Assembly: GCA_947503715.1 (NCBI GenBank)
Contig: CANNER010000004.1
Coordinates: forward strand, 186,001 to 250,000
DNA: 64,000 nucleotides
Direction of reading: 5' to 3'
From: an uncultured Caulobacterales bacterium
GTDB taxonomy: Bacteria; Pseudomonadota; Alphaproteobacteria; Caulobacterales; Maricaulaceae
Made by a program: the position numbers and the translations under genes. This document shows, piece after piece, positions 1-64,000 of the stretch (the stretch's first letter is position 1; each line of letters opens with the position of its first letter). The notes beneath the pieces are model-generated. The model did not search any database, was not told the origin of the DNA, and was given only the letters and a program-made list of their open reading frames with translations.

Positions 1-1574
1 ATTGCGGACTCATTAACGTCCAAAACGGGACGACGTTCTTCGTAGAGCAATGGCGTTACGGTTCCATCCTCAACGGCGCGCTGCATAGAGTAAGGGTGAA
101 CTATAGGGCCGAATTTATTCTCTGTCTTATTCTTCTTAAGAAGCGGCGTTCCTGTGAAGGCAATAAAAGCCGCCTTAGGCAGCGCTAACCGCATACGCTC
201 ATGGCTCTCCCCGCTATGGCTCCGATGCCCCTCATCAATCAGGACAATTAGGTTCGCGCTATCATTCTTAGCTTCATGGGACTTTACCGCACTTGAGAAA
301 CGCTGCACGGTGGCAAATAAGATGCGTTCTTTTCCTTTGCCGATACGTTTCGCAAGATCGCGCCCACTCTTAGCTTTGGCATCCGAAGGCTGGCCCTTAC
401 GCCCTAAAGCTCCCGCTGATGCAAAAGTCCGAGAGAGTTGTTTTTCAAGATCGAGTCGGTCAGTCACGACGATTATACGGCTCTGTGCGAGCGCATCATC
501 CATTAATAGCGCCTTGCACAGCAGTACCATCGTAAAGCTTTTACCTGATCCTGTGGTATGCCAGATAACGCCGCCATTGCGTGTTCCTTTATCATCGGTT
601 TCAGAGATACGCGCGAGTAAAGCCTTAATCCCGAAGACCTGTTGATAACGGGCGGCAATCTTACCCAGCTTACGGTCAAAAAAGATAGAATTACGGATGA
701 AGTCGAGCAGTCTATCAGGCGACAGAAGGCTGATAATCAATCGGTCTTGATCCGTTACAAGCTGGGGCGCAGAAAAATAAGCCTGCATCTGTTCGCGGAC
801 TTCTCCGCCGCGCCCATCTAACAAACTATTATCAGCGGCAGGCGTATTTTTGATACGGTCAAAATCTTCATCAGAGAGTATTTCCTCACGCCACTTCGCC
901 CAAAACTTCTTAGGCGTTTTCGCGGTGCCGTAACGTCCGTCTGTGCCATTAATAGCAAGCAATAACTGACTATAAGCAAATAAATGCGGAATTTCGTCGG
1001 GCTTCTGATTGCGGATTGATTGGCTGATACCCTCGTCCATCATGGACGTATTCGGGTTGCCGGAATCTGGTCGCTTGGCCTCTATGACGACCAGCGGCAA
1101 GCCATTCACAAAGCAGACAATATCGGGACGACGTGTCTTTATACCATCCACTTTTAGAACATCAAACTCCTCCGTTACGGCGAAGTGATTTTGGCTCGGG
1201 TCATTCCAATCGATTATCGGAATAGTTGGGGAGTGGGTTTTCCCGTCAACAAATTCAGTGACAGTAATGCCAAAGACAAGCTTGTTATAAATTCCCTCAT
1301 TTGCTGTGATGAGGCCTTCTTGCATGCGCGGCGCGGTTAATTCTCGCACAATCTGATCAATCGCATTATTAGAAATCGGGTAGCGCTGACCCTTATACTC
1401 AAATGTTCGCTTTTTTAGCGCGTCGATGAGATGGGTCTTCAAAACAACATTCTGATTTCCACCGCGCAAAGCTGAACACTCTAAAGGGTTGATGTATTCA
1501 TACCCTAATGTCTTGAGCAATTTGAGCGCTGGGATTTGCGCCGTAAAAATTTCGGCTGTGTTGGGGCGGGTCAT
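1..1574 (-). CDS. hsdR: Type I restriction enzyme R subunit (HsdR), C-terminus beyond window
   Basis: The motor and nuclease subunit of a type I restriction-modification system, which translocates and cuts unmodified DNA as part of the HsdR-HsdM-HsdS complex. About 524 residues are visible from the ATG at 1574 and the frame runs open to base 1, so the gene is cut by the window edge. A PD-(D/E)XK-type nuclease signature (RRPDIV, then VVIEAKRP near residue 163) is followed by a superfamily 2 helicase part: Walker A TTGSGKS near residue 341, DEGH motif II near 446 and FTGTP motif III just after. The start overlaps the stop of the SIR2-like gene by 4 bases (ATGA), so it is the last visible gene of the operon and probably translationally coupled. 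Confidence 0.95.
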   Translation of the reverse strand, partial: MTRPNTAEIFTAQIPALKLLKTLGYEYINPLECSALRGGNQNVVLKTHLIDALKKRTFEYKGQRYPISNNAIDQIVRELTAPRMQEGLITANEGIYNKLVFGITVTEFVDGKTHSPTIPIIDWNDPSQNHFAVTEEFDVLKVDGIKTRRPDIVCFVNGLPLVVIEAKRPDSGNPNTSMMDEGISQSIRNQKPDEIPHLFAYSQLLLAINGTDGRYGTAKTPKKFWAKWREEILSDEDFDRIKNTPAADNSLLDGRGGEVREQMQAYFSAPQLVTDQDRLIISLLSPDRLLDFIRNSIFFDRKLGKIAARYQQVFGIKALLARISETDDKGTRNGGVIWHTTGSGKSFTMVLLCKALLMDDALAQSRIIVVTDRLDLEKQLSRTFASAGALGRKGQPSDAKAKSGRDLAKRIGKGKERILFATVQRFSSAVKSHEAKNDSANLIVLIDEGHRSHSGESHERMRLALPKAAFIAFTGTPLLKKNKTENKFGPIVHPYSMQRAVEDGTVTPLLYEERRPVLDVNESA

Positions 1575-2611
1575 GGTGCATCCCATACATGAGCGGTGGC
1601 CGCGTCAAAAAAATGAACATTCAGAGGAAATGCGGGGTCACGAGTAGCTGCCCAGCCATGGGCACGTTCCCGAATGGCCGTATTAGCTTCGGAGTTTTCA
1701 TCGCCATGCAGGCTTATAAAAATTGCGCCACAATTGCCCTTTGAGATAGCCTTGAGTAAATGATTGTCATTTGAATCAAGAGAGTGTCCGTAAATAAAGA
1801 AGCAGCTATCAGCCTCTTTTCCTGCTTGTTGTAATTGCTCACTTGCATGAAACAAAAAGGGATTGTGAGAAATTTTTGTTTGTTTCTGAAGGCTCGTTCC
1901 CTCTGCGACAAACATGGGAAAATGCCCATCTTCAAGGTGTTGCCTACATTGATCCACGATTGGGCCACCATCTCGGCGCGGCGATAACTTTGTTATACTC
2001 GTTCCCGTATCAAACATATGAAGCGCACCATGTGGATAGTAAATACAAGCGGGCCGTGCAGATTGTGTTCCTGTCCAAAACAAATTTCCATCAGTTAAGC
2101 CAAAACCATCTGTCTTTCTGCATGGTAGAGCGGGCAGATCCTCTAGAGTATGTAAGACTGCCCAATAAAGGAGCAGATCATAATTGACGCTAAAAGCCTT
2201 ACCTTGGGTATCAGCGCCGATGAAATGCGTGAGAAACTGACGACAAGACCTATACTCTTCTTCTGTAATATCCCCAGGATTTGCAGGATGGTTCTCAGAG
2301 ATGGTTCTTATTAGTAACTCACGTAGCGCTGACTGATGTTCCCTGACGTTAACCAGCGTTTGGCCGTCAGGATCGTAAACTTCTAATACTTTCTCAGCAT
2401 TGTTGAGCGTTCTAATAACTAGCTCAAAGTCCCGACTACTAAGGCTTGCAAATAAAGCTGCAAGCTCAGGAGTTGCAGAAAAGTCAGCCTGTTCGAAAAG
2501 CGAATGATAAGTGAATATGTTTGGTCTACATGCGATACTAAACCCGTTGCCAAGTAGCAGGTTGCGCTTCGCATAGACTTCGCTGGCAGTTATAGCTTCC
2601 TCAAATGTCAC
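1571..2611 (-). CDS. SIR2-like (DUF4917-type) protein inside the type I R-M operon
   Basis: A 346-residue protein resembling the DUF4917 family, with a pattern that fits the SIR2/NAD-binding fold. I see GNGFS at residues 21-25 (nucleotide-binding loop), NYD at 143-145, HG at 194-195 and a late GHSLDSND at 275-282. The order and spacing match SIR2-like defence NADases, in which the Asn of NYD and the following His are catalytic. Whether this protein cleaves NAD is inference. It starts with GTG, overlaps the HAD gene by 4 bases (GTGA) and overlaps hsdR by 4 bases, so it is embedded in the restriction operon. It could be an abortive-infection effector coupled to restriction, or a catalytically dead accessory protein. 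Confidence 0.7.
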   Translation of the reverse strand: MTFEEAITASEVYAKRNLLLGNGFSIACRPNIFTYHSLFEQADFSATPELAALFASLSSRDFELVIRTLNNAEKVLEVYDPDGQTLVNVREHQSALRELLIRTISENHPANPGDITEEEYRSCRQFLTHFIGADTQGKAFSVNYDLLLYWAVLHTLEDLPALPCRKTDGFGLTDGNLFWTGTQSARPACIYYPHGALHMFDTGTSITKLSPRRDGGPIVDQCRQHLEDGHFPMFVAEGTSLQKQTKISHNPFLFHASEQLQQAGKEADSCFFIYGHSLDSNDNHLLKAISKGNCGAIFISLHGDENSEANTAIRERAHGWAATRDPAFPLNVHFFDAATAHVWDAP

Positions 2612-3501
2612 GCGTCATCCCTCACGAGCTTTAACCCTGCCGAGCGGGCCATTCGTCCTATGATACCTTTGACCTGAATATCCATATCGCTGTTTTCGGA
2701 GTAATCCGCTGCGGAAATAAAATTTGCCCGCTCATCCGCAATCAATCTGTGGATTTTGTCGAGTGATCGGCGATTTGCCTCTGGAGGATAGGCGGCAATG
2801 GCATATCCGCCATTATGCGAAGTCATTTTCATGGCGGGGATATCGGTATCGCCATCACCGATAAATATCATTCTTGAAAAGGGAACAGGGCGATCCGCTT
2901 CGGCGACAAAAGCATTCACGCCTTCATTGTCCCACGCATTTAGGATGCCTTTGTTAATACGGAAAAGGAACTGCGTTTTAGTCGTATAATTTATCGCTAG
3001 GTTTGGCCCGACGGCTTGACCCTCAGCATTAAATTCAAAACGACACGCAAAAATTTCTTTGAATTCATCCGCGATAGGGCTGCCTTCAATCATTTCCTGA
3101 TTACCAGAAGAAATAATATAGTGCTCTAATTGCAAGCCTTGTTTAGCCGCATAGTCATTCATCCGGTTAAACCAATTATTCTCACCTTGTAAGCCAGCAA
3201 AGAGTTGAGATGTTACGCCATGCGACCGTAATGACGCTTTGGTAACAGGCACATTTGCCACCTTAGCCATACGCAGCATAAGGCGCATGTAGACAAGGAT
3301 TTCATCAGCATCCTGAGATTCCTTCTCCGCTTTGACTTGAGACCAAAACTCCTGCGGTGTGCTTTGAATTGACGGCAGAAAGCTATCTTCTTGGATATTG
3401 CCTTTGGCCAAGGTGCCATCATAATCATAAACAATTGCGGCCCGCACAGGTTTTTTCGACCCTATCTCGACAGGAGGTTGTTTGTTAAATATCCCCATCA
3501 T
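2608..3501 (-). CDS. HAD-superfamily phosphatase in the R-M operon
   Basis: A 297-residue HAD-type hydrolase. The DxDGT nucleophile motif is at residues 26-30 (D26 nucleophile, D28 general acid/base), a motif II-like ISSGN lies near residue 132, and motif IV GDGDTD lies near 216. A cap of about 100 residues between motifs I and II suggests a phosphoserine-phosphatase-like C1 or related cap. The substrate cannot be told. It overlaps hsdS by 4 bases upstream and the SIR2-like gene by 4 bases downstream, so it is transcribed with restriction genes. A HAD phosphatase is not a standard type I subunit. It may process a nucleotide made or consumed by the neighbouring SIR2-like protein, but that is speculation. 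Confidence 0.8.
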   Translation of the reverse strand: MMGIFNKQPPVEIGSKKPVRAAIVYDYDGTLAKGNIQEDSFLPSIQSTPQEFWSQVKAEKESQDADEILVYMRLMLRMAKVANVPVTKASLRSHGVTSQLFAGLQGENNWFNRMNDYAAKQGLQLEHYIISSGNQEMIEGSPIADEFKEIFACRFEFNAEGQAVGPNLAINYTTKTQFLFRINKGILNAWDNEGVNAFVAEADRPVPFSRMIFIGDGDTDIPAMKMTSHNGGYAIAAYPPEANRRSLDKIHRLIADERANFISAADYSENSDMDIQVKGIIGRMARSAGLKLVRDDA

Positions 3502-4715
3502 GCCGCCACCTCCGTCAGTTTTACGCGCCGCTTGCCCGTGAGGAGCTGTTGCATCAGGGCGGATTTTTCGGTTTTTAGGGTTTGGAGTTTGGCTTTAAAC
3601 AGATGTGTTTCATCAGCAGCCATATCAATTATTGTCGCTATCGCTTGCTGTTCAGCGAAACTCGGGACTGAAATTTTAAAGGAGCGTAGATCGCGGAGGC
3701 TTATGTTTAATTGCGCCGCACCTGCGGCCATTCTCACAATATTATCCTGTAGTGGTGTTGACAAATACAGGTGCTGCAAGAAGCGGTTTGAGTTGTTTTT
3801 CTTGGCGTTTAGTTTGCCTACTCGCTGGTTCAGATAAAGGACATTTGATAAATTTGGCGATATCCACGCGTAATTCGACAAGCTGCCAGTCATTCCAAAA
3901 ACAAAATCTCCTGGGTGAAGAATAAAACGAGTAAGGCCTTCGGCCGCATAATCTGCGACGAAGCGTGGCTCGTCATTTTTCAAAACTCCCGCCTTGAGGT
4001 CATTCATACGAATTAGACGAAAACGCCCTTCTTCTAGAATGTCAGAACTCTTGAATGCGTTCCCCGAGGTTAGGTCGGCGACATCCCCCAACCGCACCTC
4101 GCGCCACGCCCCATTAAATCCGGGGAGGCGGCGTTTGCCGGTTAGGAGCTGTTGCATGAGGGCTTTCTTCTGGGCTTCGCCTTGGGCGACAAGCGTCTCG
4201 GTCGCCGCAATCGCCCGATCCCACGTCCCAAGAATTTCGGCGATATGTGTCCGCTGAGTTAGAGGAGGTAAAGGAATTTTCAGCTTCCTAAAGTCTTTAA
4301 GGTTCACTCGTCCAAATGTGCTACCTCCAAGTAACCTATAGATTTGTTTTGCAATAATATCTGATGCAAATAAGCTTTGGAGAAACTCAGGTGACGCTTC
4401 TGAACTTTTGACTAAAACTGTGTCTTGACCAATTACAAAGTCCGTTTGTTCATCAACTAAAGCCGCAATACCTACTTTTTGGTTACGGCCAATTATTAAG
4501 TCGCCTTTTTCAATTTTACAGTGGTCCATCAAGCTGTTTGCATCGGTTCTTGAAACGCGTCGCGCTCTTTCGAAATCGAGACCATCCCATTTGATGTCAC
4601 CTGGGGATATGATGGGAACACCAGTTTCAACATATGATGGAGTTCGATGCTTGCAGTCTATAACGGGCGCAATACTTTGGAGATCAAATAGCGTCCAATC
4701 TTCAGGAATTTCCAT
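3498..4715 (-). CDS. hsdS: Type I R-M specificity subunit HsdS, two TRDs
   Basis: DNA-recognition subunit that fixes the bipartite target for both methylation and cleavage. About 405 residues contain two target recognition domains (starting near residues 5 and 205), each followed by a helical spacer. The spacers end in near-identical repeats, ALMQQLLTGKRRLPGF in the middle and ALMQQLLTGKRRV near the C-terminus, the internal duplication typical of HsdS. I chose the ATG at 4715 over the upstream TTG at 4727 because GGAGG lies about 6 bases before it. With this start it overlaps rhuM by 14 bases. Residues of the TRDs do not allow the target sequence to be read. Confidence 0.93.
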   Translation of the reverse strand: MEIPEDWTLFDLQSIAPVIDCKHRTPSYVETGVPIISPGDIKWDGLDFERARRVSRTDANSLMDHCKIEKGDLIIGRNQKVGIAALVDEQTDFVIGQDTVLVKSSEASPEFLQSLFASDIIAKQIYRLLGGSTFGRVNLKDFRKLKIPLPPLTQRTHIAEILGTWDRAIAATETLVAQGEAQKKALMQQLLTGKRRLPGFNGAWREVRLGDVADLTSGNAFKSSDILEEGRFRLIRMNDLKAGVLKNDEPRFVADYAAEGLTRFILHPGDFVFGMTGSLSNYAWISPNLSNVLYLNQRVGKLNAKKNNSNRFLQHLYLSTPLQDNIVRMAAGAAQLNISLRDLRSFKISVPSFAEQQAIATIIDMAADETHLFKAKLQTLKTEKSALMQQLLTGKRRVKLTEVAA

Positions 4716-5769
4716 CACCGCCTCCAATTTTCTTGGTCGGCTTAGCGGTCAGTGATTTCACTGTTTTCTCAAAGTCCGAATTAATCGTCTGTGTTTTGTT
4801 GAACTCGGCATATTCCGCGAGTGCTTTCTTTTTCATATCTTTACTCTTGATACGGCCTTTGCCTCTCAAAAGCTTATACTCATTGAAACTCAGGAATTTA
4901 TCGACGCTGGCCGCCATATCCGTCATGTTCATTTTGGTACGGTTTTCGATAATGTTTTCGATGTAGTCGAAAAACCCCGAAACGGTGCGTTCCAGTTTTT
5001 TAATCTCGTTCTCTTTCAGATAGTTTTTTGCGACCGTCACATCGGACGATAAGATACGTCCATCGGGCGCGTTTTTCCATGTCGTCAGCCCCATATTGGG
5101 CGCGGTGTGGTCAGCGGCCTGATGCGCGATTTCCGCCGCTGTTTTACCTGTAATCGCAAAATGGAATTTGTTCTGCACCATGGCGTAAAAATCCTGCGCG
5201 GTCTTTGACCCAGAGTCATAATCCGTGCTGATCTCTGCGAATATGTCGGTGATTTGTAAATAGATACGCCGCTCACTGGCGCGAATCGAGCGGACACGCT
5301 CAAGAAGCTCTTTAAAGTAATCTTCGCCAAAGACGTTTTCCGCTTGCTTCAAGCGGTCATCATCCATCACAAAGCCCTTTCTGATGAACTCTTTGAGGAT
5401 GCCCGTCGCCCAGATACGGAACTGTGTCGCGCGGCGCGAATTCACGCGGTAGCCCACGGCGATAATGGCGTCGAGGTTATAGTAATCTAGCGCCCGTTTC
5501 ACTTCTCTCTTACCCTCGGTTTGAACCGTTTCCATAATGGAAACGGTTGCCTTTCTGGAGAGCTCTCCTGACTCATAGATATTCTTCAAATGCTTGGAAA
5601 TAGCTGGCTTCTGTACATCGAATAACTCAGCCATCTGTGTAAGCGTCAGCCAGATTGTCTCCGCCTGCATAAGAACTGTAACGGAGACAGAGCCGTCTTC
5701 ACCCTCATAGAGGATAAAGGGTGCGCCGCCTTCATTCGGGTCGTCAGGTATGCTGATATCCTTACTCAC
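4702..5769 (-). CDS. rhuM: RhuM family protein
   Basis: A 355-residue protein of the RhuM family, often found between hsdM and hsdS in type I loci; its biochemical role is not established. The N-terminal part (about residues 30-130) has the family pattern QMAELFDVQKPAISKHLKNI, which looks like a helix-turn-helix, then RALDYYNLDAIIAVGYRVNS and a conserved RIWATGILKEFIRKGF. The C-terminal part is charged and helical. It starts with GTG, overlapping the hsdM stop by 4 bases (GTGA). It may regulate the operon or act as an added DNA-binding component; this is inference from the helix-turn-helix and position. Confidence 0.85.
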   Translation of the reverse strand: MSKDISIPDDPNEGGAPFILYEGEDGSVSVTVLMQAETIWLTLTQMAELFDVQKPAISKHLKNIYESGELSRKATVSIMETVQTEGKREVKRALDYYNLDAIIAVGYRVNSRRATQFRIWATGILKEFIRKGFVMDDDRLKQAENVFGEDYFKELLERVRSIRASERRIYLQITDIFAEISTDYDSGSKTAQDFYAMVQNKFHFAITGKTAAEIAHQAADHTAPNMGLTTWKNAPDGRILSSDVTVAKNYLKENEIKKLERTVSGFFDYIENIIENRTKMNMTDMAASVDKFLSFNEYKLLRGKGRIKSKDMKKKALAEYAEFNKTQTINSDFEKTVKSLTAKPTKKIGGGDGNS

Positions 5770-7283
5770 GCGTCATACCCCAACTCTTTAAGGTAGCCAT
5801 CCATCTGGACTTCGAGTGCAGCCAGTTCCGCTTTGAGTTTTTCACGATCTTTGCGAACGGCCATGAGGTCAATCTCCGCCTCTTCCTCAAAGGTGTCGAC
5901 ATAGCGAGGGATGTTGAGATTATAGTCATTCTCAGCCATGTCCGCTTGCGTCACGAGCGCAGCATATTTCTCTACGCCCTTGGGGTCACGCTCACGATAG
6001 GTCTTTAAGATTTTGTCGAGCTGATCTTTGCCCAACGCGTTTTGGTTTTTGCCGGACACAAAGTCATTGCTCGCATCGATGAATAAGGTTTTCTCATCCG
6101 ACTTATTCTTGCGCAGCACCAAAATGGCGGCTGGGATGCCTGTGCCGTAAAATAATTTTTCAGGCAGGCCGATGACGGCATCGATTAGGTTTTCTTCGAC
6201 GAGTTTGGCGCGGATACGTCCCTCCGCTGCCCCGCGAAACAACACCCCATGCGGCACAACTACGGCCATGCGTCCGCTTCCGGGTTTCAGTGTTTCAATC
6301 ATATGAAGGATAAAAGCATAATCGCCTTTAGTGCGCGGTGGGATGCCTCTGCGGAAACGTCCATAGGCATCATCTTCAGCCGTGCCGTGTCCCCATTTAT
6401 CTAAACTGAAAGGCGGGTTGGCGACGACTATATCGAAATGGCGTAGACCTTCGGTTTTGGTGAGGAGCTTGGGATTGCGAATTGTATCGCCCCATTCAAT
6501 GCGGTGATTATCCTCGCCATGCAGAAACATATTCATCTTGGCGAGAGCCCATGTGCTGCCGATGGATTCTTGACCATAGAGCGCGTATTTTTTTGAACCT
6601 GTACGCTTTGCGATAAGCTGCCCGCATTTCATCAAGAGCGAGCCTGACCCACAAGCGGGGTCACAAATTTCATCACCAGATTGCGGGTCCACAAGCTCCG
6701 CCATGAGGTCAGAGACTTCTGGCGGCGTATAGAACTCACCCGCGCTTTTGCCTGAACCCGCTGCGAAGTTCTTTATCAAATGCTCGTAGGCATTCCCGAT
6801 AACGTCGAGCTTGCCGACTCGCGACGGGCGCAGGTCAAGCTCGGCTCGGTTGAAGTCTTCGAGCAATCTTCCCAGTAATTCGTTCTTCTGCGCCTCTTCT
6901 CCCAAACGCGTAGAGTTGAAACTAATGTCCTGAAAGACATCGCGGAGTTTGCCGATATTAGCCTCTTCAATTGCATGTAACGCTTTGTCGATACGCTCGC
7001 CATTGCCGGGCTGGAATCTCTCATCATAAAGGGAGTAAAAATCTGCGCCTTCGGGGAGGTTAAAGCGCTCCGTCTTCATCATCTCCTGAATGAGCTTCGG
7101 CTCATCACCATATTCCTCTTGATATTTGCGATAGTGATCGCGCCAAACGTCGCTGATATATTTCACAAATAGCATCGTCAGGACGTAGTCCTTATAGATG
7201 GATGCATCCACTGTCCCTCGGAAGGTGTTGCAAACCGCCCAAACGGCGGCGTTTATATCTTCTTGTTTAATCGCATCTGTCAT
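5766..7283 (-). CDS. hsdM: Type I R-M DNA methyltransferase subunit HsdM
   Basis: N6-adenine methyltransferase subunit of the type I complex; it methylates the target chosen by HsdS with S-adenosylmethionine. The 505 residues show an N-terminal helical domain (1-140), a SAM-binding motif I DPACGSGSLL at 208-217, and the catalytic motif IV NPPF at 289-292. The C-terminal end is a coiled-coil-like helix. Length is usual for HsdM. The ATG overlaps the stop of the upstream one-TRD HsdS-like gene by 4 bases (ATGA), and its stop overlaps rhuM by 4 bases. Confidence 0.96.
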   Translation of the reverse strand: MTDAIKQEDINAAVWAVCNTFRGTVDASIYKDYVLTMLFVKYISDVWRDHYRKYQEEYGDEPKLIQEMMKTERFNLPEGADFYSLYDERFQPGNGERIDKALHAIEEANIGKLRDVFQDISFNSTRLGEEAQKNELLGRLLEDFNRAELDLRPSRVGKLDVIGNAYEHLIKNFAAGSGKSAGEFYTPPEVSDLMAELVDPQSGDEICDPACGSGSLLMKCGQLIAKRTGSKKYALYGQESIGSTWALAKMNMFLHGEDNHRIEWGDTIRNPKLLTKTEGLRHFDIVVANPPFSLDKWGHGTAEDDAYGRFRRGIPPRTKGDYAFILHMIETLKPGSGRMAVVVPHGVLFRGAAEGRIRAKLVEENLIDAVIGLPEKLFYGTGIPAAILVLRKNKSDEKTLFIDASNDFVSGKNQNALGKDQLDKILKTYRERDPKGVEKYAALVTQADMAENDYNLNIPRYVDTFEEEAEIDLMAVRKDREKLKAELAALEVQMDGYLKELGYDA

Positions 7284-7987
7284 TGGGTTTTTCCGTTCAT
7301 AATTTGGGTCGCAAGAGCGCTCAGCTCTAGGGCTGTATTATCTATAAGAGCGCGGTGAATTTGTTGGGTTCGGCGGGCGGCTTTGGCGTAATTCGCTATG
7401 ATAATTTGCCGTTCCATTGAGGGTATGAAAATTGGCATTTTTGAAAGCACTTCGCGGCGAATATTGCGGATGGTTGAAGCATCCGCGAAACGACTCAAAT
7501 AGCTTTGTGCTGGGGCTTGATTAATTTGCCACGCTAAAAACTCGGAAGATAAAAGACTTGATCGCTTGGGTGTCACGACAAAGAACTGCGGCGAGCAGGT
7601 CGCCTTGGGCGGCGGGTTCACGACAGGATATGCGTAGGTATTCATACCGCGAGAGGCGAATAAAATATCACCGTCCTCAAGCCAATGCGGGTCGCGTTTC
7701 AAGTCAACTTTCACCCGCGCCACATGAGGCCAGTCAATTCCACTTTCGATATCAACATTACGGTAACCGACAAAGGGAATATCACCCACAGGAAGCTTAG
7801 ATTCGGCACCACGATATGCACACCCAGCCCGGATGTTTGCAGTATCGCCTATCGTGCATGATTCTTCTAACATGCATCCCAGATAGGCGCGAAGGGCACA
7901 ATTGTCAATGCATGAAGGCGTTTCATCAGAAAATACCCAATTATACCCAATAATATCCGATTGCCATTCCATCATTTTAGAAGCCAC
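7280..7987 (-). CDS. HsdS-like protein with a single target recognition domain
   Basis: A protein of up to 235 residues that resembles half of an HsdS: one target recognition domain (about residues 40-180, with VGYRNVDIESG and LEDGDILFASRG) and one helical tail ending ALATQIMNGKTQ. That tail is like the ALMQQLLTGKRR repeats of the full HsdS downstream. It is the first gene of the operon and overlaps hsdM by 4 bases. The start is uncertain: the longest frame opens with GTG at 7987, an ATG lies four codons further on, and ATG at 7873 would remove the first 38 residues. It could pair as a homodimeric or alternative specificity subunit, act as a decoy, or regulate assembly. Confidence 0.75.
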   Translation of the reverse strand: MASKMMEWQSDIIGYNWVFSDETPSCIDNCALRAYLGCMLEESCTIGDTANIRAGCAYRGAESKLPVGDIPFVGYRNVDIESGIDWPHVARVKVDLKRDPHWLEDGDILFASRGMNTYAYPVVNPPPKATCSPQFFVVTPKRSSLLSSEFLAWQINQAPAQSYLSRFADASTIRNIRREVLSKMPIFIPSMERQIIIANYAKAARRTQQIHRALIDNTALELSALATQIMNGKTQ

Positions 7988-8357
7988 TAGGAAAGAAAAC
8001 GGCCATTTCTTTTCTTAGTGGATTTCTTAAGAAAGGTTCGGGCCTTTTTAAAAAGGCGAGAAATCACTCCAAATCCATGAAATTTTAAGAGACTTTGCGA
8101 GGTTAAAATACAAGGTGCCCCCATCGAAAACCCCAGTGGTATGGGGAAATACTCCGAATCCATGCCCCCACGCCTTTAGGCCTTGGGGGCATGAAAAACG
8201 ATGTGCAGACAATGCTTTAGCATGGTGGTGACACCACCCGCTTTATCTAGCCCTCCAAAATTTCATTTTGCCACTTTTCCCAGATTAGCCCCCAGCCGCC
8301 CAGAACACTGTAATTATTCATTCGAGAAATTTTGGGGCAATATGCTATAATTTACCC
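7988..8357. promoter_or_regulatory. Palindrome-rich leader between the R-M operon and a small gene
   Basis: A 370-base gene-free interval that must hold the promoters of the leftward restriction operon and the rightward small ORF. It contains four separate perfect or near-perfect inverted repeats: TTTCTTAAGAAA at 8023-8034; GCCTTTTTAAAAAGGC at 8042-8057; CATGCCCCCA paired with TGGGGGCATG at 8161-8193, with a nested GCC/GGC; and GGTGGTG-A-CACCACC at 8224-8238. A TATAAT box lies at 8346-8351, six bases before the ATG of the small gene. The palindromes could be operators or a cruciform/terminator; none is followed by a clear T-run. Confidence 0.6.
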
Positions 8358-8594
8358 ATGCCAGTCACACCTGAAGTTCTTTCCGACAATCAAAAACTCG
8401 CTGCCGACATTCGCGAGGCGATGGTTATTCTGGCGAAGGTTATTCGCAAATTTGGAGATGCCCCTTGGCCGTTGATGGAGCGTTTCCAGCGCGAACTGAA
8501 AGCTCTCGAAGACCGCGAAGCGCTCCTTGTTGATCTACTAGGCGAAGCGCCTGACAGTGCTTCTAAGGGGCCAGATTTGCCAGACTTTGGGTAA
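8358..8594 (+). CDS. Small helical protein of unknown function
   Basis: A 78-residue ORF that I do not recognise. The product looks mainly helical and charged (residues 10-65, with ERFQRELKALEDREALLVDLLGE), ending in an acidic, proline-containing tail. There is no membrane segment or signal peptide. A TATAAT box sits just six bases upstream, so the transcript may be leaderless or the start slightly different. Its last 32 bases run into the convergent integrase gene. It could be a small accessory protein of the restriction island. Confidence 0.5.
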   Translation: MPVTPEVLSDNQKLAADIREAMVILAKVIRKFGDAPWPLMERFQRELKALEDREALLVDLLGEAPDSASKGPDLPDFG

Positions 8595-9936
8595 GTCCAT
8601 CGCTTACGGGATGCGCGATTTTAAGCATCTCTCTCCGTCGATATTCTAGCGAACCTCCGTCGCCATATTGAGGTCTTGTGTTCTTGTGGCCCATCAATGT
8701 GCAACGCAATCCATAGTCTAATCCAGCCTCCTGCATGCGCTTTTCAAAGGCATGGCGGAAGCTATAGATGCGGTGCTTTTTCGTCGGCATTAGGCCGCGT
8801 GTGTGAAAGGTTTTAAGCAGTGCTGCGGATAGAGAGTTGCCCTTGTCACGGTAACGCGGGAAGCCATTTGGAGCGCGTTTCATCGCCTCTAATGACACAC
8901 CGATAAGCGGAACATCACGCGCGGATGCCATAGATTTAAGCTCTCTATTCGCGGTTGGACGGATGCGAATATGCGGCACCTCAGCATCCAAACAGATGTT
9001 TTCCGGCAGTAAGTTTGCTATCTCGCTGGGCCTGCACCCTGTCTCGATAAGGGCGTAGGCGATGATCTGCGCTTCCGTGTTTATACCGTCTAAGACATTC
9101 GGCTTTAGGATTTTTGACTGCACCCAATCGTTAGAAAATGAGGGCGTCGCTTCGGTTGGCGTGTCCTTAAACCGAAGTTTTCTGAACGGGTTTTCTCGGT
9201 CCTCCTCGCCTTGATAAGTCCAATACTCCCGAAAGAGCTGGCGTAGATTTCCTAGCTCTCGGTTCGCGCTATTAGGGCGGTATGTTCTGGCGTTGGAGCT
9301 ATCACCCCGTAGGCGCTCACCCCACCAATCATAGAACTGCCGCCCATGTTTTCGAGCTATCTCATCCATCGTTAGATTTCCGCAAAGTGCCACAAAATGT
9401 TCCACAGCGCGGGTCTTCGTGGCTTTCCACCTGACGATTTGTTCGGGCGACTTACGGCTCGTATCGCCAATGCTCAGCTTGTCGCAATAGAGCTTAAAGG
9501 CATCGCGGATGGTGTCCTTCGGCGGCTCTATTGTGCCTAAGACAGCTTGTGTATCTATCTCAGTTATCTCGTCGCTCTTAAGTGTTTGCACACGCTCTAA
9601 CACCTTCTCAATCGGCTCTTCATGGAGGAGGGATGGGAACGGTTTGAAGTCAAAGCCAACAGCCACAGCACGGCGTCTAGCCGTTCTATAGCGGCACATT
9701 TCAGCCGACTCTTGAACGGCTTCTCCGGTCTTTTCAGCTAACGCTGTTTCCCAAAAATGCTCATCGGAATCCATGTACCTGTCGCGCATTTCACGGGCGA
9801 TTGTGAGGGAGTCTGTGTGCAAGGCTTTCTTCACCCTGCGGCGTTTATCGATGCTTTGATAACGGGATGGAACGCGGCGCACATAATACCAAGTGTGGCC
9901 ACGTTGTTCTAAGTAGTGATTTTGGCGAATGGTCAT
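8563..9936 (-). CDS. Tyrosine recombinase/integrase with N-terminal DUF6538-like segment
   Basis: A 457-residue site-specific recombinase. The N-terminus (residues 8-30, HTWYYVRRVPSRY) matches the DUF6538-type arm domain of phage and island integrases. A core-binding region occupies about 140-250. The catalytic part shows R302 (TGCRPSEIA), R394 in YSFRHAF, H417 in LMGHK and Y424 in PQYG. The usual first His of box II is Tyr (Y391), a substitution also seen in other recombinases. It is transcribed leftward, away from the tRNA-Arg fragment at 10060-10086, so it probably belongs to the restriction-carrying island on the left. Confidence 0.92.
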   Translation of the reverse strand: MTIRQNHYLEQRGHTWYYVRRVPSRYQSIDKRRRVKKALHTDSLTIAREMRDRYMDSDEHFWETALAEKTGEAVQESAEMCRYRTARRRAVAVGFDFKPFPSLLHEEPIEKVLERVQTLKSDEITEIDTQAVLGTIEPPKDTIRDAFKLYCDKLSIGDTSRKSPEQIVRWKATKTRAVEHFVALCGNLTMDEIARKHGRQFYDWWGERLRGDSSNARTYRPNSANRELGNLRQLFREYWTYQGEEDRENPFRKLRFKDTPTEATPSFSNDWVQSKILKPNVLDGINTEAQIIAYALIETGCRPSEIANLLPENICLDAEVPHIRIRPTANRELKSMASARDVPLIGVSLEAMKRAPNGFPRYRDKGNSLSAALLKTFHTRGLMPTKKHRIYSFRHAFEKRMQEAGLDYGLRCTLMGHKNTRPQYGDGGSLEYRRREMLKIAHPVSDGLTQSLANLAP

Positions 9937-9959
9937 AATCCATTGTACCCCAGTCTGGA

Positions 9960-9984
9960 CCCCAATTTGGACCCCAAATTGGGG
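9960..9984. repeat. 11-bp perfect inverted repeat upstream of the leftward integrase
   Basis: CCCCAATTTGG and CCAAATTGGGG are separated by three bases and lie 24-48 bases upstream of the integrase ATG at 9936. Position and symmetry fit an operator for autoregulation or an excisionase/integrase binding site. A partial extra copy (TTGGGG) follows at about 9989-9995. The function is inferred. Confidence 0.6.
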
Positions 9985-10059
9985 AAAATTGGGGGGTTGC
10001 GAGAAAACGTGGGAAAAAACGTATTTCTTCCAACGACTTAACGGTCTTGAGAATGAGAG

Positions 10060-10076
10060 AAATGGCGCACTGGGGA
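10060..10076. repeat. Probable att site: copy of the tRNA-Arg 3' end
   Basis: The 17 bases AAATGGCGCACTGGGGA are identical to 16825-16841, which covers the encoded CCA, discriminator and acceptor-strand 3' end of the intact tRNA-Arg(ACG). After four bases with three mismatches both copies continue TCGAAC, so the homology reaches into the T-loop (to about 10086). This is the footprint left when an island inserts into a tRNA 3' end. It marks the left boundary of the 6.8-kb element and lies between two divergent integrases. Confidence 0.8.
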
Positions 10077-10197
10077 AGCGTCGAACTACTGGTTACCGTT
10101 GTTCCCGCCTGTTCGGTAAAACCTAATAAAACCTCATATTTTATTGGCCTTTTGTCCGCAATAGTCCATAGCTATACGTGAAAAGCCGACGATTGCG

Positions 10198-10230
10198 CTA
10201 GGCACGGCGCTGGGCACGGCTAGGCACAGC
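10198..10230 (+). repeat. Three tandem CTRGGCACRGC repeats, possible integrase arm sites
   Basis: Three consecutive 11-base copies (CTAGGCACGGC, CTGGGCACGGC, CTAGGCACAGC) lie 54 bases upstream of the P4-type integrase start. Two related copies (CTAGGCACCAC, CTATGCACGAG) occur near the other end of the island at 16753-16775. Repeats inside both ends of an element, just within the att copies, are what integrase arm-type binding sites look like. Confidence 0.6.
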
Positions 10231-10283
10231 GTATCGGTTGGCGGCAAATCCATCGAAACGCTTTACGGGCAAGGTGGATTAGC

Positions 10284-11465
10284 GTGAGTGGACTTCATAA
10301 ATTGACGGCAACGGGCGCAAAGGCGCTTACAAAAACAGGGCGTCACTCAGACGGCGGCGGGCTTTATCTCCGCATTCAAGGCGGCGGGCGCAAATCTTGG
10401 CTCTTCATGTGGAAGCGAAACGGCGTCCAGCGTGAAATCGGTCTAGGTTCTTTTCAAACCGTGACTTTGAAGGCCGCCCGTCAAAAGGCACAGATAGCCC
10501 GTGACGCACTGGCGAGAGGGGATGACCCTAAGGTTACCCTAACGCCGCAAGCGACGAAAACCTTTCTGGACGCGGCCAAGGCTTGCCTAATTGCCCGTGA
10601 TTTAGACAGCCTGAATCCAAAGACGAAACGCAAGTGGGAACGCACAGCGTTTGAAATTGCGAAGCCGTTGCACCGCAAGCCCGTGGCAGACGTGAAACGC
10701 GAAGACATCCTGAAAATACTCACGCCGATATGGCAGGCGACGCCAGAGACGGGCCGCAATGTCCGTTCACACCTAGAGATCATATTCAACTATGCGAAGG
10801 GCCGCGAATGGAGCGACGCGGAAAACCCAGCGCTATGGAAAGGCGGGCTAGAAGCGGTTCTGCCAGCGCTTAATCGCGCTAACGTCAAACATCATCCCGC
10901 TATGCCCTATGATGACGTGCCCGCCTTCATAGCAAGGTTGCGAGGCCGTCCAGCCGTTGCTGCACGGGCGCTGGAGTTCACAATCCTAACCGCTGTCCGC
11001 ACGAGTGAGGCGCTGGACGCCGTGATTGGCGAGTTTGATTTAGACGCTGGGATATGGACCATTCCAGCCGAACGGATGAAATCAGGCCGCGCCCATACCG
11101 TACCGTTAAGTTATCGTGCGATTGAGATTGTCAAAGAGATGCGGTCCGCGCCCGTTTCTGAATATGTGTTTTTTGGCCAGCGCCCAAACCGCCCCTTGTC
11201 TAATATGTCTATGCTTATGCTTATGCGGCGCATGAAGGTGGAGAATGCCGTTCCACATGGCTTCAGGTCTACCTTTAGGGACTGGGCGGGGGATCGCACC
11301 CAATACGCGAGAGAGGTTGCGGAGGCCGCGCTGTCACATTCCGTAGGCGATATAGTCGAGCGTTCTTATCGACGCGGCAATGCGCTGGAAAAACGTCGCA
11401 GTTTGATGCGAGAATGGGATAAGCACTTATCGAATGAAAGCAAAAGCTATGACAAAGTTGTATGA
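10284..11465 (+). CDS. P4-type tyrosine integrase
   Basis: A 393-residue integrase of the P4/DUF4102 type. The N-terminal arm domain carries GGGLYLRIQGGGRKSW at about residues 24-39. The catalytic set is R239 (AVRTSEAL), H325 and R328 in HGFRSTF, H352 in ALSHSV and Y362 in ERSYRR. It starts with GTG at 10284; a stop codon just upstream in frame limits other starts. It lies 200 bases inside the left att copy and is read into the island, the normal arrangement for tRNA-targeting islands. It is likely the integrase that placed the 10.06-16.84 kb element at tRNA-Arg. Confidence 0.94.
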   Translation: MSGLHKLTATGAKALTKTGRHSDGGGLYLRIQGGGRKSWLFMWKRNGVQREIGLGSFQTVTLKAARQKAQIARDALARGDDPKVTLTPQATKTFLDAAKACLIARDLDSLNPKTKRKWERTAFEIAKPLHRKPVADVKREDILKILTPIWQATPETGRNVRSHLEIIFNYAKGREWSDAENPALWKGGLEAVLPALNRANVKHHPAMPYDDVPAFIARLRGRPAVAARALEFTILTAVRTSEALDAVIGEFDLDAGIWTIPAERMKSGRAHTVPLSYRAIEIVKEMRSAPVSEYVFFGQRPNRPLSNMSMLMLMRRMKVENAVPHGFRSTFRDWAGDRTQYAREVAEAALSHSVGDIVERSYRRGNALEKRRSLMREWDKHLSNESKSYDKVV

Positions 11466-12261
11466 CTTTAGCCAAACCTTAAAATCTGAAGACATAACGT
11501 CAATTTCAGATTTCTTGGTATTGGGGCAAGTCGTCGAGACCCTTAAAAACCTCACTACCAAAAAGGAGTACGCGAAAACGAAGGGGCTTCTTGAGAAAAA
11601 AATAAAGCAACATGCCATTTCACCCCCATTCGATGAAGATGGACTGATAACGGCTAGGGAAGCCAATTTTGAGGAGTGGGAGAAACGCAACAAAGAGCTG
11701 AACTTGCTTTTCGCAATAAATGAACTCCGACTTCGCCCTAGCGAAATAAATTTATCTACCTTTTACCAAGATTATGGTGCCGAGCTGGCCGCGTCGATTG
11801 TTTATGACAAATGCAATATGAGTTCGTTCTATCGTAAACAATACAATGATCGAACCAGCAGGACCGATGCGCAGCGAGCGTGGACCATAGCCTTCGGAAG
11901 AGAGTGCCAAGGTTTTGTACGAAACTCTATGAGGAAGCTTCTAAGTGATCCTGCACCTTCCTTTCCATTTAACGCTCCTTTCGGCCACCTCAAAGAAAGA
12001 TATATCGTTATAAGTGGAGCTAAGGAAGCATTCAGAATTTACGAAATATCTAATAGTACAACCTCCGTAAAAGACTTCGTCGTAAGCTTCAGGAATGCAA
12101 TTCGGAACCATAGTAATCCTTTGGTAGATCAATATCAGAAGGTTGAAGATTCGGCGCGACTTTGCGTTGGAAGTGTTTCCTCTATTGAGGAGTCTGTAAG
12201 TCGAGGGTTTCGAGATAATCAGCACTTGTTAGAAATTGCCAAAGATTCCAAGATGGACTAG
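11434..12261 (+). CDS. Hypothetical island protein, 275 aa
   Basis: I do not recognise this protein. It is largely helical and charged, without signal peptide or membrane segment. Its first codons overlap the integrase end by 32 bases; ATG 11449 is an alternative start that shortens the overlap to 17 bases. A+T content is clearly higher than in the integrase, which suggests a separate origin as a cargo gene. Residues 95-155 contain a Tyr/Arg-rich stretch (SSFYRKQYNDRTSRTDAQRA), but no catalytic motif stands out. The position directly behind the integrase is a common cargo site for defence or regulatory genes. Confidence 0.6.
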   Translation: MKAKAMTKLYDFSQTLKSEDITSISDFLVLGQVVETLKNLTTKKEYAKTKGLLEKKIKQHAISPPFDEDGLITAREANFEEWEKRNKELNLLFAINELRLRPSEINLSTFYQDYGAELAASIVYDKCNMSSFYRKQYNDRTSRTDAQRAWTIAFGRECQGFVRNSMRKLLSDPAPSFPFNAPFGHLKERYIVISGAKEAFRIYEISNSTTSVKDFVVSFRNAIRNHSNPLVDQYQKVEDSARLCVGSVSSIEESVSRGFRDNQHLLEIAKDSKMD

Positions 12262-12410
12262 TTTTGCTCAGCCGTTGATAAAAAAATTATCTTGATAAGG
12301 TCCAGCCCATTTAACTATTTACGCTGGCGCATTCATTCACATTATAAAGGATAACCTCGGATACTCCAGAGGCTGCACTAGGGCGGGTTCGCCTTAAAGG
12401 ACTACTCAAT

Positions 12411-12602
12411 ATGACCGAACAAATCACGGTCACGGTTCCACAAGCCTGCAAAATGACAGGTATTAGTCGTTCCACAATCTACACACTTTTTGACAGCGGG
12501 CGGTTGCAAAAGCGGAAGCTTGGGGGCCGCACCCTCATATTGGTGCGTGACCTTCGCGAATTGATGGACTCGCTTTCCGACACATCCAAAGAGGTCGCAT
12601 AA
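12411..12602 (+). CDS. AlpA/excisionase-like helix-turn-helix protein
   Basis: A 63-residue DNA-binding protein of the AlpA/MerR-like HTH_17 type. The sequence VPQACKMTGISRSTIYTLFDSGRLQKRKLGGRTLI shows the helix-turn-helix and short wing; the final part gives the usual VRDLRELMDSL tail. Such proteins act as excision factors or transcriptional switches in islands with P4-type integrases. Its stop overlaps the next gene's ATG by one base (TAATG), so it starts a four-gene run to 13701. A GC-rich hairpin-forming leader (about 12365-12400) precedes it. Confidence 0.8.
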   Translation: MTEQITVTVPQACKMTGISRSTIYTLFDSGRLQKRKLGGRTLILVRDLRELMDSLSDTSKEVA

Positions 12603-12982
12603 TGGGACGGCGAGCGCTGGCCCTCAAGGCAATTGTTGGGGGAGGTTACACGGCTATTTTAAGAAACCAAACCGCTTGGTTTCTGCTGGAGCTTGCTAAA
12701 GCTGGATCACGCGGCATTACAAAAGCGGATTATCCCGGATTGCACGTTGGCGATATTGTCATGCGCATTCGTCGGGCGCTGGGCTATGAGACGATAACTT
12801 GCGAAATGGAACCCAGTCGCGGCGCGTGGGGCGGCGAGCATGGTCGATATAAGCTCAACGCCGATGTAACTCTTATCGAAATTGTTGAGCCGAAAAAGCG
12901 GAGGCCTGCAATGGCGGCAACCATGCAGGCCTCAAATCTAAATCGATCCAACGAGCAAGCTGGAGGTAACTCAGATGTCTGA
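12602..12982 (+). CDS. Hypothetical island protein with winged-helix-like core
   Basis: A 126-residue basic protein of unknown function. Residues 25-85 look like a winged helix: helices AWFLLELAKAG and KADYPGLHVGDIVMRIRRALG, then a beta wing ending EHGRYKL. This pattern is common in small phage and island proteins that sit behind the excisionase. It overlaps the AlpA-like gene by one base and the next gene by eight. It may be a DNA-binding regulator or replication accessory factor; evidence is the fold impression only. Confidence 0.6.
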   Translation: MGRRALALKAIVGGGYTAILRNQTAWFLLELAKAGSRGITKADYPGLHVGDIVMRIRRALGYETITCEMEPSRGAWGGEHGRYKLNADVTLIEIVEPKKRRPAMAATMQASNLNRSNEQAGGNSDV

Positions 12983-13313
12983 AACTTACCGCCCAGAAAA
13001 CAATAACGCAATCGAAACGAAAGGGGGCGCTGGCTATCCAGCGCCTTCACAATCCCCCTACCTAGCCCCCAGCCATATCGAAGCTGATAGAGGTGAAATC
13101 ATAGGGCTATGCCCTAGCAGAATATCACGCGCGGACATTCTGGCACTAGGACACCCCACAAGCCCGATTAAAGCTATCAGGGCCAACTGTCTGGACTGTT
13201 GCGGAGGATCGGAAGGCGAGGTCCGTAAATGTGTCGTGACAGCTTGTCCGCTTTGGCCGCTACGCATGGGGCGCAATGTTTACCACGCGAATGCGAGGGG
13301 GCGTCATGGGTAA
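12975..13313 (+). CDS. Small cysteine-cluster phage-type protein
   Basis: A 112-residue protein with the motif IKAIRANCLDCCGGSEGEV followed by CVVTACPLWPLRMG. Cysteines 72, 75, 86 and 91 form a probable zinc site. This short module recurs in phage and island genomes, usually near replication genes; no activity is known to me. The N-terminal 50 residues are low-complexity. A strong GGAGG site lies eight bases before the ATG. The stop overlaps the next gene start by eight bases. Confidence 0.65.
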   Translation: MSETYRPENNNAIETKGGAGYPAPSQSPYLAPSHIEADRGEIIGLCPSRISRADILALGHPTSPIKAIRANCLDCCGGSEGEVRKCVVTACPLWPLRMGRNVYHANARGRHG

Positions 13314-13701
13314 AAATAAGAAAGGTAGGGGCGTAAATGCCAAGGGTCGAAGCAAAGGAAACGGGCGTTTTGTAATGCTGGATTACATGCTTCTCGATTG
13401 TCCAGCGGGTCAAAGCCTTACGCCGGGCGAACTTGCCGTTCTAATCCGCGTCATGCAACGCTATCACGGCGAAAATAACGGTCGTATTTCACTATCGTGT
13501 AGAGACGCTGCAAAGTTATCAAATGTTAGCAAAGATACAGCGTCAAGACATATCCGATCCTTATGCGACAAGGGTTTTATGCGGATTAGAACGCCGTCGT
13601 CATTCGGGCGCAATGGCCGAAGAGCGACGGAGTTTTATCTGACAATGTTTCCAACACAAAAGGGAAACCCAGCGCCGCGTGACTTTCAGCGCTGGAAATG
13701 A
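13306..13701 (+). CDS. Winged-helix DNA-binding protein, replication-initiator-like
   Basis: A 131-residue protein from the ATG at 13306, chosen because GAGGGGG precedes it; an upstream ATG at 13276 lacks such a site. After a basic tail (KNKKGRGVNAKGRSKGNG) residues 30-115 form a winged helix with ELAVLIRVMQRYHG, then SCRDAAKLSNVSKDTASRHI as the helix-turn-helix and KGFMRIRTP as the wing. This resembles small helix-turn-helix proteins of phages and islands that act in replication or copy control. It is the last gene before a 755-bp structured non-coding region. Confidence 0.7.
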   Translation: MGKNKKGRGVNAKGRSKGNGRFVMLDYMLLDCPAGQSLTPGELAVLIRVMQRYHGENNGRISLSCRDAAKLSNVSKDTASRHIRSLCDKGFMRIRTPSSFGRNGRRATEFYLTMFPTQKGNPAPRDFQRWK

Positions 13702-13807
13702 CCTGTTGAAAACAAAACGTCGTATCAATCTAAGGACAAGAGTGGCCCTAGATTAGGACGCAAGCCTGTTTCGTGTGTTGTCGGGTAGCCGTTATGTCCT
13801 AAATAGA

Positions 13808-13843
13808 GATACGCAAGCGACGTTTTATCGTCTTTTGCGTATC
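13808..13843. repeat. 36-bp hairpin in the island non-coding region
   Basis: Outer arms GATACGCAA and TTGCGTATC pair over nine bases, and inner arms GACG and CGTC over four, around a six-base TTTTAT loop with a two-base internal mismatch. No T-run follows, so it is not a classic terminator. Confidence 0.65.
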
Positions 13844-13906
13844 GATCCGTGGGACACATATAATCTACCATACTCTTACGGCTTCATATAACCGTTCTCA
13901 CGGCAA

Positions 13907-13953
13907 GCGCGGCGTTGGCCTGCCCTCATGGCTAAGGCCAACAAAGGCCGCGC
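13907..13953. repeat. 47-bp two-step stem-loop
   Basis: GCGCGGC pairs with GCCGCGC, and inside it GTTGGCCT pairs with AGGCCAAC; a four-base bulge separates the two helices on one side. The 13-base loop has a further GCC/GGC pair. Fifteen paired positions make this the strongest structure in the island. Confidence 0.65.
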
Positions 13954-14456
13954 GGTTGAAGAATGTTGAGACGTAGACCGCCCTCAATTTTCTTTCCAGT
14001 CGCATAGCGCAAAGTCGGGACGAAACCGCGAAGCGGATAGAGCGGGCGGGGTAAGCCTATCACTGTTAATACAGGGAAAGAACAGCGAGAGGATCGCGTA
14101 AGAACGGGAAGTTTACGGGGGGCTTCAAGATTAATCTCCTATCAGTACGCGAGAAGGAACACCTGCCCGGCACCTTCATCTTCGGAGCAACTGAAAACGG
14201 ACACCCGCCCCCCGTTCCATCTTAACAGGTTTTACCTCTCCAAACCCGCTGCATAGGGCCACGCGCGATATGTTCAAATCTAGAAGGGGGGTATGGGGTG
14301 GAAAGTCGGAAGCCGCTCAATAGTCAGACCATCGGCTCATAAGATTAAAAACCTGAATACAGTTTTTCCGCATGCGCCCACGCGATTATATGTGTATATT
14401 GTGCTACTTGCTTGCAAAGTCTGATGCTCTGAGATGAAATCAATCCCGATTGCCAT

Positions 14457-14789
14457 GTGATGAAAAACAATTTTGATGACGAATTAGAAGCTGCCAAGCA
14501 GGATGAGATGAAGTATTTGAATGGGTCCCGTGGCGACCATTCGCATTGGCCGTATATGGCTTTGATTATCGGCGTGGTGGCGTTCGCCCTATGGATTACG
14601 ATTGCCCCTGCCAGCGCGTCCGATAAAATGACAGGCTACTATGCGACTATAACGAAGGTTAGCGACGGTGATACGTGGTGGAGTATTCGGGATGGAGAGA
14701 CAGAGGCCCGCAAGTATCGGGGCTATCTATACGACGCACCAGAACCGACACAGTACGGCAATGCGCTAAGCAAAGCGCATGGGTTATAA
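14457..14789 (+). CDS. Truncated membrane-anchored staphylococcal-nuclease-like protein
   Basis: A 110-residue ORF with a cytoplasmic charged N-terminus, a membrane segment at about residues 34-56 (ALIIGVVAFALWITIA), and then the start of an SNase-like domain. The visible match is ATITKVSDGDTWW near 62-75 followed by RKYRGYLYDAPEPTQYG, which resembles the family pattern DGDT...RLxGIDAPE. The frame stops soon after, so the C-terminal half with the rest of the active site is missing. It is probably a remnant or a minimal non-catalytic relative. GTG 14457 or ATG 14460 could be the start. Confidence 0.5.
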   Translation: MMKNNFDDELEAAKQDEMKYLNGSRGDHSHWPYMALIIGVVAFALWITIAPASASDKMTGYYATITKVSDGDTWWSIRDGETEARKYRGYLYDAPEPTQYGNALSKAHGL

Positions 14790-14913
14790 TCGCAATCTCG
14801 ACAAACAGAACGCTGCTGAATAAACATGGTGGCAACGCAACTGGAGCCAGTTCTTTGTTTTGCTCCTAGTCGTTGCTATATCGTTGGCTGTTGCACATGG
14901 ATTTGAGAAGTAA
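14779..14913 (+). pseudogene. Small single-span membrane ORF with in-frame TAA
   Basis: Starting at ATG 14779 the frame reads MGYNRNLDKQNAAE, then TAA at 14821-14823, then continues as TWWQRNWSQFF and a hydrophobic stretch ending AVAHGFEK before TAA at 14911. The two halves read like one 44-residue single-span protein broken by a nonsense codon. It overlaps the end of the SNase-like ORF by 11 bases. It may be a decayed small phage protein; the second half has no good start of its own. Confidence 0.35.
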
Positions 14914-15026
14914 ATGTTCGGCTTTGTAGCATGCAGCTGTATTCATTAGTCACAACGATTTTCTTGTTCAATATAAGTTTGATTTCCTACACCGCGATAG
15001 ATAGAATCTGACCGAGAGGTCAGAAG

Positions 15027-15836
15027 TTGCCAAGCAAGATAAAAGACGTAAGTTTTAAACTATATGGACTGCTCCACGAAAAAAATGGGGCGGTGAGGGC
15101 CGAGGTTTTTGCTAAAAAACTATCTGACTTTGTCAAAGGTCTGAAGGCTGCTGACAAACACGTTAATGGTAAAAAAGCCGCCAATCATCTTATTACCGAC
15201 CTGCAGTATGGAAGCGCATTGGCCACAATATCCGAGGAAGTTTATAGTACCAAAGTCCAATTTGAGTCTTCTGGGATCGAATACTACCAGCAAGTGGCGA
15301 ACGATATTGCGACGGGAAATCCTATCCCGTCTGACACTCCTGTTGCTGTTGTAAAAAGTTTGGCGCGTCTCGGAGACGGAGCAGACAAAACTTTTTCTCA
15401 TGGGGAAATGCAGCTACCCGAAAACGACGCAACTATTGTTAGGCTCGATGAGTTTTTTGATCGACAAGCGGAGGTTTGGCTCGATAGCTTTACAAAGCCT
15501 GATCGAGGAGAAGCCTTTTTCGAAGGCACCTCGTTTGGGGAGTTTGATGGCACGATTAAAGAGGTTGATCTGCGGGGAAAAATCCACAGCGCGAAACTGA
15601 TATTATCCGCTGGTGGAGTGGAATTAGATTGTATCTGCAATTCCGTTTCCGTTACCAATTTAAGAGAAACGCTGGATAAAAGAGTTATTGTGCAAGCTGC
15701 GGCTATGTATAATGGACATCATCGCCTTCCTGAGCGCCTTGATATAAAGCTTATTACACCAGTAATTGAGGGAAACCTTAGGCGCTGGCGCGGAGCTTTT
15801 GACATACCTTCCCGTAAAAGCGGGGATCTATGGTAA
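15027..15836 (+). CDS. Hypothetical partner of the PIN-domain gene
   Basis: I do not recognise this 269-residue protein. It begins with TTG at 15027 behind an AGAGGTCAGAAG ribosome-binding region. The N-terminal half is helical (VFAKKLSDFVKGLKAADKHVNGKK). The C-terminal half has alternating strands (GTIKEVDLRGKIHSAKLILSAG and RLDIKLITPVI), possibly a small beta-barrel. It overlaps the PIN gene by seven bases, so the two are almost surely one unit. By position it could be an antitoxin, a sensor or a DNA/RNA-targeting partner. It is much larger than classic VapB antitoxins, so a simple VapBC system is unlikely. Confidence 0.7.
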   Translation: MPSKIKDVSFKLYGLLHEKNGAVRAEVFAKKLSDFVKGLKAADKHVNGKKAANHLITDLQYGSALATISEEVYSTKVQFESSGIEYYQQVANDIATGNPIPSDTPVAVVKSLARLGDGADKTFSHGEMQLPENDATIVRLDEFFDRQAEVWLDSFTKPDRGEAFFEGTSFGEFDGTIKEVDLRGKIHSAKLILSAGGVELDCICNSVSVTNLRETLDKRVIVQAAAMYNGHHRLPERLDIKLITPVIEGNLRRWRGAFDIPSRKSGDLW

Positions 15837-16411
15837 TGGCTATCAGCAACCTATTTTGGGACTCTAATGTCTTTATTGCTTTCCTAAATGACGAAAAGGA
15901 AATCTATGACATTCCAAGCATTGAGCAATATTTGGAGGATGCCAGACAGGGCAAGTGTAAGATATACACGTCCTCAATCGTATTTACAGAAGTCACACCT
16001 AAAAAGCTTGTGAAATCGGAGTACGGTACATTCAATGACTTTATAGCCGACTTTAGAGGCCAAGTTATTACAATAGGGAATGATCCTATTATTGGGTCTC
16101 TCGCTGGAGAGTTGAAAGACCTGCCATATAAGAAAAGCAACTCTACAAAACGCATTCTAACAACCGGCGATGCTATTATGCTTGCAACTGCATTGGAGCT
16201 AGAATCCAGCTATGGCGTTGAGCTGGATATATTTCATACCTTTGATAACGGAGGCGGCCCGCGTAGTCCCGAGGGGGGTAAAGCTATTCCAATGCTTACA
16301 TATCAAGATTGGTGCGAGGGTATTGAGAGCGATCCGCTTGCCGCGAGGGTGATAGAGATGGATCGGCGCAAGCCAATCCATCCCACACCTAATATGTTTA
16401 CCTCTTACTGA
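15830..16411 (+). CDS. PIN-domain ribonuclease-like protein
   Basis: A 193-residue protein with a PIN fold. The acidic residues expected for metal-dependent RNA cleavage are visible: D11 in FWDSN, E54 in FTEV, D114 in TTGDAIMLATAL and D139 in FHTFD. The C-terminal 50 residues extend beyond a minimal PIN domain. It overlaps the preceding gene by seven bases and ends 136 bases before the tRNA-like gene. It could be the toxic or effector nuclease of a two-gene toxin or defence module; the target RNA is unknown. Confidence 0.82.
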   Translation: MVMAISNLFWDSNVFIAFLNDEKEIYDIPSIEQYLEDARQGKCKIYTSSIVFTEVTPKKLVKSEYGTFNDFIADFRGQVITIGNDPIIGSLAGELKDLPYKKSNSTKRILTTGDAIMLATALELESSYGVELDIFHTFDNGGGPRSPEGGKAIPMLTYQDWCEGIESDPLAARVIEMDRRKPIHPTPNMFTSY

Positions 16412-16546
16412 CAGGGCGAAAATCGACCTATCTCGCGACACAGCGTGTAAACTATTAGTACGCAAAAAAAGGAAGCGTTTTGGTGGATGCCGAGAGGCTT
16501 GCAAAAGAAAAGCCCGCTGACGAGTCAACAAGCTAATCCATGTTTT

Positions 16547-16620
16547 CAGGGCGGTGACTGGATTCGAACCAGTATTCCTCCGCTTTTCACGCGGTAGCTT
16601 TACCAATTAGCTACACCCTG
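16547..16620 (-). tRNA. tRNA-Phe(GAA)-like gene with disturbed acceptor stem
   Basis: Read on the minus strand from 16620, the sequence folds as a cloverleaf: U8-A9, D-arm GCTA...AAGC, anticodon stem CCGC/GCGG with loop GTGAAAA (anticodon GAA, phenylalanine), a five-base variable region, and T-arm ACTGG-TTCGAAT-CCAGT. The acceptor 5' strand CAGGGTG should pair with CACCCTG, but the 3' strand reads CACC-GCC-CTG, with three extra bases. No CCA follows. It lies inside the island. It may be a decaying or specialised island tRNA. Confidence 0.55.
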
Positions 16621-16752
16621 AACTAAACCCTATGGTCTAAACCATAGAGTTGTGGTCAGGGCTAACATTCTATCGGCAATTTAGCGGGCGTACAATAGAC
16701 TGGTGCGGGAAAGAGACATATTTCTAAAAAAACGAACGTCGCAAAAAACAGA

Positions 16753-16775
16753 CTAGGCACCACGCTATGCACGAG
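16753..16775 (+). repeat. Two arm-type repeats near the right island end
   Basis: CTAGGCACCAC (16753-16763) and CTATGCACGAG (16765-16775) resemble the three CTRGGCACRGC repeats near the left end at 10198-10230. They lie about 50 bases inside the right att copy, consistent with integrase arm-type sites. Confidence 0.5.
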
Positions 16776-16824
16776 AACAAGTTAGTGCGATTTTTGCGTT
16801 ATAAAACAATGATTTAGATTAGGT

Positions 16825-16841
16825 AAATGGCGCACTGGGGA
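16825..16841. repeat. Probable att site at the tRNA-Arg 3' end
   Basis: Seventeen bases identical to 10060-10076, covering three bases beyond the tRNA, the encoded CCA and the 3' acceptor strand of tRNA-Arg(ACG). It marks the tRNA-proximal boundary of the 6.8-kb island. Confidence 0.8.
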
Positions 16842-16904
16842 GGATTCGAACCCCCGACCCCTTGATTCGTAGTCAAGTACTCTATCCAACTGAGCTACCA
16901 GTGC
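16828..16904 (-). tRNA. tRNA-Arg(ACG)
   Basis: Minus-strand cloverleaf with acceptor GCACTGG/CCAGTGC, D-arm GCTC...GAGT, anticodon stem-loop TTGACTACGAATCAA with anticodon ACG, and T-arm GGGGG-TTCGAAT-CCTCC. The CCA end is encoded (16828-16830). The 3' end is the attachment target of the island on its left, and the gene is left intact. Confidence 0.95.
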
Positions 16905-16971
16905 GTGGTCGTCTTTCAACGAGGTGCGCCTTAAAGCGGAAAATGCCCGCGCCCGCAAGCGCTTTTTGCCG

Positions 16972-17466
16972 CTAATTTATAGCTTTTGCATAGTAACATA
17001 CGGCTTTGCTTTTTTCCGGTATGTTCCGCTTACCTATGGCTATGAACCCCGCGCGCTGGTGAAACATGTGCGAGCCAGGATTGTCGGGACGCGTGTTCAC
17101 CTCACAAGCCAAATTTTTATAACCCTGTGATTGAGCGTGAACCGCCAAGTCTTGATAAAGCGCGTGACCCACACCCTGCCCCTGCGCCTCGGCTGCAATG
17201 ACTATACGGTCAATATAGAAAAATTCGGACAAGTTCTGACGCAGCCATATCAAATTCGCATGATCGGGGTAATCGATATCATGGGGATATGCCAACAAAG
17301 CCCCCAGCAACTGACCTGTTTCAGGATCAATCATGCATTTTTGATAACTGGTTTTAGAGAGAAGATAATCCAATCCCTTATTGTCCAGCGGCGAGAGCCA
17401 ATGCACAAATTCTGCGTTCAGCTGTAGAAAACGCGCTTTATATTCTGAGGAAAAGGCAACGATCAT
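16972..17466 (-). CDS. GNAT-family N-acetyltransferase
   Basis: A 164-residue acetyl-CoA-dependent acetyltransferase. Motif A of the GNAT fold is clear: IDRIVIAAEAQGQGVGHALY, near residues 84-103, with the acetyl-CoA pyrophosphate loop Q-x-x-G-x-G. A late FHQRAGFIAIG fits motif B. The substrate cannot be predicted. The ATG overlaps the stop of the upstream S58 peptidase by four bases, so the two form an operon. It is the first chromosomal gene beside the island target tRNA. Confidence 0.85.
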   Translation of the reverse strand: MIVAFSSEYKARFLQLNAEFVHWLSPLDNKGLDYLLSKTSYQKCMIDPETGQLLGALLAYPHDIDYPDHANLIWLRQNLSEFFYIDRIVIAAEAQGQGVGHALYQDLAVHAQSQGYKNLACEVNTRPDNPGSHMFHQRAGFIAIGKRNIPEKSKAVCYYAKAIN

Positions 17467-18404
17467 AGGGCCAGTAAAACCCCACGCGTCAGCGCCCGTG
17501 CGACTGCGCGTGCCGCAGCAGCGCCTAACGCTGCCAAGTCAATCGGGCGCTCACAGGACTTATCGCCAAGACTCAGCGCAAATAATGTATCCCCGTCCAA
17601 TGGCGTATGGGCCGGCTGTACGGCCATCGCAATGCCGTCCTGCGCCATAATCGCCAAACGTTTGAGTTGTTTCTGCGTGAGGGCCGCATCTGTCATGATT
17701 GCGCCGATGACCGTGGACTGCCCTGCCGCCTTTAGGAATGCGAGCTTTGTGTCTTGGGGGTCTGACCATCTATAACCCTCTGGCGGGCGGCGGGACCCGA
17801 ATTCTCCGTCACGTTCATAAACCCAGGCCCACGGGCAATTCGTGCCAGGCATAAAGGGGGATCCGACGGGATTGGCCGCAATCACGGCTTGAACAGAGAT
17901 ATTCTCGACCCGTTCCGTCGCAATCCCCAGACCGCCGGGATAGAGCCCTGCCGTGGCACCGTACCCGGCTCCAACGCTGCCTTCATTTGCAGACGCTTCT
18001 GCAGCTTCGCAGGCCGCAATCGCGAGGTCGCGAAAAGGCGGGGTTTGGCCCCAGTCTTTGTCGCCCCCATTCGCATTGTCGAATAAAATGGCGGAGGGTA
18101 CAATGGGGCTTACCGGTATGGGGGCGGGACCGGGCGCATAACCTATGCCTTTTCCGCCAAGCCATGCCGTCGCCCCATCGGCCGCCGCCAACCCATAGAC
18201 CGAGCCACCCGAGAGCATAAGGGCATGGACCTGTTCAATCAGCCCGCCATCTTGCAGCGCAGAGATTTCGCGTGTGCCAGGCCCGCCGCCGCGCACATCC
18301 ACCGAGGCAATTGCGGGATTATCGGGCAGGATAATGGTAACGCCGGTCTTCACCCGCGCGTCCTGCGCCTGTCCGATTTTATATCCAGGGAGTAGGTCAA
18401 TCAT
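17463..18404 (-). CDS. P1/S58 family peptidase (DmpA-like)
   Basis: A 313-residue member of the S58 aminopeptidase family (DmpA/L-aminopeptidase D-esterase type), N-terminal-nucleophile-like enzymes that self-cleave and remove N-terminal residues from peptides. Characteristic segments are present: TREISALQDGG and VHALMLSGGSVYGL in the N-terminal half, GAGYGATAG near 145, and the C-terminal TVIGAIMTDAALT with HTPLDGDTLFAL. The Ser/Thr before VIGAI is the probable self-cleavage nucleophile. Length matches the short cytoplasmic branch; no signal peptide. It is upstream of and coupled to the GNAT gene. Confidence 0.9.
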   Translation of the reverse strand: MIDLLPGYKIGQAQDARVKTGVTIILPDNPAIASVDVRGGGPGTREISALQDGGLIEQVHALMLSGGSVYGLAAADGATAWLGGKGIGYAPGPAPIPVSPIVPSAILFDNANGGDKDWGQTPPFRDLAIAACEAAEASANEGSVGAGYGATAGLYPGGLGIATERVENISVQAVIAANPVGSPFMPGTNCPWAWVYERDGEFGSRRPPEGYRWSDPQDTKLAFLKAAGQSTVIGAIMTDAALTQKQLKRLAIMAQDGIAMAVQPAHTPLDGDTLFALSLGDKSCERPIDLAALGAAAARAVARALTRGVLLAL

Positions 18405-18593
18405 GGAGCAGGCTTAGGACGCAAATTGGGCTCTGACAAAAGGATTTATGACGATGCGGCCCGAAAAAACTGCCTGTATAAAATTCCAGCCAATCAACCT
18501 GTGTTAAAGCCAGCCCTCTTCTGAAATGTTATGTTATTCAGATGCGCCATTTGAATTCGTCTGCCTGACGTTTCCGGCGACAGGCCTGAAACG

Positions 18594-19355
18594 ATGATGA
18601 GCGGATCCCTAAACCAGACACTTCAAGACCCAGACACGGCTGTTTTCCGAAAACTGACGAGTCTTACACCTGCCACAATGGGAGACCTTGCTCCCTTTGC
18701 AAAAATTCCAATGCAGCCAAGGGCGGTCTCAAAGGGCGATATCGTGATCGACAATCGTGCGATGAGCAAACGTCTTTATCTTGTAACATCAGGCTGGTTT
18801 TACGCCTATTCCTTCCTGCCCAATGGCCGGCGGCAGGTTTATCATATCTATCAAGAAGGCGACTTTATCGGTTTCGAAGATATGATGCACAGTAAAAACG
18901 CTTTTTCAGCAGGCGCACTGACGGCGGGCCGCATTTGCGAGATCGACATTCCAGCTATAAATAACATTTTAGGATCGCATCCGCGATTTGCGAGCTATCT
19001 CTACGCTGTGAGCTCTCTCAACCACATTGTCATGATGGACCGCATGCAATCTATCGCGCGTCAGAATCCACGCGAGCGCGTTGCGCATTTTCTATTGGAA
19101 ATGGCCAATCGTGTGCGGGTCACGTCAAAATTCCATAGCGGACAGAGCGGGAACTCCCTCACCTTCAATCTCCCGATGGTGCAGGACCTTTTCGCAGATT
19201 GTGTCGGCCTAACAGCGGTTCACATTTCCAGAACTCTGACATGGATGACGCAAGAGGGTCTGATTGCAAGACCGTCCAGAACGCTTATAACAATTAAGGA
19301 CGAAGACGGACTGATTGAGCTGGCCAGTTATCGTAATCGTTATAAAAGAGACTAA
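18594..19355 (+). CDS. Crp/Fnr-family transcriptional regulator (first copy)
   Basis: A 253-residue regulator with an N-terminal cyclic-nucleotide-binding-like beta-roll (about residues 35-125, LYLVTSGWFYAYSFLPNGRRQVYHI) and a C-terminal winged helix (190-235, MVQDLFADCVGLTAVHISRTL). The beta-roll lacks the cAMP-binding RxS pattern of Crp and the N-terminal cysteine cluster of Fnr, so the signal is unknown. It is followed by a second, related Crp/Fnr gene and a LOV kinase on the same strand. Such pairs of Crp-like proteins with a blue-light kinase suggest a light- or stress-responsive circuit. The ligand and targets are not visible. Confidence 0.9.
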   Translation: MMSGSLNQTLQDPDTAVFRKLTSLTPATMGDLAPFAKIPMQPRAVSKGDIVIDNRAMSKRLYLVTSGWFYAYSFLPNGRRQVYHIYQEGDFIGFEDMMHSKNAFSAGALTAGRICEIDIPAINNILGSHPRFASYLYAVSSLNHIVMMDRMQSIARQNPRERVAHFLLEMANRVRVTSKFHSGQSGNSLTFNLPMVQDLFADCVGLTAVHISRTLTWMTQEGLIARPSRTLITIKDEDGLIELASYRNRYKRD

Positions 19356-19546
19356 GATTGCCTACGACTAAAACTATGATTACTAATTTGAATATATTGT
19401 TTAAGAATAAAATCTGCCTGCGTTATCCTGCCACAGTTGTATGGCTCCATAGCCTTCCCAAATTAGCAGATGTTAGAAATGGCGGTCTTAAGCAACGCCA
19501 TCGTCACGAGGCATTGTGCTTCGTCGATCAGAACGGCGTGTAGAAC

Positions 19547-20311
19547 ATGGCGGGTGAATTTTTAAAAAAGCTCGAAATCTTTGCAGAATTGAGCGAGGCT
19601 GAGGCCAATCTATATAGGTCCCTGACTCAGACTGAGCGGACGTTAAACGAAAACCAGACGCTTTTGACGGATGGTGCGCCTCAATCCAATTTATATGTTG
19701 TCAAATCCGGCTGGTTTTATTCCTATGCCATTCTACCCGATGGAAGCCGTCAGGTTCACGGAATTTTCACGGCGGGCGACGTAATCGGGACAGAACATCT
19801 GTCTTGGGGGACATCAATGTCCAGCGTTGCTGCGGCGTCAGACGGCGTCGTGTATCAAATTCCCGTTAAAGCGGCACGTCAGTTCCTCATGGACAATCCG
19901 CGCCTAAACGCAATTTTTTACGCGCTGCACATGGTGCATAACGGGCTGCTTTTGGACCGGATCACCGCGGTCTCCCGTCTGGGGGCTTACCAGAAATTAG
20001 CTTATTTCCTGGCGGATACGCTCATTCGTCAAAATCTTATTCTGGAAACAGAGACGGATATTCTACACCTCCCGCTCTCGCAAAATTTTGTTGCAGATTG
20101 TCTGGGCCTCTCTTCCGTGCATGTTTCACGTCAGGTCGGAAAACTGATCAAAAATGGGATTATCGAGAAACAAGGCCGGTATGATTTTCGTGTCCTGGAC
20201 CGGGACGCGCTACTGAAGCTAAGTGACTATACGGACCGGTTTGCCGATATTGCGAGCAGCAATTTCGATGCAAATTTTTCATCCGATCATTCGAAAGGTG
20301 AATTTGGATAG
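19547..20311 (+). CDS. Crp/Fnr-family transcriptional regulator (second copy)
   Basis: A 254-residue paralogue of the preceding regulator. It shares the segment LYVVKSGWFYSYAILPDGSRQVHGIF in the beta-roll and a similar winged helix (LSQNFVADCLGLSSVHVSRQVGKL). No Fnr-type cysteine cluster or Crp-type cAMP residues are seen. The 191 bases before it hold no convincing gene and may carry its promoter. It is followed after five bases by the LOV kinase, so these two are probably co-transcribed. The duplication suggests the two regulators answer the same kind of signal. Confidence 0.9.
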   Translation: MAGEFLKKLEIFAELSEAEANLYRSLTQTERTLNENQTLLTDGAPQSNLYVVKSGWFYSYAILPDGSRQVHGIFTAGDVIGTEHLSWGTSMSSVAAASDGVVYQIPVKAARQFLMDNPRLNAIFYALHMVHNGLLLDRITAVSRLGAYQKLAYFLADTLIRQNLILETETDILHLPLSQNFVADCLGLSSVHVSRQVGKLIKNGIIEKQGRYDFRVLDRDALLKLSDYTDRFADIASSNFDANFSSDHSKGEFG

Positions 20312-20316
20312 ACGTC

Positions 20317-21360
20317 ATGCGTCACGATATGACATTTGATGGCGACGCGCCCAGTTTGGGCGCGTTTGACGTTTCGCATTTCTTCGATGTCACAAATATG
20401 TCCGTCGTCATTTCCGACGCGCGGGAACCGGACCTTCCGATTATCTATGTTAACCGCGCCTTTGAGATGACAACTGGCTATGCGCGCTCATTCGCGGTCG
20501 GACGAAATTGTCGATTTATGCAGGGCGAGGATACTGATCCCGCAACTGTTCGAAGAATAAGGCAGGCCCTCAAAAAAGGTCAACCGGTCACGGAAGTCCT
20601 GACAAATTACCGCGCGGATAAAACACCCTTTCTCAACGAGCTCATCCTAACGCCGATCTATGACAAGCAAGATCGGCTCGTCTTTTATGTCGGCGTTCAA
20701 ACCGTTATCAATGAGGCCATCTCTCAGGACATTACGAAAGATGAGGGTCGTAACCTTGTCGCCTCTATACAGCGGCATATTACGTCGCATTTAGATGTCA
20801 TTATGGACATTTCATCTCTCGCGGATGACAATGAGACCGTTACAATATCAGATGTGAAACGCGACTTCCTGAAACGAATTTCAAGTCTCGACGTGCTTTA
20901 TCGTGATTTGGGGTCCCATCTTTCAGAAGATGGACTGGTCGATCTGGGGGCCTATGTCAGTCATATTACCTCAATATGTGCAGCCCGCTTTGCCCGCTTT
21001 GGTGTCAGGGTAAATATCCGAACGGAAAGCCTGCCCGCACCCATTGATTATTCAGTTCGTATTGGCCTGATCCTCAATGAAATTTTGGAAAACGCATTGC
21101 GTCATGCTTTTCATGGTCGGGACACCGGGTTTGTAGAAGTTTTGATGACCTTAAGCGATGATACACTGACACTTTCCGTCATAGATGACGGGACGGGTTT
21201 TTCGACCGTAGAGCCTTGGCCCGCCATTGGACGGTACGGCGCAGCCGTCACCCGCTTACTTCTGGATTTAACTGGCGGGGAGATCAGTTTTGAGAGCTCC
21301 AAACACGGCACAGTCATTGAAATAACCTCGCCTCTGACGGCAAATGGTGTGAAACCCTAA
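20317..21360 (+). CDS. LOV-domain HWE/HisKA_2-type histidine kinase
   Basis: A 347-residue soluble blue-light sensor kinase. The LOV photoreceptor core GRNCRFMQG is at 62-70, with C65 as the flavin-adduct cysteine. Residues 145-165 should be the phosphoacceptor helix but read QRHITSHLDVI: where HWE/HisKA_2 kinases have His-Arg, this protein has Arg153-His154. The C-terminal ATPase part has the N-box NEILENALRHAF (254-265) and DDGTGF (290-295). Signal transfer is probably to a separate response regulator, not encoded nearby. It starts five bases after the second Crp/Fnr gene. The odd H-box means kinase activity is uncertain. Confidence 0.9.
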   Translation: MRHDMTFDGDAPSLGAFDVSHFFDVTNMSVVISDAREPDLPIIYVNRAFEMTTGYARSFAVGRNCRFMQGEDTDPATVRRIRQALKKGQPVTEVLTNYRADKTPFLNELILTPIYDKQDRLVFYVGVQTVINEAISQDITKDEGRNLVASIQRHITSHLDVIMDISSLADDNETVTISDVKRDFLKRISSLDVLYRDLGSHLSEDGLVDLGAYVSHITSICAARFARFGVRVNIRTESLPAPIDYSVRIGLILNEILENALRHAFHGRDTGFVEVLMTLSDDTLTLSVIDDGTGFSTVEPWPAIGRYGAAVTRLLLDLTGGEISFESSKHGTVIEITSPLTANGVKP

Positions 21361-21362
21361 CC

Positions 21363-21530
21363 TTATTCTTCCTCTGTGGACTCTTTCAGGTCGGTTTTGG
21401 CGGCTAAGCCGGAGTCAACATCAGTCAAAGCATCATTCTGCAGGGCTTTCGAGCTCGCCGTGGTCGCCTCATTTGCTGCATCGCGGGTTTTTTCCCAAGC
21501 TGGGTTTTCGGTGTTTTTCTTGTCTGACAT
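21363..21530 (-). CDS. Small acidic hydrophilic protein, 55 aa
   Basis: A short minus-strand gene starting at ATG 21530 with AAGGA eight to twelve bases before it. The product begins MSDKKNTENPAWEKTRDAA and is rich in Ala, Thr, Asp and Glu, with no hydrophobic core; it looks intrinsically disordered. It ends three bases after the LOV kinase stop, in convergent orientation. The function is unknown. The clean ribosome-binding site and codon use support it as real; homology was not tested. Confidence 0.55.
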   Translation of the reverse strand: MSDKKNTENPAWEKTRDAANEATTASSKALQNDALTDVDSGLAAKTDLKESTEEE

Positions 21531-21655
21531 AAATTTTCCTTTCAGATTTTTAATTGCATACGGACTTTAACGTAAAGACCGCGCTCTTGTTCCAAAACTC
21601 CGCCCTGCGTCGTTTTCGATATTTACGGAGCCAAATGTTCTTGTTATGTTCACAC

Positions 21656-22894
21656 ATGACCAAGACACTTATTGATAAGCTGAAGATCCTCGCGGATGCC
21701 GCAAAATATGATGCGTCCTGCGCCTCCTCTGCGACGAATCGCAAAGATAGTGCAACGTCCGGTGGGATTGGATCGACGGAAGGGATGGGGATTTGTCATT
21801 CTTATGCGCCGGACGGCCGCTGTATCAGCCTGCTCAAAATCCTGATGACGAATTTCTGCATCTATGACTGCCGCTATTGCGTGAATCGCGTGTCGTCCAA
21901 TGTTGAACGGGCACGGTTTTCCGTCGAAGAAGTCGTCACGCTGACGCTCGATTTCTACAAGCGGAATTATATTGAGGGGCTATTTCTCTCCTCAGGCATT
22001 ATCCGGTCATCTGATTATACAATGGAGCAGATGGTCGAAATCGCACGGCGTTTGCGTGAAGATCATCTCTTCAAAGGCTATATTCACCTCAAAACAATCC
22101 CTGAAGCTGACCCACTCCTCATTAAACAAGCAGGGCTTTTAGCGGACCGACTTTCAATCAATATTGAACTTCCAACGGAAGCCGCGCTGCAATCCTACGC
22201 GCCTGAGAAATCAACCACGACCATTAAAACGGCCATGGCCGATGTGCGACAGGGCATTGAGGATGCCCGTCCGGACATTAAAGAACGCTCGCGTTTCCGC
22301 CCTGCGAAATTCTCACCCGCCGGGCAATCGACACAAATGATCGTCGGCGCAGATGCCAGCAGGGATGCCGATATTATGACATCCTCCACGACGCTCTATT
22401 CCAGTTATAAATTGAAGCGCGTTTATTATTCCGCCTTCTCGCCCATTCAGGATGCGTCGAAAGACCTGCCCCTCGTCAAGCCGCCGCTGATGCGGGAACA
22501 TCGTCTTTATCAGTCGGATTGGCTGCTGCGCTTTTACGGTTTTAAAGTGAGCGAGATTTTTTCAGGTCAAAGCAACGGCATGCTCGACCTGGATATCGAT
22601 CCCAAACTCAGCTGGGCCATTGCCAATCGCTCCGGCTTTCCGGTGAATATAAACACGGCGCCAAAAGAACGCCTCTTGCGCGTGCCTGGGCTGGGTCTGA
22701 AATCGATTGACCGGATACTCCTCGCACGACGACAGACAAAGCTCCGCCTCGCCGATGTGAAAACGATTGCCCGGTCGATTAAGACGTGCCGCGCCTTTAT
22801 TGAGACCTCGGACTGGAACCCCGGCAGTCTGCTCGACAGCGTCGCCCTACGCCAAGTCTTTGCGCCGGAGCCGGAACAACTCGCACTTTTGTAG
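21656..22894 (+). CDS. Putative DNA modification/repair radical SAM protein
   Basis: A 412-residue radical SAM protein of the type encoded beside DUF4130/uracil-DNA glycosylase proteins (TIGR03916-like). The 4Fe-4S cluster motif CIYDCRYC places cysteines at 68, 72 and 75. It is followed by conserved RNYIEGLFLSSGI and HLKTIPEADP. The C-terminal part (about residues 320-380) has a helix-hairpin-helix-like NTAPKERLLRVPGLGLKSIDRIL, suggesting DNA contact. I set the start at ATG 21656 (MTKTLIDKLKILADAAKYD), where family similarity begins; a longer frame from 21554 exists. It is 12 bases upstream of udgX and surely co-transcribed. Confidence 0.88.
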   Translation: MTKTLIDKLKILADAAKYDASCASSATNRKDSATSGGIGSTEGMGICHSYAPDGRCISLLKILMTNFCIYDCRYCVNRVSSNVERARFSVEEVVTLTLDFYKRNYIEGLFLSSGIIRSSDYTMEQMVEIARRLREDHLFKGYIHLKTIPEADPLLIKQAGLLADRLSINIELPTEAALQSYAPEKSTTTIKTAMADVRQGIEDARPDIKERSRFRPAKFSPAGQSTQMIVGADASRDADIMTSSTTLYSSYKLKRVYYSAFSPIQDASKDLPLVKPPLMREHRLYQSDWLLRFYGFKVSEIFSGQSNGMLDLDIDPKLSWAIANRSGFPVNINTAPKERLLRVPGLGLKSIDRILLARRQTKLRLADVKTIARSIKTCRAFIETSDWNPGSLLDSVALRQVFAPEPEQLALL

Positions 22895-22906
22895 GGATAT
22901 GGGGCT

Positions 22907-24376
22907 ATGAGGTGTATCACCCTCGACAGTGAGACAGATTTCGACGGCTGGCGGGATGCCGTGCGCCCCCTCCTCGCGGCGCGGATTCCCTGCGAAGCTT
23001 TGGGTTGGCGTGTGGGTAATACTGCAACGGACCTGTTTTCTACGATGGGCGATAGCGACCTCTTCAAAGTCACCGACCATCCACAATATCCCGTCCGGAT
23101 TACAAAGACCCAGGTGGCGATGTGCAAGCGGGTCCTCTGTCACCGCTCTCCGGAACGGCTTTATCACCTCTATGCGACATTGCTGCGATTACAGACCGAT
23201 CCCTATGCCTTGGATGATCCGCTCTTCACGAGCGGGTTATGGGTGCGGGAGGCGGATAAGAATATCCGTCGCGACGTCCACAAAATGCACGCCTTTGTCC
23301 GGTTTAAAAAAGTCGGCGAACGGTTGGTTGGAAATATGATGCGGGAAAATTTCTGCGCCTGGTTTGAACCCGATCACCGGATTGTCGAACATACCGCTGA
23401 TTTCTTCGCCCGACGTTTTACGGGCATGGATTGGTCCATCCTCACGCCCGATGGCTGCACCCATTGGGACGGTAAAAATATCACCGTCTCCCCCGGTGTC
23501 GATAAATCCATGGCTCCGGATGCGGATGACACGGAAGAGGCGTGGAAGGCCTATTACGCGTCCATCTTCAATCCCTCCCGCGTGAAAATCGGCGCGATGA
23601 TGGCGGAGATGCCGAAGAAATACTGGAAAAACCTGCCGGAAGCGGAGTTGATCCCACAGCTTATCCAACAATCGGAAGCCATGAGCCGACAGTTTATGTC
23701 GACACCCGAAACTGCGCCCAACATTCGCACAGAAAAGGTCGCGCCAGAGGTCTACGCCCAGACGACCGCCCCCATCAATATCTCAACACTCGCGGAAGCC
23801 GAAGACGCCGCCCGTCGCTGCACGCAGTGCAATCTCCATTGCAACGCGACGCAAACCGTGTTCGGCCAAGGCCCGATGAGTGCTAAACTCATGTTGGTCG
23901 GGGAACAGCCCGGTGATCAGGAAGATATTGCGGGCGCCCCCTTTGTCGGTCCCGCCGGACAACTCCTCGACCGCGCGTTGAACGAGGCTGGCCTTGACCG
24001 CGGCGGTCTCTACGTCACCAACGCCGTCAAACATTTCAAATTTGAACCGCGCGGGAAGATGCGTTTGCACCGCAACCCTGTCGCGGACGAAATTGAACGC
24101 TGCCGAAGTTGGCTGACGTTGGAGCGGCAATTCGTGAAACCCAAGGTTATTCTGGCCATGGGGAAAACGGCTCTGCTGTCCCTGACGGGCCATAAAGGCA
24201 CACTGAAATCCGTACGCGGCGGAAGTTTTGAAGGGGAGTTTGGCGAGACGATTATACCTACCGTGCACCCCAGTTTCCTTCTCCGCCTGCCCGACCCCGC
24301 CGCACGGGACAGGGAGTATGCGCAATTCATCCGTGATATTTCACGGGCCGAAAAATTGACGAAAGAGGCGGCCTAA
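22907..24376 (+). CDS. DUF4130 domain fused to UdgX-type uracil-DNA glycosylase
   Basis: A 489-residue two-domain protein. Residues 1-260 match the DUF4130 domain that accompanies the radical SAM gene; residues 290-489 are a family 4-like uracil-DNA glycosylase. In the latter I see four cysteine-rich positions near RRCTQCNLHC for a 4Fe-4S cluster, GEQPGDQED near 331, and HPS near 452. The loop RGKMRLHRNP near residue 388 matches the UdgX loop whose histidine forms a covalent link with uracil-containing DNA. It probably marks or repairs uracil in DNA together with the radical SAM enzyme. The stop overlaps the convergent symporter gene by four bases. Confidence 0.9.
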   Translation: MRCITLDSETDFDGWRDAVRPLLAARIPCEALGWRVGNTATDLFSTMGDSDLFKVTDHPQYPVRITKTQVAMCKRVLCHRSPERLYHLYATLLRLQTDPYALDDPLFTSGLWVREADKNIRRDVHKMHAFVRFKKVGERLVGNMMRENFCAWFEPDHRIVEHTADFFARRFTGMDWSILTPDGCTHWDGKNITVSPGVDKSMAPDADDTEEAWKAYYASIFNPSRVKIGAMMAEMPKKYWKNLPEAELIPQLIQQSEAMSRQFMSTPETAPNIRTEKVAPEVYAQTTAPINISTLAEAEDAARRCTQCNLHCNATQTVFGQGPMSAKLMLVGEQPGDQEDIAGAPFVGPAGQLLDRALNEAGLDRGGLYVTNAVKHFKFEPRGKMRLHRNPVADEIERCRSWLTLERQFVKPKVILAMGKTALLSLTGHKGTLKSVRGGSFEGEFGETIIPTVHPSFLLRLPDPAARDREYAQFIRDISRAEKLTKEAA

Positions 24377-25773
24377 CGCATTCTCCCGATGAAAAGAATT
24401 ATCAGACTAACGAACCAGCTCACCCATTTTTCCACGACCTCGGCGACAGGTCCTTCAATATTGTAGGCGATGACTGCTATCGTAAATCCGGCTAAAATCG
24501 CGAGCAACACGGACCCATCGCGCAATGTCCAACCTAAACATTTAACGAGAATCACGGGACCGAACCCAGCGCCCAGCGCAACCCAGGCAAAAAGCACACG
24601 GCTGAAAATTTCCTGTGGAAGAGCCAGTGTCAAAATGACCGCGAAAACCGCTACGCCGACCATAGCAAGGCGCCCGAACATCAACGCGCGTTTCGGGCTG
24701 GCATAGGTCACGCCGCTATCATGCGAGACGGCCGACGCCGCCGCGAGAAGCAGGCTATCGACGGTGGACATAACGGCAGAGAGCACTGCCGCAATCACGA
24801 CACCTGCGAGGACCGGCGGCAGGAATTGTTGCGCCGCCGCGAAGAACAGGCTCTCACCGCCCGTGTCGACATTCAACGCCCGCGCGGCAAAGGCGAGACA
24901 AATGAGACCGGAATAGATCACGACGCCCCAGCCAATCGTGATAGCGGCCGCCTTCTTTCGCTCTCCATCAGAACGGACGGCCATAATCCGGTTTAGGAGT
25001 TGCGGCTGCCCCAATGCGCCCAAACCCGTACCTAGCAAACCCATGGCCAGACCAATACCTGCCATACCTGCAGCGCCATTGGTGAAGCTGAAATAATCAT
25101 GATCTTGCGTGGCATGCAGGGTCTCAATAACAGACCCAAATCCACCCGCCGCCATGACCGTCGCCAGGGGTACGAGCACGCAAGCCAACATCATCACGCC
25201 CGCTTGTAGAGCATCCGTAATACTCGCGGCCCAGAAACCGCCCAACGCGCAGTAAATCACGATGACGACCGCGCCGATAATGACAGCTTCCGCGATGCTG
25301 AGTCCGAAAACCTCACCCAGCGCATTGCCCGCCGCTTGAAACTGACTGGAAATATAAAAGACAAAACAAAAGAGGATGAGCGCCGCGCAGACCAATCCCG
25401 TCACGCGTTTGGCCTTCGGGGCAAGACCTTCCGTGATGAAATCAACAATTGTGATATGCCCCTTGGCCGCCGTCTCTGCGTTCAAGCGTGGGCCCATGAC
25501 AAGCCATGTCATCAGATAGCCGCCAAAAATGCCCGGCACGAGCCAGAGTCCGACAACGCCTTGCGTAAAAACCATGCCCGTAAAGCCCAAGAGGACCCAA
25601 GCGGAACTCGTCGACGCGGCATAGGACAGTCCTGCCGTCCAAGGCCCCAGACCGCCACCCGCGAGGAAATAATCCGACTCATCAGACACCCGTTTCGATG
25701 CCCACCATCCAACGCCCAACAGGACGACTTTATAAGAAATCAGGGTAATTAAAACGACGAGAGTATCAGACAT
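24373..25773 (-). CDS. Sodium:solute symporter (SSS family, PutP-like)
   Basis: A 466-residue inner-membrane protein of about 12 membrane segments. The family signature appears early as SDESDYFLAGGGLGPWTAGLSYAAS; the segment GLGLGALGQPQLLNR resembles the SSS core GLGYFGQPHIL of proline and pantothenate carriers. It probably imports an amino or organic acid with sodium; the substrate cannot be read. It ends four bases into the udgX gene in convergent orientation and has a short promoter region shared with the divergent 25842 gene. Confidence 0.9.
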   Translation of the reverse strand: MSDTLVVLITLISYKVVLLGVGWWASKRVSDESDYFLAGGGLGPWTAGLSYAASTSSAWVLLGFTGMVFTQGVVGLWLVPGIFGGYLMTWLVMGPRLNAETAAKGHITIVDFITEGLAPKAKRVTGLVCAALILFCFVFYISSQFQAAGNALGEVFGLSIAEAVIIGAVVIVIYCALGGFWAASITDALQAGVMMLACVLVPLATVMAAGGFGSVIETLHATQDHDYFSFTNGAAGMAGIGLAMGLLGTGLGALGQPQLLNRIMAVRSDGERKKAAAITIGWGVVIYSGLICLAFAARALNVDTGGESLFFAAAQQFLPPVLAGVVIAAVLSAVMSTVDSLLLAAASAVSHDSGVTYASPKRALMFGRLAMVGVAVFAVILTLALPQEIFSRVLFAWVALGAGFGPVILVKCLGWTLRDGSVLLAILAGFTIAVIAYNIEGPVAEVVEKWVSWFVSLIILFIGRMR

Positions 25774-25841
25774 ATAATCTGCCTTAAGATGACATTTGTG
25801 ATTTTGATAGCCTCTTACGAAAAAAGCGGTATCTTATATCT

Positions 25842-27575
25842 ATGAAGACACTCAATCTCTCGGCCCTTAGCCTCCTTCTTTTCCTGAACACGGCAGGCCT
25901 CGCGCAAGCGCAGTCCGCGCCAGACCTACGCGATATATTGAAAGAGACAGGTTCCAGCACGGCAACATTTAACTGCACGGCCTCAAAGTCGATGTTTGAA
26001 AGCAATAATAAATTGGGTGGATTGGATGCAATTTTCAACTTTGATGGCGATTCCGGTAAAGGTACAAAAACGTTCAAAACCTACACGCGGGAGGCAGCCC
26101 AACGCGCGCTCGATAATGGTTATAATTACGCCATCATGGCACCGCTCTCGATTGGGAATTATCGAAATCAAAGAGAAGTTGTCTATTATGGCTGGGGCGT
26201 TGCCCGTAAAGGGACGCAATATGGGGACGAGCGCAGATCATATAATCTGGGCTGCACAGGCTTAGACGATGTCGCAGCATTTGATTTAATGTGGGACGCG
26301 CGCACGGAAGAGTCGATCGGAGATGAAGGCACATTGATTGACTTGCGTCTGCTCAATGACACGTTGGACCTCGGACTGACGGTTCCGGCAAGATCCCGAA
26401 AAATTCATGATATTCGCTATAAAATTCCGGGAGACCGAGAGCGGATTGCGGCGCAATTTGATGTCAAACAGAAATCGGCATCTTGCAGGACACCCTTGAG
26501 TCCCGTCTCCCTAAGACAGTTCAAACCTTCCGACTCCGCGAGAAATCGTGCGGAAGAAACGGCCTGCCTCGAAAAATACAGAGCTGAAGCCAAAGCCGTC
26601 GACTGGGATAGGTTTCCCCTCTTCGTGAAAGACACGAAAACGGAAAGCGCAACACGCGGCTATGTGCTGAACCGGCCTGACTCAACGGATCCAAAAAGTG
26701 ACGAGATGGACAACGCACTCTGGGGAAAAGGTTGGGTAGACCTCTCAGATGATTTTCAATCGGCATCCGATTTATTGATCCACAATCCATCCCAAAACTT
26801 GCTGCTCATTGCCTCGCAGAATTTGACGGAGACAGAGGCCATTGACCGCGCCGTGTTCCTGACATCTGATATCTATATGTCTGAGAAGAAAACAGGCATC
26901 GCTTTGAACGATAAGACATCTTATTATCGAGGCCGTTTTGACACTAAGGCGCGTGCAATGACGGCGAAACGCCTCAAAAATGCGGAACGTGCAAACCGGT
27001 CGAGCGGCGGTATCAGTGACAGGAAAATTGAGTATAAGCAGCGTGATATCGCAAGAGCGGAAGAGCGTCTGAACGAGCTTCGCGCGGGCGATGACGAAGC
27101 CACAATCGCACAAATGAAAGCTGCGGTCTCAGGCTTTCCGGGCGCAGAATTTGACGCTGATGAAATGCGCAAACAATTAAAAGATGTTAGAGACGCAAAT
27201 ATAAAGGCCAGAGAATCGAAGCTGACGAAATTGCGATCCGAACTGGCTGAAATGACAGCACAGCAAGCCAATGAACGAAGCGCCCAAGCCACCCAAAATG
27301 CGCAAGGCCAAGCGAAGGCGACACAGAACATTCGTCCCAGCGAGGAAACAGCCACAACGTCGGCAGATAAAGGCATTTACCGCGCATTTGAAACATACAG
27401 CACTGTCTTTATTGTCAAGACTAACAGTTTATCCGCCAGTTCCCGCTGCCGGGACGATTATCTTGTCTGCGCGGATAAACTCCAAGCCTATAATGCTTTG
27501 GGCGATCAAGTAGGGAAATCCGGCTTTACGCCGCTTTCGCTCCCTGTTGGATATGAGCCTTATGAAATGCGTTAA
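25842..27575 (+). CDS. Exported protein of unknown function, 577 aa
   Basis: I do not recognise this protein. Residues 1-23 form a Sec signal peptide (LSALSLLLFLNTAGLAQAQ), so the product is periplasmic or secreted. The middle contains YNYAIMAPLSIGNYRNQREVVYYGWG, then a long charged helical region from about 370 to 480 (RDIARAEERLNELRAGDDE and KLTKLRSELAEMTAQQANE) that is a likely coiled coil. The C-terminus has a conserved-looking FETYSTVFIVKTN and a pair of cysteines (SRCRDDYLVC). It is divergent from the symporter gene. Confidence 0.7.
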   Translation: MKTLNLSALSLLLFLNTAGLAQAQSAPDLRDILKETGSSTATFNCTASKSMFESNNKLGGLDAIFNFDGDSGKGTKTFKTYTREAAQRALDNGYNYAIMAPLSIGNYRNQREVVYYGWGVARKGTQYGDERRSYNLGCTGLDDVAAFDLMWDARTEESIGDEGTLIDLRLLNDTLDLGLTVPARSRKIHDIRYKIPGDRERIAAQFDVKQKSASCRTPLSPVSLRQFKPSDSARNRAEETACLEKYRAEAKAVDWDRFPLFVKDTKTESATRGYVLNRPDSTDPKSDEMDNALWGKGWVDLSDDFQSASDLLIHNPSQNLLLIASQNLTETEAIDRAVFLTSDIYMSEKKTGIALNDKTSYYRGRFDTKARAMTAKRLKNAERANRSSGGISDRKIEYKQRDIARAEERLNELRAGDDEATIAQMKAAVSGFPGAEFDADEMRKQLKDVRDANIKARESKLTKLRSELAEMTAQQANERSAQATQNAQGQAKATQNIRPSEETATTSADKGIYRAFETYSTVFIVKTNSLSASSRCRDDYLVCADKLQAYNALGDQVGKSGFTPLSLPVGYEPYEMR

Positions 27576-27755
27576 GGGTTGAACCACGGTCGGCTTAGAA
27601 AGATCATGGATAAGTCAAGAGATCAGTCCGAGACATTCTGTAGTCCCTACAATTATAACCCCAACCTTTGGCACCAACAGGTTCATTGTCGATCCACTCC
27701 ATCTGCATGCGCCGATGATATTGCCCCGCCCTCGTCCCTCCCCTACACGACAGTT

Positions 27756-29546
27756 ATGAAACATCTTCTCCTTGCCTCGACTATTTTTCTCGCCGCATGT
27801 GTGGCGACGGAAACTGCTCCGTCCACAGACCTAAAATCCGCAAGCGCCGTAATGATAAGCACGACACCCACCCCGAAAACGGGCATGGTGGCGGCTGCAA
27901 ATCCTTATGCGACGGAAGCCGGACTGGAAATCTTGCGCGCAGGCGGGTCAGCCGTGGACGCCGCGATTGCGGTGCAGGCCACATTGGGCCTTGTGGAGCC
28001 GCAAAGTTCCGGCCTCGGCGGCGGAGCATTCATGGTTATCTATGATCCGAAAACTGCAAAAGTCTGGTCCTATGACGGGCGCGAAACCGCACCTGCGGGC
28101 GCAGACCCAACCATGTTCCTCGATCCAGAAACGGGCAAACCGCTCGGTTATTTCAACCGTGTTGGGTCGGGCATGTCGACGGGTGTGCCAGGAGCAGTTG
28201 TCATGCTACACCGCGCGCATCAGGATTACGGCGTGATGGACTGGGGTACGCAATTTGACGGATCTATTGAACTGGCGGAAGAGGGCTTTGTCGTCAGTCC
28301 GCGTATGGCGGGATTAGTCAAACGCCTTGCACCCTACATCCTACGCGATGATGCGAATGCCAATGCCTATTTCTTCCCGGACGATGCGCCCATTCCAGAA
28401 GGCTATGTCCGCAATAATCCGGAATATGCGCAAACCCTAAAAGCGATTGCGGAAAACCCACGCGCATTATTGGAAGGCGAAATCGCCGAAGATATTATCA
28501 AATCCATTCGGATGGAACCGCGTCCCGGCACGCTGACCCTCGCCGATATGGCGGCTTATGAACCGAAGAAATCCGAAGCACTCTGCACAGATTATCGCGG
28601 ACATGCCATTTGCGGGGCGCAACCTCCCGCCAGTGGCGGCGTCGCAGTACAATCCATTCTCGGCATGTTGGAAAATTTCGATATGGCCGAGGCGGGCAAT
28701 TCCGCGCTGGGCTGGCACCTCTTCGCCGAAGCCAGCTTTCTCGGCTATGCGGACCGCGATGAGTTCGTGGCCGACCCCGCATTTGTTGAGGTTCCTGTCG
28801 CAGAAATGTTGGATGAGGATTACCTGAAATCCCGTGCCGAATTAATTAAAGTCGACACAGTCAATACCAATGTCACGGCAGGTGACCCCGTAGGGTTTAA
28901 ACCCGGGAAAGATGCCACACCGGACAGTCCGGGCACTTCACATTTCACCGTCGTGGACAAGAACGGTTTGACCATCTCCATGACGACGACGGTCGAAAGC
29001 GCCTTTGGCTCTCAACGGATGGTACGTGGATTCATGCTCAATAATGAGCTGACGGATTTCTCCTCCTATGCCGTGGATGAGGACGGCGTCGCGATTGCCA
29101 ATGCCGTCGCCGCCGGAAAACGCCCGCGCAGTTCGATGTCGCCGCATATTGTCTTCGCGCCGGATGGAGAATTTCTCTTCACGACGGGATCGCCGGGCGG
29201 CAATTCGATCATCGCTTACACGGCGAAAACCATTGTCGGCATGGTGGATTGGGGTCTAAGCCCGCAAGAGGCGATTGAGCTGCCCAATGTTATTGCACGG
29301 AACGGATCGCTGCGTCTGGAAGCCAAGAACCTGAAAGACGCCGAAACGGACGAGTTGGACCGCGGCGCGGGCGCTGTTGAATTCGGTATGGAGGAAGACA
29401 TCGTCTCCGCACTGGAAGAGATGGGCCATACAGTCCGGCGCTCAAAAGGCGAAATTTCCGGCCTGCATATTATCTATCGTCAGGAAGACGGCACACTGAT
29501 TGGCGGCGCGGACCCGCGCCGTGAGGGGACAGCGGAAGCACAGTAA
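27756..29546 (+). CDS. ggt: Gamma-glutamyltransferase, lipoprotein form
   Basis: A 596-residue gamma-glutamyltransferase, which breaks down glutathione and transfers gamma-glutamyl groups. The start at ATG 27756 gives a lipoprotein signal (LLLASTIFLAAC, lipobox LAAC), so it is anchored to the cell envelope; the upstream open frame from 27579 lacks support. N-terminal signature AAANPYATEAGLEILRAGGSAVDAA, then SSGLGGGAF. The autocleavage/nucleophile threonine is T394 in GTSHFTVVD. A GSPGG oxyanion-related motif lies further on. It stands alone, convergent with the DUF421 gene. Confidence 0.93.
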   Translation: MKHLLLASTIFLAACVATETAPSTDLKSASAVMISTTPTPKTGMVAAANPYATEAGLEILRAGGSAVDAAIAVQATLGLVEPQSSGLGGGAFMVIYDPKTAKVWSYDGRETAPAGADPTMFLDPETGKPLGYFNRVGSGMSTGVPGAVVMLHRAHQDYGVMDWGTQFDGSIELAEEGFVVSPRMAGLVKRLAPYILRDDANANAYFFPDDAPIPEGYVRNNPEYAQTLKAIAENPRALLEGEIAEDIIKSIRMEPRPGTLTLADMAAYEPKKSEALCTDYRGHAICGAQPPASGGVAVQSILGMLENFDMAEAGNSALGWHLFAEASFLGYADRDEFVADPAFVEVPVAEMLDEDYLKSRAELIKVDTVNTNVTAGDPVGFKPGKDATPDSPGTSHFTVVDKNGLTISMTTTVESAFGSQRMVRGFMLNNELTDFSSYAVDEDGVAIANAVAAGKRPRSSMSPHIVFAPDGEFLFTTGSPGGNSIIAYTAKTIVGMVDWGLSPQEAIELPNVIARNGSLRLEAKNLKDAETDELDRGAGAVEFGMEEDIVSALEEMGHTVRRSKGEISGLHIIYRQEDGTLIGGADPRREGTAEAQ

Positions 29547-29550
29547 CTTA

Positions 29551-30120
29551 TTAGTCGTCGAGACTGTCGACCTCGGAAAGATTTTTGAGCGTTGAATCCT
29601 CAAAGCCTGCGGGATCATCGGCAGACATTGGGATGACAGAAAAACTTCCATCGGTTTCCAGAACCATTGCGCGGACCTCTTTAATATCAGCAATGCCCGC
29701 ACCCCGCGCGGCGGCCAGAATTTCGCCTTCGCCGACATGGGTTTTTTGCATACCATCCTCGACCAACTCTCCACACCGGACGAGGAGCGTTGGATTATTC
29801 TTGAGTGTCTTGCGGAACATTTTGGAATGCGTACTGATATAGGTCAGCAACCATTGGAACACGATCAGCGCTGTTGCTGCGATAATGGCGGGGCCGAAAT
29901 CATCCGGAGCGACGACGGCGGCGGCGACAATAGAACCAACCGCAACAGTCACGATCCAATCGAAACTGTTCATCTTTGATACGCTGCGTTTTCCGGCAAA
30001 GCGGGTCACAACAATTATGAGAATGTAAATGAGGAGGCAGGCCGTCAAAACACGGATAGGAAGCGCCTCATCGGGCAGGAGTTTAGGATAGATATTCATA
30101 AAAGAAAAAGCCCCCGCCAC
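29551..30120 (-). CDS. DUF421 family membrane protein
   Basis: A protein of up to 189 residues with three N-terminal membrane segments (about 25-45, 60-75, 80-100) and a soluble C-terminal domain. The segment FAGKRSVSKMNSFDWIVTVAVGS is the DUF421/YetF signature. The family's role is not firmly known. The likely start is ATG at the NIYPKLL position, seven codons inside the longest frame. The gene stops four bases after the gamma-glutamyltransferase and lies 18 bases downstream of the histidine kinase, so it is probably in the kinase operon. Confidence 0.85.
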   Translation of the reverse strand: MAGAFSFMNIYPKLLPDEALPIRVLTACLLIYILIIVVTRFAGKRSVSKMNSFDWIVTVAVGSIVAAAVVAPDDFGPAIIAATALIVFQWLLTYISTHSKMFRKTLKNNPTLLVRCGELVEDGMQKTHVGEGEILAAARGAGIADIKEVRAMVLETDGSFSVIPMSADDPAGFEDSTLKNLSEVDSLDD

Positions 30121-30137
30121 GCCGAAGGTTCCACCAT

Positions 30138-31544
30138 TTAGGATTTGGGCAGAGTCAGTTGAAACGTCGTTCCGTTTTCATCAGAGGATAAAAGACATAA
30201 ATCACCGCCCTGTGCCTTCGCGAGTTCCTTGGAAATGGAAAGGCCAAGGCCCGTCGACTTTGTCCCGGCGGAATGGGCTTGCCCACCTGAAAAAGCTTGA
30301 AACAGGTTCTCACGGGCGCGGTCAGGAAGGCCCGGTCCGGTATCAGATATGCGAAGGTCTACGCTGTCCTTCATTATATCTACCCCGACTTTCAATACAC
30401 GATTTGGGCTTTCCGTCGCAGCCATCGCTTGGGAGGCATTACGGAAGAGATTGTGGAAAATGCGGTAAGCATGATCAGGATCGGTGCGCACCATCAGGTC
30501 GGTCGGGATTGTATTCCGAAACCGCGTGCCGGGGAATTGAGCGGTGACATCGGCCGCCGCTTCGCCAATCGTGAAAGCGATACGGACGTCTTGGATTTGC
30601 GGGTCAGCGGTCTCGGCCTTGGAATAGGACAGGACGTCTTCTGTTAAGCTTATCCCGCGTTCAACAGTACGGGTTAGACGTTCGCCCATCGTGGACATTT
30701 TCTCGTCCGGGTTCATGGATAGGCGATCCGAGATGAGAAGTGCCGAGGTTAGAACATTGCGGAGATCATGGTTAATTTTCGCAACAGACATACCCAGCCC
30801 CGCCAGCCGTTCCCGCTGCCGGAAAGCCGCCCGAAGCGATTGTTTGAGGTCAGTAAATTCTCGTTGGAGCTGCCCGATTTCGTCATGACGTTTCGAGCGC
30901 ACCTGGCGCGCACGACGCTTTTCCGGATCCTCGCGAAAGGCCGTCATATCTTCCGCCAATTGCTGAACGGGGCGGATAATCATGGCGGACATCGCCCAGA
31001 AAATCAGGGCGCCCGTAATAATGGCAATAAATACAGAGAGCCAAAATATATTGCGGACATAATCCCGCAAAGCCCAGCGTAATTTATTGCGGGGAATAAT
31101 TAATTCTATCGCGTCCTGCCCGTCAACGGGACTGGCCGCCATAACACGGAGCGAATCCGTTTTATCGCTAAACAAATCACTGAAAGGCGCCGTTAATGAC
31201 GGGAATCTTCCAGACTCGCGCAGGTCAATCATGATGACTTCGCCCGTGATTTCACCGGGCGTACCAAGAACAAGCTCCGTCATCCCGTCACGTTTCGCCG
31301 CCATGACCATCACGTCTGTATCAGCCACAAACTGATCCGTCAGGGTCTGGGACGCCTGATAATCCGGCACACCCGTGAGAGCTTGGGCGAGGAGCCCAGC
31401 CTGTCGAGCCCGGTCTTCCAGCCAAGACTGACGCTCCAGCGCGACTGACGGAATGAAGAGCAGCATTTCCGCCAGCATGACGAACCCAATCGTCAACAAG
31501 AGCAGCTTGGACGACAGACGCCTGGATATGAAACCGTCAATCAT
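30138..31544 (-). CDS. Membrane sensor histidine kinase
   Basis: A 468-residue sensor kinase. Two membrane segments (about 12-34 and 165-188) flank a periplasmic sensing region; a HAMP linker with IIRPVQQL follows. The phosphoacceptor is H259 in KINHDLRNVL. ATP-binding motifs are visible as NLFRNASQAM (N-box), DTGPGLP (G1) and TGLGLSIS (G2). No response regulator is adjacent, so its partner must be elsewhere. It lies just upstream of the DUF421 gene on the same strand. Confidence 0.9.
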   Translation of the reverse strand: MIDGFISRRLSSKLLLLTIGFVMLAEMLLFIPSVALERQSWLEDRARQAGLLAQALTGVPDYQASQTLTDQFVADTDVMVMAAKRDGMTELVLGTPGEITGEVIMIDLRESGRFPSLTAPFSDLFSDKTDSLRVMAASPVDGQDAIELIIPRNKLRWALRDYVRNIFWLSVFIAIITGALIFWAMSAMIIRPVQQLAEDMTAFREDPEKRRARQVRSKRHDEIGQLQREFTDLKQSLRAAFRQRERLAGLGMSVAKINHDLRNVLTSALLISDRLSMNPDEKMSTMGERLTRTVERGISLTEDVLSYSKAETADPQIQDVRIAFTIGEAAADVTAQFPGTRFRNTIPTDLMVRTDPDHAYRIFHNLFRNASQAMAATESPNRVLKVGVDIMKDSVDLRISDTGPGLPDRARENLFQAFSGGQAHSAGTKSTGLGLSISKELAKAQGGDLCLLSSDENGTTFQLTLPKS

Positions 31545-31577
31545 GGCGGAAGCTGTAATCCGTTACGGCGCGGATGC

Positions 31578-33029
31578 CTAGTGGAACTTCGTCCAGAGCG
31601 CGGAGAGCTTTTTCGCTTTTGCATTCTCGCCAAAGAGCGTTTCCGTATACCAACTCCCCGCCGCCCGCTTCACAGCTTCCGACCGTGTGGGGTAAGGCGA
31701 AATGATCCCGGCAAGGCCCGAAATCTTGACGCCATTGGACATGGCAACAGACAGCATGTGAAGAATCTCACCCGCCTGCATCCCGACAACGGAGCCGCCC
31801 AGAATCACGCCTTTCTTCGTCGCGACAATTTTCACGCCGCCCGCTGTTGAACGTTCCGCGATGGCACGGTCATTTTCGTCAAATTCAAAATGGACGGACT
31901 TCACCTTCTCCGCGCCATATTTCTCAATCGCTTGTGCCTCAGTCAGACCAATATTGGCCAGTTCTGGTTCCGTGTAAATCACACCAGGCATGACATTGGT
32001 TGTCGCCTTGGAGAGTTTCTTGTTCAGGAATGGAAGCGGCGGGATAAAATAGAAACCCGTTGTGATCTGCTTGGCGTGGAAACCGGCCGCATGGGTTAAT
32101 CCCCCTCTGCCTTTCACAACATCGCCAGCCGCATAGACCTTCTTATTCGAAGTCCGGAGATTATCGTCGGTGTGAATTCCGCCGCGATCATACTCAATAC
32201 CCGCGGCTTCGAGGCCCAACCCGTTCACACTTGGCGCACGGCCTGCAGCGACGAGGAGATGAGACCCCTGAATGACGGTTCCGTCTTCAAGTTCAATTTC
32301 AACGCCTGTGTCTGTCTTGCGAATTTCTTTTGTATTGGCCGGCGCATGGAAAGTGATCCCTTCATCTTCTAAGGCTTTGACGAGGACTTCCGCATGTTCC
32401 GGTTCATTGCGACCCAGAGGCTTGGCAATATCAATAATGGTCACCTCTGCGCCGAGACGTTTGAACGTTTGACCCATTTCCAGACCAATCGGACCGGACC
32501 CGATGACGAGTAGATGTTTCGGGAATTCAGGGAGGCTGAAGACAGTCTCATTCGTGATATAATCCACCGTGTCGAGACCGGGAATTGGCGGAGCCGATGC
32601 GCGGCTGCCCACGGCGACGATAAAGCGTTTCGCATTCACACGCGCGGTCTTTGATTCAACCGTATTGGCGTCAACAAAATGCGCATGTTCTGTGATGACT
32701 GTCGCGCCAAATCCTTCAAACCGTTCAACAGAATCAACAGGTGCGATCGACTCAATGACATCTTTCACATGGGCTTTCACCGCGCTCCAATCGACTTCGG
32801 GTTCAACGGGGTTAATACCGAATTTTGCACCGGACCGCATGGATTGCGCGACTTTACCCGCTTTCAAAATCGCTTTTGACGGAACACACCCATGGTTCAG
32901 GCAATCGCCGCCCATCTCTTCACCTTCGAACAGGACAACGGAACGGCCCAGATTCGACGCCACCCAAGTTGCCGTCAGGCCGGCAGAGCCTGCGCCAATA
33001 ACGCAAAGGTCAACATTATACTCTTTCAT
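31578..33029 (-). CDS. FAD/NAD(P)-dependent disulfide oxidoreductase (mercuric-reductase-like)
   Basis: A 483-residue pyridine nucleotide-disulfide oxidoreductase. An FAD-binding GAGSAG at 12-17, the redox pair C43/C48 in GGDCLNHGCVPSK, an NAD(P)-binding GSGPIGLEMG near 177, and a C-terminal dimerisation domain are present. No N-terminal heavy-metal domain or C-terminal cysteine pair of true MerA is present, so mercury reduction is unlikely. It is downstream of a TVP38-family gene by 31 bases; this pairing recurs in bacteria and suggests a shared membrane-associated redox role. Confidence 0.9.
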   Translation of the reverse strand: MKEYNVDLCVIGAGSAGLTATWVASNLGRSVVLFEGEEMGGDCLNHGCVPSKAILKAGKVAQSMRSGAKFGINPVEPEVDWSAVKAHVKDVIESIAPVDSVERFEGFGATVITEHAHFVDANTVESKTARVNAKRFIVAVGSRASAPPIPGLDTVDYITNETVFSLPEFPKHLLVIGSGPIGLEMGQTFKRLGAEVTIIDIAKPLGRNEPEHAEVLVKALEDEGITFHAPANTKEIRKTDTGVEIELEDGTVIQGSHLLVAAGRAPSVNGLGLEAAGIEYDRGGIHTDDNLRTSNKKVYAAGDVVKGRGGLTHAAGFHAKQITTGFYFIPPLPFLNKKLSKATTNVMPGVIYTEPELANIGLTEAQAIEKYGAEKVKSVHFEFDENDRAIAERSTAGGVKIVATKKGVILGGSVVGMQAGEILHMLSVAMSNGVKISGLAGIISPYPTRSEAVKRAAGSWYTETLFGENAKAKKLSALWTKFH

Positions 33030-33060
33030 CGGATTATCTCTCTCTTGAAGGTTCCAGCGC

Positions 33061-33813
33061 TTAAGCTGAAACCGCTTTCTTCTTGAAGAATTTTTTGTAA
33101 ATCGCGGGGATCAGCGCCACGACCGCGAGGGCGAAAAAGGCGGGGATGAGATTCGCTGCGGCAGCCTTCACAAGGCCGTTTACATCCACGGTTTGGCCGG
33201 ATTCTGCCGCATCCAGCAATGTCCCGCGCAGACCCGCACCAATCCATGTATAAGCCAGCGTCCCCGGAATAATCCCGAAGAGCGTGGAAATGAAATAATC
33301 GCGGAATTTCGCGCCCAGAATAGCGGGAGCAATATTTACCACGGCAAATGGGAAGATTGGAATTAGGCGCAGTGTGAAAAGATAGGACAGCGGGCTTTCA
33401 TTAAATCCCTTCTCCATCTTGCCGACAAACGGTCCCGCAATACTTTTGAGCGCTTCACCGACGGATGTCTTGGCAGCCGTGAAGAGGATACAGGCCCCGA
33501 TCGTGGCACCAATCACTGTCGCCGGTGCGCCGACACCGAGGCCAAAGAGGAAACCGCCGCCGATCGTCAACGCACTGGCCGGGACCATAAATGTTGTCGC
33601 CAGAATATATATAACGATGAACGCCAGCAGGACGAGAATGAAATTCTCCTGCACCAGTGTGTTTAGATAGACCGCATTTTCAGCCAGTGATGTCGGCGAC
33701 AGATAGGTGTGCCATCCCTGCGAGATGGCGAGGCCGAGTCCTGCCAGAATAATGTAAATCGGCCAGAGTTTAATCCAGATCGGTTTGTCTTGTTTGACGT
33801 CTGTTTCGGACAT
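33061..33813 (-). CDS. TVP38/TMEM64 (DedA-like) membrane protein
   Basis: A 250-residue inner-membrane protein of the TVP38/TMEM64 family, related to DedA. Segments ATTFMVPASALTIGGGFLFG and FPFAVVNIAPAILGAKFRDYF fit the family's re-entrant loops with conserved prolines. There are five or six membrane segments. DedA-superfamily proteins are linked to lipid scrambling or transport. It lies between a DUF547 gene and a flavin disulfide oxidoreductase on the same strand, spaced 34 and 31 bases. Confidence 0.88.
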   Translation of the reverse strand: MSETDVKQDKPIWIKLWPIYIILAGLGLAISQGWHTYLSPTSLAENAVYLNTLVQENFILVLLAFIVIYILATTFMVPASALTIGGGFLFGLGVGAPATVIGATIGACILFTAAKTSVGEALKSIAGPFVGKMEKGFNESPLSYLFTLRLIPIFPFAVVNIAPAILGAKFRDYFISTLFGIIPGTLAYTWIGAGLRGTLLDAAESGQTVDVNGLVKAAAANLIPAFFALAVVALIPAIYKKFFKKKAVSA

Positions 33814-33847
33814 GTCGGTATCTCTCTTCTTAGTCTTCTCTGACGGC

Positions 33848-34801
33848 TTACTGGTTCAGCGACCAGTTATAATCGTGACCGTCAATTTTGGCACCCGCAT
33901 CAATGGCGGCGGCGAGGTCCGGTCCTGCGAATTCGCGAAGATGTTTCAGGGTCTCAGATTTCGATCCGCCGAAATCTTCCTTGAACCATTGATAGATGGA
34001 CGAGACTTCCAGCGTATCGCCTTTTATTTTCACGCCGCGCGGGGAATTAATGAAATCACGAGCCGCTTGCTCACGATCCGTTTCCAGTGTTGCACCCGTC
34101 CAAAGTTTATCTGCCAAATTCGGGCAACCGATAGAGGCGCAATTCACCATATAATGGACATAGGATGGGTTCGGGTATTTCTTCCGTAAAATATTATGCT
34201 CAATATTATTAAGCGTCAATGTCTCACCATTAACAACCGTCGCATCACGGTCCCACGGCCCGATGGACAGAAGACCAGATTTAATCTTGCGGATGGATTT
34301 GACCGGATAATTCTCCAGCACGACCTTCAGGGTCAGCGCATTATAAAGATTAGCCCAATATGCAATTTGGTCATTCTCTGACAGGGCATCCGGGTTCTGA
34401 GACGAAAGGTAATCCGTGTAAGCCGTAACCGTCGCCAGTTCTCCAGCATTATGCGCGGCTTCATAGTCAAACAAGTTCAAACCGCCCTCACCGCGCGAAA
34501 TACGATTTTTGAGCAAGTCAGCGTAAGCGGCAACAGGTGCGGCGGTTTTCATCATCTTGTCTTGAGTTTTTTCGACCATCTTCACGTCTTCCACTTGGGC
34601 TGTCTTCACGACATCCACTGTTTGAACGTTTTGCGTCTCCACAACAACCGGAGCTTCTATACGTGATGCGGCCTGTTCGGGAGTCTTGATAGTATAGACA
34701 GCCTCTGCCGTTTTAAGGGGCGGGTTGCCACAATCCGCACCTGCAAAGGCGACGACGGGCATGAAAGCAGTGGACAATGTTAAAACTGTGAATGAGCGCA
34801 T
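33848..34801 (-). CDS. Exported DUF547 domain protein
   Basis: A 317-residue protein with an N-terminal signal peptide (residues 1-20, LTLSTAFMPVVAFA). The DUF547 domain covers about residues 110-290, with FDYEAAH, IAYWANLYNALTLKVVLENYPV and YVHYMVNCASIGCPNL, a papain-like fold in relatives with a possible catalytic Cys in NCASIGCP. A low-complexity VETQNVQTVDVVKTAQVEDV lies between. It leads the DUF547-TVP38-oxidoreductase set and is divergent from rpmH. Confidence 0.85.
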   Translation of the reverse strand: MRSFTVLTLSTAFMPVVAFAGADCGNPPLKTAEAVYTIKTPEQAASRIEAPVVVETQNVQTVDVVKTAQVEDVKMVEKTQDKMMKTAAPVAAYADLLKNRISRGEGGLNLFDYEAAHNAGELATVTAYTDYLSSQNPDALSENDQIAYWANLYNALTLKVVLENYPVKSIRKIKSGLLSIGPWDRDATVVNGETLTLNNIEHNILRKKYPNPSYVHYMVNCASIGCPNLADKLWTGATLETDREQAARDFINSPRGVKIKGDTLEVSSIYQWFKEDFGGSKSETLKHLREFAGPDLAAAIDAGAKIDGHDYNWSLNQ

Positions 34802-34944
34802 GATGCGATCTCCTATGTTAATCTTGTCCGCCTCCTATACACTGAAGATGGCGGCGTCATTGAAAGCCTTGCTCACGCATCGTCACGTTTTTGTGCCTGC
34901 CCCGAGACCCGCGCGTGAGGTCGGTCAGAGTCTGAGAACACGGC

Positions 34945-34973
34945 TTGACAGTTTTAGACATCACGCGTAATTG
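34945..34973 (+). promoter_or_regulatory. Probable sigma70-type promoter of rpmH-rnpA-yidC
   Basis: TTGACA at 34945-34950 and TAATTG at 34968-34973 are separated by 17 bases, 66 bases upstream of the rpmH ATG. The -35 is a perfect consensus. It lies in the intergenic gap between the divergent DUF547 gene and rpmH. Confidence 0.65.
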
Positions 34974-35038
34974 CCGCCGCTTGAGATACCCAGCGGCATC
35001 TTTCGATTCCGTCTGACCGAAGATAAAAGAGAAAACCG

Positions 35039-35173
35039 ATGAAACGTACGTTCCAGCCGTCCAACCTTGTCCGCGCCCGTCGCCACGGTTTCCGTGCCCG
35101 TATGGCCACGAAAAACGGCCGTGCTGTCTTGGCCCGTCGTCGTGCCAAAGGCCGTAAGCGCCTGTCCGCATAA
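35039..35173 (+). CDS. rpmH: 50S ribosomal protein L34
   Basis: A 44-residue basic protein, [18 protein letters not shown] at the N-terminus and [15 protein letters not shown] at the C-terminus, matching bacterial L34 over its whole length. It is part of the large ribosomal subunit. It lies 20 bases upstream of rnpA, the usual order near the bacterial origin region. Confidence 0.98.
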
Positions 35174-35192
35174 ATTCAGTTATCGCGCGGTT

Positions 35193-35618
35193 ATGACCGC
35201 CGTGACGACACCTAACACCAAACTCGGAATGCTGAAGAAGCGTTCCGAGTTTTTACATGTGCGGGACGGATTTTATTCCGCCAAAGGCGGCGTCGTCATT
35301 CAGATGCGCCAACATCCCACCCGCACCGACGGTATATATGTCGGATTTACAGCCACAAAAAAGATCGGCAATGCCGTCACCCGCAACCGCGCCAAGAGAC
35401 GACTTCGTGAAGTCGCGCGCGCCCTTCTCCCGCAATTAGGGATTTGTGGATATGATTATGTTTTTATCGCCCGAAGCTCCCATATGGGGAGAGATGGGAC
35501 GACTGTGCGGATTTGGGATGACCTCCTTGACGACACGCGTAAAGCCCTCATAACCCTCTCGCGCCGCGCGGAAAACGCGGCAAGGGACACACAAAAGCAA
35601 GAGACGGCCTCACAATGA
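35193..35618 (+). CDS. rnpA: Ribonuclease P protein component
   Basis: The protein cofactor of RNase P, which matures tRNA 5' ends. I set the start at ATG 35193, 20 bases after rpmH, giving 141 residues; a longer frame begins inside rpmH. The signature KIGNAVTRNRAKRRLREVAR holds the RNR motif that binds the RNA. The C-terminal tail (about 25 residues) is charged and longer than in many homologues. It overlaps yidC by four bases (ATGA). Confidence 0.95.
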   Translation: MTAVTTPNTKLGMLKKRSEFLHVRDGFYSAKGGVVIQMRQHPTRTDGIYVGFTATKKIGNAVTRNRAKRRLREVARALLPQLGICGYDYVFIARSSHMGRDGTTVRIWDDLLDDTRKALITLSRRAENAARDTQKQETASQ

Positions 35619-37456
35619 ACGAGCAGAAGAACCTCATCTGGGCAATGATACTGTCAGCCATTGTTGTGCTGCTCTATTTCACCTTTATCGAAGGCCCGAC
35701 ACAGCAGGCCGCCCGTCTGGACGCGCAAGCCGAAATGGAGCGCCTCAATGCGGAATCCGTCGGTGAAACCAGCACGATGGTCATCACCGAGCCGAAATCC
35801 CGCGAGGAGATTATCTCCTCCGGCGATGCCGTGCGCATCAAGATCGACTCGCCCGGGATTACGGGGTCATTCTTGACAACAGGCTCACGCCTGGATGATC
35901 TCTCGCTTAAGCGTTATAATGAGACGCTCGACCCGGAAGACGGGCTCGTCAATTTGCTAAACCCGGAAGGGTCAGAGCGCGGCGCCTATATCGCCGATAA
36001 CTGGACCGCCGTGGATGGTGGCTCCGGCACGCAGACGGCCTGGAATTTGATCGCAGGCGAAACCCTAACACCGACATCTCCCGTGACCCTGCGCAAATCC
36101 GTCGGGCCCGTCGAAATTGACCGCGTGATGAGCGTCGATGACAATTACCTCATCACCCTAACGGATACGCTGACCAATAAAGGCTCTGCCAATTTCAATC
36201 TGGAACGTAAAGGCGTCGCCCGCCAATATGGATTGTCTGATGACCTGACGAATTTCTTCATTATCCAAGAAGGTCCAATCTCCGTCATTGATGGCAAATA
36301 TCACGAGCAGAAATATAAGAAGGTCAAGAAAAAAGGTGGCCGCACGGATACGGGCGAAGGCGGCTGGGTCGGCCTGACCGATAAATATTGGTTGCAATCC
36401 GCCATCGCCCCGCAAGGTAAATTGGTCACATCCGAGACGGGCTTTAAACTTCTCAATGATCAGGAAATCTATGAGGCGTCTTATACGACTTCCGCTCTGA
36501 CCCTCACACCCGGTGCGAGCGTCACTTCCACGGGTCACATGTTTGCGGGACCGAAAGATTACGGCCTGCTGAAATCCTATGAGGATGCGGGAATCATGGA
36601 CTTCACCAATGCGATTGGTTGGGGCCTGATGCGCGTTCTGGTCAAACCGATCAGTCGCGTTCTGTCCTGGCTGGGTGAGAAACTCGGCAATTACGGCTAC
36701 GGCATTCTCGCGCTCACACTACTCATCAAAATCCTGATGTTCCCACTTTATAACAAGCAATATGCGTCACAGGCCAAGATGAAAAAGGTCCAGCCGATGA
36801 TGAAAAAGCTTCAAACGCGGTACAAAGATGACCGGATGAAGTTGCAGAAGGAAATGATGGCCCTTTACAAAAAAGAGGGCGTTAATCCGGCGGCGGGCTG
36901 CCTCCCGATCATTCCAACGATCTTCGTGTTCTTCGCGCTCTACAAGGCCGTATTCATCAATATTGACCTTCGCCATGAAGGGTTCCTCGGCTATATTCAG
37001 GATCTCTCCGCGCGGGACCCGCTTTCCATCCTGAACGGTTTCGGTCTGCTGCCTTGGGGCATGAATCCAATTGGTATTGAGTTCCTCGCCATTGGTCCGC
37101 TCGCCATCCTCTACGGTGCCTCCATGAGCTTGATGTACACGCTCCAACCCGCACCAGGCATGGGCGCGTCCGAGCAAGCGGCGATGCAGGCGAAGATCTT
37201 CAAATTTTTGCCCTGGATGTTTATGTTCATCCTCGCGGGTTTCCCGGCTGGCCTCCTGATCTACTGGATCTGGAACAATATCCTGTCCTTCGGCCAGCAA
37301 TATTACATCACCCGCAAGAATGGCGTGGACACACCCGTGGATGCCTTCTTCCGCAAGATTACGGGCAAACCCGACCCGATCGTGGCAGGCGAAGCGATTG
37401 AGGTTGAGCCCAATAAGGTGAAAAAGAACAAGAAAAAGAAAGCCGATAAGGAATGA
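35615..37456 (+). CDS. yidC: Membrane protein insertase YidC
   Basis: The 613-residue insertase that inserts and folds inner-membrane proteins alone or with Sec. An N-terminal membrane anchor (about 8-26), a large periplasmic beta-domain (about 50-340) and the conserved C-terminal hydrophobic core follow. The core has GYGILALTLLIKILMFPLYN and FKFLPWMFMFILAGFPAGLLIYW. The tail is strongly basic ([13 protein letters not shown]), as expected for ribosome contact. The length is typical of Gram-negative YidC. It overlaps rnpA and engB by four bases each. Confidence 0.98.
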   Translation: MNEQKNLIWAMILSAIVVLLYFTFIEGPTQQAARLDAQAEMERLNAESVGETSTMVITEPKSREEIISSGDAVRIKIDSPGITGSFLTTGSRLDDLSLKRYNETLDPEDGLVNLLNPEGSERGAYIADNWTAVDGGSGTQTAWNLIAGETLTPTSPVTLRKSVGPVEIDRVMSVDDNYLITLTDTLTNKGSANFNLERKGVARQYGLSDDLTNFFIIQEGPISVIDGKYHEQKYKKVKKKGGRTDTGEGGWVGLTDKYWLQSAIAPQGKLVTSETGFKLLNDQEIYEASYTTSALTLTPGASVTSTGHMFAGPKDYGLLKSYEDAGIMDFTNAIGWGLMRVLVKPISRVLSWLGEKLGNYGYGILALTLLIKILMFPLYNKQYASQAKMKKVQPMMKKLQTRYKDDRMKLQKEMMALYKKEGVNPAAGCLPIIPTIFVFFALYKAVFINIDLRHEGFLGYIQDLSARDPLSILNGFGLLPWGMNPIGIEFLAIGPLAILYGASMSLMYTLQPAPGMGASEQAAMQAKIFKFLPWMFMFILAGFPAGLLIYWIWNNILSFGQQYYITRKNGVDTPVDAFFRKITGKPDPIVAGEAIEVEPNKVKKNKKKKADKE

Positions 37457-38145
37457 GCGAGCGCGAAAACACGCCCGCCCCCAGTTCTGCACCTTTGGCC
37501 TCCGCGCCGGACTTTACAAAAGCGCAGATCGAGGAAGGCCGTTTGCTTTTCGCGCGGGATGTCGACTTCATGTTATCGGTCGTCAATCTTGAGTCACTCC
37601 CACCTGCGAACCGGCCGGAGATTTGTTTTGCCGGACGGTCCAATGTCGGGAAGTCCTCCCTCATCAATGCATTGACCAACCGCAAAGGTCTCGCGCGCGC
37701 TTCCAACACGCCGGGCCGGACGCGGGAATTGAACTATTTCAACGTCCATGACCGCCTGAACCTCGTCGACCTGCCCGGCTATGGATATGCGAAAGCGTCG
37801 AAATCAGACATTAAGAACTGGACCCAACTCACGCGGGCTTTCCTGCGCGGGCGCGCGGGATTACGGCGCGTCTTCCTGCTGGTCGACAGTCGCCATGGCG
37901 TGAAGGACTCTGACCTCGAGCTTATGTCCATGCTCGACGAAACGGCGGTCACCTATCAGGTCGTCCTGACAAAAGTCGACAAGAAAAAATCCGTCGATCT
38001 GGACAAAACCATGCGCAAGACATCGCGCATTATCGCCAAGCGCCCAGCGGCCCATCCCATCCTCATGGTGACCTCGTCCGAGAAGAAAACGGGGCTCGAC
38101 ATGCTCCGCGCTGAAATTGCGACCTTGGCGCTTCCCGCAAACTGA
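37453..38145 (+). CDS. engB: Ribosome biogenesis GTPase YihA/EngB
   Basis: A 230-residue GTPase used in 50S subunit assembly. G1 is [10 protein letters not shown] near residue 62, the G2 threonine lies in [13 protein letters not shown]3 is DLPGYGYAK, and G4 is TKVDK. An N-terminal extension of 40 residues is disordered. It follows yidC with a four-base overlap, the common alphaproteobacterial arrangement, and argB follows 14 bases later. Confidence 0.96.
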
Positions 38146-38159
38146 TTATAACGCGTCTT

Positions 38160-39020
38160 ATGCAACGCCGAAAAAATGAATCCGGATGGACCAGCGCGCA
38201 AGTGCTCTCCGAAGCCCTGCCTTTCATCCAACGCCATGCGGGACGCTGGGTTGTTGTTAAATTTGGCGGCCATGCCATGGGTGATGCGGATCTGACCGCA
38301 GCCTTTGCCAGAGACATTGTCATGCTGCGCCAGACGGGACTGCGTCCGGTCGTGGTGCATGGCGGCGGACCGCAGATCGGATCCATGCTGGAACGGCTGC
38401 AGATCAAGACCGAGTTTAAAGACGGCCTCCGTGTGTCCGACATGGAAACGGTCGGCGTTGCGGAAATGGTGCTGTCCGGGGCCATCAACAAATCCATCGT
38501 CAGCGCGATCAATGTCGCGGGCGGGAAAGCCGTTGGCATTTCCGGGCGCGATGCCCGCCTGATCACCGCCAAACCCGTCAATGCCGATCTGGGCTTCACG
38601 GGCGAACCCGTCGACATCGACGTGAGTGTCATCCGCACCCTCGCCCATCAGGATGCAGGCTTCATCCCCGTCATCTCCCCCATCAGTGCGGACGCGAATG
38701 GCGACGGTTACAACATCAATGCTGATACGGCCGCCGGAGTCATTGCCAGCGCCCTCGGGGCCAGCCGCCTGATGCTGCTGACGGATATAGAAGGCGTCAT
38801 GGACAAAGATAAAAACCTGCTCACCGACCTCTCCGTTGCAGATGCCAAGTCCCTGATTGCGGACGGTACAGCCATTGGTGGGATGATCCCGAAACTGACC
38901 ACCGCCATTGATGCCGTTGAAACGGGTGTGGAAGCCGTTGTTATATTAGATGGACGGCGGGCCCATGGTCTCCTCGTCGAACTCTTCACCGATGTCGGTG
39001 CCGGGACGTTGATTCACTAA
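38160..39020 (+). CDS. argB: Acetylglutamate kinase
   Basis: A 286-residue kinase for the second step of arginine synthesis, phosphorylating N-acetylglutamate. The phosphate-binding [11 protein letters not shown] near residue 34, VHGGGPQIG near 67 and the late LTDIEGVMD and GGMIPKL motifs of the amino-acid kinase fold are visible. The length suits the hexameric, arginine-inhibited type with an N-terminal helix. The next gene starts one base after the stop. Confidence 0.97.
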
Positions 39021-39021
39021 T

Positions 39022-40080
39022 ATGCGCGCGTTTGGTTTCATCTTTCTGTTTTGGCTCTGTGCAGGCCCTGCCTTTGCGCAAGAAGCCGAGGCCCCAATAC
39101 CCGCGCCGCTGACGGGGCAAACGGCGGATTGGGATGTTTGCAACGAGACGAGCTTCGTCCTGCGATTTGCCTCGGCCTTTATCCGGTCAGACCGGATGCA
39201 AACAGTCGGCTGGACGACCGTTCAACCCGGAGCCTGCGTCGCCGTGGAAACACCCGTCTCCAGCCCGCGCTTTCTCTATGCAGAGAGCTTACCTGTCCAT
39301 CGTGGCGGTATTCGCGAATGGAAGGGGAGTGTTGAACTCTGCGCCTCGGAGGAAGACTTCATCTCCGATTCCACGGATAATTGCGCGCTCAGCAATTTCG
39401 AAACGCGCGATTACTTCGCCGTCAAACCGACAGAACGCACAACCGCCTTTATCGAAGCGTCTGATTACGGCGTAAATGCGGAGGTCGCGGGCGTACAACG
39501 TATTTTACAGGATGCCGGCTATAACATCACCCGCGTGGACGGATTAACGGGGCGCCGCACCTTACGAACAATCGCGGAAGCCAAAGCGGATTTAAGTCTC
39601 GATAAAAACGCGACGACGCAAAGCCTGATCGACGCACTCATCCCCGTGGCACAGAAAGCCCGCGAAGATGTCGGCCTTGATATTTGCAATGATAGCTCGG
39701 CTCGCATTTTCAGCGCGATTGCCATGGAACAGGACGGCAATTGGACATCCCGTGGTTGGTGGCCTGTGGAAATTGGGCAGTGCGTCAAACCCTATGACAA
39801 AACGCTGACGGGCACGCAGGCCCATGTCTTTGCCCTGCAGGAAGCTGAGAACGAGGACGGAACGGCGGCCCCCGATAAACGCCTCCGGTCTGAGACGGTT
39901 GTGCCGGCGCAGTTCTGTATTGCCGAGTCCCGCTTTTCGGCCTTGGGTCGTGAAAATTGTCAGGATAAGGGATATGCCGTTGCAGATTTCAGACCAGTTC
40001 CGACCGAGCTGGATGGGCAAATTCTACGTGTGACGGATGCCGACTTCACGATTGCTGACGGGGATGGGTTGCGGCGCTAA
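39022..40080 (+). CDS. Exported protein with two DUF1036 domains
   Basis: A 352-residue protein with a signal peptide (residues 1-19, FLFWLCAGPAFAQ). Two DUF1036-like domains are visible: residues 35-130 (DWDVCNETSFVLRFASAF, WTTVQPGACV) and 220-330 (GLDICNDSSARIFSAIAM, WWPVEIGQCV). Between them, EVAGVQRILQDAGYNITRVDG looks like a peptidoglycan-binding-type repeat. The protein probably works in the periplasm or envelope; its role is unknown. It may be in the argB operon. Confidence 0.82.
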   Translation: MRAFGFIFLFWLCAGPAFAQEAEAPIPAPLTGQTADWDVCNETSFVLRFASAFIRSDRMQTVGWTTVQPGACVAVETPVSSPRFLYAESLPVHRGGIREWKGSVELCASEEDFISDSTDNCALSNFETRDYFAVKPTERTTAFIEASDYGVNAEVAGVQRILQDAGYNITRVDGLTGRRTLRTIAEAKADLSLDKNATTQSLIDALIPVAQKAREDVGLDICNDSSARIFSAIAMEQDGNWTSRGWWPVEIGQCVKPYDKTLTGTQAHVFALQEAENEDGTAAPDKRLRSETVVPAQFCIAESRFSALGRENCQDKGYAVADFRPVPTELDGQILRVTDADFTIADGDGLRR

Positions 40081-40102
40081 TCAATTCGTCTATGCCCCCG
40101 CT

Positions 40103-40789
40103 ATGAATAAAAAACTCGACCATATTGAAAATTGGATTTTCGATCTCGACAACACGCTCTATCCGGCGGATGTCGAATTTTTCGACCAAATCGTGAAAAA
40201 AATGAACGGTTTTGTGTCCCGCTATCTTTCGCTGGAGTCTGAGGCCGCGCTACATCTTCAGAAAGAATATCTGGCGGAATACGGGACGACCCTGTCCGGT
40301 ATGATGGCCGTGCACGGTATGGATCCTGCAGCCTTCCTCGATTACGTTCATGATGTCGATTTGAAATTTCTAAAGCCCAATCCGACCTTGCGCGAAAATA
40401 TCGCCGCCCTGCCCGGCCGGAAATTTATCTATACCAATGGATCGAAGGGTCATGCCCGCAATGTTGCGACGCATCTGAACCTGTTCGACCTCTTTGACGG
40501 TCATTTCGGGATTGAGGACGGGGATTACGTGCCCAAGCCCAAGCGGGCACCCTATGAGACGTTCCTCAAGGTCTTTGACATCGACTCGACAAAATCCGCC
40601 TTTTTCGAAGACAACCTCCGCAATCTAAAAGTCCCCAAAGATATGGGCATGGCGACTATCCTCGTCACGTCCAATGAGGATTGGAGCCACGAACCCGAAG
40701 CCGCCCGTCCGGCGGGGGCGGACTCGAAAGCCGATTTTGTCGACTATATCACCGATGATCTGGCGGGATGGCTGGGCGAGAACACCTAG
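40103..40789 (+). CDS. HAD-family pyrimidine 5'-nucleotidase-like protein
   Basis: A 228-residue phosphatase. The start at ATG 40103 is preferred because family similarity begins at IENWIFDLDNTLYP; the longer frame would overlap the previous gene. The nucleophile motif DLDNTLYP, YTNGS (motif II) and FFEDNLRNL (motif IV) match the pyrimidine 5'-nucleotidase branch (TIGR01993-like). It probably removes phosphate from nucleotides or flavin-like substrates. The stop overlaps the convergent PD40 gene by four bases. Confidence 0.9.
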   Translation: MNKKLDHIENWIFDLDNTLYPADVEFFDQIVKKMNGFVSRYLSLESEAALHLQKEYLAEYGTTLSGMMAVHGMDPAAFLDYVHDVDLKFLKPNPTLRENIAALPGRKFIYTNGSKGHARNVATHLNLFDLFDGHFGIEDGDYVPKPKRAPYETFLKVFDIDSTKSAFFEDNLRNLKVPKDMGMATILVTSNEDWSHEPEAARPAGADSKADFVDYITDDLAGWLGENT

Positions 40790-41754
40790 CGGCTCAGATC
40801 CGCCTCGGTCAGCGTACCTGCTGAGATCAGAACCTCTGTCGGCAAGGTATAGACCTGCAATAGCCCGCCCTCACGCGTTGAGGTAAAAACAATATCGGAT
40901 TTATCCGGTGTCATCTTTGCCGCAATATCGGATGCGGGTCCGTTGAGATGCGGGCCGAGATTTTCCGGCTCCGTCCAAGTCCCGTCAATCTTGCGCGAGA
41001 CAAATATATCCGCTCTGCCCTCTCCGCCACGTTCATTATAAGTGATGAACATCAGCTCGCCTGCGGGCGAGACCCAAGCATGGTTATCACGGCCCGTCGA
41101 GTTGATGGGCGCGGGCAGCGGTTTTGCAATGTCGTAATTCCCGTCATCTTCCTGAGGCAGGATAAATATGTCCCGCTCTCCCACAGCATCGAACCGTTCC
41201 GTCCAAAAATAGAGGTCACCGTCCAGCGTCATTTGGGGCGATGTCTCGTTATGCACATAACGCAACCGTTTGATCGCGCCCGAACGGGGACGGTTTATAT
41301 CCGCGGCCTCTCCGTAAATAATATCCAGAGGTTCGGGCACGGCGTCTGCTTTGGTGAGGTCCAAACGATAGAGATCAAAGTCCTCTTCCACGTCTAAATC
41401 CGCATATTTCGCCCGGTCCGCCGACCATGAGATCAAGAGATATTTTCCATCCGGCGTAATACTCGGCCAGTCAATGCGGCCCATTTGCGGGAGGGGGAAG
41501 GCTTCTGAAACTTGCCAGACGCCGTCGATCTTTTGCGAGATGCGCAAGGTCTGTGGACAGGGGCCAATCTGCGCGCATTCACTTTGCGGGAAATAAGCCG
41601 TCAAACCATCGGGCGTGAAAGCCGGGGTGAGCGTAATCTGTCCCGGTTGATTGATCGCACCGGGCGCCAGTTTCACGGGCTGTGCCTGTCCCCCACTGGC
41701 GACCGCATGGGGCGCGAAAAGGAGGGAGGCTGAGAATGCGAGTAAATGTTTCAT
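40786..41754 (-). CDS. Exported PD40/TolB-like beta-propeller protein
   Basis: A 322-residue protein with a signal peptide (residues 1-20, LLAFSASLLFAPHAVASG). Repeats of the PD40 kind recur: TPAFTPDGLTAYF, WPSITPDGKYLLISW, DNHAWVSPAGELMFITYN and AAKMTPDKSDIVFTST. These build blades of a beta-propeller as in TolB. Function is unknown; likely a periplasmic binding or sensing protein. It ends convergently with the nucleotidase gene. Confidence 0.85.
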   Translation of the reverse strand: MKHLLAFSASLLFAPHAVASGGQAQPVKLAPGAINQPGQITLTPAFTPDGLTAYFPQSECAQIGPCPQTLRISQKIDGVWQVSEAFPLPQMGRIDWPSITPDGKYLLISWSADRAKYADLDVEEDFDLYRLDLTKADAVPEPLDIIYGEAADINRPRSGAIKRLRYVHNETSPQMTLDGDLYFWTERFDAVGERDIFILPQEDDGNYDIAKPLPAPINSTGRDNHAWVSPAGELMFITYNERGGEGRADIFVSRKIDGTWTEPENLGPHLNGPASDIAAKMTPDKSDIVFTSTREGGLLQVYTLPTEVLISAGTLTEADLSR

Positions 41755-41874
41755 GGTCTGGCTACGCGGCGGCGCGTTAAAAAGTGTGTCGCCTCACCGT
41801 TTTGTCATCTTAATGAACGGCGCTGCGACGCCTTGACTATTGACCACAAGCTCCGCCCTCCCCATTTGTAAATC

Positions 41875-42060
41875 ATGAAAGACCGCACAAAATCCGCGAT
41901 TGCCATAAATCTGAATGCCGTGAACTGTCCGCGTTGCAACACGCGTCAGCCAAAGTTTCGTTTTCCAAAAAATCTGCGCCAGTTCTTTTTTGGCGGCTGG
42001 ACGTGCGAGCGTTGCCAGACGGAAATGGACAGTTTCGGGCGACCCGTTTTTAATCACTGA
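41875..42060 (+). CDS. Small zinc-ribbon protein
   Basis: A 61-residue protein with two Cys pairs, CPRC near residue 19 and CERC near 47, forming a zinc ribbon, with KFRFPKNLRQFFFGGWT between and FGRPVF at the end. Small proteins of this pattern are common in bacteria; the role is unknown. It stands between the divergent PD40 gene and def, 37 bases before def. Confidence 0.65.
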   Translation: MKDRTKSAIAINLNAVNCPRCNTRQPKFRFPKNLRQFFFGGWTCERCQTEMDSFGRPVFNH

Positions 42061-42097
42061 ATTTGACTAATGGGCGTGGGGTTACTATCTCCCCACA

Positions 42098-42616
42098 ATG
42101 ACCATTCGACCCATTCTCACTGTTCCCAATCCTATTCTTAAGCAGGTCTCCAAACCTGTAGAGGCCGTCACAGACGAAACCCGTGCGCTGATGGATGATA
42201 TGTTGGAAACGATGTATGCCGCGCCCGGTATCGGGTTGGCCGCCGTGCAAATCGGCGTTCCCGTCAATGTCATTGTGATGGACCTTGCCCGTGAAGGCGA
42301 AGATCCAAATCCACAATATTTCGTCAATCCGGAAATCCTGGAATCTGTTGAGGAAACCCAACCCTATCAAGAAGGCTGTCTCTCCATCCCCGATGTCTAT
42401 GATGATGTGGACCGCCCGGAACGCGTAAAACTGACCTATCTGGATTATAATGGTGAACGGGTCACGGAATGGGCAGAAGGCCTTTATGCCGTGTGTATCC
42501 AACACGAGATGGACCACCTCAAAGGCGTCGTCTTTATCGACTACCTCTCGCGTCTGAAGCGCGAACGGGCCGTGAAGAAGGTCATGAAGGCTGAGAAATT
42601 ACGGGCGGCGGGATAA
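42098..42616 (+). CDS. def: Peptide deformylase
   Basis: A 172-residue metalloenzyme that removes the N-formyl group from new proteins. All three motifs are present: [10 protein letters not shown] near residue 46, EGCLSIPD near 91 (metal-binding Cys) and [10 protein letters not shown] near 133 (metal-binding histidines). It is followed by a small ORF and then fmt, the enzyme that adds the formyl group. Confidence 0.97.
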
Positions 42617-42780
42617 TGCGTAAAATTGCTACATGGTCCTTAGCCCTCTCTCAATTCATTGTTGGGTCAAGTTACGCTCTAAGCGATACTATTTTCCCTT
42701 GGATGGGCAGCAATGATTTCTTCGTTTGGGGCTGCATGATATCCGATTACGGATATACAGGACTATTTTTCCCTTTCTGA
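42616..42780 (+). CDS. Possible small membrane-type ORF between def and fmt
   Basis: A 54-residue frame from ATG 42616, overlapping the def stop by one base (TAATG), ending two bases before fmt. The product starts with a signal-like or membrane segment ([20 protein letters not shown]) followed by a short aromatic tail rich in Phe and Trp. Tight fit between two genes supports translation, but codon use is more A+T-rich and homologues are not known to me. Confidence 0.4.
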   Translation: MRKIATWSLALSQFIVGSSYALSDTIFPWMGSNDFFVWGCMISDYGYTGLFFPF

Positions 42781-42781
42781 T

Positions 42782-43699
42782 ATGACCCTCAACATCGTTT
42801 TCATGGGCACGCCGGATTTTGCCGTGCCGTCCCTCGCCGAGATCATATCCTCGGGCCATAACGTTATTCGCGTCTACACGCAGCCGCCTCGTCGGGCGGG
42901 ACGCGGGAAACAACTGACCAAGTCCCCCGTCCATCAATTCGCGGAACTCATGGGTCTTCCGGTCGCGACGCCGGAGAGCTTTCGCAAATCGAAAGTCATT
43001 GACGAATTGGAAGAGCTAAACGCCGATGTCGCCTGCGTTGTGGCCTATGGTCAAATCCTACCACAGCGGGCCTTGGATGCACCGGAATATGGATGCTTGA
43101 ACCTTCACGGCTCCCTCCTCCCGCGCTGGCGGGGGGCCGCACCCGTGCAACGTGCCATTATGGCGGGGGATGCGCAGACGGGTGTGCAGATCATGCAAAT
43201 GGCTAAGGGCTTGGACACGGGCGACATCCTGCTCTCCGAAGCGACAGATATCCGCCCAACAGATACGGCAGAGACGCTTTCACAGCGCCTTTCCCAACTC
43301 GGTTCCCAAATGTGGCCGCGGGCACTTGGTGCCATTGAACGGGGCGCACTGACCCCGACACCCCAAACCGGCGAGGCGACTTACGCCCATAAAATAGAGA
43401 AATCCGAGGCGAGACTTGACTGGAGCCGCCCGGCGCGCGACCTTGAGTGCCACATTCGCGGTCTTGCGCCCTTTCCGGGCGCGTGGTGCGATATCGCGGG
43501 CAAGCGAGTGAAAGTCCATTTCGCGACGGTCGAAGACGCGCAGGGTGACCCCGGCGAAGTGCTGGATGACCGTCTTTTGATTGGATGCGGAGAACAGGCG
43601 CTTCGGCTGACCTCCATACAGCCTGCGGGGAAATCCCGCATGACGGCGGATGACTATTTACGCGGTACGACCTTTGCGGTCGGGACGCGACTTGATTGA
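42782..43699 (+). CDS. fmt: Methionyl-tRNA formyltransferase
   Basis: A 305-residue enzyme that formylates initiator Met-tRNA with 10-formyl-tetrahydrofolate. The N-terminal half carries FMGTPDFAVPSL, GRGKQLTKSPVHQFA and the catalytic region LNLHGSLLPRWRGAAPVQ, with Asn-His near residue 107. A C-terminal tRNA-binding domain follows (about 205-305). Length is normal. It lies in a run def, small ORF, fmt, 174-aa gene, truA. Confidence 0.97.
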   Translation: MTLNIVFMGTPDFAVPSLAEIISSGHNVIRVYTQPPRRAGRGKQLTKSPVHQFAELMGLPVATPESFRKSKVIDELEELNADVACVVAYGQILPQRALDAPEYGCLNLHGSLLPRWRGAAPVQRAIMAGDAQTGVQIMQMAKGLDTGDILLSEATDIRPTDTAETLSQRLSQLGSQMWPRALGAIERGALTPTPQTGEATYAHKIEKSEARLDWSRPARDLECHIRGLAPFPGAWCDIAGKRVKVHFATVEDAQGDPGEVLDDRLLIGCGEQALRLTSIQPAGKSRMTADDYLRGTTFAVGTRLD

Positions 43700-43711
43700 A
43701 AGAGAGATGAC

Positions 43712-44236
43712 ATGAAAATTCACGAAGAGGTCTATGAAGGCCACCTGATCCGCGCGAATGATACCGCCGCGATGGTATTTATTGACGGGTCCAAAAATCT
43801 GGAAACGAAATTCCGGGCGATTTCGCTCGAAGACGCCCTGACACAATCCAAGGCTTGGATTGACGAAAAAACGCAGGAACGCAAAGCGGACCGTCGCCAA
43901 GCCCATATCGGGACGGTCGAGGGCTATACCGAAATTCTGGGCATTACGAAGATGAGCAAGGCCCGTCGCCTGATGCTCGTCGCCCATCGCCGCGCAGAAG
44001 ACCGCAAGATGACTCCGGCGGAATTAGCCGAAGCCGCGGGCTGGAAAACACAGGCCTCTGCCAATACGCATTATGCCAAATTAGGTAAGGAAGTGGCCGA
44101 ACATCTCGGCCTTGAAATTGATGGCACGGACAAGGAAGCTTGGACCTCCGCGCTGGCAAAACTCGACGAGGAAACGGGCGAGTTGCAAATGCACGAAGAA
44201 GTTGCCGAAGCCATGGACCGTTTGAACATCGGCTGA
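43712..44236 (+). CDS. Hypothetical protein between fmt and truA
   Basis: I do not recognise this 174-residue protein. An N-terminal segment (1-60) has alternating strands and then a charged helix [17 protein letters not shown]; residues 90-150 look like a helix-turn-helix ([35 protein letters not shown]). That second part resembles modules in some restriction-related and DNA-binding proteins. It has a GAGAG-type ribosome site and sits 13 bases after fmt and 13 before truA, so it is in the operon. Confidence 0.7.
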
Positions 44237-44249
44237 CAGCTCTCGCCAC

Positions 44250-44987
44250 ATGGCCCGTTTCAAACTCACAATCGAATATGATGGCGGCCCGTTTCAGGGC
44301 TGGCAGCGACAGGACCATGCACCCACAGTGCAGGGCGAACTGGAAGCTGCGGGGGCCAAAATCAATGGCGGCCCCGTCACCGTCTATGGTTCCGGCCGAA
44401 CGGATAGCGGCGTCCACGCCCTCGCCCAGATTGCGCATGTCGATTTCGACAAGGCCCTGCGCGCGGATCAGGTTCGCGACGCTTTGAACTTTCATTTGGG
44501 CAAAGCGCCAATCTCCGTGCTGGCGGCAGAAGAGGTCGACGACGAATTCCACGCCCGGTTCGACGCGGTAGAACGCCGCTATCTCTTTCGCATCGTTGAC
44601 CGCCGTCCCCGCCTCGCGCTGGACCGCGGACGCGTTTGGCGAGTTCCCGTAAAATTGGACGTCGACGCGATGCAGATGGCGGCGCAAGAACTCATCGGCC
44701 AGCACGACTTCACGACATTCCGCGACGGGCAATGCCAAGCCAAAAGCCCCGTCAAAACACTGGACGAAGCGCGGGTCATTCGCGCCGGCCATGAAGTCCA
44801 TCTCCATTTTCGTGCGCGATCCTTCCTGCACAAACAAGTTCGCAGCTTTACAGGCAGCCTCGTCGAAGTCGGGCTGGGGAAATGGGATGCGGAAGATATG
44901 CGACTGGCACTGGAGGCCCGTGACCGCAGAGAATGCGGGCCGGTCTCCCCGCCGGACGGGCTCTACCTTGTCGAGGTCGTCTATTAG
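44250..44987 (+). CDS. truA: tRNA pseudouridine(38-40) synthase
   Basis: A 245-residue enzyme that makes pseudouridine in the anticodon stem of tRNAs. The catalytic Asp lies in [14 protein letters not shown] near residue 52, and the N-terminal [10 protein letters not shown] and the late [19 protein letters not shown] are family segments. Length is typical. The stop overlaps the convergent membrane-protein gene by four bases. Confidence 0.97.
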
Positions 44988-45544
44988 CGGCTGATTGACA
45001 ATTGCACGAAGGTTAGACCGACCGCGACGATCACGCAGGCAATGAGAATGGCCGTGCCCCAATTAAATCCGGCGACCTTTTGTGTCAGGCGGATATCGAT
45101 TGCCAAGAGACCGAGATAGGCCGAAAATGCGACGCCATTGGCCGCTGCAAAAGGCAGAATGTCCAAAGCGACCAATCCAAAACAGGCGCCTGTTAGAACG
45201 GACAACCAGAACACCGCCCAGTTCCGCGTGATGATCCAAGGCCGCGTGCGGTCCATTTTCTCCAAAATCATCGCAATGAGATAGGCCATGGCGGGGAAAG
45301 AAAAGAGCCAGAGCCCGACCGTTATGACGAAAGGTAAGAGCTGCGGCGAGGCGACTTCGGCGTCCAGCACCCTCGCCCGTTCAATCTGGATACCTTGCGC
45401 GACCATCCAGAGCGGGAGCAGACTACCCGCCAGACAGATAAAACTGACCTTCAATCCCTTACGCGAGAGATCGAAATAACTTTCCCAATCCGGCCAGGTG
45501 CCGAGAACGGCAAAGGTGCCGAGGAGAGACTTGAACGGGTTCAT
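44984..45544 (-). CDS. Membrane protein of unknown function
   Basis: A 186-residue protein with about five membrane segments (residues 33-50, 70-92, 108-125, 128-148, 162-182). There are no charged catalytic motifs. I do not recognise the family. It is convergent with truA and divergent from the cupin gene; it starts at ATG 45544. Confidence 0.7.
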
Positions 45545-45589
45545 GCCCGCCGTTTAAGGGAGGGACGGAACCACATCAAGGAGGGCGAC

Positions 45590-46063
45590 ATGCCGAAACT
45601 GGACTTGAACACAATTGAGCCACGCATTGGCAGTGATTATCCCGCGCCCTTTGACGCCCCTTGCAAAATTAGATCAGGCCTGCGCCTGTCTGATGCGGGC
45701 GGGCTGACGCAATTCGGGGCGAACCTCATCACGCTGCCGCCCGATGCGTGGAGTTCGCAACGGCATCATCATTCGGCAGAGGATGAGATTGTCTGCATTC
45801 TCTCCGGCCATCCGACACTTTACGAAGACGGCGAAGGTATTCCCCTCTCGCCCGGTGACGTGACCGTTCACCCGATGGGCGACGGGATCGGACACCATAT
45901 GAAGAACGAGACGGAGGCTGATGTCACCTTCCTCGTCATCGGTGGCCGCAATCCGGAAACGGATCATGCGGTCTATCCGGATATCGACCTGGACCTGCCC
46001 GCGAACGGAACGGCGAAACGGGTTTATCAGCGAAAAGGTGGGGCGGTTTATGAAGGTGGGTGA
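45590..46063 (+). CDS. Cupin-domain protein
   Basis: A 157-residue single-domain cupin. The metal-binding first motif is RHHHSAEDEIVCILSG (His-His-His and Glu), and the second is GIGHHMKNETEADVTFLVIGG. A strong AAGGAGGG site seven bases before ATG 45590 sets the start; a longer frame from 45395 overlaps the divergent gene. The reaction is unknown; similar proteins bind metals or small sugars. It is followed by an 830-bp gene-free interval. Confidence 0.85.
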   Translation: MPKLDLNTIEPRIGSDYPAPFDAPCKIRSGLRLSDAGGLTQFGANLITLPPDAWSSQRHHHSAEDEIVCILSGHPTLYEDGEGIPLSPGDVTVHPMGDGIGHHMKNETEADVTFLVIGGRNPETDHAVYPDIDLDLPANGTAKRVYQRKGGAVYEGG

Positions 46064-46134
46064 GATTGATGCTGTTTTTCGTCAATCCACTATTGCGGCA
46101 AACTTAATCCCCACCTTCGGCTTTACCACCAAAC

Positions 46135-46161
46135 TGTCACCCCGGCCCCCGAGCCGGGGCC
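46135..46161 (+). repeat. GC-rich palindromic repeat, first copy
   Basis: TGTCACCCCGGCC followed by CCCGAGCCGGGGCC: CCCCGGC pairs with GCCGGGG around a six-base loop. It resembles dispersed CCCGGC-type palindromic repeats of alphaproteobacteria. It lies 72 bases downstream of the cupin stop and could also act as a transcription stop. Confidence 0.65.
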
Positions 46162-46203
46162 TTTGTAGAATGAGATGAATGCGGAGATCGCGTGTTAATG
46201 GGA

Positions 46204-46222
46204 CTTTGCGCCGAGCGCAAAG
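46204..46222. repeat. Perfect 8-bp hairpin CTTTGCGC/GCGCAAAG
   Basis: Eight paired bases around a three-base CGA loop, placed between the two inverted GC-rich palindromic repeats. The spacing suggests a compound element of two repeats with a linker. Confidence 0.6.
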
Positions 46223-46227
46223 CTAAA

Positions 46228-46253
46228 GGTCCCGGCTCAAGGCCGGGATGACA
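46228..46253 (-). repeat. GC-rich palindromic repeat, second copy, inverted
   Basis: GGTCCCGGCTCAAGGCCGGGATGACA; its reverse complement matches the first copy (TGTCAnCCCGGCCnnnAGCCGGGnCC) except in the loop and a flanking base. The inverted arrangement with the first copy resembles a REP-pair element. Confidence 0.65.
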
Positions 46254-46558
46254 TGGGAGAGTGGCGCAAAGACTGGGCCGTCAGTCCCCAATTATAAAGA
46301 GAATAATTCCCACCTGTAAAAGCTATGTCATATTAACTCTCGTTCTTTCAGACACGGGACAGATTAGCGCTTTCTGATCGGTCTGGAGGACGGTGGGGTT
46401 GAGCAGCTTGGATTTAAGTCCCAAGCCTGTGCCGGGCCTATCACTGTTCGAGAGCCGACCGGCAGGTCGGGCTGAATATTTCGTATTTACAACACGATCT
46501 GTTCAGTCAGGCACTGACTCCGGGGGCATAATACGGGCCGTCGTGATATAAACCACCG

Positions 46559-46628
46559 CCGCAGGGTCACACCCGCGTAAAACAGAGTTATTATCTTCGG
46601 TACTCCGTCGCGAGTGCTGACCCTGCGG
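46559..46628. repeat. Long hairpin in the convergent interval
   Basis: CCGCAGGGTCA pairs with TGACCCTGCGG, and inside them CACCCGCG pairs with CGCGAGTG with one mismatch and one offset base, giving about 18 paired positions around a 31-base loop. No T-run follows on either strand. Confidence 0.6.
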
Positions 46629-46893
46629 GCCGTCCCGCTTAATAATTGAAGGCCTCGCTGACCCCCAGATGGGCAGTCGCAGATTATGCTTGGCTAAAGA
46701 TTATCACTGTAAGTTTAGTTTTGTCATTGTCCGACTTGTTCGGACGACCCACTCGCATAGACTATCGTAAACTGACGAAGTTTTAGATCGCATCCGCCAC
46801 TCGAATGCGAATGGATCCCCCCGGTCGAGCCGGAGGATAACAAAAAGAAACAGAGATAGGAGTCTTATTTAATTAAACACTCGCAGTGTCCAA

Positions 46894-47496
46894 TTACTCC
46901 GCAGCTGCAACTTTCTCCGGCAGTGCGCAGAAAATACCCGTTGGACCGTGCATGCAATAGCCTTGCGGGTTCTTGGCAAGATATTGCTGATGGCTGTCTT
47001 CCGCCGCGTAATAGACATCCGGCACGGTGCGGAGTTCCGTCGTGATCGGGCGGCCGTAAGCCTCGCCGTAACGCACGACCGCGTCTTTCGCCGCGCTCAT
47101 CTGGGCGTCGGAATAGGTGTAGATCGCACTGCGATATTGCGGGCCGACATCATTGCCCTGACGGTTGCCCTGGGTCGGGTCGTGATGTTCGAAAAAGACT
47201 TTGAGCAATTCTTCGTAACTGACCACGGAGGGATCAAAGACGACATGGCACATTTCCGCATGACCCGTCCGGCCCGTGCAGACAGCGCGGTAATCCGGGT
47301 CCGCCGTGTGACCGCCGGAATAACCGACGCTTGTCACATGCACGCCGTCCAGTTTCCACAGGATGCGTTCCGCGCCCCAGAAACACCCAAAGCCGAATTG
47401 GGCCTGTTCCATTCCGTTGGGCAATGCCGCGAACATATCGCGTCCATTGACGAAATGTTTTGAATTTTTGCAAAGGCGCGTGTTCATCATGACCAT
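46894..47496 (-). CDS. msrA: Peptide-methionine (S)-S-oxide reductase MsrA
   Basis: A 200-residue repair enzyme that reduces methionine sulfoxide in proteins. The nucleophile C38 is in FGFGCFWGAE; GYSGGHTADPDYRAVCTGRTGHAE and GNDVGPQYRSAIY are conserved family parts. The resolving Cys is probably C181 in GYCMHGPTG. The first 25 residues are an extension of the kind seen in many alphaproteobacterial MsrA. It lies one base downstream of the N-formylglutamate amidohydrolase gene. Confidence 0.95.
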   Translation of the reverse strand: MVMMNTRLCKNSKHFVNGRDMFAALPNGMEQAQFGFGCFWGAERILWKLDGVHVTSVGYSGGHTADPDYRAVCTGRTGHAEMCHVVFDPSVVSYEELLKVFFEHHDPTQGNRQGNDVGPQYRSAIYTYSDAQMSAAKDAVVRYGEAYGRPITTELRTVPDVYYAAEDSHQQYLAKNPQGYCMHGPTGIFCALPEKVAAAE

Positions 47497-47497
47497 A

Positions 47498-48223
47498 TCA
47501 GGCTCCCATCATCGGTTCGAGCGCGTCGCCCAGAATGGAGACCATTCGCGCAACACCCTGTTGATCACCGATGTGGTCCTGCCGGATTTCGATTGCAAGA
47601 TGCGGCAAATTGCGCGGGGAAACATGCGTATCGACCGTATGGTTGAGGTCATAGGCGGAATAAGGTTTGTTCACGCCAATAGACAATTCGGGCGCCAGCT
47701 CGCTCAGCCGCGTCTGAAAAACCTCTGCTGTTTCAATATCATCTTTGACAAGCAAGCCAAAATTTACGGCGCGGAAGTCCCCCAAATTAGGCTTGGGTGT
47801 GAAGGAATGCACGGAAATGGTCAGCGGGTTGTCCTGCTGATCCAGTGCCGCGCTCAAGGCATTGTGATAGGGGCGGTACAGCGTCTCAATCCGTTCTTCC
47901 CTCACCGCCGCGGTGACGTTCGCATTGCTGGGAATGTCGGTGCCGTCGGAAAATTCGGGAATCAGGCTCTCATTCTCGAGGCCTCTATTCGGGTCAATCA
48001 GAAGGCGCGAGAAGCCCGCGACGATACCGGTATTTCCGAAACGTGCGCAAAGCCCGCGAATGACGGCTTCCGTACCGATATCCCACGCAATGTGCCGCGT
48101 CAGGTCATCGCCCGACAGGCCAAGATTATCGTAGCGCGCGGGAATAAACTTCGACGCATGATCCCCGAAAAGAAAGAGCGGCACGGATGTGTCGCCCGGA
48201 ATGTGATGGAAAGGTTCGGACAT
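47498..48223 (-). CDS. N-formylglutamate amidohydrolase-family protein
   Basis: A 241-residue metal-dependent hydrolase of the N-formylglutamate amidohydrolase family, which releases formate from N-formylglutamate in histidine degradation or acts on related amides. FGDHASKFIP near residue 18, HIAWDIGTEAV near 44, GFSRLLIDPNR near 69 and SVHSFTP near 138 are family segments. No hut genes are nearby, so the substrate may differ. It is followed by msrA one base later. Confidence 0.88.
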   Translation of the reverse strand: MSEPFHHIPGDTSVPLFLFGDHASKFIPARYDNLGLSGDDLTRHIAWDIGTEAVIRGLCARFGNTGIVAGFSRLLIDPNRGLENESLIPEFSDGTDIPSNANVTAAVREERIETLYRPYHNALSAALDQQDNPLTISVHSFTPKPNLGDFRAVNFGLLVKDDIETAEVFQTRLSELAPELSIGVNKPYSAYDLNHTVDTHVSPRNLPHLAIEIRQDHIGDQQGVARMVSILGDALEPMMGA

Positions 48224-48290
48224 AGAGGAGGCGGTTTAGTCGGGATTGTAACGAATGGCTAGTCACGGAATTGCATCGGATACAGAGGCG

Positions 48291-49418
48291 TTAAAATCCC
48301 ATTTTCGTCTCTGCGACCAGCATATCGACGACTGCGTTGAACGCATCGCGTTTGCGGAGGCCCGCCGTTCGGGCCTGCTCATAGGTTGCGAGCTGGCGGC
48401 AGGCGGAACTGCCACGTTCGAGAATATTGCGCGCGTTCTCGACCTCGGTCAGACAGCCCAGCGCATCCGCATCCTCGGATATCCACGCGATCAATTCTTC
48501 GAGAATTTCAGAATAGGGCACGGCCTTGCCGCTACCGAAATCGATGAGGTCCCCTGTCACACCATGCCGTTGCGCCATCCAGCGGTTTTCGGAAATCAGG
48601 AAAGCCGGATAGACTCGCCATTTCATATTATCTTCCTTCAGCCGCAGCAGCCTGCGCGTCAGGGATTGGTAAATCGCCGTCACGGTCATGGCATCATCCA
48701 GACGCGTGCAGACATCGCAGACACGCATTTCCAGCGTCGGGAATTTTGCGCTGGGACGGATGTCCCACCAAATTTTGGACGAATCCTCGATCGCGCCCGT
48801 CATAACGATGGCATCGATGAGGCGCTGATATTCGGCAAAGCTGTCAATCGCTTCGGGAATGCCCGTGCGCGGCATGCCGTCAAAGACCGAAAGACGGTAG
48901 GACTTCATCCCCATGGGCTGGCTCTCCCAAAAGGGCGAGCTGGTCGTCAGGGCGAGCATATGGGGCAGGAAATAGCGGATCTGGTTCTGCACATCGATCC
49001 GGTGTTCGGGATTTTCCAAACCGACATGGACGTGCATGCCGCAAATCATCATGCGGCGGATGGCCCCCTGCATATCATTATCGAGCTGCTCATAACGTTC
49101 GCCTTCCGTGGGGCGCTGACGCTTCCACGGGGTGAAGGGATGGGTCGACGCCGCCATGAGCGCCATGCCCATATCCTCGGCAATGCGCGAAATCTCGCCG
49201 CGCATATTCGCGATTTGATCTTTTGCATCGGCAACGGTGTCGCAAATATCGGTCGCGATTTCGATCTGACAGCGCAGAAATTCCGGTGTGACACGCTCGC
49301 CAATCGCGGCTTTGCAGGCTTTGAAAAAGCCCTTGGGCGGATTGCCCATGACATTGCGCGTGACGGGATTGACGAGAAGGTATTCCTCCTCGACGCCAAG
49401 TGTAAGCTTCTCAACCAT
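48291..49418 (-). CDS. Carboxylate-amine ligase, YbdK/GCS2 type
   Basis: A 375-residue ATP-dependent ligase of the glutamate-cysteine ligase 2 family (YbdK type), with weak gamma-glutamyl-cysteine ligase activity in relatives. The N-terminus LTLGVEEEYLLVNPVT is the typical opening; MICGMHVHVGLENPE near 130, WWDIRPSAKFPTLEMRVCD near 225 and TGDLIDF are conserved. A long open frame on the opposite strand is a shadow. Confidence 0.92.
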   Translation of the reverse strand: MVEKLTLGVEEEYLLVNPVTRNVMGNPPKGFFKACKAAIGERVTPEFLRCQIEIATDICDTVADAKDQIANMRGEISRIAEDMGMALMAASTHPFTPWKRQRPTEGERYEQLDNDMQGAIRRMMICGMHVHVGLENPEHRIDVQNQIRYFLPHMLALTTSSPFWESQPMGMKSYRLSVFDGMPRTGIPEAIDSFAEYQRLIDAIVMTGAIEDSSKIWWDIRPSAKFPTLEMRVCDVCTRLDDAMTVTAIYQSLTRRLLRLKEDNMKWRVYPAFLISENRWMAQRHGVTGDLIDFGSGKAVPYSEILEELIAWISEDADALGCLTEVENARNILERGSSACRQLATYEQARTAGLRKRDAFNAVVDMLVAETKMGF

Positions 49419-49549
49419 AAGCCACAGGGGTAACAGGGAGTCAGAACCTATGTAAAGGGCGGACGAAAAGGGTTGCGCCCGACGCGGGGTGCGCTATATC
49501 GCGGCCCTTATCGAATACCGCTCATTCGATAGAACGTTTTGCCTGCTAG

Positions 49550-49640
49550 GGTGAGGTGGCCGAGTGGTTTAAGGCGCACGCTTGGAAAGCGTGTTTAGGT
49601 TTGTAGCCTAACGTGGGTTCGAATCCCATCCTCACCTCCA
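49550..49640 (+). tRNA. tRNA-Ser(GGA)
   Basis: A 91-base type II tRNA. Acceptor GGTGAGG/CCTCACC, anticodon arm CACGC-TTGGAAA-GCGTG with anticodon GGA, a long variable arm (TTAGGTTTGTAGCCTAA), T-arm with TTCGAAT and an encoded CCA. It stands free between the carboxylate-amine ligase and the Nudix gene. Confidence 0.96.
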
Positions 49641-49682
49641 GTGGCTCTTCCCCCGACACAATCAGACTGCTAACGGCGCGTT

Positions 49683-50252
49683 ATGAAACTCCCCCGCAAA
49701 CCCTTCGCTTGGACGCTGCGTGAGCGTCGCTCGGCTTTTGAAAATCCGTGGATGGATGTGCAGGTCATCGACTCGTTGGACCCAAACGGTAAGCCTGCGG
49801 ATTATGCGCTCGTCCATTTTAAAAATCTGGCGGTCGGCATCGTGCCTTATGAGGACGATCACATCTGGATTGTCGGGCAGAGCCGTGTTGGGTTCAAGAG
49901 TTATAGCTGGGAGATTGCCGCGGGTGGCGGGAGTTTTGATGACCCGCCGGAACTGGCGGCGGCGCGGGAATTGAAAGAGGAAACGGGATTTACGGCCAAA
50001 ACATTCACGCCGATCATCAAGATGGAAACGTCTAATTCTGTCACGGATGAGCGCGCGATAATCTTCCTCGCGACAGGCCTCACCCCCGGCGAGACGGAGC
50101 ATGAGAGCAGCGAGGATATTTCAGTGATGAAGATCAGTCTGGACGATGCTATTGCCGCCGTGGAAGCAGGCGAAATCCGGCATTCGCTCGGCGTAGCAGC
50201 GATTTACAAACTGGCGCTGATGCGGGCGGCGGGCGAGCTTGACGGTCTGTAA
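49683..50252 (+). CDS. Nudix hydrolase, ADP-ribose pyrophosphatase-like
   Basis: A 189-residue Nudix-fold hydrolase. The box reads GGGSFDDPPELAAARELKEE then TGF; the residue seven before the RE pair is Asp instead of the usual Glu, while the catalytic RELKEETG is intact. The length and N-terminal half resemble ADP-ribose or nucleoside-diphosphate-sugar pyrophosphatases. Its stop overlaps the start of the next gene by one base. Confidence 0.9.
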   Translation: MKLPRKPFAWTLRERRSAFENPWMDVQVIDSLDPNGKPADYALVHFKNLAVGIVPYEDDHIWIVGQSRVGFKSYSWEIAAGGGSFDDPPELAAARELKEETGFTAKTFTPIIKMETSNSVTDERAIIFLATGLTPGETEHESSEDISVMKISLDDAIAAVEAGEIRHSLGVAAIYKLALMRAAGELDGL

Positions 50253-51424
50253 TGGATTATGATGTCGTCATTATCGGCGCAGGTGCGGCGGGCATGATGT
50301 GCGGCGCGGTGGCCGGACGACGCGGGAAGTCGGTTGTCCTGTTGGACCATGCGAAAAAACCGGGTGAGAAAATCCGGATCAGTGGCGGCGGGCGGTGCAA
50401 CTTCACCAATCTCTATTGCGGGCCGGAGAATTTTATTTCTGAGAATGAACATTTCGCGAAATCCGCCTTAGCCCGATATACGCAATGGGATTTCATAGCA
50501 TTGGTCGAAAAATACGGCATCAGGTGGCACGAGAAGACTAAAGGACAGCTCTTCTGCGATAATAGCTCCCAACAGATCATCGATATGCTCGTCAAAGAAT
50601 GTGAGAACGCAGGCAATGAATTACGTCTCGGCACAGAGGTCATGGGCGTGGAAAAATTGGGCGATGGATTTGCTGTCACAACCCCCACACAGACAATCGC
50701 TTGCGCCAATGTGGTCATGGCCTGTGGTGGCCCCTCCATTCCAAAAATGGGCGCGACGGGATTTGGGTATAAGATCGCCGAACAATTCGGATTGAACATA
50801 GTCAGGACCGAACCCGCTCTCGTCCCGCTGACCTTTACCGATCAACTCAAGGAACCGATTGCCGCGCTCTCCGGCATGAGTGTTGACGCGCGGATTACCA
50901 ATGACCGCGCGACATTTGATGAAGCGCTGCTATTCACCCATCGCGGATTATCAGGCCCCGCAGTCTTACAAATCAGCTCATACTGGCGGTCGGGCGAAGC
51001 CATTACAGTTGACATGAATCCGGGACGCGACACGCTGACAGAATTGCGAGAGGCGAAAGACACGACGCCCAAACTCTCGCCGGAAAAATGGCTCAACTCT
51101 CATATTCCCGCGCGCCTCGCCGCGCATTTGGCGCAGGACATTAATTACACACGTCTTGCTGATATGCCGGATCGCGAAATCCAGAACCTCGCGCTGCAAG
51201 TCTCAGCCTGGCACATCCGCCCTGCCGGAACGGAGGGCTACCGCAAGGCCGAAGTCACGCGCGGCGGTGTGGATACGGATGAGCTGTCCTCCAAAACGAT
51301 GGAAGCAAAATCGGTGAGCGGGCTCTATTTCATCGGCGAGGTTGTTGATGTGACGGGCCATCTCGGCGGGCACAATTTCCAATGGGCCTGGGCCAGTGGG
51401 GTGGCGTGTGGGGAAGCGATTTAA
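50252..51424 (+). CDS. BaiN/HI0933-type FAD-dependent oxidoreductase
   Basis: A 390-residue flavoprotein. It opens with the FAD-binding YDVVIIGAGAAGMM, followed by KIRISGGGRCNFTNL, the family signature, and ends with LYFIGEVVDVTGHLGGHNFQWAWASG. This matches the BaiN/RdsA and HI0933 group; the native reaction is not established. The TAATG junction with the Nudix gene indicates coupling. It ends four bases inside the convergent permease gene. Confidence 0.92.
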   Translation: MDYDVVIIGAGAAGMMCGAVAGRRGKSVVLLDHAKKPGEKIRISGGGRCNFTNLYCGPENFISENEHFAKSALARYTQWDFIALVEKYGIRWHEKTKGQLFCDNSSQQIIDMLVKECENAGNELRLGTEVMGVEKLGDGFAVTTPTQTIACANVVMACGGPSIPKMGATGFGYKIAEQFGLNIVRTEPALVPLTFTDQLKEPIAALSGMSVDARITNDRATFDEALLFTHRGLSGPAVLQISSYWRSGEAITVDMNPGRDTLTELREAKDTTPKLSPEKWLNSHIPARLAAHLAQDINYTRLADMPDREIQNLALQVSAWHIRPAGTEGYRKAEVTRGGVDTDELSSKTMEAKSVSGLYFIGEVVDVTGHLGGHNFQWAWASGVACGEAI

Positions 51425-52182
51425 ATCAACCCATCCCAAAGCAGCTTCACGCCTGTCACAAAAATCAGGGCATACATGACGCGGTAAAAAGTCTGCTGGT
51501 CGATCCGTTTCACGAGCCAGACGCCGATTAACACGCCAATCGGCGCAAGCGGGATTAGGGCCGCCGATATGGTCAGATTTGTACGGTCGAACTGGCCCAG
51601 CATGGCATAGGGGATGAGTTTCACCGCGTTCACAACCATGAAGAACATGACCGCTGTGCCAGCATAAATGCGTTTATCAAGGCCTTGCGGCAGGGCGTAA
51701 GTCTGAAAAGGAGGTCCCCCTGCATGGGCGACAAAGCTCGTAAAGCCTGCCGCGATACCAGACGCCCACGCCATGGGGCGGTTGCCCTTGAGCCAATCTC
51801 CGCCCGTGCGAAATTTTGGCCCAAGGACGGCATAAACCGGAAAGGCTACAGCAATAAAGCCCACACAGACCCGTACGAAATCTTCACTGACGCGATCTGC
51901 CAGCAACCCACCAATGGCGATGCCAATCATCGCGCCGGGCAGCATTAGCAGGAGCAACCGCTTGTCCCAATGTTTCCGGTATGCCCAGACACTCACCCAA
52001 TCCATGACGATCAATATCGGCAGGAGAATACCAGCTGCCTGAACAGGTGAAATACTGAGCGAAAGAATCGGTACCGCAAACAGCGCTAAGCCACCAAAGC
52101 CACCTTTGGAAATACCTGTAATGATGACGGCGAAAACAGCACTGATGAGGAATATCGGATCGGATAACATTTCGGGCTTCAT
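51421..52182 (-). CDS. TauE/SafE-family membrane permease
   Basis: A 253-residue integral membrane protein of the TSUP family (sulfite or anion exporter type) with seven or eight membrane segments. Segments GISKGGFGGLALFAVPILSL and HAGGPPFQTYALPQGLDKR are the two family motifs. I set the start at ATG 52182 because the longer open frame (to 52560) runs through pxpA on the opposite strand. The substrate is unknown. Confidence 0.9.
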   Translation of the reverse strand: MKPEMLSDPIFLISAVFAVIITGISKGGFGGLALFAVPILSLSISPVQAAGILLPILIVMDWVSVWAYRKHWDKRLLLLMLPGAMIGIAIGGLLADRVSEDFVRVCVGFIAVAFPVYAVLGPKFRTGGDWLKGNRPMAWASGIAAGFTSFVAHAGGPPFQTYALPQGLDKRIYAGTAVMFFMVVNAVKLIPYAMLGQFDRTNLTISAALIPLAPIGVLIGVWLVKRIDQQTFYRVMYALIFVTGVKLLWDGLI

Positions 52183-52212
52183 GCCGTGTGCGGAAGCGGA
52201 TAGGAAGCCCTT

Positions 52213-52983
52213 ATGAAGAGTATTGATCTCAATGCGGATATTGGCGAGGCGGATAATCCCGATTGGGCGGAGTCTGAGTCTCAAATCCTGACCGCGATTA
52301 GCAGCGCCAATATTGCCTGCGGCGGACATGCGGGCGACACGGCCTCCATGCGTCGGACCGTGCACAATGCCAGAGCTGAAGGCGTAACCATCGGCGCACA
52401 TCCGGCTTATCCCGACCGCGTCAATTTCGGACGGACGAGTCTGGTCATTGGCGAGGATATTGACGCAAAAGCTCTCATTGAAACGCTCCGCGCTCAAATT
52501 CTGGATTTGACCGAAATTTGTGCGGCGGAGGGCGCGGTCCTTAAATATGTGAAACCTCATGGCGCGCTCTATAACGACGCCGTCAGTGATGATTACAAAG
52601 CCAAATTGATTTGCGACGTGATGGCCCGGTTGGAGATGAACCTTATCCTACTCGGCGGACCAAATTCGGAAATGACAAAGGCGGCCAAAGCCTTTGACCT
52701 ACGCTTTGTCGCAGAAGGGTTTATTGATCGTCGCTATACGGATGATGGGCATTTAATATCCCGTAAAGTCAAAGGTGCCGTGATTGAGGATCAAGATGAA
52801 CGGCTCGCTCAAGCCCAAAACCTCGCAACAACAGGTAGAGTTCAGACGGCATCGGGCAATTTTCTGACGCTGCAAACCGGATCTCTCTGCGTTCATGGGG
52901 ACAGTGCGGGTGCGGTGGAGACGGCAAAACAAGCCCGCGCAGTCATTGAAGCGGCGGGCTTCACCATAAAGGCCTTCGCATGA
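52213..52983 (+). CDS. pxpA: 5-oxoprolinase subunit A (LamB/YcsF)
   Basis: A 256-residue subunit of the bacterial 5-oxoprolinase, which opens pyroglutamate to glutamate with ATP. The N-terminal SIDLNADIGEADNPDW, SANIACGGHAGD and the later KPHGALYND and EGFIDRRYTDDG are family signatures. Overlaps pxpB by four bases, so pxpA-pxpB-pxpC is one transcript. Divergent from the TauE/SafE gene with about 30 bases between starts. Confidence 0.95.
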   Translation: MKSIDLNADIGEADNPDWAESESQILTAISSANIACGGHAGDTASMRRTVHNARAEGVTIGAHPAYPDRVNFGRTSLVIGEDIDAKALIETLRAQILDLTEICAAEGAVLKYVKPHGALYNDAVSDDYKAKLICDVMARLEMNLILLGGPNSEMTKAAKAFDLRFVAEGFIDRRYTDDGHLISRKVKGAVIEDQDERLAQAQNLATTGRVQTASGNFLTLQTGSLCVHGDSAGAVETAKQARAVIEAAGFTIKAFA

Positions 52984-53624
52984 CCCCTACGATTTCAAAT
53001 TACGGGGATCACGCGCTTCTGATCCGGTGGCCGACAGATGGATTCTCAGAGCCCGTCAATGATGCGGTCCACCACCTCGCCGCGCATTTGCGGGAGAGCG
53101 GGAGATATATCGAGGTCGTGCCAGGATATGACTCCATCGTCTGCGTCTTTGATCTTGGGCTGCGTTCAATGAGTAGCGCAAAACGTCATGTCGAAGATGG
53201 CCTTGCGCGACACATCTCGAAAACAACCACAGCCGGCAAACTCGTTGAAATTCCGGTGAATTATGGCGGGACCTATGGTCCGGATATGCCAACAATCTGC
53301 GCGACGGCAAAACTGACAGAGGACGCCGTGATCGCTTTACATAGCGGGCAGATCTACCGCGTCTGCATGATGGGATTTATTCCGGGATTTAGTTTTCTCT
53401 CGCCCGCCCCAATAGCCCTCCACCATCCGCGTCACGCTACCCCTCGTGCCAAGGTTCCTGCCGGCAGTCTTGGGATTGCGAACTGGCAGACAGGCATCTA
53501 CGGATTGGAAAGTCCCGGCGGCTGGCAGATAATTGGCCGCACCCCCTTCTCCATTTTCGACGCCGAACGGGAGGTGCCCTTCCTCCTCAATGCCGGTGAT
53601 CGCGTGAGGTTTATACCACAATGA
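52980..53624 (+). CDS. pxpB: 5-oxoprolinase subunit B (KipI-like)
   Basis: A 214-residue protein of the allophanate-hydrolase subunit 1/KipI family, the partner of PxpC. Residues 15-60 and the late GFIPGFSFLSPAP, ATPRAKVPAGSLGIAN and QTGIYGLESPGGWQIIGRTP match the family. It overlaps pxpA and pxpC by four bases each. In bacilli KipI also inhibits a kinase; here the neighbours make the metabolic role more likely. Confidence 0.95.
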   Translation: MTPTISNYGDHALLIRWPTDGFSEPVNDAVHHLAAHLRESGRYIEVVPGYDSIVCVFDLGLRSMSSAKRHVEDGLARHISKTTTAGKLVEIPVNYGGTYGPDMPTICATAKLTEDAVIALHSGQIYRVCMMGFIPGFSFLSPAPIALHHPRHATPRAKVPAGSLGIANWQTGIYGLESPGGWQIIGRTPFSIFDAEREVPFLLNAGDRVRFIPQ

Positions 53625-54556
53625 GTTTGACAGTCTTACATTCCGGAACGCAGACTCTGGTCATGGATGCGGGGCGTCCCGGGCACAGACATCAAGGTAT
53701 TCCGGGTGGCGGTGCGGCGGATAAACTCTCCTTCGCAGTTGCGAACCATCTTGTGGGTAACAGGTGGGATACACCTGCGCTGGAATGTGCGCTGGGAGGA
53801 TTGCATATCCGGTTCGAACGGACGGCGACCATCGCGATTTCAGGCGCGCAGATGTGGGCGCAAAATCAGGGTATGAACCTGCCGATGAATAAGGCGGTGG
53901 ATGTCGAAAAAGGCGACATCCTGACGATGAGTTTCACCCGCGCGGGCTGCCGCGCCTATCTCGCCATTGCGGGCGGTGTTGAAGCCACAACCTTTATGGA
54001 CTCTGTCTCGACCTATCTTCCTGCCAGCCTCGGCGGGTTGGATGGCGGTCCGTTGAAGACAGGAGATATCGTTCGGATTGGCGATAGACAAGGCGAGCCA
54101 AATAGCCTGCCCAAAGGTCACGTGCCCGCCTTATCCAATCATGTCGTCCTCCGCGCCGGCGCGGGACCCGAATGGGACACGCTCTCGGATGCGGGCAAAC
54201 GCTACCTCTTCACGACGCCCTTTTATGCGACGACGGCAACCGACCGGATGGGCACGCGGTTAAAGGGCGATAAAATTGCGCTTAACGCCCCCTTGAATAT
54301 GACGAGTAGCCCTCTCCTGCCCGGTACATTGCAAGTGCCGCCGGACGGACAGCCCATATTGGCGCTGGCCGATGGACATTGCACGGGTGGCTATGCGCGG
54401 GCCCTGCAGGTCATTCAGGCGGACCTCTGGCTTTTAGGGCAAATCGCACCCGGCGCGGCTGTGAGTTTCCGCCGAAGTCTGGCGGAGGAAAGCTCGGCCA
54501 TTCTGAAGGCCAAAAACTCCTATTATGCGGACCTGATTCCGGGTTTCCGCTTCTAA
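53621..54556 (+). CDS. pxpC: 5-oxoprolinase subunit C (KipA-like)
   Basis: A 311-residue biotin-dependent carboxyltransferase-domain protein of the allophanate-hydrolase subunit 2 family. Conserved parts are DAGRPGHRHQGIPGGGAADK, CRAYLAIAGG and DRMGTRLKG. It completes the PxpABC enzyme with the two genes before it. pabBC begins three bases after its stop, so the transcript may continue into folate synthesis. Confidence 0.95.
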   Translation: MSLTVLHSGTQTLVMDAGRPGHRHQGIPGGGAADKLSFAVANHLVGNRWDTPALECALGGLHIRFERTATIAISGAQMWAQNQGMNLPMNKAVDVEKGDILTMSFTRAGCRAYLAIAGGVEATTFMDSVSTYLPASLGGLDGGPLKTGDIVRIGDRQGEPNSLPKGHVPALSNHVVLRAGAGPEWDTLSDAGKRYLFTTPFYATTATDRMGTRLKGDKIALNAPLNMTSSPLLPGTLQVPPDGQPILALADGHCTGGYARALQVIQADLWLLGQIAPGAAVSFRRSLAEESSAILKAKNSYYADLIPGFRF

Positions 54557-54558
54557 TC

Positions 54559-56259
54559 ATGCCGTTCGTTTATCTCGACGATCAGGGCAGCGGGAAACAA
54601 ATGGTTTTCCAAGACCCCAGCGCCATAATTCTAGCCGAGACACGAGACGAGCTCCCCACCGCCTTCGCCGAGATCAAAGCCGCACAGGCGAGCGGTAAAT
54701 GGCTGGCCGGGTCGCTGGCTTATGAATTGGGTCACGCGCTGGAATATAAATTTGCGCCGCCTGAAAGAGCTCCCCTCATTCAGCTCGGCGTGTTTGAAGC
54801 CCCGAAAGATGATGTGCCAATAGAGTGGCTCTACACGCGGGACGTTCCTGCCCTGTCTTTTAAATCTGATTGGTCGGAAGCAGACTATTTATCCCGCTTT
54901 GAACGCGTCCAAAAATATCTTCGCGCGGGAGACTGCTATCAGGTCAATCTGACATTTCCGATGCGGGCGGAAAGCGACATTTCGCCGACACAGCTCTATG
55001 CAGCCTTCCGACGGCGGCAACCCGGACGCTATGGCGCCATTGTCAAATTGGGAAGTTCCGCCAGCGTAAGTTTTTCACCGGAACTCTTTTTCGAAAAGCG
55101 CGGCCGGGAGATGCGGATGCGACCGATGAAGGGCACGCGACCGCGCGGACAGGATGATGCCGCGATCCTCGCCGAAATGCGGGCCGAGCCGAAATCACAA
55201 GCCGAGAACCTGATGATTGTGGATCTCTTGCGGAATGATCTTTCGCGGCTTTGCGAGGCAGGTAGTGTCAAAGTCCCCGAATTATTTGCGCTGGAAACCT
55301 ATCCGACCCTGCACCAGATGACGTCGCAGGTGACAGGTCAGCTTCGTGATGATGTAGGATGGGAAGAGATATTGGAGGGTCTCTTCCCCTGCGGCTCTGT
55401 CACGGGTGCACCCAAGATCCGGGCGATGGAAATTATCGAAGAATTGGAAAGCGGCCCCCGCGAAAATTATTGCGGCTCCGTCGGATATATCGCGCCCAAT
55501 GGCGATGCCAGTTTTTCCGTCGCCATTCGGACCGTGCAGATGTCGAACGGAGAATTACGTTATGACGTAGGCTCCGGCGTTGTCTTGGATAGCGACGGGC
55601 AGGATGAATATCGGGAATGTTTATTAAAAGCGCAAATCTTCAAGCCACAAGAGGAGGGCGCGATTGAGACATTTCGGCGATTACCGGACAACACAATTCC
55701 CCGACGAGACCGCCATATTGCGCGTCTGTCAGACATCGTCGGACATGACGTAACTGGGAAATTTAAAAAGGTGGAATCCCTTCAACCCGGATCAGATTTG
55801 AGAGTGCGACTGGAGGCCAAGTCCGGTCGGATAGACATCACGGCGGTTCCCTATGAGGCTTTAGACACACCCCTCCCCCTAGCCTTGTCCCGTTATCCTC
55901 TCACGCCCGACGTTCAGACTACGCATTTCAAAACAAGTTTTCGGGATTTTTATGACGGAGAACGCGCCCGCATTTCAGCGGTAACAGAGGCTGCGGAGGT
56001 CATTTTTCTGAATGCGGCGGGATTAGTTTGTGAGGGCAGCTTCACATCTCTGTTCATTGAGAAAGACGGGCGACTTCTGACCCCGGAATTATCCTCCGGA
56101 CTGCTTCCGGGTGTTCTGCGCGCGGAGCTTGTGGAGACCGGAAAAGCGCATGAAACCTCCCTCACAATCGATGACTTAAAATCAGCAGACGCCGTTTATG
56201 TCGGAAACTCCCTGCGCGGACTCATACTCGCGACATTCATAGATTATTTGGAACATTGA
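54559..56259 (+). CDS. pabB: Aminodeoxychorismate synthase component I fused to aminodeoxychorismate lyase (PabB-PabC)
   Basis: A 566-residue fusion for p-aminobenzoate synthesis (folate). The N-terminal chorismate-binding domain (about 1-370) has YQVNLTFPM, MKGTRPRGQDD, LRNDLSRLC and PCGSVTGAPKIRAMEII. The C-terminal domain (about 375-566) is a class IV PLP aminotransferase-type lyase, with the probable PLP lysine in HFKTSFRD and SGLLPGVLRAEL. The start at ATG 54559 avoids overlap with pxpC, although the frame is open upstream. The glutamine amidotransferase PabA is not in the window. Confidence 0.92.
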   Translation: MPFVYLDDQGSGKQMVFQDPSAIILAETRDELPTAFAEIKAAQASGKWLAGSLAYELGHALEYKFAPPERAPLIQLGVFEAPKDDVPIEWLYTRDVPALSFKSDWSEADYLSRFERVQKYLRAGDCYQVNLTFPMRAESDISPTQLYAAFRRRQPGRYGAIVKLGSSASVSFSPELFFEKRGREMRMRPMKGTRPRGQDDAAILAEMRAEPKSQAENLMIVDLLRNDLSRLCEAGSVKVPELFALETYPTLHQMTSQVTGQLRDDVGWEEILEGLFPCGSVTGAPKIRAMEIIEELESGPRENYCGSVGYIAPNGDASFSVAIRTVQMSNGELRYDVGSGVVLDSDGQDEYRECLLKAQIFKPQEEGAIETFRRLPDNTIPRRDRHIARLSDIVGHDVTGKFKKVESLQPGSDLRVRLEAKSGRIDITAVPYEALDTPLPLALSRYPLTPDVQTTHFKTSFRDFYDGERARISAVTEAAEVIFLNAAGLVCEGSFTSLFIEKDGRLLTPELSSGLLPGVLRAELVETGKAHETSLTIDDLKSADAVYVGNSLRGLILATFIDYLEH

Positions 56260-56354
56260 CCCATGCGCATTGACGCCTTCCTGTTGCACGTTAAGGTGAC
56301 ACTATCGACCCCTTCCACGAAGGTGGAACCTAGGGAAAGGGACGTCTGAACACC

Positions 56355-57323
56355 GTGGCATTCATACTCCATGCTTTTCATATTTCATCCGAGGGCAAAG
56401 CCGTCGCGCTTCCCAAAACGGAAATGGGCTTGCCGCGTGAAGCCGGAGATGGTTATGATTGGTACCATATCAACCGGAATGACAGTTCCATCCAGACCGT
56501 TTTCGAGGCGGATGAATGTCTTGATAAAATTGCGGAAATCACACTGCTGGCAGAAGATTCCCGGCCACGGACAATCCTGCGGGACCATGACGTCCTCATC
56601 AATCTGCGCGGCGTCAATCTGAATCCGGGCGCTGAACCTGAGGATATGATTGGGATTCGTTTTTTCATTCAACCGACACGCATTGTCTCGGTTGAAAAAC
56701 GCCCTTTAAAAGCCACAGGTGACATCGCCGAACGGCTCCTCACGCAACCTCCCCCTACGACGCCGGGCGGTTTCTTAGCTAATTTCGCACAGAGCATGAT
56801 TGATCGGATGATTCCGACCATTACCGCCCTCAATGAACAAGTGGATGATCTGGAAGACAAAATAGAGACGGGAGATACAGAAACGGCGCGGCCGCTCGTC
56901 TCGGAACTCCGGCGGACGGCGATTATGCTGCGCCGTTATCTCGCGCCGCAGCGTGATGCGCTGAACTCACTCTCCCAGCAAAAACTGCCTTGGATTACGC
57001 AGGATGACCAATTGCGATTGCGTGATAGCGCGGACCAAGCGACACGTGTGACCGAAGAATTGGACGCTGTACGGGAACGCTGCGCCATTGTGAAAGATCA
57101 GCTGACCGATCTTCGCGCGGAACAGATGAATAATAATATGATGATTCTCGCAGTCCTGTCCGCCGTGTTTCTCCCGCTCGGTCTCGTTTCTGGCATGATG
57201 GGCATTAACGTTGGCGGGATGCCTTGGGTAGAAAATGGTATGGGGTTCTGGTTCGTAACCGCCATTGTCGTCGGAATTGGGGCATTACAATTATTGATCT
57301 TTCGTCTGATGAAATGGATATAG
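56355..57323 (+). CDS. zntB: CorA/ZntB-type divalent cation transporter
   Basis: A 322-residue CorA-superfamily protein. A cytoplasmic domain of about 260 residues is followed by two membrane helices; the pore motif reads GMMGINVGGMPW, GIN in place of the GMN of CorA, as in ZntB. It probably moves zinc or another divalent cation. GTG 56355 is the start. A short gap with no further feature precedes it. Confidence 0.9.
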   Translation: MAFILHAFHISSEGKAVALPKTEMGLPREAGDGYDWYHINRNDSSIQTVFEADECLDKIAEITLLAEDSRPRTILRDHDVLINLRGVNLNPGAEPEDMIGIRFFIQPTRIVSVEKRPLKATGDIAERLLTQPPPTTPGGFLANFAQSMIDRMIPTITALNEQVDDLEDKIETGDTETARPLVSELRRTAIMLRRYLAPQRDALNSLSQQKLPWITQDDQLRLRDSADQATRVTEELDAVRERCAIVKDQLTDLRAEQMNNNMMILAVLSAVFLPLGLVSGMMGINVGGMPWVENGMGFWFVTAIVVGIGALQLLIFRLMKWI

Positions 57324-57330
57324 ATCAGAC

Positions 57331-58110
57331 GTGAGGTTCTTTCTTTCATTCTGGCTCGTTCTCGCGCCGACTTTGCTGGTCCTCTCCAGCCCCGCTTTTG
57401 CGCAATCCACTACGCCGGTCGAAACGGGTGAAACGGTAAATGGAGACTATAATCCCTATCCGACTTATGACGAGGTCGTCATTCAAGACGGGTTCCGTGA
57501 TGTCAAACGCGACGAGGCCTATCAGTTCGAATTGGCAGATCCCATACCGCCCAAGCCTCAATCCGCTTTCTCCAAATGGTTATCAAAAGTGTTTGGCACC
57601 ATATTCAGATTTCTCGCACCGCTACTGGCAATCGCGTTCTGGCTCGGATTGGGGGCCTTGGTCCTGGGGGCGCTCTACCTGATTGGGCGGGCGGTCTATG
57701 AGACACGCTTTGCGAAGCCGACTTCTAAGAAGAAAGACGAGACACCCGAAATTCCGCTTTATGAACCCGCCAAAGCCCAAGCCCGCATCCTGTTAGATGA
57801 GGTTGATCGACTGGCCGCAGAAGGCCGCTACGGCGAAGCCGTTCACACACTGCTCTTCCGCTCCATTCAGGATATTGATCGCAACCGTCCCAATGTCGTG
57901 CGCCGCTCGCTGACGGCGCGAGAAATCGGGAAACTCCCCGTCCTGACCCAGAATTCGCGTCAGGCTTTCTCCACGATTGCAGGCGTATCTGAGCTCTCCC
58001 ATTTTGGCGGCACGCCGATTGGTCAATCCGGATTTGAGGTCGCGCGAAAAGCCTATGCGGACCTCACCGGACAGTCGGGCGAAACACCAGCGCGCAGGCG
58101 CAGACGATGA
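57331..58110 (+). CDS. DUF4129 domain membrane protein
   Basis: A 259-residue protein starting at GTG 57331, with a signal peptide (SFWLVLAPTLLVLSSPAFAQ), a second membrane segment (about 90-115) and a C-terminal DUF4129 domain (about 140-240, ARILLDEVDRLAAEGRYGEA and RNRPNVVRRSLTAREIGKL). DUF4129 proteins are found with MoxR/DUF58 clusters, like the ones here. It overlaps the next gene by four bases. Confidence 0.85.
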   Translation: MRFFLSFWLVLAPTLLVLSSPAFAQSTTPVETGETVNGDYNPYPTYDEVVIQDGFRDVKRDEAYQFELADPIPPKPQSAFSKWLSKVFGTIFRFLAPLLAIAFWLGLGALVLGALYLIGRAVYETRFAKPTSKKKDETPEIPLYEPAKAQARILLDEVDRLAAEGRYGEAVHTLLFRSIQDIDRNRPNVVRRSLTAREIGKLPVLTQNSRQAFSTIAGVSELSHFGGTPIGQSGFEVARKAYADLTGQSGETPARRRRR

Positions 58111-59633
58111 ACGCCCGCAGCAAACATCTGGCGCAGAGCCTCCCCGGTCGGCAGACGGGAAGGAACCGTGGCGGCCTGTCAAATGTCCTCTTTAAGCCGA
58201 TGACGCTCTTCGCGCTCATGGCGATTGGCCTCTTCTCCTTTGGTGCATTTTTCGTCTTGGGTGGATTTGCGGATGATTTGCGGAAAACACCGCCCGGGCA
58301 AGCGACGCCGCGCTCCGTCTCCGCCGTCGGCTATAAGGCTCTGCAGGACTATATGAACCAAGTTGGCTATATCGCGCATGAAACGCGTGATGACCGCGAT
58401 TATTATTCGCGACAAAGCCAGCTTGTCATTTATACGCCGTCCCGCACCTATTCCCGCCTATCCTCGACTCTCGAAAAAAATACGAATGAGATACGTTTGG
58501 TCGTCCTACCCAAATGGTCCGTCCGGCAATTTATTCCGCAGGAAAATGAACAAGGATCGACAGACTGGGCACGCAAGAACGGCGAGGACGGCTTATCCGG
58601 TTTGGGCGAATTTAATTATTTATTCGAGGATATCCCCGTCATCCGACGTGTCGACGATATCTCGCAAAATATTGACGTCAAATTCACAATGAATTTCCAG
58701 CGGAACCTACCGGACCTCTCCAATCTGGATGTTGAATCCCTCCAATATTTTGATTTGGAGACGCGCTGGTCCGAGCGTCAGACGGAGTTGATGCGCATTC
58801 GAATGGCAGAGATTGAAGAGTTTCGGAAACAACGCGCCGAGGAACGCGGCGAAGATTATGTTCCCCTGTCAGAAAAAGAAGAAGCTGAGACAGAAGAAGA
58901 TGAAGGCAAGGAAAATGAGGAAGACGTTTCTGAACCAGACCCCCTTCCTGATTATACAGTGCTGATGCGCATTAACGAAAAACCGGTCCTCATCCGTTTG
59001 GAAGATAGCCAGACTTATATCCTGTCGGAACCTGACCTCATCAACACAATGGCGTTTCAGACCCAGACGGGTGCGCGCTTTGCATTGGGTGTGATTGACG
59101 AAGTGCTCGTCGCGTCGGAAGCCGAGCTCTATCACGCGGATTTCGATGTCAGCCTGCACGGGATTGAGAATGGTCGGAACCTGATCAAACTTATGGTCAC
59201 GCCGCCTTTCCTTGCCGCCACGCTCTGTCTGCTGCTCGCGGGGGGACTTGTCGCGTGGCAGGGATTTAACCGCTTTGGCGACCCGGCGCGGGTCAGACCC
59301 GATTATGCGCAAGGCCCCGTCAGCCTGGCCGAGACCGCGGCAGAGTTTATGGAAGTCGCCAATCGCACCCATAAAACGGGCGGGAATTATGCCGACCTCA
59401 TCCGGCGGCAAGTTGTGGACGAGTTGGGCTTTAAAGGCCGGACCGAAGCCGCGACGGATAAATTATTGGACGGGCGCGAAAAACGCCGCGCGCTGTCCCC
59501 GACTTATGCGGAATTAGAAACAAAGATCAGTACGGCCACGCCGCAGAGCTATGGCCAATATGCCAAAGCCCTGACGGTTTGGCGCGAAAAAATGATCGAC
59601 ACAGGCACATTGCAAGAGGACCCGAAATCATGA
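58107..59633 (+). CDS. DUF4350-type membrane protein
   Basis: A 508-residue protein with one N-terminal membrane segment (about 30-50), a periplasmic part with [19 protein letters not shown] (DUF4350), a strongly acidic stretch around 255-285, a second membrane segment near 370-390, and a cytoplasmic tail. It carries no enzymatic motif. It lies between DUF4129 and MoxR genes and overlaps both by four bases, so it is part of the same unit. Confidence 0.82.
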
Positions 59634-60610
59634 GCGATTCCACTGTCACAGAGACCCAACTGGCCGAGGTTCAAAAACTCGCCGATAATATCCGCACGGA
59701 AGTAGCAAAAGTCATTATCGGTCAGACCGACACAGTCGACCTCCTCCTGACCGCGCTGCTCTCGCGTGGGCATATCCTATTGGAGGGTGTTCCCGGAACC
59801 GCGAAAACTTTTCTCGCGCAAGTTTTCGCCCATGTCACAAAGCTGGATTTCGGACGGATACAATTCACGCCGGACCTGTTGCCGGGTGATTTGCTTGGAA
59901 CGAACCTGTTCTCCTTCCAGACGAATGAGTTCAGCCTTGTGAAGGGTCCAATCTTTTGTGATATGCTCTTGGCAGACGAAATCAATCGGACCCCACCTAA
60001 AACGCAATCCGCCCTGCTCGAAGCCATGCAGGAACGCCAAGTGACGATTGACGGCCAACGTTTCCCACTCGGTGAGAACTTCATGGTCGTCGCGACCCAG
60101 AACCCAATTGAACAACAGGGGACCTACCCCCTGCCCGAGGCGCAACTCGATCGTTTCCTGTTCAAACACATCCTGTCCTATCCGTCCCGTGACGAGGAAA
60201 TCAAAATCGTCGAACAACATGGTCAGCGCAGCGGCACACCGGGCATGGCCGATCTCGGTCTGAAATCCGTCATGACAAAGACGGCCCTCGCCAAAGTGCG
60301 TAAGGCGATTTCCGCGATCCACCTGAACGACGAAGTCACACATTATGTTGTCGACCTCGTACGCGGCACACGCGACAATCCTCTGTTTGAAACGGGCGCC
60401 TCGCCCCGTGCCGCAGCGATGATTGCCAGTTCCGCCCGCGCCTATGCCGCGTTACAAGGCCGCAATTACGTCATCCCCGATGATGTCAAAGCGATTGCCC
60501 TCCCCGCCCTGCGTCACCGCGCCGTACTCTCCCCGGCAGCAGAGATTGAAGGCCGGACAGCGGATGAGGTGATTACGGCGGTCATCGAACAGACCCACGC
60601 ACCACGTTAA
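59630..60610 (+). CDS. MoxR-family AAA+ ATPase
   Basis: A 326-residue AAA+ ATPase, chaperone-like, of the MoxR family. Walker A is GVPGTAKT near residue 51, Walker B is [20 protein letters not shown] near 117, and sensor-type [23 protein letters not shown] follows. The start at ATG 59630 fits a four-base overlap with the previous gene; the frame is open further upstream. With the DUF58 gene it makes the usual MoxR-DUF58 pair. Confidence 0.95.
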
Positions 60611-60619
60611 GCCTAACAG

Positions 60620-61966
60620 TTGAAATTCCGCACCCAGACATATCCCACTAGGCGGGCCGTTTTTACGGCAGCGCTTGGTTTGCCGGTGACGCTTATTCTG
60701 GCGCTTGTCGTGCCGGATCTTTGGGTTTTGGGTGCGGGCTGGGTCGCGGCCATTTTGGGATTGGTCGCGCTGGATGCGCTTCTCGCAACATCGGTCCCGC
60801 GCATGGAACCGTCCATTGATGCGCCTGGGTCCGGATATGTCGGGCATGACTATGATGTGCGTATCACGACGGAATTCGCAGCAGGCGTCCCGCCGCGTAA
60901 ACCGGAATTACGCCTGACGGCTAATGACCGCCTGAGTGTAAGCCCCTCAACGGCACAGGCCGGATTGGGCGATGGCGGAATGTTGGCGCTCTTCAACATT
61001 CGTACGGAATTACGCGGCACGGCGGAATTGGAACGCCTATGGACGCGGTGGCAAGGCCCGCTCGGTCTCGTCTGGCGACAACGGATTGACCCGCTTCTAC
61101 AAGAATTCCCCGTCACGTCTGATACAAAAATGGTCCGAGACACGGCGGCGGAAATCTTCACGAAAGACGCGAATATCGGTCAAAAGCTCCAGCGCATGCG
61201 CGGCGATGGCACGGAATTTGACGGACTGACAGAATTTATGCCCGGCATGGATAAGCGCTCCATTGATTGGAAACATTCCGCCCGTCACGGCACGCTGCTC
61301 TCGCGCGAGTTTCGCACCGAACGTAATCATAATATCGTCTTCGCCTTCGACACGGGCCATATTATGGCCGAAGCGGCTGAAGATGTGGAGACGGGCGAGT
61401 CCATGACAAAACTCGACCGCGCCTTAAACGCAGCGCTGCTCATGAGCTTTGTCAGTCTGAAAATCGGCGATAAAGTCGGGCTCTATGCCTTTGACGAAAA
61501 GCCCTATCTCTATGCTCCCGCCATCGGGAATACGCGCAGTTTTTCGCAAATTCGTCGTGTTTCTGCCAAGATAGATTATTCCAATGCGGAAACAAATTTC
61601 ACACTCGGTCTGTCGCAACTCGCGCAGAATTTACAGCGCCGGACCCTGATCGTTGTCTTCACAGATTTCGTCGATTCCACCCAAGCGGAATTAATGGTCG
61701 AAAACATGGCGCGTCTTCTAAAACGGCATATCGTAATCTTCGTCGCCTTCCGGAATTCCGCGCTGGACCAACTCATCGAACGTCCCGCCAAGACACCTGA
61801 GGAAGCGGCGGCGAGCCTGATCGGTGACGGATTAATGCGCGAACGCGATCTGGTCCTCCGCCGCCTGATGCGGATGGGCGTCAATGTCATTGATGCCGAT
61901 GCCGACACGCTGAATATGAAAGTTCTGAACACCTATATGATGCTGAAAGCGCGCAATGCGATCTGA
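60620..61966 (+). CDS. DUF58 domain protein
   Basis: A 448-residue protein with two N-terminal membrane helices (about 12-50) and a C-terminal DUF58 domain, a von Willebrand-like fold. GDGTEFDGLTEFMPGMDKRSIDWKHSAR is the family core, followed by VFAFDTGHIM in the MIDAS-like position, in which the usual DxSxS serines are partly replaced. It starts with TTG at 60620, ten bases after moxR. Confidence 0.9.
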   Translation: MKFRTQTYPTRRAVFTAALGLPVTLILALVVPDLWVLGAGWVAAILGLVALDALLATSVPRMEPSIDAPGSGYVGHDYDVRITTEFAAGVPPRKPELRLTANDRLSVSPSTAQAGLGDGGMLALFNIRTELRGTAELERLWTRWQGPLGLVWRQRIDPLLQEFPVTSDTKMVRDTAAEIFTKDANIGQKLQRMRGDGTEFDGLTEFMPGMDKRSIDWKHSARHGTLLSREFRTERNHNIVFAFDTGHIMAEAAEDVETGESMTKLDRALNAALLMSFVSLKIGDKVGLYAFDEKPYLYAPAIGNTRSFSQIRRVSAKIDYSNAETNFTLGLSQLAQNLQRRTLIVVFTDFVDSTQAELMVENMARLLKRHIVIFVAFRNSALDQLIERPAKTPEEAAASLIGDGLMRERDLVLRRLMRMGVNVIDADADTLNMKVLNTYMMLKARNAI

Positions 61967-62969
61967 TATTGTTCTAAAATCCAAACGTTTCCGCGAGGAG
62001 CGCCAAGCGGATTGGAAGGAGATGGAACGTCTTCTTTCGCGCATTGAGGCGTCATCCGTGCGTGGCCTGTCGGATGAGGAATTAATTGCATTGCCCCGTA
62101 TGTATCGCGCGACACTCTCTTCGCTTTCCGTGGCCCGCGCGACGTCTTTGGACCAAAGCGTCGTGAGCTATTTGGAGAGTCTGTCCACCCGCGCCTATTA
62201 CGTCATTTACGGCTCCCAGAAACGTTTGCGAGACCGTATCATCAGTTTCTTTGCCCGCGACTGGCCACTGGCCGTGCAGAGCGCGTGGAAGGATACGCTC
62301 GCCTCCTCCCTGATTTTCTTTCTCGGCGGTTTAGTCGGCTTCGTCCTTGTCGCGAATAATCCGGATTGGTTCTACGCTTTTATGGATGAAAGCATGGCGT
62401 CCGGTCGCACACCCGACGCGTCGGAAGAATTCTTGCGGGACACGATTTACGGGGATCACGATACGGGCGGGTTGGCCGCTTTCGCCGCCTATCTGTTTTC
62501 AAATAATAGTCGCGTCTCAATTCTGGCCTTTGCGCTGGGTTTTGCCTTTGCACTGCCGACAGTGGCTCTGCTTCTTTATAACGGCTTATCAATCGGGGCT
62601 TTCATCGCGGTCTTTACCGAAAAAGATCTCGGGTTCGAAATTGGTGGCTGGCTCTCCATTCACGGCACAACGGAGTTATTTGCGATTGCCCTCGCCGGTG
62701 CGGGTGGTTTCATGATTGGACGGGCCGTCGCCTTCCCCGGCGATATGAGCCGGATGGAGTCGCTGCGGTCCAAATCTGAAGAAGCCTCCATCATGTTGGG
62801 CGGTGTCGTTGTCATGCTACTCGTCGCCGGATTGCTGGAAGGATTCGGGCGGCAGCTCATTCAAAATGATTGGGTGCGTTACGGTATTGGGGGCGGAATG
62901 TTGCTCTTCTGGCTGCTCTATTTCTTCCTGCCCCGCAAAAGCTTTCACCCGCTGGAGGAAGAGTCGTGA
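61956..62969 (+). CDS. Stage II sporulation protein M-like (SpoIIM/DUF95) membrane protein
   Basis: A 337-residue membrane protein with five or six segments in the C-terminal two-thirds. The cytoplasmic N-terminus has FREERQADWKEMERLLSRIE, and the family signature FIAVFTEKDLGFEIGGWLSIHGTTELFAI is near residue 210. The name refers to the family; there is no sporulation here. It overlaps the DUF58 gene by 11 bases and the RDD gene by four. Confidence 0.9.
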   Translation: MRSDIVLKSKRFREERQADWKEMERLLSRIEASSVRGLSDEELIALPRMYRATLSSLSVARATSLDQSVVSYLESLSTRAYYVIYGSQKRLRDRIISFFARDWPLAVQSAWKDTLASSLIFFLGGLVGFVLVANNPDWFYAFMDESMASGRTPDASEEFLRDTIYGDHDTGGLAAFAAYLFSNNSRVSILAFALGFAFALPTVALLLYNGLSIGAFIAVFTEKDLGFEIGGWLSIHGTTELFAIALAGAGGFMIGRAVAFPGDMSRMESLRSKSEEASIMLGGVVVMLLVAGLLEGFGRQLIQNDWVRYGIGGGMLLFWLLYFFLPRKSFHPLEEES

Positions 62970-63832
62970 GCAGCGCGACGTTTCAAACACAACTGCCGCC
63001 CGGACGCCGCCATTTGGTCACACCGGAGGGCGTGGACCTTCAGGTTGAACTGGCCGATGTCGGCACACGGATCGGGGCCTTTGCACTCGACCTGATCATT
63101 ATCGTTGTCGTGTTCATTGCTGCGGCTTGGACGCTCACACTCATGTGGACCGAGAGCGCCTTTACGCTTCTCATCCTGATCGCCTTCTTTCTACGCAGTT
63201 TCTATTTCACCTTGTTTGAATTAGGTCGCCGCGCCGCCACACCAGGAAAGATGATGATGAAAATCCGCGTCGCCGCACGCGGCAAAGCCCGTCTATCTGC
63301 GGCCTCCGTCTTTGCCCGCAATGCTCTCCGGGAGATTGGATTTTTCCTCCCCATCGGATTTATCTTTGGCATTGGCAGTGGCGGTGTCGATGGCTGGATG
63401 AGTTTATTGGCGGCAATATGGGCCGGTGTTTTTCTGTTTTTCCCGCTCTTTAATAAAGATAGATTGCGGGTCGGAGACCTCGTCGCGGGCACCTGGGTTG
63501 TACGGTCGCCGCGCCCCCTTCTCGCGGCGGATTTGGTTGAGACTAAGCTTTCTGACGCGCCAAGTGCTTCGGATAAATTCGTCTTCACGCCTACACAAAT
63601 TGACGCTTACGGCATTAAAGAATTACACGTCCTAGAGGATGTTCTCCGCGCCCGTGACCCCCAAGTCGTCGCCGATGTCGCAATGCGCATCCGGACGAAA
63701 ATCGGCTGGGTTTGGGAAATGGGCGAGAGCGATTACGGCTTTCTCAAAGCCTATTACGCCGCGCTACGCGGACGGCTGGAGAGCCAAATGTTAATGGGTG
63801 TACGACGCAAGGATAAGTTCGATACGCGGTAA
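62966..63832 (+). CDS. RDD-family membrane protein
   Basis: A 288-residue protein starting at GTG 62966, overlapping the preceding stop by four bases (GTGA). The RDD domain has RIGAFALDLIIIVVVFIAAAW and a later FELGRRAATPGKMMMKIRV, with two or three membrane segments between residues 30 and 175. The C-terminal 110 residues are cytoplasmic. RDD proteins close several MoxR clusters; a role in transport or envelope is suspected. Confidence 0.87.
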   Translation: MSSATFQTQLPPGRRHLVTPEGVDLQVELADVGTRIGAFALDLIIIVVVFIAAAWTLTLMWTESAFTLLILIAFFLRSFYFTLFELGRRAATPGKMMMKIRVAARGKARLSAASVFARNALREIGFFLPIGFIFGIGSGGVDGWMSLLAAIWAGVFLFFPLFNKDRLRVGDLVAGTWVVRSPRPLLAADLVETKLSDAPSASDKFVFTPTQIDAYGIKELHVLEDVLRARDPQVVADVAMRIRTKIGWVWEMGESDYGFLKAYYAALRGRLESQMLMGVRRKDKFDTR

Positions 63833-63837
63833 TACGT

Positions 63838-64000
63838 TCAACACTCAATCACATTGACCGCCAAGCCGCCCTGGCTCGTTTCTTTATACTTGCTGCTCAT
63901 ATCAAGACCCGTTTGGCGCATGGTTTCAATCACCTGATCCAGACTGACTTTGCCGTGTCCCGTCCCGTGGAGGGCGAGCCGTGCGGCATTGGCCGCCTTG
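63838..64000 (-). CDS. sdaA: L-serine ammonia-lyase, C-terminal end (partial)
   Basis: Only the last 53 residues are in the window; the gene continues beyond base 64000. The visible sequence contains [14 protein letters not shown] then [22 protein letters not shown], the conserved C-terminus of bacterial L-serine dehydratases, which split serine to pyruvate and ammonia using a 4Fe-4S cluster. The C-terminal Cys is a cluster ligand or tail residue in this family. It is convergent with the RDD gene. Confidence 0.9.

Follow-up and report, generated by a model that had tools for sequence, protein, structure and literature searches.

Extra genes inside the hsd operons of type I restriction systems have long been known, with prrC and rloA/rloB as the examples named in the portions of that literature consulted. 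The PDC families are reportedly phage-defence candidates drawn from genes that are embedded in known defence systems (the 2024 preprint of Payne et al.). Two of them, PDC-S21 and PDC-S34, for which the PADLOC entries give no mechanism, are matched over nearly their whole length by two proteins of the locus described here, a SIR2-like protein of 346 amino acids and a HAD-type phosphatase of 297 amino acids. A HAD protein is also part of DS-9 of DefensePredictor, where it is joined to a metallophosphatase and where, in the part of the source available, its role in defence is stated to be unknown.

The window, a stretch of DNA of 64,000 nucleotides, carries a type I operon with the order half-length hsdS, hsdM, a RhuM-family gene, hsdS, the HAD gene, a DUF4917 gene encoding the SIR2-like protein, and hsdR, followed past the window start by a gene for a metallopeptidase of YgjP/SprT type (Table 1). 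Profile searches recovered HsdM, HsdS and HsdR with their domains within this single operon, which is longer than the earlier note described. The full hsdR ORF (positions 8326-11586 of locus L108) encodes 1086 amino acids when counted from its longer start. Four-base overlaps were observed at the hsdS/HAD (ATGA), HAD/DUF4917 (GTGA) and DUF4917/hsdR (ATGA) junctions, and the last of these requires hsdR to begin at the ATG at 1574 in place of the listed start at 1586, which gives a longer ORF. For hsdS, the ATG at 4715, downstream of a GGAGG, is likelier than the listed TTG at 4727. The ORFs, coordinates and junction sequences all agree with the earlier placement of the HAD and SIR2-like genes between hsdS and hsdR, and the motif numbering given with it (D26-x-D28-G-T30 in the HAD protein; GNGFS, NYD and HG in the SIR2-like protein) was correct. 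The gene prrC is also located between hsdS and hsdR; the slot position and the overlaps would suit an independent gene and a PrrC-like guard equally well. The predicted family assignments of the two embedded genes are beyond chance by their profile E values (Table 1).

Table 1. Features of the type I operon and its surroundings in the window.
Feature	Positions	Strand	Evidence
hsdR, N-terminal part, runs past the window start	1..1574	-	HSDR_N E 2.2e-42; SWI2_SNF2 E 8e-67
DUF4917 / PDC-S21 SIR2-like protein, 346 aa, GTG start, predicted NADase effector	1571..2611	-	PF16263 E 3.1e-50; PDLC04960 E 3.3e-108
HG, residues 194-195, predicted catalytic His	2027..2032	-	invariant in both alignments
NYD, residues 143-145, predicted catalytic Asn	2177..2185	-	invariant in both alignments
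GNGFS, residues 21-25, predicted nucleotide-binding loop	2537..2551	-	N22, G23, S25 invariant in 17/17 and 19/19 (two alignments)
HAD-IB-type phosphatase, PDC-S34, 297 aa	2608..3501	-	PDLC05002 E 1.3e-104
hsdS, TTG start as listed	3498..4727	-	PF01420 E 3.8e-34
RhuM-family gene (PDC-S05), between hsdM and hsdS	4702..5769	-	PF13310 E 7.3e-104; PDLC04868 E 1.3e-147
hsdM	5766..7283	-	PF02384 E 7.9e-104; HsdM_N E 1.6e-22
Half-length hsdS-like gene, one specificity domain, 235 aa	7280..7987	-	PF01420 E 5e-7
Tyrosine-integrase-like gene with DUF6538, upstream of the operon	8563..9936	-	PF20172 E 2.1e-7; Phage_integrase E 1.6e-4, under its cut-off
17-bp att-like direct repeat	10060..10076	+	identical copies at the 3' end of tRNA-Arg (16825) and ahead of the window, 2683 bases from its start

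The operon probably sits on a mobile island of 12.7 kb. The att-like repeat occurs in three exact copies, and no further copy with up to three mismatches was present in the 114 kb scanned. An empty island site was sought in the genus; the matches obtained to the flank and to the tRNA could not be brought together at one place.

Membership of the SIR2-like protein in DUF4917 is clear from a PF16263 score of 171.8 bits against a cut-off of 28. An AF2 model of this protein (pLDDT 86.4, pTM 0.84) was compared with the PDB using Foldseek, and the best match was the SIR2 protein of SIR2-HerA (E 1.9e-11). Among the 38 matches at E<=0.001, ranks 1-34 were SIR2-HerA entries, followed by ThsA, SPARSA and one sirtuin, and DSR2 was matched at E about 0.001; TM-scores were 0.54-0.64 and rmsd values 5.4-7.8 across the first 30 rows, with 10-17% identity among the 50 matches listed. 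The prediction thus points to the SIR2 fold that had been proposed for the protein. Resemblance at the sequence level is weak (PADLOC SIR2 E 0.03, PDB profile match E 0.19), searches of the PDB with the single DUF4917 and HAD sequences returned nothing useful, and assignment to AbiH was rejected (Pfam E 0.1). In the sub-threshold profile match, at E 0.19, the NYD and HG motifs align in register with those of PsSIR2 (8w9l), and N143 and H194, the Asn and His to which attention had been drawn earlier, lie in motifs that are invariant among the homologues. With a Rossmann-type SIR2 fold in the model, a GxGxS-like loop and a predicted catalytic Asn and His, as in the SIR2-family NADases of defence systems, the DUF4917 protein is most likely a SIR2-type NADase.

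In the HAD protein, residues D26, D28, T30, K175, K184, G215, D216 and D220 are invariant in 18 of 18 aligned sequences and S131 is nearly so. The motifs DxDxT, S, K and GDGxxD and the HAD fold of the model identify a predicted HAD-IB phosphatase of the PDC-S34 family, matched by Pfam at E 6.8e-5, with the Pfam and NCBIfam HAD models matching below their cut-offs only. Monophyly of the hsd-embedded HAD proteins was rejected (AU p 0.002 for five rows that had been grouped in advance of the tree), as was monophyly without L080 (p 0.007 for four rows, a grouping chosen once the first tree had been viewed). The tree, from which four distant rows were left out, is compatible with one gain and losses and also with several gains. 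On the best reading, the HAD gene is cargo of its own in the slot, with a history apart from that of the SIR2-like gene and no evident link to the SIR2-like protein.

Operons of the type hsdM-S-cargo-R-SprT on plasmids and islands have the backbone and the slot in common with the window operon and differ in cargo, HAD together with DUF4917 having been seen in the window alone; HsdR identity is 52-63% in one clade and 35-38% in the other. In the 26 related operons with hsdS and hsdR both readable, the gap between these genes is filled in 23 and empty in three. The occupants come from unrelated families (Abi, Fic, KwaB, YecA, PDDEXK, DUF3800, DUF6119, RhuM, Shedu, HAD and DUF4917). HAD without DUF4917 occurs in four operons (two alone, two with Shedu) and DUF4917 without HAD in two. 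The hsdS-hsdR gap is a site at which unrelated, often defence-type genes are swapped in mobile R-SprT type I operons. Excluded from the 26 were L143 (a near copy of L142), L150, L176 and L177 (contig ends), L164 and L181 (hsdS not recognised), L167 (Abi and Fic precede hsdR, and the contig stops short of hsdS), and L023, L024 and L102 (other HsdR families); the plasmid sample comprised six of 442 records plus L143, found via SprT. Six of the operons (L015-L017, L080, L110 and L111) entered the sample by way of HAD or DUF4917, so that the counts for these two genes are inflated, and neither gene was seen in any of the 18 annotated loci found by HsdR (out of 19 other than the window's own, L150 being excluded and some loci incomplete). 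Genes were located as ORFs and by comparison with reference proteins (phmmer or tblastn), an approach that may miss some.

DUF4917 was followed through 48 loci, a set in which some entries are weak partial matches and which also contains short contigs and near copies, and in 41 of these loci it was not seen at hsd genes. It occurs without recognised hsd genes on two prophage-like IMG/VR contigs whose neighbours were examined, between neck and baseplate genes (L118) and between terminase and spanin genes (L124), and on plasmids (L025, L026 and L208-L210). No match was found in 50,697 GenBank phage records, so the phage link of the family rests on the IMG/VR contigs. Of 34 plasmid records with a match, four belong to the 48-locus set and three more were examined in addition, and a scan of genome contigs with the single protein gave one locus. 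TIR-domain genes lie beside or near DUF4917 in L092, L093 and L208; ThsA of Thoeris has a partner of this kind. Other neighbours are arsenic resistance genes (L210) and housekeeping-like genes, namely a P-type ATPase (L091) and sigma-70 with PGK (L094). A clade of the window, L110 and L111 proteins was weakly rejected (p 0.044), which leaves room for one DUF4917 entry.

The earlier note had proposed that the SIR2-like protein and the phosphatase form a coupled unit, in which the HAD protein would make or remove a nucleotide signal or act as a brake on the NADase. The two genes adjoin with the GTGA overlap, and the HAD model is closest to cytosolic 5'-nucleotidase III and SerB, which makes a substrate of nucleotide type conceivable. 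Against this, the pair was found once in the 26 operons, where chance alone would give about 0.6 co-occurrences and where some operons had been selected via these genes, and once in the 48 DUF4917 loci, the HAD gene being absent from all 47 others fetched. No plasmid record was common to the 34 DUF4917 and nine HAD matches; among 385 genomes of the class, eight carry DUF4917 and 20 carry HAD, both occurring only in the window's own genome, and 18 of the 20 have HAD away from recognised hsd genes. The separability of both genes and the HAD tree reject a conserved pair, and we regard the coupled unit as very improbable. As to the further claim that a type I variant with this pair was undescribed, no paper on the exact pair was found (preprints were outside the search), nor any on PDC-S21 and PDC-S34, but both genes match candidate families already in PADLOC and additions to hsd operons are nothing new. 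A different reservation concerns the reaction: fold similarity does not by itself fix it, and sirtuins are also among the structural matches, so that the SIR2 fold might serve ADP-ribosyl transfer, hydrolysis of another nucleotide or a binding role. This is improbable in our view, since the closest structural matches are to SIR2 proteins of defence systems and not to deacetylases, and both the Asn and the His are retained.

On balance we favour the reading that the DUF4917 gene is an autonomous defence gene for a SIR2-type NADase, one that travels as cargo between hsdS and hsdR of a mobile type I operon, with HAD as separate cargo. The protein would sense phage infection and degrade NAD, and growth of the infected cell would stop. 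Riding between S and R in an operon of half-S, M, RhuM, S, slot, R and SprT, its gene would use the operon's expression through the four-base overlaps, move with the operon and provide a second layer when restriction fails. It could instead be a guard like PrrC, silenced by the type I complex and released to deplete NAD once phage antirestriction proteins disable that complex. Such an arrangement is suggested by the embedding of the gene in the operon and its overlaps, by prrC itself, which lies inside a type IC operon and whose product the complex sequesters, and by the position of DUF4917 within or next to type I genes at seven of the 48 loci, a label that requires four changes on a 36-row tree, counted against viral-contig rows only and all forced by well-supported branches. 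However, DUF4917 also occurs in prophage-like contigs and plasmids where no hsd gene was recognised, the slot can be empty, and its occupants are unrelated, so that no common interface with the restriction complex is evident; we therefore consider a guard unlikely. Slot variability, the separability of the genes and the copies apart from hsd genes make autonomy most likely.

With a SIR2-type NADase as its likely enzymatic identity, DUF4917, so far a candidate family for which no mechanism is stated, would gain one, and the variability of the slot raises a testable question, whether cargo genes are independent layers or are wired to the restriction complex. If the guard reading were true, DUF4917 would be a second, unrelated solution to the problem solved by PrrC, and Fic, Abi, KwaB, YecA and HAD would be further solutions in the same socket. 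DS-9 resembles the locus in that a HAD phosphatase forms part of a defence system; its partner there is a metallophosphatase and not a SIR2 protein, and the part of the source available does not mention hsd genes. PrrC/EcoprrI and RloA-RloB of Campylobacter hsd loci, as far as those sources were available, resemble the window operon in that an additional gene is embedded among type I genes. The PrrC protein acts as an anticodon nuclease, whereas the DUF4917 protein matches no such family in Pfam or PADLOC, each of which lists three families for it. Compared with SIR2-HerA (Nezha), ThsA, SPARSA and DSR2, the window operon has no HerA, TIR or Argonaute gene and the DUF4917 protein has no large extra domain; what it has in common with them is the predicted fold, the GxGxS-like loop and the Asn and His, in register with PsSIR2 at the sub-threshold level given above.

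On the minus strand, the operon reads half-hsdS, hsdM, RhuM, hsdS, HAD, DUF4917 (the SIR2-like gene) and hsdR, followed just beyond the window by a gene for a YgjP/SprT-type metallopeptidase. The 4-base overlaps are ATGA (hsdS/HAD), GTGA (HAD/DUF4917) and ATGA (DUF4917/hsdR), and hsdM/RhuM and half-hsdS/hsdM likewise overlap by 4 bases. A recheck of ORFs and alignments found the coordinates and motif numbers in the earlier note to be correct. The metallopeptidase gene follows hsdR in both HsdR clades wherever that flank is present (partial in locus L179). The hsdM-hsdS gap was observed to be a second site of variable content: RhuM, ORF6N or BRO-type genes occupy it in the window and in L166, L168 and L174.

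Coordinates of features in the window and in related loci (L108, window locus extended past the window start)
Feature	Coordinates	Remarks
DUF4917 gene	window 1571-2611 (-)	346 aa
HAD gene	window 2608-3501 (-)	297 aa
RhuM gene	window 4702-5769	hsdM-hsdS gap
YgjP/SprT-type metallopeptidase gene	L108:7616-8329	outside window, after hsdR
17-bp direct repeat	2683 bases before window start	sequence scan
17-bp direct repeat	window 10060-10076	sequence scan
17-bp direct repeat	window 16825-16841	sequence scan; tRNA-Arg 3' end
Other integrase	window 10284-11465	second inter-repeat interval
Gene with weak PIN match	window 15830-16411	second interval; E 0.006, below cut-off
Shedu-annotated nuclease gene before HAD	L016:6551-8002	plasmid
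Shedu-annotated nuclease gene before HAD	L017:6542-8005	plasmid
HTH-M78, DUF4917 and TIR genes	L092:4814-8251	
DUF4917 and TIR genes	L093:9118-13193	
DUF4917 and TIR genes	L208:3965-5801	Aliarcobacter plasmid

The window SIR2-like protein matched DUF4917 in Pfam (E 3.1e-50) and model PDC-S21 in PADLOC (E 3.3e-108), with no real match in NCBIfam. An AlphaFold2 model was built from this protein and 18 relatives (pLDDT 86.4, pTM 0.84). In a Foldseek search of the PDB, SIR2-HerA entries ranked top (best E 1.9e-11; TM 0.54-0.64 among the first 30 rows), followed by ThsA, SPARSA, a sirtuin and, at about E 0.001, DSR2. The predicted structure thus supports the SIR2 fold claimed earlier. Residues N22, G23, S25, N143, Y144, D145, H194, G195 and H284 were invariant in two alignments (17/17 and 19/19 sequences), and the family profile aligned NYD and HG with NYD and HG of PsSIR2, at E 0.19 only. 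Asn and His are the established catalytic residues of SIR2 proteins, and we infer that the window protein would hydrolyze NAD. In a 36-row tree it occupies a long end branch (1.22 versus a median of 0.31), the catalytic motifs nonetheless being kept.

The full HsdR sequence, used as query, returned 442 plasmid records and 20 of 398 phylum genomes, the window's own included. Contents of the hsdS-hsdR slot were counted in a partly selected set of 26 operons, window included, with both genes readable. Five held an Abi-family gene (L140, with a NucS-domain gene, L165, L169, L173 and L175); only that of L165 was compared with PADLOC, and it matched AbiD. HAD was present in five (the window, L015, L080 and, after Shedu, L016 and L017) and DUF4917 in three (the window, L110, L111). 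Fic (L138; L166, with AbiLi- and RloB-like genes), YecA (L142; L171, with an additional 620-aa ORF), a PDDEXK nuclease gene (L139, L172) and DUF3800 (L174, L180) occurred twice each, and KwaB (L137), RhuM (L170) and DUF6119 (L179) once each; three slots were empty (L141, L168, L178). HsdR formed two clades, the window belonging to that of 52-63% identity and every other operon whose slot has HAD or DUF4917 to that of 35-38%. The two plasmids with a Shedu-annotated gene directly before HAD are alphaproteobacterial. According to PMC2928727, rloA and rloB lie within a Campylobacter hsd region, and the reference list of PMC12629846 includes a 2024 preprint whose subject is defences embedded in immune systems.

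The 17-bp direct repeat has three copies, and a scan of 114 kb that allowed up to 3 mismatches found no fourth. In the first inter-repeat interval (about 12.7 kb) lie the hsd operon and an integrase-like gene with DUF6538. Three repeats with integrase genes in both intervals fit, and suggest, two tandem islands at one tRNA-Arg gene, one with the hsd operon; a search for an empty island site demonstrated none. In Ruegeria (L141), hsdM likewise has a DUF6538 integrase gene about 1.4 kb upstream.

With PF16263, DUF4917 was detected in 8 genomes of the 385 drawn from the class; with PDLC04960, in 15 of the 398 from the phylum. Of the 48 loci fetched, window included, seven are within or adjacent to type I genes (the window, L110, L111, L099, L102, L023, L024). 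Counted against viral-contig rows only, this label requires four changes on the 36-row tree, all of them forced by well-supported branches. Two IMG/VR contigs carry DUF4917 as cargo in reverse orientation, flanked in L118 by neck and baseplate genes (an order that we would read as P2-like) and in L124 by terminase and spanin genes; no GenBank phage record matched. The gene is also on an E. coli plasmid and a Pseudomonas plasmid, where the annotation within 4 kb shows neither hsd nor HAD genes.

The window HAD matched PADLOC model PDC-S34 (E 1.3e-104) and retains the HAD motifs in alignment; its structural model (pLDDT 86.8, from an alignment of only 4 rows) was nearest to cytosolic 5'-nucleotidase III and SerB. 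In the literature searched, preprints excluded, no paper naming PDC-S21 or PDC-S34 was found. Among the 20 of 385 class-draw genomes with this HAD family, hsd genes adjoin it only in the window's genome and G073 (L080). The window HAD clusters with HADs of the same order that are not near hsd genes, at ultrafast bootstrap 97 and 95 in two trees. A single clade of HADs embedded in hsd operons was rejected (AU p 0.002), a result consistent with several entries into such operons; if so, HAD may have some use of its own there. The DS-9 defence system includes a HAD gene, whose defence function is termed unknown in PMC13092281.

DUF4917 is most likely an autonomous abortive-infection NADase that a mobile restriction operon would carry as cargo; this reading accounts for its fold and motifs, for the interchangeable slot, and for the copies found without hsd genes. 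Those copies are left unaccounted for if DUF4917 is instead a guard tied to the type I complex, in the manner of PrrC, whose gene is embedded in a type IC system and under its control according to PMC12707154 and PMC3874165. The guard reading accounts for the position of DUF4917 and the 4-base overlaps, and is judged rather unlikely. The earlier note had suggested that the SIR2-like and HAD genes may act together, a coupling which the survey does not support: they share 1 of 26 operons, where chance alone would give about 0.6 in a set that was partly selected, and HAD is near DUF4917 in the window alone among the 48 loci. Such a couple accounts for the window locus alone and is highly improbable. 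G614, a genome with both genes, has them on different contigs.

Some other DUF4917 loci have TIR or HTH-M78 genes as neighbours. In L092 the gene is flanked by HTH-M78 and TIR genes, in L093 a TIR gene is two genes away, and in L208 DUF4917 lies 88 bases ahead of one; HTH-M78 (ImmA/IrrE-like) genes also adjoin it in L100 and L101. A gene table in PMC6690266, the sole paper found naming DUF4917, lists it beside a TIR gene. With the first two TIR proteins as phmmer queries, no further TIR gene was found in the 48 loci, and Pfam showed no TIR domain in the operon of the window. The Thoeris system pairs a SIR2 NADase with a TIR protein that drives it, and by analogy DUF4917 with TIR (three loci) or HTH-M78 (three loci) neighbours possibly forms Thoeris-like pairs.
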